Assembly: GCA_903813345.2 (NCBI GenBank)
Contig: CAIIXF020000001.1
Span: 52,777,885-52,841,884, forward strand
Direction: 5' to 3'
Source: Owenia fusiformis
Lineage: Eukaryota; Annelida; Polychaeta; Sabellida; Oweniidae
Length of the DNA stretch: 64,000 nucleotides
The position numbers were made by a program, and so were the translations under genes. The notes under the pieces were generated by a model. That model was not told the origin of the DNA, searched no databases, and saw only the letters and a program-made list of their open reading frames with translations. Every line of letters begins with the position of its first letter. The first letter of the stretch is position 1. Shown here piece by piece: positions 1 to 64,000 of the stretch.

Positions 1-56
1 GTTGTCTTAGGGATGACTTGTCTTGGGATGAGTTGTCTTGGGATGAGTTGTCTAGA
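1..56. repeat. short tandem repeat at window edge
   Basis: About three and a half copies of a 15-16 base unit resembling TTGTCTTGGGATGAG lie at the very start, so the array probably extends beyond the window. No coding content is seen. Confidence 0.8.
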
Positions 57-220
57 AACCTTAGATATGAACCCCACTTAAGTAACAACACAATGGAATG
101 GAGTTAGTAAATTATCTACAACAATTATAAGAAATATTTTAATTTCATTCAAAATGTACTTTGAAATACTGAAATACTGTAATCTTCATTTATGGAGGAA
201 ATAAAGGTAATACATACATA

Positions 221-1095
221 CACTCCCCTCCATAAGTTTGGCAACCTTTTTCCCCCATTGAACTACGTGTTAAAGCCTCTCTACGTTTGGATTTTTATTT
301 ACTTAACCGGCGATGAAATAACTTATAATATTGATGGAAACGTAACTTGACTTTATTTCCAATACCTCCAAATTTTCTCAATTTTTTTCCTCAATTACAA
401 TAGGTCGAAAATCGATGATAAATTTGATGGATTTTTGAAAATCGTCATTCCCATGTAATCCAATGGGAAATGGAGGGTTCGGGGCAAATCAGAAATCAGG
501 ATATCTTTTCAGTAAAAGATTCAGTAAAAAATATTTTTATATAGAAAATTGAATTGTCTAACTTTTATGAACACTAAGTGTTTAGTTTATTTGATGAATA
601 TTAAAGTTACAGCGCTTCAAAGTCATTTTTGAAAATAATTTTTCGCCTCCTGTGTTATTTCAATGGGAGAGGTTTTTTGAAAAACAATTTTGACTTTAAA
701 GCCTTATAACTTTGTTGAACCTGAAGAAACATATCAATTTTTTGTTAAATAAAGTTAGCAAATTCAATTACCTGCCTAACTAGTATTTTTTGCAAGGACT
801 CAGATGGATGGATATTCTGTCATATGACTTGCGGCAAACTTACCATTTCCCATTGGTTAACATGGGAATGTCGATTTTTAAAAATTCATTAATTTTATCA
901 TCAATTTTCGACCTATTGTAATTTAGGGAAAAAATTGAGAAAATTTGGAGGTATTGGAATTAAAGTCAAATTACGTTTCCATCAATAGTAGAAGTATTTT
1001 CATAGCAGGTTAAGTAAATAAAAATTTAAAGGCAAAGAGGCTTTAACACGTAGTTCAATGGGGGAAAAAGGTTGCCAAACTTATGGAGGGGAGTG
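221..1095. mobile_element. 875-bp terminal-inverted-repeat element, non-autonomous
   Basis: The ends are inverted copies beginning CACTCCCCTCCATAAGTTTG, and the match runs about 60 bases inward on each side (221-285 against 1030-1095). The element is flanked by TA on both sides, the target duplication expected of the IS630-Tc1-mariner group. No transposase reading frame is present, so this is a MITE-like derivative. Family assignment rests only on the TA duplication. Confidence 0.75.
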
Positions 1096-4000
1096 TATAT
1101 TATACTGCCATTTTTCTCAAAAAGTGGGAATGTTCCCTGTTTACAGCTAGGGTAACCCTGTCCATATACAAGTATATAGGCGTTCATGAGAAAGGTTTGC
1201 GACTTCCCAGATTCCAAATATGAGCATTGCCTTGGGTTATTAAAATTGGAGGAAAATGCCTCCTATGCACAAACCAAAAAGTCTCATTTTATATTCCAGT
1301 ATTCTTCATATATATTAATTCAATAAAATAAATCAAAATGAACACATGTTGACATGCATTATGTTGATAATCAATGTAATTACATAATTGGAATTCATTA
1401 TAAATTCGGCAATAATGAAATCTCGTTGCAAAACATCATGTCATGCTTTAAAAGCAAACATAAAAGCCAAATACAAGGAGCTAGAAGCACACTGTCTTTC
1501 GCAAAGGTCGGAAAATTGATCTTTTTTTTACTTTTTACTGAGTTTTGGTTAATAATATTGAACATGGTACGACGACATTTATCCATTATGCATTGGATAT
1601 ATATCCAAAAGGGACGTGCTCACCTTGAGGGTTTCCATGTTAAAAAATGAAAGGACAGCACAAGTCTGTTGCTTTGGGACACCCTGTATTTGAAATTATA
1701 TAAATGAATTACTAAGTTTCGACTTATCTAAACCACTCTGATTTATCGGAGTGCCTCTTTATCTATTCCAAAGCTTGCTAGAGAACTATCATGAGACAAA
1801 AAGTGTTTCTGGTCAACGCATCCAATCAGTCCGTATTGGAGGAGATTATTGCGCATGGAATATACCAATTCATTTTCCCCTTTGTAAACTTTATTTCATT
1901 TTGAAGAAAACTAATTTCTGACTGGTCTTATTCCTACAATGAAGGGAAGTGACTATATACCTACCATCAATATCGGTATCTCATCATCATTTTTATTAGC
2001 ATGTCACGTTTAAAGTTAATTAAAGAATAGGATTTGTTATAATTTTTTGATCAAATCAATTATTCTGTTTTCCCGTTTAGCAGCTTCACCGGGGAAAATG
2101 GCATTCGGATTCCCCGTAACGCCCTGTGTACAAACCAAGGATGATTCGCTCCCAAGGTTCCAACTCGATATTCGAACTTGATCTTGATCGACGACAACAT
2201 TCAACATGTCCTTTTTGACATCATAACTTACTATAAATTCATGATCAGTGATCCAAAAGATTTGAACTATTCTTGATCAATTCTTGTGTTTTAAATTTTT
2301 TGTTTGTAAATACGACCAAAAATTGCAATTCAAATTTTGAAGTGAAAAATTGCGACTGTTTGGTAATCACGAAATGACTCCATATCATATGGCAGAATAT
2401 CGAGTTGGAACCCTGGGAGCCAGTCCTTCTGGTGTTCAGGCTCTGCATAAGCGTTCGCTACGCTAATGATAGACGTCAACATACACTCAAATTAATTGAC
2501 AGGATACGGATAGAGTAGCATTCTGATACTCATAACATCTTTCTGTTTCATCGGAAACATCAGGGCTGAGAAGAAATGAGATGCCATGGTTATCATGATG
2601 ATAGAGGAGATACCAGTAAATAGCCAAGACGCCAAGTAAACCCCATAGCATTGCATAAGTAGTTCTAGGTTTCAAGGATAGTATAGGTTTGTTTCAATTG
2701 CACCGAATTTGTGTTAATGGTGTTACGTCATTGAAAACGAAGAAGCTTGTAAGGTACAATGTAACAGCAAGTCTGATTTAATAACGGTTCAGAATTATGA
2801 AATTTCCGTCTCGCATGAATATTCATCCTCCTAAGCAGGTATCCAGAATCCGTACCTCCTTCTTTCCGCCCGATTTAACTGAATCACGTGATCTTATTAT
2901 GTGCGATGACTTATACATGATTTCTGTCGCAGTGTTGCAACAGCCAATCAGATTGCGAGTTCTTAATCGGGGAAAGGCTAACTGCTTATCGCAGGGGGTA
3001 AAAAGAGAGAATATATTCTGGATTGTGAAGCCCTGTGATCGGAGGATGATGAATATTATTTGTGCAAATTTCTGTAATCACGCGGTCCTAACTTCGACCG
3101 TTAATTTGAATAATTAACGGTCGACCGCGTGTTAATATTATTAACCAAATGTTTGAAAATTACAATTAAGTTTGTACTTGGTAAATTAACAAATATAAAG
3201 AAAGAATAACACTAAATCACACATATATAGAGATTATCCTATATGAGGTTTAGGATATCGGGATTATCCCGAGGCAAATACAATATATCGGATATTTATT
3301 GCATTGCTTTGACGTGTACTGCATGGGTTGAATTGACCCTTCGGTAATTAAGTTACCACTGTAAGTAAAAATAATATTTTATAAAACTACTTCGTCTGTT
3401 CGGCCCACACATTCATTTTTCATTTTCAATTAGACCTAATAAAGTAAGCTGTAAAATGTGGCGCCCAAAAAGTACTTACGAAACACAGCTGAAAATCATG
3501 AGAACACAAGTGAAAAAAGGTAATCAAATCACTTAATCCCGATCTATGATCTAATGCGAGGAAACGATGATTGACATCTCTTCCTACACTAGAGTAATTG
3601 ATTGTATACCTGAAAAGTGAAATTTGTATAAAGAATAGCCTAGCAGAGACCATATGGTTCTTGCGCTATTTGCTAAGTAGGAAAGTATCTACATACAGTT
3701 TAGAGGCAATTAGAGGAGTCGTATCTGAGAAGACTACTGTAGTAAATAGGTGTTTGCGATAAACGAATTGCTATCTCTCCTCTATTACAGATAACATGTT
3801 ATCTGTTTTTAATGTGATGTGCGTATGTATTTCACTAAGGTTCTAAAATAAAAAGGACTGAGTTTCTAAACTATACATAACTTAGTCTATCTTTGAGAAT
3901 CCGATGAAGAAACTCGTTTTAGTTTCAAAAATCAGTGGTCCCCCATCTGGTTATACAGACGTTAAAGTCCCCTTCTAAAGTTTGAAAATATTTTTTATCA

Positions 4001-5901
4001 TTCATTTACTGTTTTTTTAAAGTTGTGAGCATTTCATTTCTCAAATATTCAAATTTCCCGCCATTTTTCAAAAAAGTTGAAATTTTTTAATCTTCAAATA
4101 TTTCTTATAATGCATTTCAAGAAAGATTATATTTTTAACCCAGATGCAAAGATTGAACAAAGGACACACTATTTCAATAATAAAATGCCATATTTAATGG
4201 GCCACTTCAATGTTTTAGCATATCAAAAATACTTTGCAACATTATATTAGTGATGTCACTATACTAAGGTGGCAAAAACTTTTTGAAAAATTTTAATTTT
4301 TTTTCGATGTCAATCTTTTCTAAATATGTAGAGTTCAATAATAAACCAATGTTGATTGTCTAACCAGGTTAAAAGGAAGAATATATTATGTTTAAGATAT
4401 CATTGTACCATTGGTTTCTATAAGAACCATTTCTCGCTTATTTATGAACCGATTTTCTTAATTTTTTCGGCAAAAAACATGCGAGGACATCAATTGGTAT
4501 GAATTGTGGCTAATCAAAAGATATATGTGACCTCAACTTTTGGAACAAAAAGTCCATCAAAAACCACTTTTTGAAATCTAAAAAAAAAGTTTCACATATC
4601 ACATTTTGATAAAATTGGGTAAGATTAAAAGCCAGAGTGGTTTAAACTTTATATGGGGACTTTAACAAAATGGATGAATTTCAGTAGGAGAAAGACTTTT
4701 TTATTTTCACCATATTCACCAAAAAGAGGACGGTTGATCTCATCTGTATCTAAATATTACATGTTAATTGTATCCTCCGATCATCCGATTACTAAAAACC
4801 TAGTCAGTCACGAGCAAATATCTCCAGCAACTTCAACAATCGAGTGAGAATTCACTCACTTCAGCAACCAGGACGTATCTGGTGAATTTTGAAGTCCTTT
4901 GATGTATATACTCGTATCTGATTCGCTTTTCAGTAATTATTAACTTGCGGGTAAACCATTTAGATACCAATCGACCTCCTTCTTGGTGACAATGATGAAA
5001 ACAAATATTTCATACGACAGAAGTACATCCCATTTGTTATTAAGACCGTATTTGTAACCAGGTGATCTGAGGACCAGTGAGAACAACTGAGTTTTGCCTT
5101 CAGTAAAAGTTCAAATGAAGTGTAATTCCCGACCAGGGCTCAATAACCTATCGACTTTGATTTTTTCCTCTATCATATTACATTTCACAATGCATTTTGG
5201 CCAAGGGTCGATGTTGCCCACATTAGGGGTACATCCGATCATTGTAATGTGCGTGTAACTCCTCATAAATCCGAAGAATGCCGACTGTACTTAACTTAGT
5301 ACTATCCAATGCTGCAGACCAGGCATTTATTCATCAACATCTAATATATAATGCCCACAACGCCAAATACGTTTAAGCGTTATATGGCACGAGGGGAAAA
5401 CAAATCGCAGTTAGGAATATGTAACAAAAAGTACACCCGGCCATGAAGAAACAAACTAAACCTTCCAACCAATAATGACCATAAGCACCAACCCATTTGT
5501 GATTTTGTACACTTTAACTTCACTCGAACAACTAAATTTCTTAAAATTGTTGAATGTTTACTATCCCTCTCCATTGGGAAGTTTGTTAAAGTAATTATTT
5601 TAACGGCCATAATAAGGTAAAGCAAGTATTAGGTATCCATGTGAGTGGACATTGTTTAACTGACCTAAATTCTCATTCCCATGACACAAATTCATCTATA
5701 TCTCATTTATAATTGACTTATAGATCGTGTTCAAGTTTCTTATAGAATTAAGTACGAAACGATATTGTATCTCGAGACCTAGTTTGTCATTAAGTCAAAT
5801 AAATGAGCAATACCCCAGCTTGGACACCTTGTACTTTTCTACTGAACAATAATTTTCAATTTCCATCCATTTAAGAACGACGCGCGCAAGCAATTGTAAC
5901 G

Positions 5902-5924
5902 NNNNNNNNNNNNNNNNNNNNNNN
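5902..5924. other. assembly gap (run of N)
   Basis: Twenty-three N characters. The flanks are GC-rich compared with the surroundings (CGCGCGC on the left, GGGCCGAGCC on the right), which may explain the break. Confidence 0.99.
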
Positions 5925-8390
5925 GGGCCGAGCCGTTACACAATAATTAAAATAGGTTATTCAGTGTAATAGGAAGGAACATGTGTTAACTGAAATAATT
6001 GATTTATAAACTACTTCAATTTCTTATAGAAAGAGGTTTGAATAACAGGTATATTTTTCAGACATTCATTTTAAGGTCATTCGAAAGAAATATCTCATTT
6101 TCACAGACACTTGGTTCGAATTTTGATCTTCTCGACAATCATTCATAACGCATAGTTGGACTTCACTTGTCCTCCGGTCACACGGATTTTTTTCATTCCC
6201 ATCTCCATACGCTTGGTTTTACATAGTGGATAATTCATGTTCTTTTGTATGTCATAAATATCAATTTAATGTACTTATTCCAAGTGTGGCACAAAATTGG
6301 ATGATCACAGACCACAACCTCCATGCATGTTAAAATCCCAACATTGACTGGACAGTCTACATGCAAACTTGTTATACCGTATTATAAAATAGATCTGTAT
6401 TCATTTTAGGGTATCACTTTAAAGATACTTTATCTACGTCATGATGAATCAAGAAATGACTGCTATTACCACACTTGACGGCCACTTTCCACAAACATTG
6501 AAATCTCATATACCGGTAATTCTTTTCCACGATTCAGGGATCAATCTTAATATGGTTCAGCTCGCGAACGGTATTCATTATCGACTGTATTCACATTAGC
6601 TATATCAAAGAGAGAATCAGATATAGCGAGCAGGCTAAACAAAAAATTGTTTCAATTTTAAAATCTTTTTGGCTCATGTCATTCCTTGTCATGTCTATTT
6701 TTTGAAAATCACAAATACTTCATTCCAGGAAAACTAAAGATTTTTACAATAATTGTACTTATTTTCCCATACGAATGGTTACCATTCTTATTATTTTGGA
6801 GAATTTAAACATTTTTCACTCATATTTGCACTTTAAATCATTAATAATTTCACCAATTTATAACATATTGTGAATCTTTTGGGAGATATTGTATTTGATA
6901 TTGTAAGGAATATATTGGTAGGTCAATTATACATGTTGCTTGTAATTTTGTCACCCACTATAGATCATATGATTCTGTCTTTAACAAATCTTGAAACTTT
7001 AACTGCCAAAGAGTAAAAGTCAATTTTGCTGTTTAAAATTTGGTTGATTTTTAAAACATCCTTTACCATTAGTTCGACTTCGCTTCTTAAATGAGAGCTT
7101 CGTCTTTGTAACTAGACTCTGCCAGAGACATGTATATGTCTCTGACTCTGCGCGCAGGTATGAGCAAATGAATAAATGAAAAACAAGCAAAAATCACAAG
7201 TCGACGGTCGTTTTTTAAAAAGGAATCATCGATGAGGTCAGTTGAATCTGAACCAAAGGCATCATCTTATACATCATACATAATGTACATAGTGTTGCGT
7301 AAAAACATCGTTCCAACAGGTTCTACAATGTATATGTCATTGTCGGAGCAGTTCGTTTTTCTCGAGAGAACAAAATATGACATTTTAATCCATTAGCTTG
7401 CATTCCTCAAAGATTAGATTATATTGGAAGCTTTTAAACAAGAAAACTTTAATTAACAATCACGTACATTACACGTGGCTTTTTAATAGAAAAATAAAAT
7501 GTCATGGTGTCAAAACTCGATATTTTGGTACATTATATCTCTTATTTAGGACATTTGAATATAGTGATATCTTTCAAGTTGCATTGTATGTTTGAAACAG
7601 TTCAAATTCAGGCATATTAATCGTTACAGTTCTAGGTTGACAAATTGCAAGCAATATACAATGTATATACGATTTTCCAATAAATAGTTATATGTAATTA
7701 AATGTATTGGACCGAAATACCAGAACATGAGGCCATAAGTTCACTCGAAATGTTTCTAAAAATAATTTTTCTGACAATAATTTGGTAAGATCCCGCAGAT
7801 CTTAGCTAAACATTGAGCGTCCAAGAATTGAGTACATGGTCCGGGGTCTGATTGATGATTTTTTGTCAATCAACACCTTTCTTGAAGTGAAGGAATCTGC
7901 TGTTTGATATAACTGACCTTCCTGCCTTCGTTTATAAGTCGAATGAAACGTATTTGGTATTATCACTGGTACCCTTCGAAGCTTTTTAAGGGACATGAAT
8001 TTTTTTCGGAATTGTCGTTTTTTAAATTAATTTATTTTGATTTTTGAATTAGATTTTTTAATTCTATTTTCACTTCAAAAATCAAGACATATGCACCTCC
8101 CTTAATATTGCTTCAAATGTTGCTGCGCTATCGTGTGCTACGGATCCTTCATGTACCATGGACTACAACACGTTATTTGAAGCGATACTCACCAGCCTGC
8201 ATGCTTGTCAGGAAGAGGGGAACTCTTAGAGGTGACCTCATCATAACGCCCAAACGTGTCAGGAACACATAGATACTTGAATGATCTTGATTGGGCGTCA
8301 GGTTGCAGAGAAATCGTAATTTTACTGAGTGGCTTCACGAAAAAATAAAAAGGCTATACGCCAAGTTAATGTCTGAGAAACAATACAAAA

Positions 8391-8566
8391 TGTCGATGCA
8401 CTGATTACATAATTCATAACTTCAACCTTATAGCTTAGAAACCTAAATCATATATTCAAAATCATTTTATATTATTTTCTGTCGCATTGTGTACTCCAAA
8501 TTGTGAAAAAAATGATTTTAGTTTTTGGTAATTTTTTGACCTCTGCTAATGACAGGTATAATTCAA
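8391..8566. repeat. dispersed repeat, copy 1
   Basis: About 175 bases closely matching 16973-17168 in the same orientation. Shared blocks include TAGCTTAGAAACCTAAATCA and TTTTTTGACCTCTGCTAATG. The second copy lies beside a Tc1/mariner transposase remnant, so both are probably non-coding parts of the same transposon family. Confidence 0.7.
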
Positions 8567-9441
8567 TCTTGACACGTATACAAGTGAATATTCCGAAGCA
8601 CTCGATTTGTTTTGTACTACGGAATATAACTTATCATTTCAGTAAAAATGATGACTTTATCCTGCGGAAATGGAGATTGTGTTCCACAACAAGTTCAGAG
8701 GGCAACACAATATAGTGCAGTTTTCTAGAGATAACAATTTCATATCTGCGGGTAGATAGCGTGTTTACATTTGCTAAAACGTGAATATAGAACAATTGTC
8801 ATAACTTTCTGAAACTCTTATTTCACACAGGAAACTCTCTCATCTATGTGAGATCTTAAAAGATGGTAGCCCACTTGAAATATACAACATTTATTAATGA
8901 TCAACATATGACCACCACATCATGTTTTGCTAAATATGCAAAGTCTATATGTACAGGGTGGGCCAAACATTATGACTGAATGTATAAAATATCAATTTCG
9001 AATTGATTTGAGTCATGACTATTATGACTGTAAAATTGTCGCTTTGAATTTCATCCTGAATTCTGTAATTGTTCAATAGACCCCTAGTGCCCGTCTACCT
9101 TCATTTTTCAAAAACTCGTAAACATTTGTAAAACTAATTTGCGCATATCCTGCCAAAAATTTATGGAAATTCATGCATTTTCAAAATGTTATATCTGAAT
9201 AAAAAATGTGGACGGGTTATTGGTCAACCCTGTATATACTTATCACATCAGGAGAGAAATGGTCTTGCAGAAATATTTCTTCAACACATCTTTTACCTAT
9301 AACAAAATCTTGAACATGAGCTCAATGAACTAACATATTTGATAAAAACTGACATTTTGAATGATTTCAGAGGGTGATATCATGCCTTGAGGGAAAATGT
9401 CGAGTAATTGCTCTAAAGGTGGATTCAAAATAAGTATCCTC

Positions 9442-9447
9442 TTTATT
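9442..9447 (-). promoter_or_regulatory. possible polyadenylation signal of the GPCR gene
   Basis: AATAAA on the minus strand about 290 bases past the GPCR stop codon. It is the first canonical hexamer seen downstream. In AT-rich sequence such a hexamer can occur by chance. Confidence 0.3.
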
Positions 9448-9733
9448 CCATGGGACACCTTTTACAGACAAATCTAAGATGAAACTGAGAAAGCAATTCT
9501 AAATTTGCGGGTCGCATTTGTGGGCCACGCTGTAGCTAACTGTTAACTTAATGGTTGGATCTAAATGGTTTTCTTATTCAAAACAAGTTCAATTAATTTC
9601 GATTGATGTGAATAATTAAAGGACTGCAACCGTGACTCTCAATTACATAGAGTGTTCAAGTGATTGGCTTCATGGATAATTATATATATCAATAAATATT
9701 TAAGTCAACCACAACTACATAAATTATAACGTT

Positions 9734-10960
9734 TCATATTTCAGTTTCTTTTTTCAGGTTTGTGTCGGGTTTCACTTCTTTGATTTCCAATACAAACGTG
9801 TGTGTAGCACTCATCTCAATACACTGTGACTGCGCTGACTGGGTTGATACGATCGGTGTCGATACGAATGATTTAAACTTATAGTGCCGATAGGTGGAGT
9901 TCACATTGCGCTGACATTGAGCATTCTGTTCCATTGTTATGCATCGGAAGAAATCCAAAACTGTTTTTCTAAAAGGTACGTTAATTGAGTAGTAAAGAAT
10001 AAAATTCAAAGTGAAGTTTAAACTTTGCATAAAGTTTGTGACGATAGCTGCGATTTCAAAATTGGGACTCGTGGACGATTCTTCCCGAAAAATACTTATT
10101 AACTTCAAAACTTCAGCAGGGAATACTAAGAGCAAAAATATGATAACGATAGCAACGAGAATGTGTGTTAAACGATTGCTCGATGACGTCACTGATCTGT
10201 TACCATGACAATCAGGCATTCTGAATGATTTTCTTAATGTCTTTATCAAACAAACATTACTGATGATTAGAAGGATGAAGGGGATGACGGCTCCGATTAG
10301 ACTCCATAACAGTTTATATACAAGATACCCCTGTTTGTAATCAGGATCGTTTAATACACCAATATCTGCCATATACATTCCTTTTGATTTTGTTCCATAG
10401 TTTCTGATCTTTAGTGTCCAGTATCTAGGAAGAGCCAAGATGGCCGATATAACATAAACCAAGACTAACGTGACCTTGACCTTTGTCAAGGTCATACAAC
10501 TCCGTGCCCTTAATGGAAAAAGCACGACCGTGGCTCGACTAACGGCCATAACTACAGTTAACGCTGTTGAGGAGAGTATGAACATATTGATGATCCCAGA
10601 ATGGTACACTCTGTAGTAAAGCATGAAGCATTCTGAGTCGTAGATAATAGTTCGGTGCATAAAGCCAAGAGGAAATTCAGCCACACAGAAAAGAAAATCC
10701 GAAACTGCCAAAGCAATAAGGAAAATATGTCCAGACTTTTCCATTTCATCCATTTTAGCTTGAAGTTGTTTTCGGGTTAGTATTATCATATTAAGTAGAT
10801 TACCCAATATTCCCAGTGATAATACTATCGGTAAAGCAATCGTCTCAACCCAATACCTTACAAGCGTGGCAGAGGTTTCCCATTTATCATCTTCTCCAAA
10901 ATCGGTCGTATTTTCGAAATGCGATGTGACCACGTCATGTTCATACGAGTCCTCATTCAT
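9734..10960 (-). CDS. class A (rhodopsin-like) GPCR, neuropeptide/FMRFamide-receptor-like
   Basis: Intronless receptor of 408 residues in the plasma membrane, predicted to signal through G proteins on binding a ligand, probably a peptide. The start is the ATG at 10960. The frame remains open two codons further to a GTG, but an in-frame TAA lies at 10997-10999. Seen: N-glycosylation site N17; seven hydrophobic segments at about 40-62, 78-100, 122-146, 163-181, 215-240, 267-286 and 303-326; TM1 GN (N54); TM2 LAVSD (D88); TM4 tryptophan; TM7 NFILY at 319-323 in place of NPxxY, followed by an FRK helix-8 start and a Ser/Thr-rich tail. Odd points: the DRY motif reads SRA (141-143) and the second extracellular loop has no cysteine, so the usual TM3-loop disulfide appears absent. 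No close ligand assignment is possible from sequence. Other class A subfamilies remain possible. Confidence 0.88.
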   Translation of the reverse strand: MNEDSYEHDVVTSHFENTTDFGEDDKWETSATLVRYWVETIALPIVLSLGILGNLLNMIILTRKQLQAKMDEMEKSGHIFLIALAVSDFLFCVAEFPLGFMHRTIIYDSECFMLYYRVYHSGIINMFILSSTALTVVMAVSRATVVLFPLRARSCMTLTKVKVTLVLVYVISAILALPRYWTLKIRNYGTKSKGMYMADIGVLNDPDYKQGYLVYKLLWSLIGAVIPFILLIISNVCLIKTLRKSFRMPDCHGNRSVTSSSNRLTHILVAIVIIFLLLVFPAEVLKLISIFREESSTSPNFEIAAIVTNFMQSLNFTLNFILYYSINVPFRKTVLDFFRCITMEQNAQCQRNVNSTYRHYKFKSFVSTPIVSTQSAQSQCIEMSATHTFVLEIKEVKPDTNLKKETEI

Positions 10961-11200
10961 AGTCACTGGTTTGATATCTAACCCTGCACTGTCTAATTAA
11001 ACATCACGGCATTCATTTCCTTCTTGGTCAATGAGATCATATTGACATTCAAACGCTTTAAATAATATGCGGGTAATCTTAGTCTCCTTAGTCTATTGTT
11101 GAGAATTAACGAAGTTTGATGCCCTAGTGATTTCTCTTCGCGTTGTATGTCCATCCCAATTAGGCTTGTCTCTTAAGAATTATTGTCGATGCACTTATAT

Positions 11201-11723
11201 TACACTGGTGATCCACTCGATTACGCTGGTTTCGGTAACAAAATGTCGGAACATCGAAGCTACGATTTTTCTTCTTTACTTATTTCACACCTTGTAGGCA
11301 GAATTCTCACGGCATTTTTAACACAAACGTGTATCAGTAACATATGTTTAAGAAAATGTACATATTTGCGAACAAATAGTTCAGAAGACAACAGAATCGT
11401 CGATTTAATCCTTACTTAAGTTACAGAAACGGTATTTCGAAAAACAGTTAAGATCTGCACTTTTAACCCAAACCGTTTATGTAACCTAAGTGAGGAATCA
11501 AAACGACGATTCTGTTGTCTTCTGAGCTATTTTTTCGCAAATATGTACATTTTCTAAAACATATGATACTGATACACGTTTGTGTGAAAAAACGTCGTGG
11601 GGATTCTGCCCACAACGCGTGAAATAGGGAAAAAAAGAAAAATCGTACCTTCGACGTTCCGACATTTTGTTACCGAAACGAACAGTTTCGGTAACCAACG
11701 TAATCGAGTTGATCACCAGTGTA
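11201..11723. mobile_element. palindromic element, about 250-bp arms
   Basis: Left arm starts TACACTGGTGATC and the right arm ends with its inverse. The arms match over about 250 bases around a short centre near 11440-11470, so most of the element would fold into one hairpin. A half copy lies at 47367-47640. The small open frames on both arms are mirror images and not genes. Confidence 0.75.
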
Positions 11724-13400
11724 TTAGCTGATTTGATGTCGTAGTGCTTCGATTGCGTCAACCAACGACTGGAAGCATCTGAAAAATAATGTCAGATTAA
11801 TCTCAAAACGATACTTAGCGTGTTACGTGAAACGTTAATGTGAATCGTATTTCAGTTTATCAACGACTTTTGAAATGAGTTATTAGCCAACTAGCAGATG
11901 TCATCTGAACAAGAGTCTTTTATTCTCAGCAAGAAAAATCAAATTCTGAGAAACGTTGTCTCATAAAATCCCCAGTCCATCAATGATCGAAAGACGTATG
12001 TATTAAACAAATACTGGATGATCGTGAGCTTGATATGGCAGAACATAGATGTTTGCCAGATCGTTCTGTAGTAGGATCTGATTCTCATAGGCTTCAAAGA
12101 ACTACTACAAAAGAATCTGACTGGGGTCGATGTGGCAGAATACCTATTCGAGAAAAAAATATTGGGCGAGGATAGGTATTCTGGTCATATCCAGCTCCTG
12201 ATCATCCAGTATTTGTTTTATTATGCATTATGCATGAAAATAGCGACGGTTATGTCCACCATTTGTGACAACGTTATCTGACTTTACCGTTGTCATTCCG
12301 GTGTGCAGATGAGGTGCTCCCGATTTATTTTTTAATAATCGTAATAAACTTGTATACCGGTATTTGTTTTTGATGAAATTGCTTTGTGGTTATGCTACAC
12401 ATTTATTACTATCAGCATCATTTTACAAATCGAAATAACAAAAAATTCATTGTTTCAAACTCCACTTGATTAACAAGAGGTCATTGTCAAACTCAGTTCA
12501 ATTAATCTGTAATACAGTGTTTAGTTCATATGTCCAGTCAGACTAGTCTTTTTACTAATAAAGATTATTGTAAGTGTTACTAGAATTGAGTTTTGTACGG
12601 TATATGTATTATTCACTTGTATATCTCATATTTCTTATACTTTTGAGTATAAGTATAATAAAGGAATCGTCCCCGTGGTGACCTCGGATCTGGGTCTTAA
12701 CATTTTGAAATTGTTTGTTCGGACTATGGACGACACTAGCAACTGGCGTGCTCTTATATTTGTTAAGGAGTAATATCACCAAATCGAGTCTTAAAGTATT
12801 ATTAAACAAATAAATGTTCAGGGGAAAAATAAATATAAATATACAATAAAAAAGAACTTTGTAACTAAAATAGCTACTAGTGAAATCGGTTCCAATAATT
12901 AGAGTTTTAAAACGTTTCAACATTTTTTACGTTTAACAAATGTAAACAAATGAGGTTTGATCACTAATAAGTGCGTTTTTGGATTGCCCGCGGTGGTGGT
13001 GCATTGCGCAATAGGTAATGAGATTTTTCCCAAGGTATCAAGAAAAAGACCAAAAAGACCCGTAGCGCAAATTACATGATCACATGCGTTCAACAAAAAA
13101 CCTCATTGGTTGACACACGCGGGCAGCCGATAAGGTTGCCACAGTGTAATTACACAGTGAATTAGCGATTTAATTGAGTTTGGATGAACTGCTTTTGTTG
13201 AAAACGCTCGGTCGATTGAGTATCCTGTTAACAATAGGATAGTTTTTAAATAGCAGAAAAAGCAATGGAATCTAGTGCTGCCATCTTTTATTCATCTTTT
13301 AATTTGGGCTAGAGTTCCATTCACTTACATGCTAAAATCTTGGAAAAGAGGCTTAATTTCATGATTTATCAAAGAGTCTTAGTTGAATCTATACTTAGAG

Positions 13401-13512
13401 GTTATGTCACTATGACGTGAAATATGCCTGAGTTCTCCCAATATAGGCCGACCTTGGGAGGCTCTATATTTGGGCAAGAACGAAGGCATATTTCACGTCA
13501 TAGTGACATAAC
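13401..13512. repeat. 112-bp hairpin (MITE-like)
   Basis: Arms of about 29 bases (13401-13429 and 13484-13512) starting GTTATGTCACTATGACGTGA are exact or nearly exact inverse copies around a GC-richer loop. There is no coding content. Confidence 0.75.
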
Positions 13513-14122
13513 TGATGTATTACATGCCTTTGTTCCCATGGTTACTTTGTATCAATGACGTGACGTCATGATATTATCATGGTTATTAAAGAAATCTAAT
13601 ATCAAAACGAGGTAAGCGGGCTATATCGGGGTAATCGGGCAATATCGGTGGATATAGCTCGCTAACTTTCCCATTGACTTCCATACAAATGCTTCTCTAG
13701 GTATGTAATACACATCTATATAAAACTTGAATGATATACCACATGATGACCCAGTTTATGTATATGTTGTGATTAAACATGCAAATGTTGGTTGACATAC
13801 AAATAATCCAAGGTTTTTAAGAATTTTAGCATTGCATCTATGGAGATTTGGCCCAAGTTTTTTTTAATTGTCATAAAAAATTATTCAAATTACATAACAT
13901 GCTTATTCTTTGAAATAAAAAAAATTATAAAAAAAAAAATTACATAACTGTGTAAATCAAAGCTAATATAGGAGAAAACAGTTCACTGAATTCAAAGATG
14001 CCATTTAAAAGAAGGTAATGTAAGTCATAGAGGTCTAATATGTAAATCTCTTAAAATCTCACGAAAAACGAGATTTAACGAGATTTCAAAAGCTATATGG
14101 AGACTATACTATTGTATTCAGT

Positions 14123-14250
14123 TTTGAACAGAATACTCAATCGGCCGGGCGCCGGCCGATGAATTGGAGCAAATGTGACCAAGGTATTATGCCTGGGTCA
14201 CATATGCTCCTATTCATCGGCCGGCGCCCGGTCGATTGAGTGTTTTGTTG
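14123..14250. repeat. GC-rich inverted repeat (CGGCCGGGCGCCGG family)
   Basis: Inverted arms carry ACTCAATCGGCCGGGCGCC and its complement, against an AT-rich background. A further partial copy begins at 14265, and related fragments sit at 13203-13222 and 53610-53660, so this is a dispersed family. Confidence 0.7.
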
Positions 14251-14771
14251 AATATTGTATCCAATTTTGAACAAAATACTCAATCGGCCGGGCGCCGTAG
14301 TGAAAATCGGAGCAAATGATACCCACGTCCCTTTTGACTTGAACTTTCCAAAGCTTCAGATGATAGGGGGTCTGGTAAACCAAAACGTTTTTACTTTTTA
14401 ATTTACATAAGTATGCGTTGTAGTCAGGAGAAAGCACATTTTATTTACTTGAAAATGTAACAAATGTAGATTATTTCAGCTCACATTTGCTTTTGGTGTC
14501 ACATATTGAGAGTATGAAAAAGTGACATCTAGCAACTAAAGTAACACATGATTTAATGGTGTGTTGTTATTTACCGACACGCTAATATGTCAGTGGTAAT
14601 AGATGTATCACAAAATTATTAAATATACTTTGACTTGAGTAATATTAAAGGCTGTCAAAGGCGGTGTTATTGATATTAGGAAAATATTATGAACACTTAT
14701 TGAAATCCATCTTTATATATCGACATATATTGTTTTTTAAATATCATGTTATCAACAAGTAGATTCATGTC

Positions 14772-15277
14772 ACACCGGAATAGCCTGACAACGGTAAAGT
14801 CAGATACCGTTGTCACAAATGATGGACATGTAACCGTCGCTTCAACTCTTTAATCACTTGGTCCTCATTTCGTGGGATTTTATCGCCGCTAATTCTGTGC
14901 ATGAATTAAGCTATTGTGATGATGTATCATGTGTAATCACAATTTCGATCAAATTGGGTCGTGAATCGTCACAATATAGCGTCTTCGATATCGTCAATGA
15001 CAACGGAATCTGAATTTGAAATAATTTACAAAGAAAACGCCATATGGTAATACAGCGTCCGTTGTCCCGTATCTCATTTTGATCGGCTAAATTAAAGAAT
15101 TTATTTCAATGGTAGAACATTATTAACTATACAATGAGTATAAAGAAAATTTGATTGATTGTTTTCCAAAGGAATTTAGTCTAGGTGCTCTTTTAAACAT
15201 ACAGTTCATGAAAATCTAATTGGAGCCATTTGTGACAGCGGTATCTGACTTTACCGTTATCAGGCTATTCCGGTGTA
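14772..15277. mobile_element. 506-bp TIR element
   Basis: Termini are inverse copies of ACACCGGAATAGCCTGA and continue inward about 55 bases through GGTAAAGTCAGATACCG. The same terminal block occurs again, inverted, at 12240-12311. No reading frame of note is inside, so it is non-autonomous. Confidence 0.7.
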
Positions 15278-15720
15278 CAATCGGGATAGTATTGCTAGAA
15301 TCCATTTTCATAAGTACGAGAATGGGGGTTAAAGCTTATACTAAGGCCTTTTTTAAGGAGGTGGATATGTTATGATCCTTATAAAATACCATTTGCTGAG
15401 AAAACTTCCGGCTTTCGGGTCGAAAAATGTCTATCATCACAAGGGGTCAAAAAACGTAAATATTTTGATTCGAACTTTTTTACATTTTATAAGAGACAGA
15501 ATTTATTCGAAGCATACAGACAAAAAAATTATCCTAATGTAAACATTTACTATAATTGTCTGAAAATGTCGGTGTTTTACACAAGTGTGTTTTTCAGATT
15601 TTGTTTGATTTTTCAAATATGAGCAAAGCAGATTCAACAAAATTGTATGGAATATTTCTAGGTAATTTATGATTGCAAACATGTGAGTTTTTTTACCATT
15701 TAAAACATTTTATTACCAGA

Positions 15721-16506
15721 CACACCCGGGATTTTCGCGTCATAATTATTCCTCCGCTAGAGGCGCTGCGAGCGCGCAGCCATTTTGCCGGTCAATTCGG
15801 GTCAAATACTGTCCAACTTTACACACGATTTTCTAGTAGTTGATGATGACCTTTAACATATGTAATGGTTTGTATATAAAGCTTACATGTATCTGGATTA
15901 ATATATTTTTATCTTGTGCAGTTTAAACAATTCGTTTTCTTCCAACTCTATAAGGAATTACATCATATTTTTTTTCGAAAATCAGCGGTAAAACTTGACA
16001 CATGTTAGCTATTTCTTCTCTAATTGTAATTTGAATTTTAAAATTCCGCCTCGGCCAAGACTCAATTTGTATATTTAGCTCAAACATGTTTCAAATTTGA
16101 TAAAGATTCATCCATAAATGAAAAAATGCCACCGGCGCAAAAAATGTTGTGTTTTCGTCAAATCTTTGCTGACGATGCGGTTTTTAGTTTACGAAGAAAT
16201 TGCCCCTCCATAGTGAAGCCGTATCTTTACTAATATTGAACCTATCAACTTGAAATAAACAGGATTAAAATAAGCAATTCTTTAGAAACACGATGATATG
16301 TATCATGCCTATCTAACAATATATATTATGAAAAAAATCATAGTTTAAAAACACCTATCTGAATAGAAAATTTCATTGCAAACATGAGAAACTGACGGGT
16401 TGTACTTATACGTCCGCGCGATGTTTATACACGTTGCATAGGACGTTGCTATGCACAACAGCGCACCAAGCGGAGGAATAATTATGACGCGAAATTCCCG
16501 TGTGTG
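15721..16506. mobile_element. 786-bp TIR element
   Basis: The left end CACACCCGGGATTTTCGCGT and the right end are imperfect inverse copies over about 40 bases, including the block GCGTCATAATTATTCCTCCG. Flanks share AGA, a possible 3-bp target duplication. No coding region was recognised. Confidence 0.7.
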
Positions 16507-16972
16507 AGAATTTATCCATTATTGCAAGGGGTCAACCAACAAATTATTGTTCAAGTTTTATGACACATAATACAATAACAAATAGGTAAGATTTACCTAA
16601 TTAAATGTTAAAGAGGTATTGGATATGTTCATATATTCCAGGGGCATGTCTAATAATCAATTTGAGTCGAACTCCTTACATTTCTACCTTGACGTTACTG
16701 CTGGGTATCATCAAGTTTTCTGATGGTTGTTTCTTGTCTTGATGGTTGTTTTATAAGCAACTGAGCAATATCTAACTACGAGAAATATAATTTTATCTGT
16801 AGTCGCAATTAATCAAGGAAGAGCAATAGGCTCTCCTTTGTTGATAATGTCCACCACGGAATACAAGTCCATATCCCAAATGTATTGAGACCAATTTTGC
16901 GAAAAACTAGCATGATTTAGGCATTTGCTATTCTAATATAAAAGTGATTCATTTGTAGCATTTATCTCAAAA

Positions 16973-17168
16973 TGTCGATACACTGATTACATAATTTTTT
17001 GGTATCGATAAGAAAAATAATCTCAAACCCATAGCTTAGAAACCTAAATCATATATTTAAAATTATTTTGTATTATTTTCTGTGGCATTGTGTACTCCAA
17101 ATAGTGAAAAATTGGAATTTTAGTTTTTGGTAATTTTTTGACCTCTGCTAATGACAGGCATTATTCAG
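16973..17168. repeat. dispersed repeat, copy 2
   Basis: Second copy of the repeat at 8391-8566, same orientation, abutting the 3-prime side of the Tc1/mariner remnant. Confidence 0.7.
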
Positions 17169-17319
17169 CTCAAAAGCCGGAAGTATATTAAGCGGTTATA
17201 ATACAATTTACTAGGGAACATATGTAGGTATGTTAATGTTAGGCCAAATATCGCTGCGCTATAGTGAGCTACCAGCTCCTTTATTAGACTTCCTAGATAT
17301 TTCATATCATGGACTAATA

Positions 17320-18250
17320 GCACTAATATGCGTTATGTCCTCCTTGTGCTGCAATCAGAGCATCAACCCTATGGGACCAGCTATGATTGAAACATCTGAC
17401 CTTTCTAAGTGAAAAAGGCCCCATTCCTTAATCTGGACAGAGCGTAACGTGTCTAAATTTTGAGGTGGGGTTCCAAGTCACGAATATCCCTATCAAGATC
17501 GTCCCACATGTGCTCTGCCTAATAGACTAGTTGCGAATAGAAATAATCTTGATTTACGTCATTAAATATTCAAAATTCAGTCAAAGTGATGTCATATTTG
17601 AAATCTACATGTAAAAGTACATCTAGAAAAATGGTTTCAAAAATTGTTTATCAACTTTGAAAATTTAATTTTTTTTTGAAAATGTGACTTCTAGCTCGGG
17701 TTGATTCCTCATAGACCCCATGTTACAAAATCACAAAAAGTGAAATATCTTTTCTTGTATTGGACAGATAACATTTTCTTTTACTGGACATATTTTAATT
17801 TGCATAACTTTTAGATACATAGGGGTTATATAAAAATTGAACCACTAAAACAGATGTAATTTAAGTTAAAGGGAACTTTCTACTAAACCCGCCATGTTAT
17901 CTGACCCGAACGAGCCACCTGGTGGCGAAACTGGTAACTACCTACTCGCATCTGCGTTATTGAGTGACTTTTGTGCCCATGGGAGCTGGTTCACATTGCC
18001 TGCCCTGAAGTAAACCAAAACAATGCCACTAGCATTGTGCAACATTATGATCATTCTGCAGTTGAATGTTACCCCAAAACACTCTGTTCGCATGTGGTAC
18101 TTGATGTAGGTCCAAAAGGTCAACTTACTCTGCAAGTATGCTTGGGAATCACCAAGGGGGTGCAACCTCGGTAGTACTACTCCAAACAACCTATGCAATA
18201 CTGCTCCACACATAAATACGTTTTTCTTTGTATATTTATGTACAGACAAA
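17320..18250 (-). pseudogene. broken Tc1/mariner-type transposase
   Basis: Minus-strand fragments in several frames match the catalytic-domain end of Tc1/mariner transposases: NVNQLPWAQKS (just above 17940), EHMWDDLDRDIRDLEP (about 17470-17525) and, near 17330-17395, a C-terminal tail reading SHRVDALIAAQGGHNAY before a stop. The fragments are separated by stops and frame changes. Between about 17525 and 17940 the gene appears interrupted by an unrelated repeat whose sequence recurs inverted at 45650-45740. It cannot encode an active enzyme. Motif recognition is from family knowledge and exact ends are uncertain. Confidence 0.6.
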
Positions 18251-21200
18251 TTGTATGATCAATATAGAGTTTCAGGAATCCAAGTCCGTCAGGAAAATAC
18301 GTCCGTAGTAATTTTTCATATATATCATAGCTTGGAATATACGTCCGACTAGGACAACGTATTCTGCGGACCTACGGATCTACGTTCCTTGGAATCCAAG
18401 TCCTACGGACTTATTTCCCAAGGGGACTTATACTCCTATTACACCGGGATTTATGACACTATTTCCATTATTCTACGCCATGTAATTTATAGTTTATCAA
18501 CGCCAGACGAATACGTTATATTACTTGTTCTAGCACTAAAATCATCATGGTATGCGTGCACAAAATAAGCCCATAAGAGGATGATACTAAATAAAACAAT
18601 AAAAAGAATTTATATATTATACAATTGTAGACTCTAGATATATAGTTTCAACAGACACATCTCAGGTCTGTGTATACTTAGGCAATCAAGGGGCGACTTG
18701 TAGGTTACCACGTTGACATAGTCCATGTCCATCATACGAAAGTGTCTACTTAGACTATTTGTTCTACAATGGGGACACTTTTCCCATTTACATCAAATAT
18801 TGAGTAGGAACTGAAAGAACCTCAAATGGATCTGATACACTGCTCTTAGTTTCAGATGTTATGCTGCTTGACAAAGATACATTAAATGTGTCAAAATTGT
18901 CATTAGGCTGAGTGTTCCATTTCGCTATTGTCTATTGTCCCTGAGACGAAACTTAGGGATCCAATGGTATTGGTATCAAAGTATCAATACAGACTGAACG
19001 TATCTTAAAGATGGTACAGAATATTGGTATAGAATATTTCATCAAATCGTAGAAATTATACAGACTGTATACGTATTGTAAAGGTAGTAAAGAATGAACA
19101 TTTTGAAAACGTAGGAAAGAAAGAATTTATTAAAATGGTACAGAATAAACGTAATTATAAGAATGATCGTATTTTGTAAGAGTGAACGAAATATGGATAT
19201 TCAATTAGCATGAGCACACAAAAACAAACGCAGTTGACAGTATGCATCTAGCAAACAAAGAAACAAGATTGAAAACCCCCTCCCAGCCTTTTAGGAACCA
19301 TTTTCAAAATCAAAAAAACATAAGACCATGGGATACTTCATGCACATATTAGCACATCATAGGGTGGATTAGAAAAGAAACAAGGGGATGAGAGGCACAT
19401 TTCAAATCTAATAAAAATATTTCGGCACTTGCGCGGCATTAATGAATGGTCCCCTAAAAACCCAAAAATGGGCCCAAATTTTGAACATTTAATTAAGGGC
19501 CATTTCCTTCATAATATGGCGTAAAAAATAAAAATGAGGCACAAAAATGCCACGTTATGCCCGTAAACCACTAATTGGGGCTCTGAAACAAATAAATTCT
19601 TGGGTCCATCCTAGTGGGGGGGGGGGGGCAGATCCGCCAATGCATCCTTATATTCATAAACGATCGAAAATGGTATTGGAAAAGTGACATTGTAAGAACG
19701 AGTCGTGATTATATAAATGTGGTTTAGGAATCACAATTAAAAAATGACTTCATAAAACTTGTAGAAAAGGAAGGCCAATAATGACGCATGTAAAGGTGGT
19801 ACAAAAACATTTCAAAAAGTGGTACATATACATTCCTCTGGTGATATATGTAATAGGCTACACAGCCTTCCCTATTCTCGATAAACAGGGAATGATTAAT
19901 TTTGGTATCATCTTTTCAGCAAACAAGATAACGAAAACTACTTTATTTTGTACTTGCTAATCACCTAGAATTGAATTTTAATTCAGAGTCAACTCGTCTT
20001 ATCATGGATCCGCTTGGAATAATCAAATGAAATTTATGTCCCGTCCTGCAGTACGGTTGATATTCAGGTCACATCTTTATCAATTACATTGTCATCATAT
20101 TCATTATTTAATCAATTTTGATGAAAAAATCAGAAGATAATTAAAGGTACAGTGCAATTATGGTTTAGAAACGAGACTAGAATATTGTATGGGATAATTA
20201 ATGTCAAGGGTATATTATCAAGAAGACGTATGGATCTATGTATCAAGCCAATGGGCGTCAATAACCATGCAGAAAGTGTATTTCTATAATAGGTATGACC
20301 TTCTCTTATAGCCCGTATACAGACCCGATGTGACGGATTATGTGACACGCCTCTCGAGAGGCAAGGTCCGTGCATAACCATATTCGAATTATACACTGTT
20401 TTTCTTTCTAAAATCTAATTTCCAAAGATTTATATTATCATTCCTTTTATTTAAATACCCGATGAGCCTCGAGGGCTCATTGTATCAACCAGCTAGAGAA
20501 ACTATTTTGATTAATGATGCAATCGGATGCCTGAAGGAAGATACTTTTCCAACCCAATTTTCCTCCAATTATCACTTATTACTCCACTGAACGAAGTTCG
20601 AGGGGAAAGGAAGAGCCGAACGTCCGTCCGTTTGTTCACTGTCTATCCGCGCAATAATTTTTCTTAAAACTGTAATCTTTGATAACTCAACTAGTTGACA
20701 GATTTAGTTCAACTTTTATATGCTGATGACAACGAAGTTTTAAGAGGGGCGCTGAATTTTGAAATGGCCGCCATTTTTCGTAAAAAACATAATTTTTGAT
20801 AACTCAAATATCAATGGACGGATTTGGGTTGATGCCTAAGGATAGAGAGCTCTGCTCGGGAAGGAATTTCCAAGTTTTCAAGATGGCCATTGAATTTCAA
20901 AATGGCCGTTATTTTTCGTTAAAACGATAACTCAAATATTTACCAGTGTACGGATTTTGTTCAAACTTCATATGCTGATGCTCAGAAAAAAGAGCTCTAT
21001 TCAAAAAGAAATTGTACGTGCATAACTCGAACTAGGTGGCTATATTTAGAAAAATGTCCACCATTTTACGTGTGGCATTTTACGTTTTCTTACTATAACT
21101 CGGAAAGTAGTGGAGCGATTTTGTTCGATTTTGTTGAAATGTTATATGTGAACACTAAATCAAAGCGTATTACACTCTCTAATGACAATTTGGCTAATCA

Positions 21201-24200
21201 TAATTAAAAAAGGCAGGCATGGCTATGTGATGGGAATTGCTACGACTAGGGCTTGACGTTGCTAGTTTGTAAGAAGAAACAATATTTGGTACCACCTGCC
21301 TTGATGAATTCTCTCATGTTGTGCCGAATTATCATTTATCATGTCAAATGCATAGAACTCAACAGGAAGCAAAATAATGATTCGCTTCTACTGGTTATAA
21401 GGAAAATGGCAACTCCACATTACAAAATAACAAATCCAAACGAACCAAATATCTATTCTGTCCCGTGTAACAAGAATTGCCGTGACAATATCGGCAATAA
21501 CATTCTACACTTTTGAAAGCTTAGGAACTATTAACTACAGTTCTAAGCGCCCATCTCTATAGAAAAGATTATTCAAAATGCATGCGTTTCAAATATATTT
21601 ATAAAGATCATTCTGTGAACTTTTGCAAATGTACCCTAAGGTACACATTCAATTTGAGTTGACTCAAAATAAATACGGAAAGTTCCAGTTGTTTTCTCAA
21701 CCCCGCCTAGTGTACATTACCCCGCCTCGTAGACGAAAATACAAATTGTTGAATTGTCGTTCATTTGAATATTAAGAATCAACTGTCTTCGCTGACGAAA
21801 TCCTCATTTACACCCCCCCCCCTAACGAAATTTCCTTCACTAGTGTACAGCTTTTGATAATAGGACACCATCCATTGTGCATTATAACCACCTTGCCGGG
21901 CCAGTTCTAGGGGTTTTAGTGCTAGTTTAGAAGGCATTCATTTTACTATATCGAGCTGAGAAATGTGTTACGCCATAGTGGTGGTCCATATGGACCGGTC
22001 TAGAATGATATATTCTGGACCGGCAATTTTTCCCCGGGAAATTAGATATCGTTAAGTGCGTAAGATTTTCTTGCTATTTCAGCCCTGGTCGTTAACGGTG
22101 GTAATAATACTAATAACGTCATTTCTGCGAGCACTATATTGCCCTTAGAAATGACTATTATACTATTAATTTTACCAAAATTTTTAACTCGAGACCATTT
22201 TGAAAAAAATGTTTTTGTTTTAAACCATTCAGTAGTATTTATCTTCCTATATGTATATGTATAAAATAGTATTTGAGTCATATCTCGGACAAACGGTCTG
22301 ACGGACGGACGAATGGTTTCACCCCCTTCTTACAGAACCGTTAGTAGCTCATTGAAATAAAAACATTTCGTAGCTGGTATATACTAAAGACATTTTCAAT
22401 CACATCTCAATCCTGCTAATGGGGCAATTGGAAATACATTAGATTGAAAACACCATTGATATTATATAATGCTTGAAATAAAGAGGACAGCAAACGAATT
22501 TATCTACTTAAAAATAAACAGAAGTTCGGTATTGAAATCCAATAACAAATAATGATTTTACAATAAAAAACAGCAACTAATCATTTTTATTGTTTTATCA
22601 AATACGAATGCAAATAAAGAAATGTCTTTTTCTGTTTCATTAGATTCTTGTGGTTAAAAAACGATCCGCTTCTAAGATAAACTGTTTATTTGCATCATAT
22701 ACTGAATTACTGAATTCCCGATCTCTAGGTGAAAAATATAAAATTCTAATATGATACATTTGCTGCACTTCGCAAACAGTGCGCACTGCGCAGTGTCAGC
22801 TGCAGTTTTCTAAATTAGTTATAGTGGAGTCATCTTAGGCGCACTATTACATTCAAAACAATGGATGCAACAAACGCAATATACGAAAAATCAGAAATTT
22901 CTTGTATAAGGTATCAAAGATAGACACAATCTTTAGAAATAATCTTAATAATCTCAATTATTGAAATAATGTTAAAATTCTGTTAAGCGTTTGGCCACAC
23001 ATTCACATTTCACTAAAGGATTTAAGCCCAAGACTCAATGCATTGGTATTGGATGGAGGGGGATATGTCTTTACGATGGAACAAATTCACAAGAACTCGT
23101 TATTTGAAAAAACTTAACTCAGTACCCAAGTAAGAAACTGGACATTATATCTCTGGAGAATGAAAAATGGGAAAATTTGGAGTCATAAGAATAAATTCAA
23201 GTAGCATGTCTTATCATGTCTTATGAACACGTTATCCCCCCCCCCTCCATCCAATATTAATCTATTTTTGTATAACGCATGGAAACTAACTTTAAAAAGT
23301 GAGCAATGTCATTATTATTGTGACAATAACGTCCCTTATACCTAGCTATTTATTACAAGTCGTGTAGACCATTGTTGCCCGATTTATAGCAAAAACATTG
23401 ACTTTTGCACGTTGGTGATGATGCGCCCTTTTAAACAGATCTCATATCTTAGAAGGGTATCAGGTAAAAAAAATACTAGATGACCTAACATATTTTGCCA
23501 TGTACTGCGCCTATTCATCTTCTCTTGAAAAAATAAAACTTCCAAGTTTGTTGAGTTCTTGCAGAAATCGCCTAATCCATCCATTTTGTACGATCACCAG
23601 GCGTGCACATTTTCAATGAAATTTTTTCCAAGGGTCAAGTTGGCAAGTCTTCAAATCCAATGTGAAAAATCCATTCATCACCATGACAACTGTTTAACTA
23701 GTGACCTTGCATGTATTATTTATATTTCACACACTGTTCATTATGTGAATACTCAGTTCGGATTGGCTGGAATCGGACACGCCTTGCCTAGCTATGTGTG
23801 AATAGATATTAATCAATTTGAAAATGAGGATCTATACCACAATCACTAGATTAAATCTAATTTTGGAGGTATAAAAACTAAAAATTCGATGTGAATAGTT
23901 GCTTGCATATTGAAATCAAGAATAAAATATTGATTCCTAAAAAATGAACACCTGTAATTAGAATAGAAAAACACCGATTTTTTGTTTTATGAGCTTGAAA
24001 GCTTAGAACGTGAATTCATTTTATCTGTTTATTCTATAAATATATTCTGTTTAGATTGGAAAATATTAGTAAATAACATTTTTTAGAATAGAAAAATTCT
24101 AAATAAACTGCAATCATCTTAGGTTTGGATTGATAAATACGACCATATAATATTATGGAAAGACAGAATAAATATAAATTGGCGCAAATAATTCTAAAAA

Positions 24201-25482
24201 AGAATATTACACCGGGAATAAATTTAAAACATCCTGCTACATTTTCTTATTGAGATAATCGGACTTGGTAAATGTTTATATGTACAAATAACATATTGGG
24301 ATCTCACTTATTTTTAATTATATTATATCAATCTCTATATAATAGAGTATATTATGCTGATTATATTTTTCCTTCAGAATATAATATAATAATAATTACA
24401 ATACTGAATGAATATACTGTATTATTACGCATCTTTTTACACAAATATCCGAAAATAAAACATATTTTTATATATTATTTTATAGATTTCACCAAGTGAT
24501 GATATAAAATCATGTCATCTTTTTCATGTCATGTCTTTTTTAGATAAAAATGAAATCATTTTACGTTCCTTTGGCAAATCTAAAAGCATACAAGTTAAGT
24601 AGAATATGTATTTTATTTGAACCTATCACCTATTGGTATCCTTTACAAACTGACATATGTTAGTCTATTTGAGCATCATATGGAAGTTAGAAAGTAAAAA
24701 CGTTATTAAAAGCAACTTACCATGGTTTGAAAATCACAGTACCATTATTTTGAGATGGGTGTCTTGATTTCTATTCTACTTGGAAATACGTTTCTTGCGA
24801 ATATTGTATTGAATATTCAAAAAAAATATAAACTCTGATCGATCGGTCCCGTTCCTTACAATTGATTATTTTCAGAATCAGCTTCTGGAATCCTTGTATT
24901 TCTGATTTTCACAATTTTAGGTGAGATATCCAGTCTGCGATGCCTTTACCTCCTACTTTCTATAACTTACTGTATGCCAAGTGAATGGCAAGACTGTTAC
25001 TAGGTGCATTGCGAATTCACTTCAGCATCATAGGATATAAATTAACCATGTATTGACGGGGGCTATTACTGTAAATCAAATGACCGAAGCCTAACTCGGA
25101 AATTATTATGACCAGTTGCTTGAAGTGTGCGTCCAACAGATTGAACATCCTTTACCTCAAGAAATGCTGATGGCATGGGCAACTGGACGGGGAAAACAAC
25201 CAAATGCTGGACAAATCCAGAAATCAATGGAAATGTTGGACGAGTTTTAGTCAATTTAACAGTATTTCAGGAAAAATCCCAGCAGTGAAAATCAAAAGAT
25301 CTCACCTGTTGAATACTTCATCTATAAATATTTGTCAAAAATTATCCCTCTGATTTTTACAGATCGAAAAGGTCATTTTTTCAAAGAAAATACACCTTAA
25401 TCATATCAAATCATGTGTTGGTCCATTCAAACCCGTTTTCATTTATGGACTTACCAAAATCTAACCGATGGTAAATTTCAAA

Positions 25483-25570
25483 TTTCAAATTTATTAGCTT
25501 TATTGTATTTCAATCCCCATCAAGGGTCATATACAAAGCATACAACTAACTAACTACAAACTACTTTAGA
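25483..25570 (-). mobile_element. probable 3-prime tail of a non-LTR retrotransposon
   Basis: An AT-rich stretch containing TTTATTGTATTTCAATCCCC and a GGGTCATATAC motif resembles the terminal region of CR1/L2/RTE-like elements in minus orientation, comparable with the plus-strand tail at 60820-60899. No reverse transcriptase frame is attached. Confidence 0.4.
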
Positions 25571-26589
25571 ACAAAATGAAATATAATGCTGGTGTAATTA
25601 CAATAACTGGACTATTACTTTTAAAATGCCATCTATTCGAGGAAGGATCATTTGGTTGTGTGTTCCCGACCAGAGGGATTAACCCCAGAGTTCAAAGATG
25701 ACCTGTATGTAAACTTGTATTGAGATGACTCAACACATGATTTGATGTGATGGAGGTGCATTTTCTTTAAGAATTTTGACCTTTTTTAATGCCTCCATCT
25801 GTCAAAATCAGAGTGACAATTTTTGACATTTTCTATAGATGGCGTATTCAACAGGTGAGATTTTTTTATTTTCGTTGGGAGTTTTGGTTCAAACTTTTTT
25901 GACTGACAAAGGACATACTGGGGTATGATCGTATAATAGCAAAACATGTCCACAAATCTTCGTTTTCTCTGAAAGACAAATCATATAGATGGGAATACGC
26001 ATGTTATAGCATTTGGTTGTGTTAGCCCTCTCTAGAAAGTCCCTGCTAACAGGGAAGACTAATCATCAGTTAGGTCATGTGACCAGTCATTCCTCATCTT
26101 CCCTCTAGCAGTCAAACCCCTTTCTCCAATTGATGTTTTCTCCTCTAAAGCGAAGTTGTAAACGATATATTAGGAATCTTGATGTACATTGTACATGTAT
26201 TTCACATTTGAAAATAATCCTCCATAGGGACAAAAAATATTAAACATTTTTTAATATATCACTAGTAATATATTGAATTACCTAAACTAGTTGTCAAGTA
26301 ATTTTTATTGAGAACTTATTATTAGGAGATATTCTAAAATTAGTGGGTGGCATCTTTTGTGTCACCCTATATACCAGATATACATTCTGATACTCATGGC
26401 ATCTTTCTGTTTCACCTGAAACATGATCTCAGGGCTGAGAAGAAATGAGATGTCATGGTTTAACATGATGCCGTGTCCCCTGTATATGCACATAGATGAA
26501 GAACTCCTACTATAATAAAACTACCAGTACTTTGTGTACTGTATAACTGCTCATAGCGATGAGCTCGCTAAAAAGTTTGAGCCTGTGGG

Positions 26590-26595
26590 TTTATT
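26590..26595 (-). promoter_or_regulatory. possible polyadenylation signal of the MS4A-like gene
   Basis: AATAAA on the minus strand about 150 bases beyond the stop codon at 26746. Confidence 0.4.
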
Positions 26596-26745
26596 CATTC
26601 CCCATCATTGCTGTTTAAAATATCTCCAAATTCACTCTGAATCACTTCATTTGGTTCAACTTCAGTCACGTCCATTATCCATTTGTTACAATTCAATGTT
26701 TATGAAGGTTAATGGACCGATGAGTCAACGACAACCATAAGTTTC

Positions 26746-27849
26746 TTATGATACTTGATAAGCCGGTGGAGGACTACTTTCACATCCTGCTGCATTTGTA
26801 TTTTGTTCGTCTGCTCGCTGTGTGTGAACGGGGTTGTAATCATTTGCTCTAGTGTGCGGTGAAAATGCTGCCGTCATATTTTGGGACTGCCCCACCACCG
26901 TCCCCTGGTTCTGAACGTACTGAGACTGAAGCTGACCATGTGGTGGATAAGAGGCAAATTGTAGGTTTCCCCCGTGTGGCACAAACTGGCCCTGGGCGAG
27001 TGGGGCCACGTGACAGGATCCAGTGGCTGGAACATACACGACCTGCATCATATTCGAGTTGGATCGGCAGCACACTGCACGGCACGACAAGGCAGAAGCT
27101 ATGATAGACACCAGGAACACTACCAATGCAAATATTGTCATAATTGCATTAAAAGCAATTCTTAGAGGTTGTCCTGCATGGCGGTCTTGTGACTCGTAAT
27201 CGTGGAAGTGGTAGTGGTCATATTCATCCATGTATTCTATGTCATCAACTGATGCAACAATAGTGCCTGCAGTGTGTGCCCCAAATATGCAGGCACTTAA
27301 CACAGCCAGAATTATAGCGAGGACCATCAGACTGATGATTGTGCAGTTAGACTTTCTTTTTGATGCACATACCCCAATGCCACCAGTGATTACCATCAAT
27401 GCGCCACCCCAAAAACCAGCTCCACTGACGGCGAATTTGACACCTGTTGTCAAGCCAATGATGTTCATGATGAACATGATGAGGCCAGAAACTATAAGGG
27501 TGATGCTTAGTCCCATTGCACTATTATGGGCCCATGCAGGTCTTGAACCTGTGGCGTAGTTTTGATTAGTATTTATCGGTTCGACTGAAGTCGGAGCCAC
27601 TGTGTACGTAGATCGTGGAGGTACATTTGCCACCATGGGTTGTGATGGATATGGTGGCTGAGACATCAATACTTGGTTCGTCGGTGGTTGTATTTGATGC
27701 CCTCCAGGAGCGATGTTCATCGGTGGGAGAACTGGGTGGCTCAGTACAGCCTGGTTGGTCGTTGGACCTTCTGGTACACAACCACTTATCTTTTCCTCTT
27801 GCGGGGTCAGAACGTCATTCTCGAGATTAGCGTACCCTTGGTTACTCAT
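26746..27849 (-). CDS. MS4A/CD20-like four-transmembrane protein
   Basis: Predicted 367-residue tetraspan of the MS4A family, whose members sit in plasma or endosomal membranes and act in signalling or as channel or receptor partners. I start at the ATG at 27849 because a good 3-prime splice site (TCTATTTACAG) ends at 27886 just upstream, which makes the longer frame from 27903 unlikely. Seen: Pro/Gln-rich cytosolic N-terminus (about 20-100); hydrophobic segments at about 112-134, 139-162, 169-191 and 231-255; the family-like FWGGALMVITGGIGV in segment 2; a long loop between segments 3 and 4 very rich in Asp, Glu, His and Tyr (202-224); cysteines after segment 4 (256-261), possible palmitoylation sites; and a C-terminal PPxY motif (PPAY, 361-364) that could bind WW-domain ubiquitin ligases. 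A single coding exon is unusual for MS4A. Other tetraspan families are possible. Confidence 0.75.
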   Translation of the reverse strand: MSNQGYANLENDVLTPQEEKISGCVPEGPTTNQAVLSHPVLPPMNIAPGGHQIQPPTNQVLMSQPPYPSQPMVANVPPRSTYTVAPTSVEPINTNQNYATGSRPAWAHNSAMGLSITLIVSGLIMFIMNIIGLTTGVKFAVSGAGFWGGALMVITGGIGVCASKRKSNCTIISLMVLAIILAVLSACIFGAHTAGTIVASVDDIEYMDEYDHYHFHDYESQDRHAGQPLRIAFNAIMTIFALVVFLVSIIASALSCRAVCCRSNSNMMQVVYVPATGSCHVAPLAQGQFVPHGGNLQFASYPPHGQLQSQYVQNQGTVVGQSQNMTAAFSPHTRANDYNPVHTQRADEQNTNAAGCESSPPPAYQVS

Positions 27850-27885
27850 AGTTAAGTTGGCGCTTCTTTCGTGAATGTCAAATTT

Positions 27886-27896
27886 CTGTAAATAGA
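27886..27896 (-). promoter_or_regulatory. 3-prime splice site before the MS4A-like coding exon
   Basis: On the minus strand, TCTATTTACAG precedes AAATTTGAC, giving a polypyrimidine-AG acceptor 37 bases before the chosen ATG. It implies at least one upstream 5-prime UTR exon, not identified. Confidence 0.5.
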
Positions 27897-28639
27897 TAAT
27901 CATACAGTTGACTGATTGTACTTAGTCAAAATAAACTGCTTTAATTTTAACACAACATTGCTGGTTACAAGACCATGTTGTTGAATGAGGGAGGGGGGTA
28001 GTTTGCATCCGTCAGACTGAACACTAAACAATCTGTCAACCTTACTGTCCTGTGGAAATTGCAGAGAAATTGTTTGCACAAAATAATCAATTCAGGTTAA
28101 GAAATTTTACTTCCCACTCAATTCAATCAAGTAGTAAGGTACAATTAAATGCTATAAAAATGACAAAGCATATTTTCAAGTGGAAATAAAGCTAGAGAAT
28201 ATGCTAATAAATATCATATGCAAATTAATTTACTCCATCGACCCTTTTGAATAGCACTTTCTGATTAAGATCTCGGGGTAGCTATCAGAAATTTACACCA
28301 AACAGTAAATAAAAAAAAGCATGAGGATTTTGAATTTTTTGAACTAAGATAACAAAGTTATGGTTTGACCTTCCGTCAGTTTTTCGACTTCCATCCATGT
28401 ACCATTTATATGGCCAGGATCACAATGGTCATGGTGAGGAAGACACTTAACATCATGGAATAGCTTATTCAGCCTTCTGAAATTTTGACTAAAAAAATTT
28501 TAATATCAAATTTTAACATATATGGGTTATAGTCTGAATATTTTCATTTCAAATTTTAAAAATCGATTTCAGACTAGAGGATATAGTCTAGTGGTGGGGG
28601 GTCTTGAGCAAGATTAATAAAATGCAAGTCTACGCTCAT

Positions 28640-28893
28640 TGGCGGATCTTGGGAGGCCAGGAGCCCGTCCCCTTTGGATGGGCCAAGAAAAAAAATTGGG
28701 CCTAAAAGACCTTAACCCCCAAAAAGTGGGCCTTTTCGTCATAACTGGACCTTCTAAAGCCTTATCTTTTGTTTACGCCAAATTTTGAAGAAAATGGGCC
28801 TCAAAATTTCAAATTTGGTTTTAGGGGTCCAATATTTCCATAAGTTTTTTCTTAGACCTAAACCCCCCTTGTTGGTTCCCAGATCCGCCCCTG
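28640..28893. mobile_element. short TIR element, hAT-like termini
   Basis: Left end GGCGGATCTTGGGA and right end TCCCAGATCCGCCCCTG are inverse copies. Similar GGGGCG-type ends are common in non-autonomous hAT elements. A related fragment lies at about 19400-19640, and a GGGGCGTATCCAG variant at 45455. Confidence 0.55.
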
Positions 28894-29220
28894 AAGCTGG
28901 TATTCAAATAACGGATTTAATCATTTATTTAATACTTTGATGGCAAACTCATTTATGAATAGTACCTGCCTAGTCCCGGTACCTGATTCACCTATTCGCT
29001 AATTGACGGGTTAATTTATTTAAATGGGTTAAGGCCATGGTGCATGTTGGAATTTTTTCCAGTTATTCAAACATTCTGAAGAATTGATCAACCCTCTAGG
29101 TATAGGTACACTGATGCATCTTTTGTGCAAGAATGAAAGATGTAGATGATGTGTGGAATATGTTTTGTTTATCTGAAAAAAGCACAAGGTCATGAAATTT
29201 CATCAAAAGTGCACCCTGAC

Positions 29221-29968
29221 CTTAAGGTCCTATGGAAGTTAACAGGAAATGACAAAACAAAAAATGTCAAAACCATGCTGTATTTTGGAAATTTTTTGAG
29301 CCAAGATAACAGAGTTCTGTTTGGACCTCCAGTCAGTTTAACTAGTTCCACATATCATTTACATGACCGGGAACACAATGAAAATGGTCAGAATGACCAT
29401 AAACATGATGAAATAACCTTTTCAACCCTCTGAAAATGTGACTGAAAAATAGGTAAAAGTACGTGCTCAGGAAAGGTCAATGAACAGAATCTTTTGATTT
29501 TTTAGAAAATGTGTCTAACATATTGCTCTAAATGATAGAATTTTTGAAATTTTAAAAAATCTTCTGAAACAATAATGGCTGTCGATTTTATATTCAGTTT
29601 TTTCAGTTTTTTTCTTTTTCTAAGAATGATATGATTTTTTTTAAATTGTATCATTTGGAGCAATATATTGGGCACATTTTCTGAAAAAGTAAAAAGATTC
29701 TGTTCAGTGACTTTTCCTGCGCACCTACTCTTAGCTATTTTTCAGAATCAAATTTTCAGAGGGCTGAAAAGGTTATTTCATCATGTCTATGGTCATTCTG
29801 ACAATTTCCATTGTGTTCCCAGTCATGTAAATAATATGTGGAACTAGTTAAACTGACTGGAGGTCCAAAGAGAACTCTGTTATCTTGGTTCAAAATTTTT
29901 TCAAAATCCAGCATGATTTTGACATTTTTTGTTTCGTCATTTCCTGTTAACTTCCATAGCACCTTAAT
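29221..29968. mobile_element. 748-bp palindromic element
   Basis: Two arms of about 350 bases are inverse copies around a centre near 29590. Each arm can be read as a similar 70-residue peptide (contains LFGPPVSLTSSTY), on + near 29224-29433 and on - near 29756-29965. Mirror symmetry explains both, so they are not annotated as genes. Confidence 0.7.
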
Positions 29969-31936
29969 CCTGTAGCCGACAGCCGAAAATTGCATTCGCG
30001 CACAAGCTTGTTTCACTGTGATTTTAGCATTATAATTTTAGTTATCGGCTTTACTTCCTCTAACCTCTAAGCTTACACTTACACAAATGTTGTTTGGATA
30101 GATGTCGGATGTATTGTATATAAATCTTACCTGTATCTGATCTTGTCTGGGATCTGACAGCTACAATTTGCAATAGGACGTGAAAGTACAGTTTCCTCGC
30201 TTCACAATCATAGAAAGAGAGTCTGAAATGTCGCAATTAGGAGCTTTGTTTACACTTTTTCCAAGGTGAATCATAATACAAATATAGCCATCCTCAAGTA
30301 CTGCTCAACATGATGCAGTGAATATTGCTCGATAATATCAACATAAGCTTTCATAGTGCATGAATATGTCTGTATATATATATTACAACGGGATCTCGGT
30401 TTTTCAAAATCATCCAACCGTCATACACAGTTTAGTCAAACAGGACTGTAAATATTTACTTCGGTCCAAAGCCTTCTCTATATTCCGGCTTTGAGGAGGA
30501 AGATTGAGCTGCCTTAGTATTATAAATATTGTAAATCATTGTGTCACACGCACAGTAAATATGGCATAATAATATGAAATATACCTTTATGTATAGATTT
30601 GAAGAACAACAGCTCACATCCCCGTCTGAATCTATTGTTATATTTGATTTCTTTAAGCGAGAATAATTTCAAATTTTATTCACGTCCAGAACCGGAAGCC
30701 ATTTTTAGCTACAGCGAGAAAATTTCAACATGTTTCAAACTCCGAAATGAAATTTTGAAATATCTAAATCCAGACAAACAACGCTTCATCCTAAATATGA
30801 TTAATATTCTAAAAAATATTTATAAAATTTATTAAAAATGAGTTCTAGGTGCGTGTAGGTGCGTGTAGCACAGTACATACGGAATCAATGAAGTTACGTC
30901 TAGCTGTAAGCTAGAGACTCGAGTAAGTAAATATGACTATCGATACAGTGAACGCATTTAAAATAGCCCACCATAACCAAAGATTTGATTTAAACCGTAT
31001 GGTATTGTAGACACTGGCCTCAGCAAATGTACTTACCAAGAAATTCCCCGGGGCTGTCCGAGAAATGCATCAAATGCGCTGAACGAAGGTATTAAGCTAA
31101 ATAGGTGAAATATACTCCGTGAATTCTGAGGCTCACCAGCTACATGTGTATTGCTCTTGGTCTTGGAGCACAATGACCTAGCCTAACCCCGTAGGAATAA
31201 AGGTATTGTATATTGTTGTATATGCATGTGGTTAGTGGATAGATTTCATTTGAAAGGCAGCAGATTGTGAGGACCGGTCGCCGGACCGGTCGTCATGTGT
31301 TTCTCGATGAGGCCTGCTCAGTTCACTAGTTTTATGGGCCAATCCTTACAGCCGATGAAACCAATACAATTTAGCATTGAGAAACAACATGGGTCCTCTG
31401 GTACGATAATCTGGTGCGTAGAATGCTGCGTGGCCAGAAACTGCAGAGATAAACCCGGAAGTATGTTTAGAATCAATAGCACACTGGACGAAACTCCCTT
31501 TTAATTTATTTTCCCGGGACAATGCATGTCATTCACCTGTTGTTGACTAATACCCAGAGAAGATGATCTTCTAATTCTGCCATTTTCATGAATTCTAACG
31601 TGTTCCATAGATGAATTTGATACGTGCCCCAAAGTGGCAAAGACTAATGCTAAATTTTGCCAATGTTTTACCACGAATTTGGAGAAATGAACTACTGGTG
31701 TTTTTATTTCAAGTTATCAAAATATTTTAGTAAATTATGTAAGAATACGGACTTGAAATCCGTGGTTAGAATGAACTCCTTAAAGATTTGAAGAGATGGT
31801 CTTGGTACGAGATAACCCTGGTGGGGAGATAACTATTTAAGACGTCACTCGAATTTCTGCTAATGAACACAGTCTTCTAACAGTCTTCACCGGTCTTTCC
31901 GATTCAAAATCATTATTATGCACCTGTATTAGACTA

Positions 31937-33014
31937 CAGGGTGTCCGGAAAGTAAAGATACAAATACTCTCATTTTAAGAGTCTTCGTTGTCGTGTAATG
32001 AAATTGCTACAGATTGTAGAGGAACTTTATTACAATACATCTACCAACTTTTATAACATACAGTCTAAACGTCCTAAAGTTATGGTTGTCAGGGTAACCG
32101 TTGTAAGGGGTATGCGGAGCAGTTCCAGGATATCACTAAATTGCGATAAATTGCCAAAATATAACCATTTGAAACAGTGTTTATGATGGTATTCCCTATC
32201 AATGTTTTGTTTTGTTCAATATTGTATTCTTGCTGCCATAGTATTCTCTTTAGTTTAATGATATCATTGATACATATCAGAACTATGTAATGTCACCAGT
32301 ATAATCGAAGAAAAAGTATATAAATGCTTAGAAAAAGGGTCCCTGGATTAATAGAAAAGTCAATATTGCACCTCCACAGTCAATGCACCAAAATCACAAA
32401 ACAAAGATAGCAAATCTTAAAATTGAATGTCTTGACATTAAACCTTTTTGTACAGTGGTCAATATTTGTCTGATAATGTCCCGTTGGACTTCTACATTAA
32501 TGAATATCTTAATTAAAGCAATATTTGTTAGAAGTTCAACATGAAAACAAGATCCGGCTGGACGCCAATGTTAGCAGCAATCTTAGAGATGGGCAGCGGC
32601 GGTTTTGTCAGGTCTTGGAATCTCCGGTCAAAATGCACCAAGAATGTTAAGATGATGGTGGGAAATATATAATACTGGATAACAGAAGTAATGCCAATTA
32701 CTAAATAATGTTACAGTACTAATCCTTTTGCTGTTGCGGTTCATAATTTGATATATTATAGCAACAGATGACAAAGTGTCCAGATGATATGAACTGGAGA
32801 AAAGAATTATAAAACATAATTGTGACACTGCTCCACATACCCGCGGCTCTTGTTACCATAACAACCATAACTTTTTTTATTTTGGAACCATACATCATGA
32901 CATTTGCAGGATATATTGTTATAATGTCATTCTACAATCTGTAGTAATTTCATCTCATAACAGGTAAATCTATTGAAGTGAGAGCATTTGTATCTTTACT
33001 TTCCGGACACCCTG
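31937..33014. mobile_element. 1078-bp TIR element with 6-bp target duplication
   Basis: The element starts CAGGGTGTCCGGAAAGTAAA and ends with the inverse. The inverted match extends at least 45 bases and in diverged form to about 170 bases. The flanks are a perfect AGACTA duplication (31931-31936 and 33015-33020). A 6-bp duplication fits IS3EU or Dada-type elements, but no transposase is present. It ends 74 bases before the BRCT gene start codon, so it may form part of that gene's promoter or 5-prime UTR. Confidence 0.85.
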
Positions 33015-33087
33015 AGACTATGAATGATACCTTAGTCATATCTTTCATACAATTTTGTTATTCAAGCATTAGTTGGTTTATGTGACG

Positions 33088-36000
33088 ATGGCTGATCTAA
33101 AAGGCAAGAAGGTTGTGTTCACAGGGACACTCACAAATCAAACACGTAGTCAAGCAACCAAAGCTGCAGAGAAACGTGGTTGTAAGGTGGCGGCATCTAT
33201 TAGCAAGTCCATAGATTATGCTGTAATTGGGGAAAATGCAGGCCAGAAGGCAGACAAGGCAGAATCGTTAGGTAATTATGTGAAGATACATTACAATGAA
33301 AATGCATGAAAATTGTATCACTAATATTGTAATGCATGTAGTTATCCGTATGGATTGTTTTGAAACCGTCACTAAACCGAGCTACAAGAGTATTATATTA
33401 TATGTTGGTCTTATCTCTGTTTTCCATTCGATAAGTAGGTTATTAATAATCAAAAAATGTATGTAAGATTTTCTGCTTTTATTATTCTTGATAATATTCT
33501 AGGTTTGTGATTTTCCACACTCCGTCTGGCTCTGGATAAAATTATTTCTGTAGTTGATATTACTCATAAGCCAAGTCAAATATTATTATACTGTGACCTA
33601 TAATATTGCAGGAATCAAGTGCCTCACGGAGAATGAATGGGAGGATATGGTAAATGTAACATACTTTTTCAAAACTAGTTTGAATAACTTAAATCAGGCT
33701 CTCATAACCATAACAAAAATACTTTATTGCTAGAATGATTAACATGAAAAAGATATCTTTACTATTAATTTTTAGCTTAGTGGTAATTCAGCCAAGAAAG
33801 CAAGGCTAGACAGCCCTGAGTTGGATGATGGCGAAGATATGGAATCTGATGAGGAAGGTGCTAAATCTGATTTAGATCTGAAAGGAAAGAAGGTTGTATT
33901 TACAGGGACACTCAAAAATCAAACACGTAACCAAGCAACAAAAGATGCAGAGATGCATGGATGTAAGGTGGCGGCATCTATTAGCAAGGCAGTTGATTAT
34001 GTTGTAATTGGGGAAAATGCAGGTCAGAAGGCAGACAAGGCAGAATCGTTGGGTAATTATTTAAAACTTTTTGTCATACACTCAGTCCATCAGTTTTGAT
34101 TTTTTTAGGATACACAAGGTCATCTCATCGCGGAATCCCTTTTTGAATTCTAGTGATTCTGGATAGACACCGAAGATCATTTTACAAAACTCATGAGATA
34201 CAAATAAATTTATTATTTGAGAGAATGTATTAGTAAAATGTTTTAGTCGATCAATGAAGTAATGTATTACTATATTAGTGCTTTTTGCAGGAATCACATG
34301 TCTCACGGAAAGTGAATGGGCGGATGTGGTAAGTATCATCACTAGTGTAAATTTATTAAATATGATTTCTTCACAGTATCATATATTGTTATCTCCTATC
34401 ATTGTTAATACATTTAAGATTGTGTACTCTCCATAAATATATAAGCAAAAAAGTACATGCAGTAAGCTTACATGGCAATAAAACCGCAATATATTCAACT
34501 GCAAGATTGGTCTGACTCTGAGGGTAGATGGATCGACTGAAAATGTTATTCACTGTTTTGCAGCTAAGTGGAAATTCAGCTAAGGAAGATGGTGACTCAG
34601 CCGATAAATGTATTAATTCACCAAAGAAAGAGAGGAATTCAGCCAAGAAAGGGGGTAATTTATCAAGGAAAGGTGGCAATTCAACAAAGAAAGCAAGGCT
34701 AGACAGCTCTGAGTTGGATGATGGCGAAGATATGGAATCTGATGAGGAAGGTGCTGAACCTGATTTAGATCTGAAAGGCAAGAAGGTTGTATTCACGGGA
34801 ACGCTCATAAATCAAACACATAGTCAAGCAACCAAAGATGCAGTGATGCATGGGTGTAAGGTGGCGGCATCTATTAGCAAGGCAGTAGATTATGTTGTAA
34901 TTGGGGAAAATGCAGGCCAGAGGGCAGACAAGGCAGAATCATTAGGTAACAGTAACAACAACTTCACTTGTCTAGCTGCATACTTACTTACCCTACAATT
35001 CTGAAATGTCTAGTTAAAGTTATGTCACGTTTTAACGCTGTATATTTAACTATAAATAGACTTAATATCATGTTGAGCAATTATTTACGATACATTTGAA
35101 TGAAACAAACTTCAGAATCTACTTGAAAATTGTGATTAAAAGTCAAGTTGACAATGAATGGTATAATTGCAGGAATCAGGTGTCTGACGCAAAGTGAATG
35201 GGCGGATGTGGTAATTATCTCCACTTTCAGACAATTTCCATTTCATTTATTTATATCACAGTTCATACAAAGCGTTCCATTAGCTTTTTCTGCTACTATA
35301 AGTTTGTATTTTCTGAGATATGAGTTTTAGCATACTTTTTATTTGGTATCACGCTAATAAATCAAGCATGACTAGTAATCTGATACATCAAAATCCTCTG
35401 TTTCAAATAAATTGATACGAGATTATGACTCCTTTTAAATACATAATGAATCACACAAACAAACGTTAATTTAACTCATAATATCGTACATACGACTTTT
35501 TCCGATGAGTTTTCTATTTTACAGTTGAGTTTTAAGTCAGCCAAGTATAGAAAGTTGCCAAGCCCTGAAATGGACGATACTGATAGCGAAGACGTGGAAT
35601 CTGAAGAAGAAGATGTTAAAATCGATGTAGATCTGAAAGGCAAGAAGGTTGTGTTCACAGGGGCACTTACAAATCAAACACGTAGCCAAGCAACTAAAGC
35701 TGCAGAGACACGTGGTTGTAAGGTGGCGGCATCTATTAGCAAGGCAGTAGATTATGTTGTAATTGGGGAAAATGCAGGCCAGAAGGCCGACAAAGCAAAA
35801 GCGTTAGGTATGTTTTGTCCTATTTTTATTATTACTTGGATCATCGTATTCTGCAAATATTTCCCTTTGATTCATATTTATATTTACGACTTCAAAGACT
35901 ATTCACCTGAAATGTATCGCAAGGTGGATATAATCTAAGATCAACCTAGATATAATCAGACGAGTATTTTAAATGATGCCCTAACAACTGTAAGTTATTA

Positions 36001-39000
36001 TTATAAGAAAAAAGGTGTTTTATGTTATTTCAGGTATACAGTGTTTAACAGAGAACGAATGGGACGATGTGGTAATTATTTACTTACGTATACTGCTAGC
36101 AATGTAATAAAATGTAGCATGATTTAATATTGTCAATTTATGCTTTCTCATCCAAGCAAAACATTATGTTTCAAAATATGCAAAGTTTGTATTATCTAAT
36201 CTGTCATCAAATATTACTTTTTATGACTTGAAAAACTATTTAAGATATTTTTTGAATAAAGACTTTCGAAAAAAAGTTCTTCATTTTAATGTTTTAAAAT
36301 ATTTGAATTCCCCGCCATTTTAGAAACATTGAATAGATCTGGCAATATGCATATGTATATTATTCCAATCATTCAATCTTTGATTGTATGCAACGTTAGA
36401 GGCATTTTATTTAGTGAGGTCGATAGGCTGGGATGTCACTCAGGTGGCAAAATATGTTTTCTAAGAATTGTCGTTTTTTTCTTTTACAAATATTTTCTAA
36501 ATATGCTAAACTTTTTAAATAAAGCAATATTATCTGCCCACCTCTACTGAAAATAGGTTTTTGTCATGTTTCAAATCATTATGTACCATTGGATTCAAAT
36601 TATAACTAAACTAAAATTTTGAAATGTTTTTTTCCGAACCACTTTTCTTTGCTTATGAGGTTATTTCTAATTTTCAACAACTTACAACAAAAATATGTTA
36701 GGATGTTTATTAAGCGTTGTTGTAATTATTGCTTTACAATATGTGTACATGAACTACCACATTTTGATATCATTTGGCAAGACTGTAATATAAACAAATC
36801 TTGTTTATACTTTATAAGTCAACTACAAAGATAGCATTTGTCTCGTTTCATTTAAGATAAGTGGTAAAGGTGGCTCATCACGTCAAGCTGCGTCACAGGT
36901 TAAAAGTGGTGGACCTAAACGAAAGTGTAGATATTGGGACAAATGCTTTCGAACAAACAAGAACCATCTACAGTTGTTTCTGCATCCAGAGAAACCTCAA
37001 CTTAAATCAACTTGTAAGTATTAAAGTATTTGTTTCCCGGTATATTGAGATAGTAGGGATACAGACCTACAGCAATTCATATGTGCATGGAGACGGAGGT
37101 ATCACAAATGTCTTCACCCATATCAACGATATCCGGGAAATGATCGAGTAGTATATTTCCTCTAATATATCATCAACCTTTTCTAATACCTTTGATTGAT
37201 ATGTCATCAAATTATAATAGCAAAATACTGAGTATCTACTTGTATGTGTGTAGAAGTATTTGATTATTGACCGCCTGTCAATCACTTTGGGATTCATAAG
37301 ATAAAACAGGCTTGCACATTTTCGTTCAGTGGTACTGAGTTCTTGCTTATGCCCTGTACATAAACGGTGGTAATAATACTAATTATGTAGAAATGGCCAC
37401 TAATTTTGGTTAAAAATGTAATCTTTGATAATTCAAGTAATATAGTGCAGTCAGAATGTGGGTTTCGGCGTGCGTTCAGAGGGATTTTATGGGACATCAT
37501 TTTTCATGTTACTACTATGATTATACATATTTGTATGGATTATTAGATCTTAGTTTTTCAGCTTTTAGATTTTGTGGCCATTTTACCCCCCATGGGCTAA
37601 AATTTGGACCCCTACTATATAATTGGGCAATAACTCAAAAAATACTCAGTGGAATGTTTCCAAATTACAAAGTTGTATTGCACTAGGCTAATTGAATATA
37701 TGATAAAAATTTCATGTCACATGGTTAACTGGTTGCCATGGAAATGGATAAAACATGCCCGTCGGGTGTCAATTTTCAGGCCAATTTTTCAGGACTGACA
37801 GAGTCATTTCATGCATATTTTGTCACCAATGTGTTAGGAAGGGTTAAAATGTCAATAGAAAACTTCTATAATATATAAGCAACAATTGTATGTAAAGATC
37901 AGTCCACAAAACCTCAGATTTTGGCCTTGTTAAGTATTTTATTTTACTTTGGGAGCTGACATGTGATTGGTTGCCATGGTAACCAGGGTTTTAAGGAAAT
38001 CCTGACCCCGACATTGGATGGATGTTATAACTTTTGAAATAAGGGAGATTCATGTCTCATTTTTTCAGATTTTTGACAATGATTGATTTAATGTATTGAT
38101 TTAGACTTTGGGAGCTGAAATTTGATTGGTTACCATGGAAATCAGGGTTTTGTTGAAATTCAGACCTCCACAACTGATGAACACTATAACTCTTAAATAC
38201 AGCCAGATAAGATAATCTTTTCAGATGTAAGATAATAATAATATGTGTGTATTGTATTAGACTTTGGAAGCTAGGATTTATTTGTCTGCCATGGTAACCA
38301 TGTTTCATTGTCATGGTAACTGCTGTTTTCGTTTTCAGATTCACCTTTATTCTAGATAGGTCAATACATGACATAAAATACCAAATTGCTCAAAGTTACC
38401 ATTTTATTCTTAATTTTGTTTTTTTTCTATTTTATATGATTTACATGCTCATGACTCAATAATACTAGAGATGCAAACATTGTTTGGCTCATAAAATATC
38501 AAATACTAGAATAGTAAACAATACATGTATGTCTGACAATATTGCCTTATTCCATACGACTAGTTCTTACAAAAGTTCTGACTCCTAATTTGTTCATTTG
38601 AACTCATCATTACTGTTTTCATTTAGCACAATTTCCTCTTAACATCAATTTCTGTTGGAATGAAGGATTGTTTTGACCATTCTGGAGATAAGGATCCTCA
38701 GGGTATATAGTCCATTCATGCAGTATTGGACTTGGCAGAATGGGTTAAGACTGGTCCCTGTGATTTCACTGTATATAAAATTGGCTGGTGTCCAAGGCTG
38801 AACCCTCAGATATCAATATGTTCCCATCCAATCTGTCAAATTTGAATGTGTTCTGATATCAACCAAAATAATGCCCAAAAGCCATACCAAATGCCCAAAT
38901 ATATGACCAGTGCCATACCAAATATCCAGATATGAAAACATGGCCATTCAAAATTTCTAATGCCTCGAGAAGAAGACATGTCATTGAGGAAAACAACCAA

Positions 39001-42000
39001 AAACAACCTCACATTAAGGATATACTAGATCAATGCCATACATGTGCAACAAGTGAGGGGCAACATATTTTTCACAACCATTCCCAAATCCGACCATTGC
39101 TATACCTCTCAAGTCATAATTTGGAGAGCATTCTCATACCAGATCCTAAAATTTGGGTCCATTGCCATATCAAATGTCAAAAGTAACCCACCTGAGCTGA
39201 GGATCCCCTCAAGGTTTATATACAGTGAACTTCTGGGAAACGGGGGGTAATGTTTCTACTTCCAAATATAAGTTTTATCATCCATCCTCTTCAAATGTTA
39301 CAATGAGCAATCATTACAAGATGGAAGAGTTCATCATTTAATTCATTGCATTATATTAGCTGCTATGAAAGCAGTCAAGGACCAATCTTGAAAGATGGGA
39401 AGAGTTGAAATGTCAACACCTCCATAAGTGAGGGCAGGACTGTTCTGTTTTGGAGAATATCTTATGTGAAACAGCTCATATTGTTATCTATTGATGTAAG
39501 TTACAAATATATTTTTGTTAATCTGCTGTTCTTTTACTGGTGAACAATTCAACTTTGGATTTTATTGTGTCAGGAATTTCTATATTGATTCCTATTATGA
39601 AGAAAATAACCTTAAGAACCTCAACTGATATGAACTCTGTCCCATTAGATGTCAGAAGCTCAACCCAACCCCTGTAGCTGCAAACCTAGGACCAAGTCCT
39701 GTGTGAAGCTATTTTAGCCTCCAATGCGTTTACTGGATCAGATTCCTCCAGTGCAGAAATACAAAAAACAGCAGAAATAGAAAAATAACTGCCACTAATA
39801 GATTACGAGATGAGCTGTTTCCCATGAGATGCAGAAAAAACAGAACAGTGCTGCCCTCACTTATGAAGGTGTTGACATTTTCTTTCACGTTTGAAGAGGG
39901 TAAATTATCCAACCTATGTATGGACACATTCCCACCAGCCTAAACCCAGCTCTACCATTATGCCCAACACTGCATGAATGAACTGTGAATTCCCTGACGA
40001 ATCTTTAACACAAGAATGGTCAAAAGAATCCTTCTTTCCAATAGAAATTGTTGATATTTTTAATTAAGAGGCAATTGTGGAAGATGAAAACGATAATGAT
40101 GAGTAAAAACAAGTTGGGAGTCTGAATATGTGTGAGAACTAGTAGAATGGAATGAGGCTATACTGTCAGACATACAGGATAAATTGCTGAAATAAAGAGC
40201 AAAATGATAATTTTGAGCATTTTGGTATAACATGTTGTGAATTGACCATTCTCAAATGAAGGTAAGACTGAAATAAAAAATTAGGGGTACCATGACGACG
40301 AAACATGGTTACCATGGCAATCAAGTAAATGCTAAGCTACAAAGTCTAATTCAATACACAAATCTAATTAATTTTTAAGATCTGAAATGATGATATCTGT
40401 ATCTGCTTGAATTCAAACATTAAAGCATTTATCAATTGAGGAGGTCCAAATTTCAATAAAACTCTAGTTACCATGGTCACCAATCAAATTTCAGCCCCCA
40501 AAGTCTAATTTAATATTTATAATCAATCATTGTCTAAGATCTGAAATAATGAGACATGTATCTCCCTTATTTCAAAAGTTATAGCATCCATCCAATGTGG
40601 GGGTCGGAATTTCCCTAAAACCCTGGTTACCATGGCAACCAATCACATGTCAGCTCCCAAAGTAAAATAAAATACTTAAAACTAACCATTTAAGAAGATC
40701 TGAAAAAATGAGACCTGTATCTCCATTATTTCAAAAGTTATAGCATCCATCCAATGTGGGAGCTCGAGTCTATGAAATAGACCCCTGTATAAGTCATGGA
40801 CCAATACAAGGCCAAAATCTGAGGTTTTGTGGACTGATCTTTACATACAATTGTTGCTTATATATTATAGAAGTTTTCTATTGACATTTTAACCCTTCCT
40901 AGCACATTGGTGACAAAATATGCATGAAATGACTCTGTCAGTCCTGAAAAATTGGCCTGAAAATTGACACCCGAAGGGCATGTTTTATCCATTTCCATGG
41001 CAACCAGTTAACCATGTGACATGAAATTTTTATCATATATTCAATTAGCCTATACCAATGCAACTTAGTAATTTGGAAACATTCCACTGAGTATTTTTTG
41101 AGTTCTTGCCCAATTATATAGTAGGGGTCCAAATTTTAGCCCATGGGGGGTAAAATGGCCACAAAATCTAAAAGCTGAAAAACTAAGATCTAATAATCCA
41201 TACAAATATGTATAATCATAGTAGTAACATGAAAAATTATGTCCCATAAAATCCCTCTGAACGCACGCCGAAACCCACATTCTGACTGCACTAATAGTGG
41301 ACTGATTTGATGTTGTCTGGGTACCAGTATACAGATTTGGATGCCCTGGGGTCATAGAAACTCTATTTACAAATTAATTTTCAAGATGACCATTCTGTTC
41401 AAAATGGCCGTCATTTTTTCGTAAATAATATAGTCTTTGGTAACAGTTGACGGATTTGGTTCGAATTTTTTTATGGTGAAAATGGCTTATTTTTTATATC
41501 AGTACATATCAGTTATAGGATTTTATGCTTTATACGATAATGATTTATGGTCATACGACTAAAGAAAGAATTCAATATGTGGCAGCCCATTACGCCATGG
41601 GTGTAGATTTTGCCAAAAAACACAATACTGCTCGACTATTCTCTGGTAATGTCCAAAATGACAAGGTGAATATCAAAATAAGTTTTGTTTGGTGCGATAT
41701 GCCACTCCGTGGTGCTGCTGTTTTCCAGTTTCTCCGGCCTTGCATTCATTGTTAATTACAACTCAAATATATATCGTATTAAAGCCTTTCTTTCTTTCCA
41801 TTGCTCTGTCACTGTTTTATTTTTGTTTTGTTTTAGATAGCATAGAACCTGCAAACACAGAGCAAGCATGTACATTTGCCGATGTACCTGATGTCGCTCT
41901 TTTACACCTATTCCAACTCTTTAATGTGGAGGACCTAGTTAATCTACTCAGAGTTTGCAAGAGATGGAATGAACTTATCGAGCCAAATGATAACCTCTGG

Positions 42001-44286
42001 CGCAAGTTTATTCCTAACATTGCAGGCTTCGATCCACCTGCTGCAGAATCTGCTAGGGAAGTTATCGAATCTATTTGGAGAAAGAGTATAAAAATTGGAA
42101 AAGAGAGATGGTATCCTGACGTATCACAAGCTTTCGTAGCCCGAATGGCAGAAATGAAGAAGTGTAGTCAGTGGGGGTTTTCTGGCAAAGACCCTATGAG
42201 AGCAGGGGCTACACTCTACCTTAGACTTAACCCCATATATGACTTTGTAAAGAAAGGGGACGATCCAAATAATACAGAACTACTAGGTGTGATGAAAGAA
42301 ATTTATGAAATGTTTAATAGGGGAAAGCCATACTTTGACCCAGCAAGGGATTCATATGAAGATGATACTGATGCAATTGATCCCGATGACGCTGACATCA
42401 AAAATGAAAAGGACGTTATGGAAAAGTCATCGTTAAGCAATTACAGTGACACAATAACCGTATGTTTTACATTGTTTTGTAAATACTCGCTGGTGTTATT
42501 TTCGTAATAAAAACACACACCCCGGCGAATTGGTAGAAACATATCTCTACGTGATGACAAAATTGCAAGCAACATGTACAACTGACCTACAAATCTATTC
42601 CTTACGATCTCAAATACAATATCTTCCAAGAGATCCGCAATATGTTATAGATTGGTGAAGTTATTCAGGATTCAAAGTGCAAAGAATGTGGGAAATGTTT
42701 AAATTCTCCAAAATAATGAATATGGTTTGACTTACTCCCGTCGAGAGCTACTTAGATTTTGAAAGTATAGCTCTCTATCGCTAGAATCAACAGCTTAAGA
42801 ATCCTGACTTCAAAGAAAATTCCAGGGAATTCAGCTGACTCATGTTGCACATTATATACCTGAAAATGTATCCTACATCGCCATGTTTCATTCAGCTCAA
42901 CTATAGAACGTCTCACTGCCCTATGTATCGACCAGGACTTCATTTTTTATTGGTCGTGTCAAAAGTTTTGGCCAGGTATATTCAATATGGCGGCTTGACG
43001 TTTCCCAAGTTGCGCATGCGTCGATAATATTTCCGTTTAACCGCCATAATGGAAATGGGTATCGAACAAAAAAAGATTAGAACTCCTGATCGCCATAGAA
43101 GCACATCCGCGATCCTATATGCACGGGGAAAGTAGATACATATGAGCCCATATGTAGGCTACAGTTTGAGACAAACAGTAAGCCGCTGACTGGCGCTGAT
43201 CAAATTTAGATGTCACAATGTCTCACGATGGAGAGCTATACTTTCAAAATCTAACATGGTAGCTCTCGACGTGAGTAAGGTTTAACCATTTTTATAAAAA
43301 ATAATACATTATTGATAAAATCTTTAGTTATCCTGAAATAAAGTATGCTCTTTGGGGAATTTTAGAAAACAAACATAACAAGAAATGGTATGAAAATATT
43401 CTAAAATTGAAATAATTTTTCCCTAGCTTGCTCGCGAGATCTTATTCCCCTTTTAGATCAAATTTCCAATAACGATTTGAATCATGAATATAATCCAATG
43501 TGTTATAATACAATTGTTAATTCCTTGGAGTTGGAAATAATTCACAATGATAGTTAATCGCATTAGGGTTTAATTGCCAATAAACATACGTTTTTTACCA
43601 AATATGTAATTTTATGTTACCACCAGAAGTTTCTTGTGGACGGTGTTCTACGTTTGGCGTCTGTTGCAAATGACAGGTGGTGACATTTTGCATGTTAATG
43701 CTATGTTGTATTATCACATTAATGTGTATTTTATTTTCAGTACGTTCAAAGTATTGTGGAGCCTCCGTATGCTACAGAGGTGTACGATATAGCACCGAGG
43801 GATCTTGAGGGATTCTCACACCTGAACGAAATCACAGGTACAGTACCACGTGCTCTTATGAGTGTTGATCAATAACTTGTGAACATTTTTACACGGACAC
43901 TTTTATTATCTCTTAATCACCTCTTTAGAATTAGTCTTGAAGCTTCTCTTTTGAGAAACTCTTGGCTAGAAATTCCTTTTCGTGAAGAAAATAACAATTT
44001 AAAATGACCAAAAATATTTTTAGATGATACTCCACCACCCTATGTGTATGAAGGACGAAGTGATAGCGAAGATGAAGAAATGCAGATGCTACAGAAACAC
44101 TACAAAACGCCAAAGCTGTCCGTTTACAAAGAGGTCATGGAGATTATATGTGGAGAGGATGATACAGCAAAGACAAGGCAGTTTTTTCTTAACGATGGGT
44201 GTTTCAATGAAAACTATGAATATTCATGGGAAATCCTAATTGGACCTTATGCAGCAGTGTATGAATCAAGATTCTTTGATTTGTAG
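33088..44286 (+). CDS. four-BRCT, PBZ zinc-finger and F-box protein (predicted 805 aa)
   Basis: Exons: 33088-33271, 33612-33649, 33776-34052, 34291-34328, 34564-34945, 35173-35210, 35525-35807, 36034-36071, 36857-37013, 41837-42459, 43741-43837, 44024-44286. Every junction is GT-AG and phase-compatible, and the total is 2418 nt. Start: ATG at 33088 in ACGATGG context. BRCT domains at about 1-74, 107-179, 248-319 and 355-426 share LKGKKVVFTG, GCKVAASISK and ...EW, the single-BRCT type of NAD ligase, PARP1 and RFC1. Linkers are acidic with Lys-rich patches (possible NLS KKAR). PBZ at 450-469 has C450, C456, H463 and H469 spaced C-x5-C-x6-H-x5-H, as in APLF and CHFR. F-box at 491-537 ends NDNLWRKF, the Skp1-binding type. 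The C-terminus (538-805) is unrecognised, acidic, and has a PPPY motif. Inferred role: nuclear SCF adaptor directed to PARylated or damaged chromatin. Weakest link: the 4.8-kb intron joining PBZ to F-box, which holds a large inverted repeat. The two halves could be separate genes, though the phases match and the F-box exon has a strong acceptor and no good start codon of its own. Confidence 0.75.
36857..37013 (+). other. PBZ zinc-finger exon of the BRCT/F-box gene
   Basis: Exon 9 alone carries the PBZ motif: KRKCRYWDKC followed by FRTNKNH and ending HPEKP. The flanking splice sites are a TTTAAG acceptor and a GTAAGT donor. It begins ISGKGG, matching the LSG start of the BRCT linker exons, so its upstream phase (0) agrees with every preceding micro-exon. 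It ends in phase 1, which exon 10 completes. Confidence 0.8.
37443..41292. mobile_element. 3.85-kb inverted-repeat element in intron 9
   Basis: It begins AGTGCAGTCAGAATGTGGG and ends with the inverse. Arms of about 0.9-1.0 kb match (37443-38350 against 40270-41292), and weaker inverse matches continue towards the centre (39405-39450 against 39835-39880). Within the arms a unit of about 165 bases containing GGTTGCCATGG recurs in tandem. No transposase was recognised. It occupies most of the intron between the PBZ and F-box exons. Confidence 0.75.
42732..43278. mobile_element. hAT-like TIR element, copy 1 (intron 10)
   Basis: The ends are inverse copies starting TTACTC[C/A]CGTCGAGAGCTAC, over about 50 bases. 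Flanks are GGTTTGAC and GGTTTAAC, an 8-base duplication with one difference. A second copy in the opposite orientation lies at 46799-47358. Non-autonomous. An 8-bp duplication fits hAT or P-type elements. Confidence 0.8.
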
Positions 44287-44653
44287 ACGTAACATATATC
44301 CATTGAATAACACTTAACAGAAACTATACTCTCATACAATACAAAGCTTTTGCTTTAAGTTAACAGTCTGTTATTTTCGTATATCCATAGTAGAAAAGTT
44401 GGATTATAGATTTATTTGTAGATTGAGTTTGTATGAAATGCAATTATATACAGTACATGCAGTAGGCTAGTACTATCAAAATTTACACATGAACAGCTGT
44501 TTTATCAGGTCCAACCACTGATTAGACTCAAAAAGATGAACTGTACTGTATACTGTTCAATGAGTGTCTACTAGACCGTCTATAGCCTGCTTTGTTTTTG
44601 TCTATTTCAAAATTGTGGATATTGCCCTGTAGCTGAGTCTGATGTCAATAATA
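44287..44653. other. convergent 3-prime spacer between F-box and oxidase genes
   Basis: The stop codons of the + strand BRCT/F-box gene and the - strand oxidase gene A are 367 bases apart. A minus-strand AATAAA at 44411-44416 lies about 240 bases beyond the oxidase stop, so the two 3-prime UTRs probably approach or overlap. Confidence 0.5.
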
Positions 44654-47600
44654 TTACAATTTTGACAGTTTCTTCGTATCTTTCAAACAGCTCTGTACGA
44701 GTGATGTTGCCTCTCCTGCGCATCCCCAGTGCAATGTTACACCTGCTCCCCCATGCCCGTAGTTATGCACCACCTGAAAAGACAGATACAAGATAACCTG
44801 ACTAATCGATCCAAAAAACACTTGTACCGGCCAAAAGGTTTAAACTAGCTGTTGTTTAAGTGTCGAAACGAAGGTCGGAGAACGAAAGTGGGAACAGAAC
44901 TGTTCACATTGACTTATTCACATTAAAACTTGTCTAATCCGAACGCCATTGGGACCACAAGCGTTCACAAGATTCATAAATGCATTTTTCACATTTGGTC
45001 AGTTGCACTGACCACATAACTTTGTGGCCACCAAAAGGTTCAAACTGATTGTTGTTAAATATTGAAGCGAATGTTGGAGAATGAAAATGGGAACAGAAAA
45101 ATGTTCACATAGAGTTGTACACCTGTCTTATCCGAAAGTGCCATTTGAGACCATCTAAAGGCGTTCACATTTCAAGATTTTGCATTCAAGATTCTGGGTT
45201 TAAAAAAATGTGAACACGTTTCGTCAGCCACTGATCACAAAGTTTTTTGGTATTCCAATAATTTGAAATGTTGATTCAAATGGATCAATTGGATCGAGTT
45301 GGTTTCATGTAAAAGGTGGATTGGATCGAGAATTTTCAAAATATGGATTCCATACTAGTAGTAATAGTTTAATTTAATTTAAGAGTTTTTGTTATAAGTA
45401 TTAGTTGATGAAGCTTTGGAAGCAATTAATAGCAAGATAAACCAAAGACAAAACAGGGGCGTATCCAGCTTTCATTCAGGGGGTGCGATCGCCAAAATAT
45501 TTCGGGTTTTCAGTCAGGAGGTGCGATTGTGGCATGTGACCATTAAATTGAAGATGTGTTAAATTTTTTAGATTTTATTGGTATATATTTTATGGTCTAA
45601 AAGAAACGTGTGTTCAAGAAGTTCTCCATATCGATACCACTCCTTTCAAAAATGACATCACTTGACACTTTGACTGAATTCTGAATATTTAATGACGTAA
45701 ACCAAGATTGCTTCTACTCGCATCTGGTCTATTCATTTTTAAGGGTGCCTCTTGATTGTGTAATACTTACTGGAACGTCTCTGTTTTTCAAGTTCATGTG
45801 TTCTATTTCAATCCTGACTCGTGGGCGACTAGGTCTCAAACCAACCCAGTCCTCAACTATCACAGCATCCTAGAAATTATTTTAATTGAACTATAGTATG
45901 AATTTACGAAACAAGAATCTTACTACTGCAGGCCTGCGTTTGCCAAATTGGAATGTCCAAAACGGCTCGATGCTTCTTTGTGTATTTTTTTGTGTATTTT
46001 CGCTTTCTCTATTGGTGGATCAAACACAATTTAATGTACTATGAATTACTTGGATATCAGAGCCTCTTGTGACTGGTGAAATATAGATGACAAGGCCCAG
46101 TTTACGTTGCATCATTACATAGGGAGAGTAGTTGTTTTTACCATAAAATTACTAATTTCAAAATCAACTTGCTTTCAAACTAGGAATGACTTTGCAAGCA
46201 TTTTCCCATATATCCCTTTTAGTGCTTTGGCTGACAGTAGTATCCCATTGGCCTTCATCTGCAGTTCCTCCAATAACAATAGTGTCACTACTGAAATATA
46301 TAGTGGTCGTGTGTGTTCACATATCATACTAGTACCAGTACTCAGAGAGGGACAAAAACGCCACTTTCTTCAAGACACTACAACTTTTTTATTTTCCAAC
46401 CTACATACCCCAAATTCTGCAGTTATATAGGGGGGTTCTTAGTTATAATATAGTAACAAGTCCTTCAACTTGGATTATATTTGATCTAAAAGGGGAGTTC
46501 AATTGGTCCGCCACCCTAATTGATGATATACTTTAGTTTCAGTCGCCTTGCTGATATGTAGCAGTATCAATGAAATGTTAGCTAAGTTTTTTTCAACCTG
46601 TCTTACGCTGGTGACATGTTTTATTCAAGTCCATGGCTAGATAACAACCTCAAGTTTCATTTGGTATGCAAATTATGATTCTATATCAAAATTTAAAAAA
46701 GTTATAGCATTTTGAAAAAAAGTGGCATTCTTTGGCCCACCCTGTATATCGATCGTTCTGTTACTTTTTACAGCTTTTCGTATTCAATATACACTGGTTT
46801 ACTCACGTCGAGAGCTACCATGTTAGATTTTGAAAGTATAGCTCTCCATCGTGAGGATCTCCCAGCTGAAGAATTGTAACATCTTAATTTGATCAGCGCC
46901 AGTCAACGGCTTGCTGTTTGTCTCAAACTGTAGCCTACATATGGGCTCATATGTGTCTACTTTCCCCGTGCATGTAGGATCGCGGATGTGCTTCTATGGC
47001 GATCAGGAGTTCTAATCGTTTTTTGTTCGATACCCATTTCCAATATGGCGGTTAAACGGAAATACTATCGACGCATGCGCAACTTGGGAAACGTCAAGCC
47101 GCCATATTGAATATACCTGGCCAAAACTTTTGACACGACCAATAAAATGAAGTCCTGATCGATACATAGGGCAGTGAGACGTTCTATAGTTGAGCTGAAT
47201 GAAAGATGGCGATGTAGGATACATTTTCAGGTATATAATGTGCAACATGAGTCAGCTGAATTCCCTGAAATTTTCTTTGAAGTCAGGATTCTTAAGCTGT
47301 TGATCCTAGCGATAGAGAGCTATACTTTCAAAATCTAAGTAGCTCTCGACGGGAGTAAACACTGGTGATCTGGTCGATAACGCTGATTACCGAAATGGTT
47401 CGTTTCGGTAACAAAATGTCGAAACGTCGAAGGTACGATTTTTCTTTTTTTCCTTATTTCACGCGTTGTAGGCAGAATCCCCACGGCATTTTTTCACACA
47501 AACGTGTATCAGTATCATATGTTTTAGAAAAGGTACACGTTTACGAAAAAAATAGCTCAGAAGACAACAGAATCGTCGATTTAATTCCTCACTTAAGTTA

Positions 47601-50600
47601 CAGAAACGGTTTGGGTTAAAAGTGCAGATCTTAACTATTTTTCGCAATATCTATGTAATATGTTTTCGTCTAAATTTTGGTCATGTATACATGAATAATT
47701 CATGGTATTGTAATTGTTTAATTAGCATAAGGTATTGTGTAGGAATGTTTTAATTGTCAAACTATTCTTCAGTATTGGAGGCTACATAAATAAATTAAAC
47801 TTACTTTGGTAACATATATCGATACGTCTCTTGATCTCTGTCCTCCAATATGATGAAATGTTTTAACCAAGACGCTGATACCTAAATTCGAAAGGGAAAT
47901 TTCCTTAAACAATACACTTTCTATTTTTATAATATTATTATGTAATGCAAAACTTGTAACTTACTTTATCACAATCTATGTCAGTTGATCCTGTATTTGA
48001 AAGGATGAAATGTTTTTACCAGAGGCCGGACACCTAAAGATGAAATTGATTATCATACTGTTCTTATACTTAATTTGGCGCTGCTTATTTGGCGGCTACT
48101 TAATTTGGCATACTTATAATATTGAAAAAATTTGGCGAACTTCAAAGGATGCACTTCTGAGCCCAATTTTAATCTTTGTTGCTATCTGTTGACTTTCATT
48201 TAACTAGTAAATCTTCATTGGCTCTTTTAAAGTAGTTGAGAATGGACATATTGTTGGTGTAATTGTACAAAAGTGACGATTTTGATCAAATTTGGAAAGG
48301 AAAACATCAACCAAATATGTTGAAAAAGGACGATTCTCGGTTTGGAGAACGAAGTTCATCAATCTAAATGAGCATTATCCCTGCTTCGGACAAATTTGAT
48401 TTTTTTACATAATATAGATTTGAATGTCTTCTTTTGAATAGTCATAATTTAATTTGGGTAATATTTCTAGATTTTTCGCAAAAGAATATTCGCGCAGTAC
48501 ACTGATGAACTTCTTTCCCCAAATCGAGACTTGTAATTTATTGAATCGGTCAAATTGAGCGTTATCCCTGCTTCAGACCAATTTGCTATTTTTACATCTT
48601 TTAGATCTAAATGTCCTCTTTTGAATATTCATAGTTTAATTTGGGTAATATTTCTATATTTTTCATGAAAAAAATTATTAGCCCAGGAGACCGTTCTCCA
48701 AACCGAGAATCGTCCTTTCGTGCATATTGACGTGAATTTAACCAATTTGTAGATAGGCCTGGATCATGTGTAGAAAATAGAGAGGCGATGATAGTGGTGA
48801 AGACTTATTTGTAATAAGTGGAATTGAAAAAAACGTTGACGTATTGCTGATGTCAACATTGCTTCTCATTTTGACGCAATAAAAACTGGCGAAAGAGGGC
48901 ACACAAACCATTAATGAAAATATTGGTAAATTCCATCCAATGTTCTTGGGAATTGGTGAGTTATTGTAACTTTGGATGATCTTTCCAATGGTTTATTACA
49001 ATTGAGACCAGCTATTAAAGGTTTTAGCGGTAGCAGGGGGGTGGGACTTATTTGACACCCAGAACACAGTATGGATAATATTTAGGATGCAAAGCATACA
49101 AAATGGTACAGGGTGTCCGAAAGGTAAACTTTTGTATATGGTTCGCTGTTCAGATAGTTGCTTGTTTAACCATTTCCCATCCAACTAGTATGTCCTATAA
49201 CATTTTTGTTGTCATGGGAAATAAGAATACGAAACTTTTTTCATCATTGAATGAATAAACTAAATCTATAGCTACCTATGGTTATAATATTGCAAAGCCA
49301 ATTTAGATCAGGAACTAAATATATTCTTACCCTAATGACCTGTCCTCTTACAGGAACCACTGTTTTGTCGTTCAGTAGATCGTAAGCACCAAGTCCACAA
49401 CAGTTGACAACAATATCATAATCTGGAACAAGCTACAACAAAATAATATAGGACAAGTATATCGTTCTGTTCAGGTTGGATATAGCTGTGCACCCCGCAA
49501 GGCTATTGGAATTTAAGCTGAAAATGAGAGAAATTGTTGTTTTGTTTACTGTTATATTTCTTACTCTCTAATGTGATAGTATAGGCTTACGATATATATA
49601 ACAACTCTGTTTTCTCGACCATTTTAGCATTGTTGTACCTCTTCAATTCTTTGCACCTTGCGTTTGATGACGCTTCCACCTTTTCTTCTGAATTGAGCCA
49701 TCAGCCAAGGAATATATGTCCTGCAGTTCGCAATCAATGATGTGTGGAACCAGCCATGGCTATTGATGCATAAGATACAATATATTATAAGCTTATATTA
49801 TATACGGAGAAACTAGATACCGTTCTTGAAGCACTGTATAAAATGAAGGATATTGCTTGCAAATAACGACCAATTCTAGTCTTTATTTGCTTCGAATTGC
49901 ATGTTATAAGCAATGATAATCACTGACAGAACGCAGTCAGTAACTGCATATATGGAACACAAATATATGCAGCTGCATATAACAAACATCCACAGAGAAT
50001 ACTGACTGCATATACGGGTTTTGTCACTGAGTATATTTGCTTATATTCAGACATACTTTGCATATTTGCTGTTTACTTATGATTATAATGTTGATGTAAG
50101 GCGGTTGAGTATGTTGATACATAAACCAAACCCATATTATGTTCATATTTTTTATGTTTAACCCTTAAATGTTTTTTGGGGTCTGTTTGGACTCCCGAAC
50201 TCATTCATTGCAATAATTATATCAGAAATAATCATTTTATCAACATAAAATTCCATCTTATTCTCAATTAATCCAATTCCCTTCAGATAAAACAAACCAG
50301 ATGTAAATCGCTTGGTGACTTTTTGTGCTTCCTGATTAATACAGTGTTACGTATATTTGCTGCGAAATGTTGCAAAATGCTGAAACACCTGACCCTTATG
50401 ATTAGGTTTACACATATTTCATTGCATTCATGATAAATAATGCATACATATTCTGAAGGGTAATTGATTTTTAAAACCGAAGTCAGAATGAGAAAAACCT
50501 TCTCTGGTTGCAAAGTTATTGCGAAATATGTCTTTGGAGACCCCAAAATCCTTTAGAGGGTGTAAAAATCAAAATACCATTTAAGGGTTAAGTGTATACC

Positions 50601-52224
50601 ATGGTACATGTAATATGCAAAGCTCAACATTCGCTATGGGACAGAATGGTACATCTCCATTGACTCGTAGGACTCTACTGGCTTTGTTCCATATGACTTG
50701 ATAGAACGACCCGAATGTTTCACTCTGTGAGTGTATCCGCGCATCGTGAATTATCTATCTTATAATAGATAAACAGATAAAGGGCCAGGTATGGTATGGA
50801 AAGTTATTTAAGACAGTTATATTTTAGTCATGGGCATTTTCTCACCATAAAAATGATATTTCTCATCAAAACATGTTTTTTCTCAACAATGGCTCCTTGA
50901 ATAATGAAAATAATCTGAACTTCCAAAAAACATTTTTTCCTAAAATATGTCGTATTAATGGTCGGAATATAGTCACAATCGAAGATATTTTGCAATTTCA
51001 TGTCTTATTTTTGATGGTTTGTTTGGGTTTTGACTTACCTATGTCCTGGATAAAGTTGAAGCTCTCGCTCACTTAAATGTCTGAACCCGAATACTATGTC
51101 TTTCCAAAAGGGATCCTATAAAATTCATCGAATTCATAACACTTCCAAATATTTGTATTTTATCGTGTTGTCAGCAATACTAAGATGACCTAACGCGTTT
51201 TCTTAAAACGTCATTTGGAAGTTTGACAACTCCAGTTTATATTATATAAGATGTCGTATGATAAACCTTTATTCCAACAGTGGTTTTTGAAACATATTAA
51301 GACAAAATGATGGTTTCTGGGATCACACGCATCTATTTTCAAACTTCTTGAGGTCTTATTTTGCAATGTGAATCATGTTACCTAGCGTAGATTGATGCCA
51401 TCCACACTTACCTCCTGATATGATTTATGCAGTGAATATCCAGATACATAGTTCACTCCAGCATCCCTTGCATGCGCTGTACCAATTAAGCTATTGATAT
51501 GTTCAAAGGTTTCCTTGCTCCATCCCCTTGAAGAAAATTGGACACTGTAGTACTACCATGTTATATACATTTTCACGGCGATGAGTTAGGCAGGGTGCAA
51601 AATCTATGAACAGATCAAACTGTTGGTTGAACAAAAACATCCCCAGCCAATGAATCTAACACTTATGCAATCACCTTCATTTTCACTTACATAACTCAAT
51701 TTTTGTACATTTATTGATGACATAGTCTTGCTCCAGAGTGTGGACTCTATACAACTCAGGGGACAAATGTCAGTATTCCCAGTCGTTATTATATCATTAA
51801 TATTTGAATTTGTGTGTCTATTATATGTTTCGTGTTACTTTTTATATTGTCCATTGAGTTTAGGGGATTTTGACATATTAGTTTGTCATCCCTAGACCAT
51901 AGCTTACATACATTGAAAATAAAGTTGATTGGGGAGAGAAATTACAAAATTTATTCCAGTTTTTGTACATGTAGAATCTAAGGTTAACTTGAAAATAACA
52001 ATCAAACAAGTTCAATTTATTAAAACATACAGTTGGTTTTCAATTGGAGTATCAGCAAGTACGTGTGGTTCCCAGAATCCACCCGAGCCGTCACTTGTAG
52101 TATATGGAGAGAATTTCTCAGCTACAATTGTAACATCCACTCCTGGTATTGTATCCTGGATTCTAGCAGCAGTGGAGACACCTATAACACCTGCGCCGAT
52201 CACACAAATCTTTCTCCTAGACAT
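44654..52224 (-). CDS. D-aspartate/D-amino-acid oxidase, gene A (340 aa, peroxisomal)
   Basis: FAD enzyme that oxidises D-amino acids to 2-oxo acids, ammonia and hydrogen peroxide. Exons in transcript order: 52224-52031, 51526-51412, 51115-51039, 49759-49639, 49432-49331, 47881-47805, 46290-46173, 45869-45771, 44773-44654. All phases agree and the sum is 1023 nt. Seen: GAGVIG (10-15) FAD-binding loop; H54 at the position of the D-aspartate-oxidase active-site His; HGWFHTS at 130-136; VRGQV at 197; Y223 and Y225 in the active-site loop; [11 protein letters not shown] with R280 aligned to the carboxylate-binding Arg283 of D-amino-acid oxidase; HNYGHGGAG at 304-312; C-terminal SKL, a PTS1 peroxisomal signal. 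Overall it looks more like D-aspartate oxidase. Intron 7 uses a GC donor. A degenerate exon 6a lies at 48033-47965. The start at 52224 is the first ATG before the FAD motif. Confidence 0.88.
46173..46174 (-). other. non-canonical GC 5-prime splice site, oxidase gene A exon 7
   Basis: Exon 7 ends ...TTGAAA and the intron begins GCAAGT. Only this junction keeps the reading frame into exon 8, and gene B has the identical GC donor at 54467. Confidence 0.75.
46799..47358. mobile_element. hAT-like TIR element, copy 2 (oxidase gene A intron 6)
   Basis: 560 bases, inverted relative to the copy at 42732-43278, with a perfect 8-bp duplication ACACTGGT on both sides (46791-46798 and 47359-47366). The target ACACTGGT is itself the terminal sequence of the palindromic element described at 11201-11723, so it inserted into the end of a half copy of that element. 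Confidence 0.85.
47367..47640. repeat. half copy of the 11201-11723 palindromic element
   Basis: It starts GATCTGGTCGATAACG after ACACTGGT and follows the arm of the palindrome through GTTTCGGTAACAAAATGTCG and ACACAAACGTGTATCAGTA to AGTGCAGATCTTAACT. The opposite arm is missing. Confidence 0.7.
47965..48033 (-). pseudogene. decayed alternative exon 6a of oxidase gene A
   Basis: It is homologous to the intact exon 6a of gene B (55795-55725) and retains acceptor and donor sites, but reads VSGLW then a stop, KHFIL, and is 69 instead of 71 nt long, which breaks the frame. It lies between exon 5 and the intact exon 6b. Including it would truncate the enzyme. Confidence 0.8.
48327..48716. mobile_element. 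390-bp inverted-repeat element in oxidase gene A intron 5
   Basis: The ends are inverse copies starting AGGACGATTCTCGGTTTGGA. The matching intron of gene B (near 56730-56755) lacks it and reads straight through, so it inserted after the gene duplication or was lost from B. Confidence 0.7.
50162..50587. mobile_element. 426-bp piggyBac-like MITE in oxidase gene A intron 3
   Basis: It starts CCCTTAAAT, ends ATTTAAGGG and is flanked on both sides by TTAA (50158-50161 and 50588-50591), the target and duplication signature of piggyBac-type transposons. The inner parts also match inversely (TTTTGGGGTCT). There is no transposase. Confidence 0.8.
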
Positions 52225-52936
52225 GATCCATTTACGTCTGAATACCGCTGTACTTAGTGAAGAAAAGTGGACGAAAACACTTTGCACAGATATCAGTGCC
52301 AATATTTTTTATGTATGTTTACGAAAATATGTACAAGTTAAGATCTGGTAACTGATTTACATGTAGCTCTTGGCATGGTCTCATGGTCTTAGTAGGCCTG
52401 CAAAGGTACTGATTGTAAAGTTAATACAATCAGCTTGTATTCGAAGTACTTGAAAATCGGAAATAAAATCTGAATAGGCCTATATGGAGGCTCTCTCATT
52501 TCAGGGGTCAAAAAGCTTTACTTGAAACTATAGTCAGGTTCAAAAACTGAACCATGTGATTCATGTTTATAGATAGTTTAATTCATTATTCAATGAACTA
52601 GTAAATATTGTTAAATGTCTCGAATTGTTTTTCATAAATTTATATTAGTTTTTCCGAAACGATACATTATTTTTAATTAAGCTTTTTATATTAGGTTACA
52701 CAATTATTTTTTGATAAAGTAGTAATACAGTTCTAATGCAACTAATTATATACAGTAGTACTACCATAATGTGCACATGGACAGCCGTTTTATCAGGTAT
52801 ATCCACTGATTAGACTCAAAAGATGTTATGTACTGTATACTGTTTTATACAGTGTCCTATAGACCGTCCATAGCCTGCTTTGCTTTTTGTCAAAATTGTG
52901 GAAATTGCCCTGGTGTTGTGTCTGATGACAATAATA

Positions 52937-55900
52937 TTACAATTTTGACAGTTTCTTCATATCTTTTAAACAGCTCTGCACGAGTGATGTTGCCTCTCCT
53001 GCGCATCCCCAGTGCAGCGTTACACCTGCTCCCCCATGCCCGTAGTTATGCACCACCTGAAAAACAGATAAAATACTTTTGCAATTTTGACAATTCCTTC
53101 ATATCTTTCAAACTGCTCTGCACGAGTGCCGTTTACCCTACTACACATCCCCAGTGCAAGGTTACACCTGCTCCCCCATGTCCGTAGTTATGTACCACCC
53201 GGAAATACAGATACAATAAAACATGTCTAATCGAACCAAAACTACTGGACCGGCCAAAAGGTTAAGCTTGTATTCACGAATGCAACTAACGCCTGTCGGC
53301 TACCGGATTAATCTAGCATTTTATTGGAAAGTCGTTTAAATATGAATAGTACCTGCAACTATTCCATTCATATTTGAATGAGTTGATCATAAACTACTAA
53401 GTTAATCCGGTAGCCGACAGGCGTTAGTTGCATTCGCGAATACAAGGTAAGACTTGTGGTGTTGTTAAAATATCGAAGCGAATGTTGGAGAATGAAAGTG
53501 GGAACAGAGGTGTTCAATTGACTTACAGTAAAATCTAATCTGAACGCCATTGTTTTGCACATGATTTAATAAAAGTTTGGTCAATTTGAGGGAAGTTGAA
53601 ATCAGTTTTAAACAAAATACTGCAATCGCCCGGGCGCCGGTCGATGAATTGGAGCATATGGGACCTAGTCATTAGAAAGACTTATTATGAAGACCATGCA
53701 ATGTATTATACCAAAGTTTATGTATCATAATCAAAGGTAATGATTAAAATATGAACTGAATCGAGTGAATTGGGTTGATTTCATTTAGAGCCATCTTGGA
53801 TTTCAAAGGTATGATGTGTTCATATGATTGAAAATCAAACTGGGAAACGAGTATGCGTTTTAGCAACGGAGATTAATAGTAAAGAATGACATTTCTGAAA
53901 GTCCATGTTTTATAAATTATTGATCCAATCCACCTTTTTCATGAATTTGCCTGAAGTGTCTTGTATTCCTGCCTAATTATTATCGTGTTAATTGTTTAAG
54001 GAATTTTTAAGGGTGCCTCTTGATTGTGAAATACTTACTGGAACGACTCTGTTTTTCAAGTTCACGTGCTCTATTTCAATCCTGACTCGTGGGCGACTGG
54101 GTCTCAAACCAACCCAGTCCTCAACTATCACAGCATCCTAGAGATGAAATATTTGAATTAAATTAAATTGTATTCATTTACCGAACAAGAATCTTACTAC
54201 TGCAGGCATGTGTTTGCCAAATTGGAGTGTCAAACCAAAACGGCTCGATGCTTCTTTGTGTATTTCCACTATTACTCTTTTGGTGGACCAAACACAATAA
54301 ATACATGTTAAGATCTTTTAATAAGTTGGATATCAGAGCCTCTGTCGACTGATGAAATATAGATGCCTAAGCACAGAGTACGTAGCATCTTTACATCATT
54401 ACCTAGTATAGGGAGAATTGTTTTATAAAATTACTAATTTAATTACTAATTTTAAAATTAACTTGCTTTCAAGCTAGGAATGACTTTGCAAGCATTTTCC
54501 CATATATCCCTTTTAGTGCTTTGGCTGACAGTAGTATCCCATTGGCCTTCATCTGCAGTCCCTCCAACAACAATTGTGTCACTACTGAAATATATATAGT
54601 GGTCGCGTGTGTTCACAAGTCGTAGTGATCATTCTTTTTTCATAGAGCTATTCGTATTCAATCTTAATACAGTGCTAATAAAATGTACATGTGTCATGGT
54701 CACCGTGATGGTGAATTGCAATATCCATCTGTGAAATCTCCATGTTCCTCTTGATTGTTCAGAACAACTTGATTTCACTGTGTTTTGATGTATACTAAAT
54801 TAGATATATTTTGATGCAATGAATGATGTATCTATGGTATTAAAGAAAAAAATATCTATCTACATATCTGGAATCCTTTTTATCAAATGGCAAAAACGAT
54901 ACGTGGTACATAGACTTCAATTGACATTTATGAAAGAAATGAATACATATGATTTGTACTTGCCTTTTACAATCTTTGACAACTGTGCATATTTTCAAAC
55001 ATATCTCACTTATTTTTTTAGATACATGTACATATGAGTGCGTAAAGGTATATATTGCCATATATTCATTAAATGAGTACCAATCTTAACAAGGGATATG
55101 AATTTTTAATCTTTTTGGAATATAGATTTCATTTTTTCATTTATTCAATGTATTCGTCTTTATACCAAATGCCAAAAGGTCAGCCGTTTTAGTAGAACTG
55201 AGCTTATTGTTCAGATAAGGGTAGGATAGGAAAGTATAGCGGTTTTTCATAGTTAAAACCATCCGGTCTTACACCATCTTTATATTGATTTCAGAATCTA
55301 CGGTATGGTTTCGGAATGTTCAGTGTAACAGCACATAGCGTTTAATTCTACGACAGTATATTTTAAAAGTAATTTTTTAAATAAGAAATCTTACTTGAAA
55401 ATATGGGAGGGGATTAATAAAAAATATTTTCAAATTTTTTAAATCTTGATTCCGAAAAGAAATGCATGTCCCTTACAAAGTTCCATACCAAGGTCAGATG
55501 ATGTGCGGGATTTTATGATAACTTCTGATCGCTAACTAATTTAGTTTATCTTTTATAGCACTTACTTTGGTAACATATATGTCACGTGATCTCTGTCCTC
55601 GGATGAGATGAAATGTTTTAACCAAGACGCTGATACCTAAATTCGGAAGTGAAATTTTCTTAAATAATACAATATATTTCTTATAATATTCTTATATACT
55701 GGTTATGCAAAACATGTAACTTACTTTGGCACAATGTATGTCAGTTGATTCCTGTCCTTTGAAAGGATGAAATGTTTTTGCCAGGGGCCGGACACCTAAA
55801 GATGGAATTGATTATTTGAAAGTGAAGAACTATCGGGCAAAGGCTTTTGTACTTGCCGTGGTCACGTTTGCTACGATTTTGTTAAAATATAAAAAAAATA

Positions 55901-58900
55901 TATAAAAATATAACAAATCTGAAATCGGGTAGTCTGCTATTAAATTGGCCAATAATAAGTCTTTATATGTAACTGGCCTGGAATTAACTAAGGTGGTTTT
56001 ATACAGTCAGCTTTTAAAGTTTGAGCAAGCCTATAAAATATATAGATAACCTAAAATGAAAAGTGCAAGATGTAGAACTAGCCCTAAACCGTGTACATAC
56101 GTATGGTGTATTTAATTATGAGGAGAGTATAAAAAGTGATCAGCTATATGATGCACAGGTTGTAAAATGAAGCCGAAGAGCATCATCCACTGCTTGCTAT
56201 ATTGAGATCTTAAGAAAGATCCCATGCCCTCTGTTCCACAAAATTCTGTTCGTTTCGATCAAATACTCCAATTTTTTGAAAATGATTTTTGTTCCTACTT
56301 TTCAGTATAGTCACAAAGTTTTGAGCTTAATCTGATTTAATATGTACGTAATACGTCCCTTTCTACAGCCAAAACCAAAATATATGGTACCACTACCAAG
56401 TACCAAGAATGATATATCATTGGAAAGATTGTCCAAAGTTACGTTGATTGGCTGTTCTGTACTTCTAACTTATTTGGCGCTACTTATTTGGCGGATTTTC
56501 TGTTTTGAACATTTGGCGGCTCTTAATTTGGCATACTTGCAATATTGAAAAAGTTGGCGAACTTCAAAGGATGCACTTCTGAGCCCAATTTTTACCTTTG
56601 TTGCTCTCTGTTGACTTTCGTTTGACTAGTAAATTGTCATTGGTTCTTTTAAAGTGGTTGAGAATGGACATATTGTTGTTATAGTTGTACAAACATGACG
56701 AATTTGAACAAATTTTGAAAGAAGATTTTCAACTAAAAATGTGGTAAATTTCGTGCATATGGACGTAAATTTAAGCAGTTTAACCAAAAATAGAGAGGCG
56801 AGGATAGTGGTGAAGACTTTTCTGTAAGAAGTGGAATAGAAAATACTTCTTGACGCACTGTAATGCTTCTTATTTTGACGCAATAAAAGCTGCTAAAGAG
56901 GGCACATTTAATGAAAATATAGGTTCGCTCCATCCAAAATACTTGAAAGTTGGTGAGTTAATGTAACTTTGGATGATCTTTCCAATGGTATTATTACACT
57001 AAATACCATATTTTAAGGTTTTAGCTGTAGCAGGGGGACGGGACTTATTTGACACAAAGTGTACAGTATGAAGAATATTTAATCTTGGAAAACTGAACCG
57101 ATGTTTTATAGCACCAGTATTAACTAGCTTAACTATGTGCTCGTATTAATTCAAATTACTCACTTTGGTAGGAAATAACTCCTAAATTTCTTATTGCTTA
57201 TAACCGAGTGTTTTATCCATGGTGCCTCGACCTAGTAAATTTGAAAATCTCATTATAGTATGAGATAGTATTGTTGTCCAGTGGATTTTCAGAACATAAA
57301 CCAAAAAATATATTTTTAGTTGCATAGCATACAAAATGGTAAAATCTATAACTACAGCCATTTCAAATCAGGAACTAAATATATTCTTACCCTAATGACC
57401 TGTCCTCTTACAGGAACCACTGTTTTGTCGTTCAGTAGATCGTAAGCACCAAGTCCACAACAGTTGACAACAATATCATAATCTGGAACAAGCTACAACA
57501 AAATACAACAAAATATTATTCCATTGCATATTATTCTACTCAGGTGGAATATAGCTGTGCAACCTGGAAGGCTATTGGAATTTAAACTGAAAATTAGTGA
57601 AGCACAGGGTGTCCAATAAATAAGGTGAAAGATATTGTAACTTTCTTAATATTGCACCAATCTTGATGAAATTTTGTAGCCCAAACCTTTATACCTTTAT
57701 TCTGTGAATTTAAAGCGTCGTCTATTTGATTTGCCAGAGTTGTGGTTGCTATAGCAACCGAAACAGTAAAAAGGCGGGGCAAGTTTGTTTTGGTGCAATA
57801 TTAAGAAAGTTACAATATCTTTCACCTTATTTATTGGACACCCTGTAGTTGTTTTGTTTACTATTATATTTTAAAGACCACGTGCAGTATGGCAAGTGAT
57901 TTTAGACGGTCATGTCTTTCACCATGAGTACTTTCTGGGCATAAATACAGTGTTTTTCATTAAAACAATATGTTTTCTTTCAAGTGAAGTACCAATGATG
58001 ATAAAAATATAAATCAAACAATTCAAAAAATTATGAATAGGGACCCCATGTCAACATTTTTTCAAAATATTGAACCTATTTACTCAAAAGAGGATATTTT
58101 TCTGATTTTTATTGCATGAAAACATTATTCAACAAGGGGTCTAAGACATGTTCAAAAATAATATAGTATTGAAAGTCTAGTTTTGAAGATATATATTTTC
58201 GATGACCAAAAATATGCTGAAAACAATGCATTTCACGAGTTTTCCATATGGGAAAATAACATGGGATATGTGGTTTTTAACTTTAACTCATTTCAATACC
58301 CATCCCCTTTTCAGAAATTGTTAATAAAGTGTAGATGAGACTTTTGATATGTTTAAATTGAGAAAAACAAGATCCTATTTTTAGGAAATAAGCCAAACAT
58401 TTTTCAAAAAGTGCCAAGGTGGGGCCCTAATCCTGATTTTTCAGAGAGTTGGATTGATATTTTACTATCATGGGGACTTCACTTGAAAGAAAACATATTG
58501 TTTTAATAAAAGCCACTGTATTTAAGGCCATAAAGTACTCATGGTGAAAGATATGACTGTCTAAAATCACTTGCCATACTACACATGGTCTCTTCTTACT
58601 CTCTGATTGGATCACCCTATTAGTATAGGGTTGTGATGTTTATAACAACTCTCTTTGTTTTCTCGACCATTTTAGCATTGTTGTACCTCTTCAATTCTTT
58701 GCACCTTGCGTTTGATGACGCGTCCACCTTTTCTTCTGAATTGAGCCATCAGCCAAGGAATATATGTCCTGCAGTTCGCAACCCATGTTGTGTGGAACCA
58801 GCCATGGCTATAATGCATTTAATACATACATCGCGAGGAATATATTCATTTTATTATAAAGGGTCGGATACGGTATGGCAAGTAAAAGACAGTCACATTT

Positions 58901-60261
58901 TAACCATGAGTATATTCTAGCAATAAATATTATATTTCTCATCAAAATACTAATGTAATATGTTTTTCTCTACCAGCCCATGGTGCCTTGGATTAACAAT
59001 TCGAGGAAAATACTTTTTAATGAAATATGTAGTTTTGATGATCAGATCATGCTCAAAGATATTTGCCATACAATGTCCTGTCTCATGTTTTGTTTCGGGT
59101 TTGGAGACTTACCTATGTCCTGGATAAAGTTGAAGCTCTCTCTTTGTCAAATGCCTGAATCCGAATACTATGTCTTTCCAAAAGGGATCCTATAAAAATT
59201 CATCGAATTCATAACACTTCCAAGGTTTGTATTTTACGGTCGAAATCACATGCACTTATGTACTGTAAGCAATACTTCAAAATGATGTCCAGGGTACTAG
59301 CTAGATTGATGCCATCCGTACTTACCTCCTGATATGATGTATGCAGTGAATATCCTGACACATAGTTCAATCCAGCATCCCGTGCATGTGCTGTACCAAG
59401 CAAGCTGTTAATATGTTCAAATGTTTCCTTGCTCCATTCCCTTGAATTTAATTGGATACTGCAGTACTAACATGTTCTATACATAAAAATGGCGATATTT
59501 TTGGCATGAGGAAATCTATAGAGTACGTTGAAAAAACAAGGCCAGCCATAACTGGAATAATCTAATTCTTTTGTAATCAACTTCATTTTTCTGTTACGGA
59601 AACTACATGTTTGTACATTCAATGGTGAGCATTAAAAATGAATCCACTTATCGAAAAAAGATCATTGTGTTTGTTTGCCCCTTCACTGTCGTGTAGGTTT
59701 TTCCATTATTGAATTCTTGAGGATATAGGAAGATTCAAGCAGACTATCATTAATTCACACAATGTTTTGGTGTTTCTGCTCCCAGTCTTGGTTCTTCCTC
59801 ATAGTTAAACCATTTGTTTCAAAATAGATAACTTAATATTTATTCTTTCATTTAATAATTGAATTTGTATGTCTATTATCAGTTACTTTCTATATTGTCC
59901 ATTGAGTTTTGAAGATTTTGACATATTAATCTGTCACCCCTAGACCTTAGTTTACATCCATTGAAAAGAAAGTTGATTGCGTAGAGAAATTACAAAAATT
60001 ATTCCAGTTTTTTACATGTAGAATATAAGGTTGACTTATCATTAAGGTTAACTTGATGAAAACATACAGTTGTTTTTCAATTGGAGTTTCAGCAAGTACG
60101 TGTGGTTCCCAGAATCCCCCCGAGCCGTCACTTGTAGTATATGGGGAGAATTTCTCAGCTACAATGGTAATATCCACTCCTGGTATTGTATCCTGGATTC
60201 TAGCAGCAGTGGAGACACCTATTACACCTGCACCGATAACACAAATCCTTCTTCTAGACAT
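52937..60261 (-). CDS. D-aspartate/D-amino-acid oxidase, gene B (338 aa, peroxisomal)
   Basis: Tandem paralogue upstream of gene A, same strand. Exons in transcript order: 60261-60068, 59440-59326, 59189-59113, 58807-58687, 57492-57391, then either 6a 55795-55725 or 6b 55636-55566, 54584-54467, 54137-54039, 53056-52937. With either exon 6 the sum is 1017 nt. Start is the ATG at 60261; the frame extends only to a GTG three codons earlier. Seen: GAGVIG FAD loop, WEPH with the active-site His, [34 protein letters not shown], and terminal SKL (PTS1). Exons 6a ([11 protein letters not shown]...TYIVP) and 6b ([11 protein letters not shown]...TYMLP) are both open and both 71 nt, so including both shifts the frame; they look mutually exclusive. 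Exon 7 has a GC donor. A dead second exon 9 lies at 53198-53079. Expected activity as for gene A; substrate preference cannot be read from sequence. Confidence 0.88.
53079..53198 (-). pseudogene. dead duplicate of the terminal oxidase exon (gene B)
   Basis: It reads [18 protein letters not shown] like true exon 9, then hits a premature stop. Its acceptor is CGG instead of CAG, and the original stop codon position reads CAA. It arose by tandem duplication of exon 9 with flanking sequence (unit about 142 bases). Gene A shows no equivalent. Confidence 0.8.
53267..53446. mobile_element. 180-bp hairpin MITE in oxidase gene B intron 8
   Basis: The ends CTTGTATTC[A/G]CGAATGCAAC and inverse match over about 45 bases, with one or two differences. 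It splits a block that is continuous in gene A near 44830-44840. A fragment with the same CTGTAGCCGACAG-type core is at about 29967-30005. Confidence 0.75.
55566..55795 (-). other. duplicated alternative exons 6a and 6b of oxidase gene B
   Basis: Two homologous 71-nt exons (6a 55795-55725, 6b 55636-55566) 88 bases apart, each with a TTTAG acceptor, a CCAAA/GTAAGT donor and an open frame. Both encode the segment leading to the active-site tyrosine loop. Same phase on both sides (0 in, 2 out). Confidence 0.8.
57605..57845. mobile_element. 241-bp TIR element in oxidase gene B intron 4
   Basis: It starts CAGGGTGTCCAATAAATAAG, ends with the inverse, and the arms match over about 55 bases. The corresponding place in gene A (about 49531-49540) is empty. 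The CAGGGTGTCC terminus is shared with the larger element at 31937-33014. Confidence 0.8.
57875..58591. mobile_element. 717-bp TIR element in oxidase gene B intron 4
   Basis: The ends AGACCACGTG and CACATGGTCT are followed by inverted arms of about 120 bases, including GTATGGCAAGTGATTTTAGAC and its inverse. Gene A reads through the site without it (near 49556-49565). A shorter related sequence appears at 58865-58920 and 50795-50850. Confidence 0.7.
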
Positions 60262-60819
60262 GATCCCCACGATCCACTGATTTATATCTAAACTAAGTAG
60301 CTGTACTTACATGTAGTGGAATAAGAGAACGAATACACTTTATCTGTTTATGGAGATATCAGATATTTTCTTCTCATGTTTGCGAGAACAAGTTCAGCTA
60401 TGATCGGGTTATTTATTAACCGTAAACAGTGTGTAGCTCCTAGCATGGTTTTATGGTCTTACTAAAGGCACTGATTGTGTGCTAGTGTTACAATCGGCTT
60501 ATATTTGAAGTATCAATGGGGAAATCATTCATAAATATTCAATATGGAGGCTCAATGCAAATTTTGTCTCTCATTCGCAGGGGTCAAACACGTGTTTACT
60601 TCAAGTCAAAGTCATTACATGGTCAGGTCCGGAAATTGAGTTACAGTAGACTCATATGTTTAGTTAAATCATTCAATGAACAACTAGTAAAAATGGTTGA
60701 ATGTATATCAATGTTTTTATTTATAGTACTAAACTATTCATATCATGTTAACTGTCTACTGTAATTTATGTTTAGATCTTAAGAAACAAATTTATTTTTG
60801 AAATGCAGAGACTGTTTTA

Positions 60820-60899
60820 TTCGAATGACATTTATTATTGGATTCTATTTTTGTATACTCGTATACCCTATGAGGGGTGAACATAGAAATAAATAAATA
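60820..60899 (+). mobile_element. probable 3-prime end of a non-LTR retrotransposon
   Basis: A stretch with ATACCCTATGAGGGGTGAAC followed by repeated AAATAAATAAATAAAC resembles CR1/L2/RTE tails. No coding part is attached. Confidence 0.45.
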
Positions 60900-61542
60900 A
60901 ACATAAAAGGCAGTAGTATATTCTTTTCATCAAACAATCTTCGTGATTATGCAGAATATTGTAGAAAAATAATATGAATATTGAGAGCATACTTACCATA
61001 TTTTAAGTCTCAAATATATAAATATGACAACTTGGGACATACATAGCGAACTTAAATCGAGGATACAGGTGTAAAAGGGTAAGAGGTCCTATCAAATTAT
61101 GGTCCTTCTTTCCATTGATTTATATGGTGACCTAAATACAACTCTTTCCCTTATTATCGTATCCACAATCAGGGCCAGAAAGGGCCTTTAAGAAAGGGGA
61201 CCATAATCCCCAGGGGACCATAATTTCTTTTACACCGGGGCAAACCGAGACATAATCGTTATTGTATATAAGTTAGTAAAACGAATTCATAATGATCTGT
61301 GTTTTCCTTATTCCATATTATAATAGAAATATACTTTCAAACCAATGCGGAAAGAAAATACCTATACCTGCCTTTTTCAGGTCTGACATTCTTGTCTAAA
61401 AGATGACAGGTGTTTCGGGAAAAATGGGATTTGGTGGAACAAAATGGGACTCCCTATTCACAAATGGAATTCATACACTAATTTCATATTTAAGTCGTGG
61501 CAGAGCAAATTATTATATCAAAAACATGTAAATGTATATACA

Positions 61543-61822
61543 TATGTATTCCATACCTGATGAGGTTTCAGGGACATATCAACCGGGAATATATTCCATA
61601 TCCGGGCAAATATTTTTCGTATGTCCCGCTCCAACGGAGCTCCGGGACATATAAATCGTATGTCCCGCTCAAAAAAAATTCTGAAAAAAATTATGGAAAA
61701 AATGTGAAAAAAAAGTTGAAAACAAATTTGGAAGAAAATTTGAAAGTATATATTTTGCAAGTAAACACCAGAGCATATGGGATACATGCTTTATTATTTC
61801 AAACCTCATCAGGTATGGAATA
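61543..61822. repeat. inverted repeat with TATTCCATACCTGATGAGG ends
   Basis: GTATTCCATACCTGATGAGG at the left is matched inversely at 61801-61823. Inside, GGGACATAT and ATATGTCCC-like blocks repeat (61571-61665). The open frames across it on both strands follow from this symmetry and are not called genes. Confidence 0.6.
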
Positions 61823-61829
61823 CAACAGT

Positions 61830-61966
61830 TATGCACGGTCGGTTTGGATACAGGAAATATCCCTTGGGATATACAATATATCTTCCCTTGGTCCCTTCGG
61901 TCCCTCGGAAAGATGTATTGTATATCCCTCGGGATATTCCCTGTATCCAAAACCTCCCAGTGCATA
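61830..61966. repeat. 137-bp hairpin with nested GGGATATAC repeats
   Basis: The outer arms TGCACGGTCGGTTTGGATAC and inverse (61944-61964) enclose inner inverse copies of GGAAATATCCC and GGGATATACAATA around a loop rich in CCTTGGTCCCTTCGG. Confidence 0.65.
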
Positions 61967-62642
61967 ACCCCTATATATACACCCCGTGATATTAGATTGA
62001 AAACTTCTCTATAGGATTCTCATACCTTACTTCTCAAATGTTAGTAGGATACAATCGCTATGTATGTAGGGAATAGGAAAAAATCTCCAGATCATTCTAA
62101 AATGAATCACTCTCATCGAGAGATGCTAAAATTAACCAACATTGTTATTTCTGAATCCTATAATTGAAGCGTCACATGTGATCGGAAATCATGTGGACTC
62201 GACTCATTCCGTATAAATACATCTTACTCTTTGCAATAAGATCTTGCAATAAGAGATTGTGAGAGATTTTACCTCAAATGGCTGTGGAATTATTTTTCCA
62301 TGCATTTTTATGAGCCTTAAAGGATTCATACTTCGAATCCTTTAAATTGCTTGAAAACACATCAGAGACGAAGGTTCAAACGGTATAAAGTTTGTAATTG
62401 TCTTTGTATGTAGCTTTACATTTGTAAAATAAGGACCGATCTTACAAAATTCTGTTTTTAATTAAGCTATCCTCCGGCTAATTACTTTCCTTATGTAAGT
62501 AGTATCGATTAATTTTCGTTAGAAGTTTTTAGAAGTTATGCTATTCTGTAAAAATAATATTTGTTATTGGAGAAAGCATATGTTTCACTGACACAGACAT
62601 CTCAAAAACATAAACAAAACCACTGAACCCAACCAGATTGCA

Positions 62643-63926
62643 ATGCTCGCAAAAATATATTTGAGATCAGTAGCTTCATATTATGGTGTTATTATTGCAA
62701 GCTTGGTGCATGTACATGCAGGGAATATCAAACTTGGACTACTGTTACCTAGAGAAGGTAAGTGACTTAATTAGAATAGTAGATGTTGTATAATAATCAT
62801 TTTGTTTATCATTTTGGATTCTGGGTTGAGACAGGGTGTAAAGTCTGAAGGTCACTCTGCAAAGACATGAGAGATTAACTAAAATTACAAGTAAAAATAA
62901 TGGTTCTAAAATAAATCCTTGATTGTTTTAACTCCGTGCGTTTATTTCAAACTCGTGAATATACTTTTCCCTGATTTAAACATAAAAACAACTCTTTGTC
63001 ATATCTGATGTTTAGGTCTACAGAATTACTTGGGATACGAGACAAATGCAGCTGCCTCCACGATGGCCTTGGAGAAGTGCAGGAAGGATGGAATAATACC
63101 TGGCCATAACATAAGGTGGACCACGATGATTTAATACACATATTTTAGACTAATTTTGACACATGTATGTATTTCGTATTAGTCAATCAATTCAATATTT
63201 TCTTTAGAAAATAAGTTAATTTTGGGCGATTCACGATTTTCATTTTTACAGTATCGTGTATCGAGACACAAAATGCACAGAGAAATTTGGTCTTGGAATG
63301 GCTGTTAACCTCTACCTAGATGAACACGTTGATGCTTTCATTGGACCAGCCTGTTCAGAAGGTATTTCTAGAAACCCATCCTCTCCTCCAAACGCACCAT
63401 ATAACATTTTCCTCTTACAATTATTTTGGATGAGGTCTGGGGTCTTGCTTTCGAAAGGAGAATACCAAAGTTACTATGAAGCACTTATTAAAATCCACTA
63501 CTGTGCATCGTTTATTTCTGTTCTAGTCATTGCTTCATTTTTGCGTCATAATCATAATTTGAGAAATTTAGAGTTTGGAATTTTTCCTTGGGAGTCGTTG
63601 GCATGCTCTTAATTGTTTATTTCTTGTGTTTTGTTATATTCTTTGGCCTTCTTCCGTTTAACATTTGTGCTTATACATTTGCTTTCTTTTGCTTCAGCTG
63701 CTATTCCAGTTGGAAACCTGGCAGCGTATTGGAATATTCCTATGTTTGCCCACGCATCAAGTGACCCAAGTCTCTCTGATAAAGGTCGATTTCCTACAGT
63801 GGCCCGAGTCCTCCCGCCATATAACAAGATGGGATCTGCCTTAGTCGAACTATTCAACCATTATGGATGGCGCAGGGTTGTCATGTTGTCCACCAGGAAA
63901 TATAATATGATAAGCTTCGCAGCAAG
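62643..63926 (+). CDS. receptor guanylate cyclase / natriuretic-receptor-like, 5-prime part
   Basis: Exons 62643-62757, 63016-63115, 63252-63361 and 63698-63926 join in phase into about 184 residues; the gene continues past the window. Residues 1-26 form a signal peptide ending VHVHA, then GNIKLGLLLP opens an ANF-receptor (periplasmic-binding-fold) ligand domain: LGYETNAAASTMALEKC, VDAFIGPACSE, IPVGNLAAYWNIPMFAHAS, FPTVARVLPPYNKMGSALVE and HYGWRRVVMLS. These are characteristic of membrane guanylate cyclases, which make cGMP when a peptide binds. The transmembrane, kinase-like and cyclase domains are not in the window, so a clearance-type receptor without cyclase cannot be excluded. The start is the first ATG before the signal peptide; the last donor is at 63927. 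Confidence 0.85.
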
Positions 63927-64000
63927 GTACGACCCCTATTCGCTGGTTATCTTTCCTGATAATTGTCATTGCGACTTCAGTACTATATAAAGAAAGAATA

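Follow-up and report, generated by a model that had tools for sequence, protein, structure and literature searches.

A predicted BRCT-PBZ-F-box protein of Owenia fusiformis as a candidate poly(ADP-ribose)- and break-directed SCF adaptor

CHFR, RNF146, HUWE1, TRIP12 and Deltex carry catalytic domains of their own. Among F-box proteins, the SCF adaptors Skp2 and Cdc4 have LRR or WD40 substrate domains; an SCF ligase is not always formed, and non-SCF F-box proteins exist. APLF contains an FHA domain and, to our knowledge, no F-box, and we know of neither an F-box nor a PBZ in XRCC1. The five ligases above are named as readers of poly(ADP-ribose) (PAR) in the available text of PMC12687431.

Here we describe a gene in a 64,000-nucleotide stretch of Owenia fusiformis DNA (the window) whose predicted product has the module order BRCT(n)-PBZ-F-box-conserved C terminus, each module with residues known to matter. 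The initial annotation knew of no described protein uniting a BRCT array, a PBZ and an F-box, and none was found in the papers we searched; that literature also yielded nothing on the pairing of an F-box with a PAR-binding zinc finger. The combination in one protein is real, with chance excluded because paralogues of the same order exist in the same genome, and the function proposed below is a reading of the sequence.

Gene structure, domain content and paralogues

All 12 exons that had been proposed to join without a frame break were found (Table 1). They span 33088-44286 and give a coding sequence of 2418 nt, or 805 aa plus a stop codon. AG precedes exons 2-12, GT follows exons 1-11, and the phases are compatible. 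The foldback element in intron 9 has additional arm pairs nested within it.

Table 1. Exons of the window gene and the repeat element in intron 9 (positions within the window)
Feature	Position	Strand	Content
Exon 1	33088..33271	+	Start ATG and N-terminal portion of BRCT 1, aa 1-62
Exon 2	33612..33649	+	End of BRCT 1, aa 62-74
Exon 3	33776..34052	+	Acidic linker, N-terminal portion of BRCT 2, aa 75-167
Exon 4	34291..34328	+	End of BRCT 2
Exon 5	34564..34945	+	Lys-rich/acidic linker, N-terminal portion of BRCT 3, aa 180-307
Exon 6	35173..35210	+	End of BRCT 3
Exon 7	35525..35807	+	Acidic linker, N-terminal portion of BRCT 4, aa 320-414
Exon 8	36034..36071	+	End of BRCT 4
Exon 9	36857..37013	+	PBZ zinc finger, aa 447-472; C450, C456, H463, H469
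Foldback element (intron 9)	37443..41293		Inverted arms of 488 nt, 98% complementary
Exon 10	41837..42459	+	F-box, aa 493-536; conserved C-terminal region, first part
Exon 11	43741..43837	+	C-terminal region, aa 687-719
Exon 12	44024..44286	+	C-terminal region, aa 719-805; stop codon

The whole 805-aa protein was scanned against Pfam, as was the C-terminal region alone. The proposed order of four BRCTs, a PBZ, an F-box and an unrecognized C terminus was borne out, with every named domain over its cut-off: BRCT (8.2e-53, four stretches), PTCB-BRCT (1.6e-13), PBZ PF10283 (7.8e-8; 1.4e-6 for exon 9), F-box-like PF12937 (3.2e-9, 36.9 bits against a cut-off of 24.3) and F-box PF00646 (9.6e-6, 25.8 bits against 20.5). 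A match to LLGL (23.2 bits, cut-off 22) was taken as spurious because it overlaps BRCT 3 and has no single stretch that passes by itself. At E values up to 1 the whole-protein scan turned up neither FHA nor RING, and the protein was rejected as an orthologue of CHFR or APLF because these domains are missing.

Three further loci of the family lie in the same genome, an assembly in which mitochondrial COX1 gave no match. The C1 sister gene is intact and sits 1.07 Mb from the window gene; it has 10 exons, encodes 713 aa in the order three BRCTs-PBZ-F-box-C terminus, and opens with the same MADLKGKK start. Over 697 aligned codons the two C1 genes differ with a dN/dS of 0.297, and both keep the PBZ ligands. 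C10a is readable (451 aa, six exons) and more diverged (dS about 1.1), encoding one BRCT, a degenerate PBZ, the F-box and the C terminus. Its BRCT pocket and one PBZ zinc ligand are lost. Comparison with the window gene over the F-box and C terminus (316 codons) gave a dN/dS of 0.208 (bootstrap 0.132-0.291), and by this measure these parts of C10a stay under purifying selection. The fourth locus, C10b, is decayed. BRCT number across the three readable genes is therefore four (window), three (C1 sister) and one (C10a). Growth of the array from one unit was considered and dropped, because the tree does not distinguish expansion among the C1 genes from loss among those of C10.

Residues and constraint in each module

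By sequence, the BRCTs are nearest to those of DNA ligase A and RFC1, and three of the four repeats keep the T-G-R-K phosphate pocket. The exception is BRCT 3, where the pocket R is H and the K is R (T, G, H, R). Relatedness and pocket together place the repeats in the RFC1/LigA class, with BRCT 3 departing in its pocket. T12, G13, R20 and K54 are all present in six of the nine BRCT units examined, and the whole pocket is kept in 6/7 units of the two C1 genes. According to excerpts of the respective papers, the same pocket holds DNA phosphate in Rfc1 (PMC9359705) and binds PAR in XRCC1 via R335 and K369, which are 34 residues apart, as are R20 and K54 (PMC6334254). Since the BRCTs are RFC1/LigA-like and carry this pocket, binding of DNA ends or PAR is predicted to be likelier than phosphopeptide reading. 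The initial annotation, which had read the protein as a possible SCF adaptor for PAR and DNA damage, is partly supported and is refined: the single gene, the PBZ zinc ligands and the F-box, here seen to be Cdc4/Skp2-like, stand, and the BRCTs are now of the RFC1/LigA type with a DNA-end/PAR-type pocket, in place of a tandem pair of the phosphopeptide type.

The zinc site follows the spacing C-x5-C-x6-H-x5-H exactly, as first claimed, and lies within the PF10283 match, which places the product among PBZ proteins. The most similar solved structure was the PBZ of APLF (7.3e-5). Y452, F457 and R458 occupy, by position only, the places of the APLF Y, Y and R that contact adenine and phosphate (PMC6264785, in part). 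Departures from APLF are F for the second Tyr and W for G; W at that finger position also occurs in other PBZ matches of the same genome. Tandem PBZs are said to bind PAR 1000 times better in an excerpt of PMC6264785, and by analogy PAR binding by the lone PBZ may be weak. The PBZ exon has a dN/dS of 0.617 between the two C1 genes, with few changes and none in the 26 finger codons, and of 0.349 against C10a (bootstrap 0.132-0.954). These are the highest values of any segment measured, so they fall short of proving that the finger is under selection.

The F-box motif, which exceeds the curated cut-off and so places the product among F-box proteins, matched Cdc4 (2.4e-4), 1fs1_A (0.0014) and SKP2 1fs2 (0.0086). 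It aligns with Skp2-type F-boxes, PD and VCKRW included, and its dN/dS between the two C1 genes (0.164 over 44 codons) is the lowest among the segments measured behind the BRCT array; alignment and constraint would bear more on Skp1 binding than on Cul1. The C-terminal region scanned alone against Pfam gave only SPT2, at 17.4 bits and under the cut-off of 24. A profile search of the C-terminal part against the PDB at E values up to 5 returned 31 sequences: F-box proteins, and designed or unrelated proteins that scored low. Two contig collections were scanned once each, IMG/VR for viruses with 52 pattern matches and GTDB for prokaryotes with 28, and no relative was among these matches. With no homologue of this domain found, it offers no clue to the substrate. 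An AlphaFold2 model of exon 10, made without an alignment, had a mean pLDDT of 39.7, too poor for a fold search.

Proposed function and alternatives

The best reading, to which we give somewhat better than an even chance, is that the gene encodes one continuous chain, belongs to a small family and would act as a break- and PAR-directed SCF adaptor. The BRCT phosphate pockets would grip DNA 5'-phosphate ends, or PAR, while the PBZ would grip the PAR that PARPs make at the same break. The F-box would dock Skp1-Cul1-Rbx1, and targets near the break, either PARylated proteins or clients of the C-terminal domain, would be ubiquitylated. For possible partners, the same genome has one Skp1 exon match, 14 PARP-domain exon matches and HPF1. 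Points against this reading are the two missing pocket residues of the four in BRCT 3, the decay of C10b, the dN/dS of the PBZ exon, the departures of the finger from APLF and its single copy, the existence of F-box proteins that form no SCF ligase, and the failure to find a homologue of the C-terminal domain. C10a would be a sensor-free form that has lost both sensors and has the same ligase half. Extended to the whole family, the proposal is that these are PAR/DNA-end-directed SCF (cullin-RING) proteins in which the BRCT and PBZ array may drop out whole and leave the ligase half in place, so that sensing and sensor-free forms are different genes; we regard this as possible, at a little under an even chance. 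An F-box adaptor that reads PAR and breaks would place cullin-RING ligases directly under the control of PAR; natural paralogues with sensors intact or lost would allow recruitment to be separated from substrate choice.

An unlikely alternative is that the true function resides in the conserved C-terminal domain, with the BRCTs and PBZ only holding an F-box protein in the nucleus or at chromatin and selecting no damage sites. The loss of BRCT pocket and PBZ ligand in C10a, where F-box and C terminus nevertheless keep a dN/dS of 0.21, is consistent with this, but both C1 genes have the PBZ ligands, maintain three or four BRCTs and keep whole pockets in all but one of seven units. We consider it less probable again that the modules serve innate immunity or defence of the genome, and not repair, with PAR or foreign DNA ends sensed and a client removed through the F-box. 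In the same genome four loci have PBZ exons 0.5-4.4 kb upstream of same-strand AIG1/GIMAP GTPase exons, one has a PBZ exon upstream of a Mab-21 (cGAS-like) frame, and the family is duplicated with a variable repeat number; nothing was found on a GIMAP and PBZ pairing in the literature searched. However, PBZ also occurs at LIG3-like and HPF1 loci of this genome, both PAR/repair genes, and the BRCTs look like those found in enzymes of replication and repair. It also seems improbable, and slightly more so, that the F-box binds Skp1 outside SCF and the protein reads PAR or DNA ends without ligase activity: such F-box proteins are known, but the Skp2-type alignment and the constraint on the F-box argue against it. 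That two neighbouring genes, BRCT4-PBZ and a separate F-box gene, were misjoined is very improbable and was rejected, since, although intron 9 is 4.8 kb long and mostly foldback element, the order is identical at three readable loci, the corresponding intron is only 530 bp in the C1 sister and 257 bp in C10a, splice phases are compatible, and the open frame of the F-box has no upstream ATG at 3/3 loci checked. The earlier doubt over this intron is thus largely answered in favour of one gene.

Comparison with known systems

As a break- and PAR-directed adaptor, the protein would parallel CHFR, RNF146 and other PAR-directed ligases as their counterpart of the SCF type. It would resemble CHFR in a PBZ zinc finger tied to ubiquitin ligation, and RNF146 and other PAR-directed ligases in a PAR reader on a ubiquitin ligase (both from the available text of PMC12687431). 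CHFR has FHA and RING, whereas the window protein has an F-box and a BRCT array; RNF146-type ligases combine a WWE domain with their own catalytic domain, in place of the PBZ and F-box seen here. The likeness to APLF lies in PBZ sequence, but APLF has two PBZs (PMC6264785, in part), against the single PBZ stretch found here. The BRCTs share sequence and the T-G-R-K pocket with the single-BRCT class of RFC1, bacterial DNA ligase A and PARP1, but here stand as three or four tandem copies on an F-box protein, or as one in C10a. The resemblance to XRCC1 BRCT1 is one of PAR-binding pocket and R...K spacing (excerpt of PMC6334254) rather than of aligned sequence. Finally, Skp2 and Cdc4 share the F-box, but their substrate domains are replaced by BRCT-PBZ in front and, behind, by a C-terminal domain without a known homologue.

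Gene model and domain order

The gene was reconstructed from the DNA as 12 exons in which every internal junction is AG/GT and the phases are compatible, and its 2418-nt coding sequence yields 805 amino acids plus a stop. As the initial annotation had held, the exons thus join without a frame break. The profile check agreed with its claim of four BRCT domains, a PBZ finger and an F-box: in Pfam, BRCT matches at 8.2e-53 over four stretches, PBZ at 7.8e-8 over aa 447-472, F-box-like at 3.2e-9 over aa 493-536 and F-box at 9.6e-6, every one above its cut-off. The PBZ finger matches APLF, and the F-box matches Cdc4 and Skp2. The region C-terminal of the F-box, said to be unrecognised, gave no Pfam match over cut-off when scanned separately. 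A match to LLGL, barely over cut-off, overlaps BRCT 3 without any passing stretch and was judged spurious. Each BRCT is a two-exon unit that exits in phase 0, the phase in which units 2-4 are also entered, so that units could be added or lost with the frame intact.

The main doubt had been the 4.8-kb gap between exons 9 and 10, most of which is filled by a foldback element with additional arm pairs between its outer arms. The corresponding PBZ-to-F-box intron is 530 bp (10419-10948) in the intact sister gene, C1par, and 257 bp (4588-4844) in the diverged paralogue, C10a. At none of the three loci checked does the open frame preceding the F-box (59, 29 and 28 codons long) contain an ATG; exon 10 has its first Met after the F-box in the window gene and within the F-box in C1par. 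Because both paralogues keep the same order across short introns and the frame before the F-box has no ATG, it is very unlikely that the BRCT-PBZ and F-box parts are two separate genes, and the single-gene reading is largely supported.

Positions of the gene family, its foldback element and other features
Feature	Position	Strand	Description
Window gene	window 33088-44286	+	BRCT4-PBZ-F-box
C1par	C1:51.73-51.74 Mb	-	complete gene, 10 exons, 713 aa; 1.07 Mb from window gene
C10a	C10:18.496-18.500 Mb		reads as complete 6-exon gene, 451 aa
C10b (L003, L004)	C10:18.502-18.510 Mb		decayed fourth family copy
Foldback element	window 37443-41293		in intron 9 of window gene
Its outer arms	window 37443-37930 and 40806-41293		488-nt inverted arms, 98% complementary
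L005	C1:54.85 Mb		PBZ exon near LIG3 BRCT exon
L006	C4:24.96 Mb		PBZ exon(s) upstream of AIG1/GIMAP GTPase exon
L007	C3:27.42 Mb		as L006
L009	C3:8.02 Mb		as L006
L011	C11:28.87 Mb		as L006
L008	C10:22.05-22.06 Mb		Mab-21 (cGAS-like) nucleotidyltransferase frame with two PBZ-like exons upstream
L010, PBZ exon	C2:29.644 Mb	-	~7 kb upstream of HPF1 exons
L010, HPF1 exons	C2:29.623-29.637 Mb	-
Open frame, 420 aa	window 9737-10996	-	by eye, putative rhodopsin-type GPCR
Open frame	window 59950-60306	-	by eye, putative first exon of D-amino-acid or D-aspartate oxidase

Family history and selection

Queried with the F-box/C-terminal part, the species' genome yielded 12 exon matches at four loci; a BRCT unit as query found 9 at the same four. 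C1par reads as three BRCTs, PBZ, F-box and C-terminus, and shares its MADLKGKK start and FFDL end with the window gene. C10a has a single BRCT followed by a PBZ-like finger, an F-box and the C-terminus; its completeness assumes a start at MESQEQG, since the same exon has stops immediately before that point, and three splice sites shifted a few bases relative to the window gene, so this model is less certain than that of C1par. In C10b the reading frame of the PBZ exon is interrupted by a stop codon and also shifts.

Between the window gene and C1par, dN/dS is 0.297 (dS 0.216, dN 0.064) over 697 aligned codons, leaving out window exons 7-8, which are without a full counterpart there. By part, it is 0.455, 0.200 and 0.242 for BRCT units 1-3, 0.164 for the F-box, 0.370 behind the F-box and 0.290 for exons 11-12. 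The PBZ exon gives 0.617 (2.5 synonymous and 5.5 non-synonymous changes), and the 26 finger codons have no change of either kind. Against C10a, the F-box and C-terminus give 0.208 (bootstrap 0.132-0.291; 316 codons, dS 1.13), the PBZ exon 0.349 (bootstrap 0.132-0.954), and BRCT 0.359 and 0.264 for two window units. The BRCT-PBZ-F-box order therefore predates a split at dS about 1.1. Values for C10a against C10b (0.431 in exon 10, 0.629 in exon 12) are in keeping with decay of C10b.

When nine BRCT units are placed in one tree, the two C1 genes pair by unit 1 (0.919) and by unit 2 (0.914), so at least two units are older than the C1 duplication. The two C10 units also pair (0.996), and window unit 4 joins C1par unit 3 with support of only 0.117. 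The array may have grown on the C1 side or shrunk on the C10 side; both fit this tree.

Other PBZ loci

PBZ and AIG1/GIMAP exons lie 0.5-4.4 kb apart on the same strand at four loci (4/9 genome PBZ matches, 4/35 AIG1 matches), with domains confirmed on hand-joined frames. A PBZ-GIMAP fusion looks likely, and our literature search found no such pairing. L009 also has a putative Mab-21-like frame, judged by eye, upstream of PBZ. At L008, the PBZ-like exons and Mab-21 frame (PF03281 1.4e-14, PF20266 2.3e-13) may be one gene or two. L005, whose LIG3 BRCT exon matches PF16759 at 1.6e-22 and whose ligase C-terminal exon reaches 20.7 bits for PF04679, below cut-off, is probably a PBZ-bearing DNA ligase III, and L010 is probably an HPF1 with an N-terminal PBZ.

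Putative sensor residues, proposed role and known PBZ proteins

The best matches of BRCT 1 are DNA ligase A (5.7e-11) and RFC1 (3.5e-8). Yeast Rfc1 is described as holding DNA phosphate by T166, G167, R174 and K209 (PMC9359705), and T12, G13, R20 and K54 of window unit 1 are their counterparts. When window unit 2 is aligned to human RFC1, the T, G, R and GQK-motif K line up, with one extra residue before K in the human protein. XRCC1 BRCT1 is described as holding PAR by pocket residues R335 and K369 (PMC6334254); R-to-K spacing is 34 in XRCC1 and 35 in yeast Rfc1, which were set beside the window pocket by spacing alone. The full T, G, R, K pocket occurs in 6 of the 9 BRCT units examined, window BRCT 3 has T, G, H, R, and both C10 units have lost it. 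In the C10a finger, N stands in place of the third zinc ligand and G in place of the CxY tyrosine. This ligand loss is probably derived, since the C10b relic retains both PBZ histidines, in a shifted frame.

Beyond the anatomy, conservation and key residues of the family demonstrated here, we infer that BRCT and PBZ would read DNA ends and PAR at one lesion and that the F-box would recruit Skp1-Cul1, in line with the PAR-directed SCF adaptor first suggested. The putative partners are encoded in the same genome, with one Skp1 exon match, 14 PARP-domain exon matches and four HPF1 matches. C10a, the one lineage concerned, has lost both pocket and zinc ligand with the remainder still under purifying selection, a pattern that fits two sensors acting jointly and a C-terminal half able to function on its own. 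The same pattern also fits a protein whose real job lies in the conserved C-terminal domain, with BRCT and PBZ merely holding it in the nucleus or on chromatin, an alternative that we consider unlikely.

The claimed novelty of uniting PBZ with an F-box is consistent with the portion of the open PMC literature consulted, where no such protein was found; the union is known here from one genome. In the sections of the literature considered, mammalian PBZ proteins are limited to APLF, CHFR and SNM1A, and outside mammals PBZ is combined with BRCT, RRM, RING and PARP domains (PMC4245714). Dictyostelium has seven PBZ proteins (PMC5087659), and among ubiquitin ligases CHFR carries PBZ and several others carry WWE (PMC12687431).
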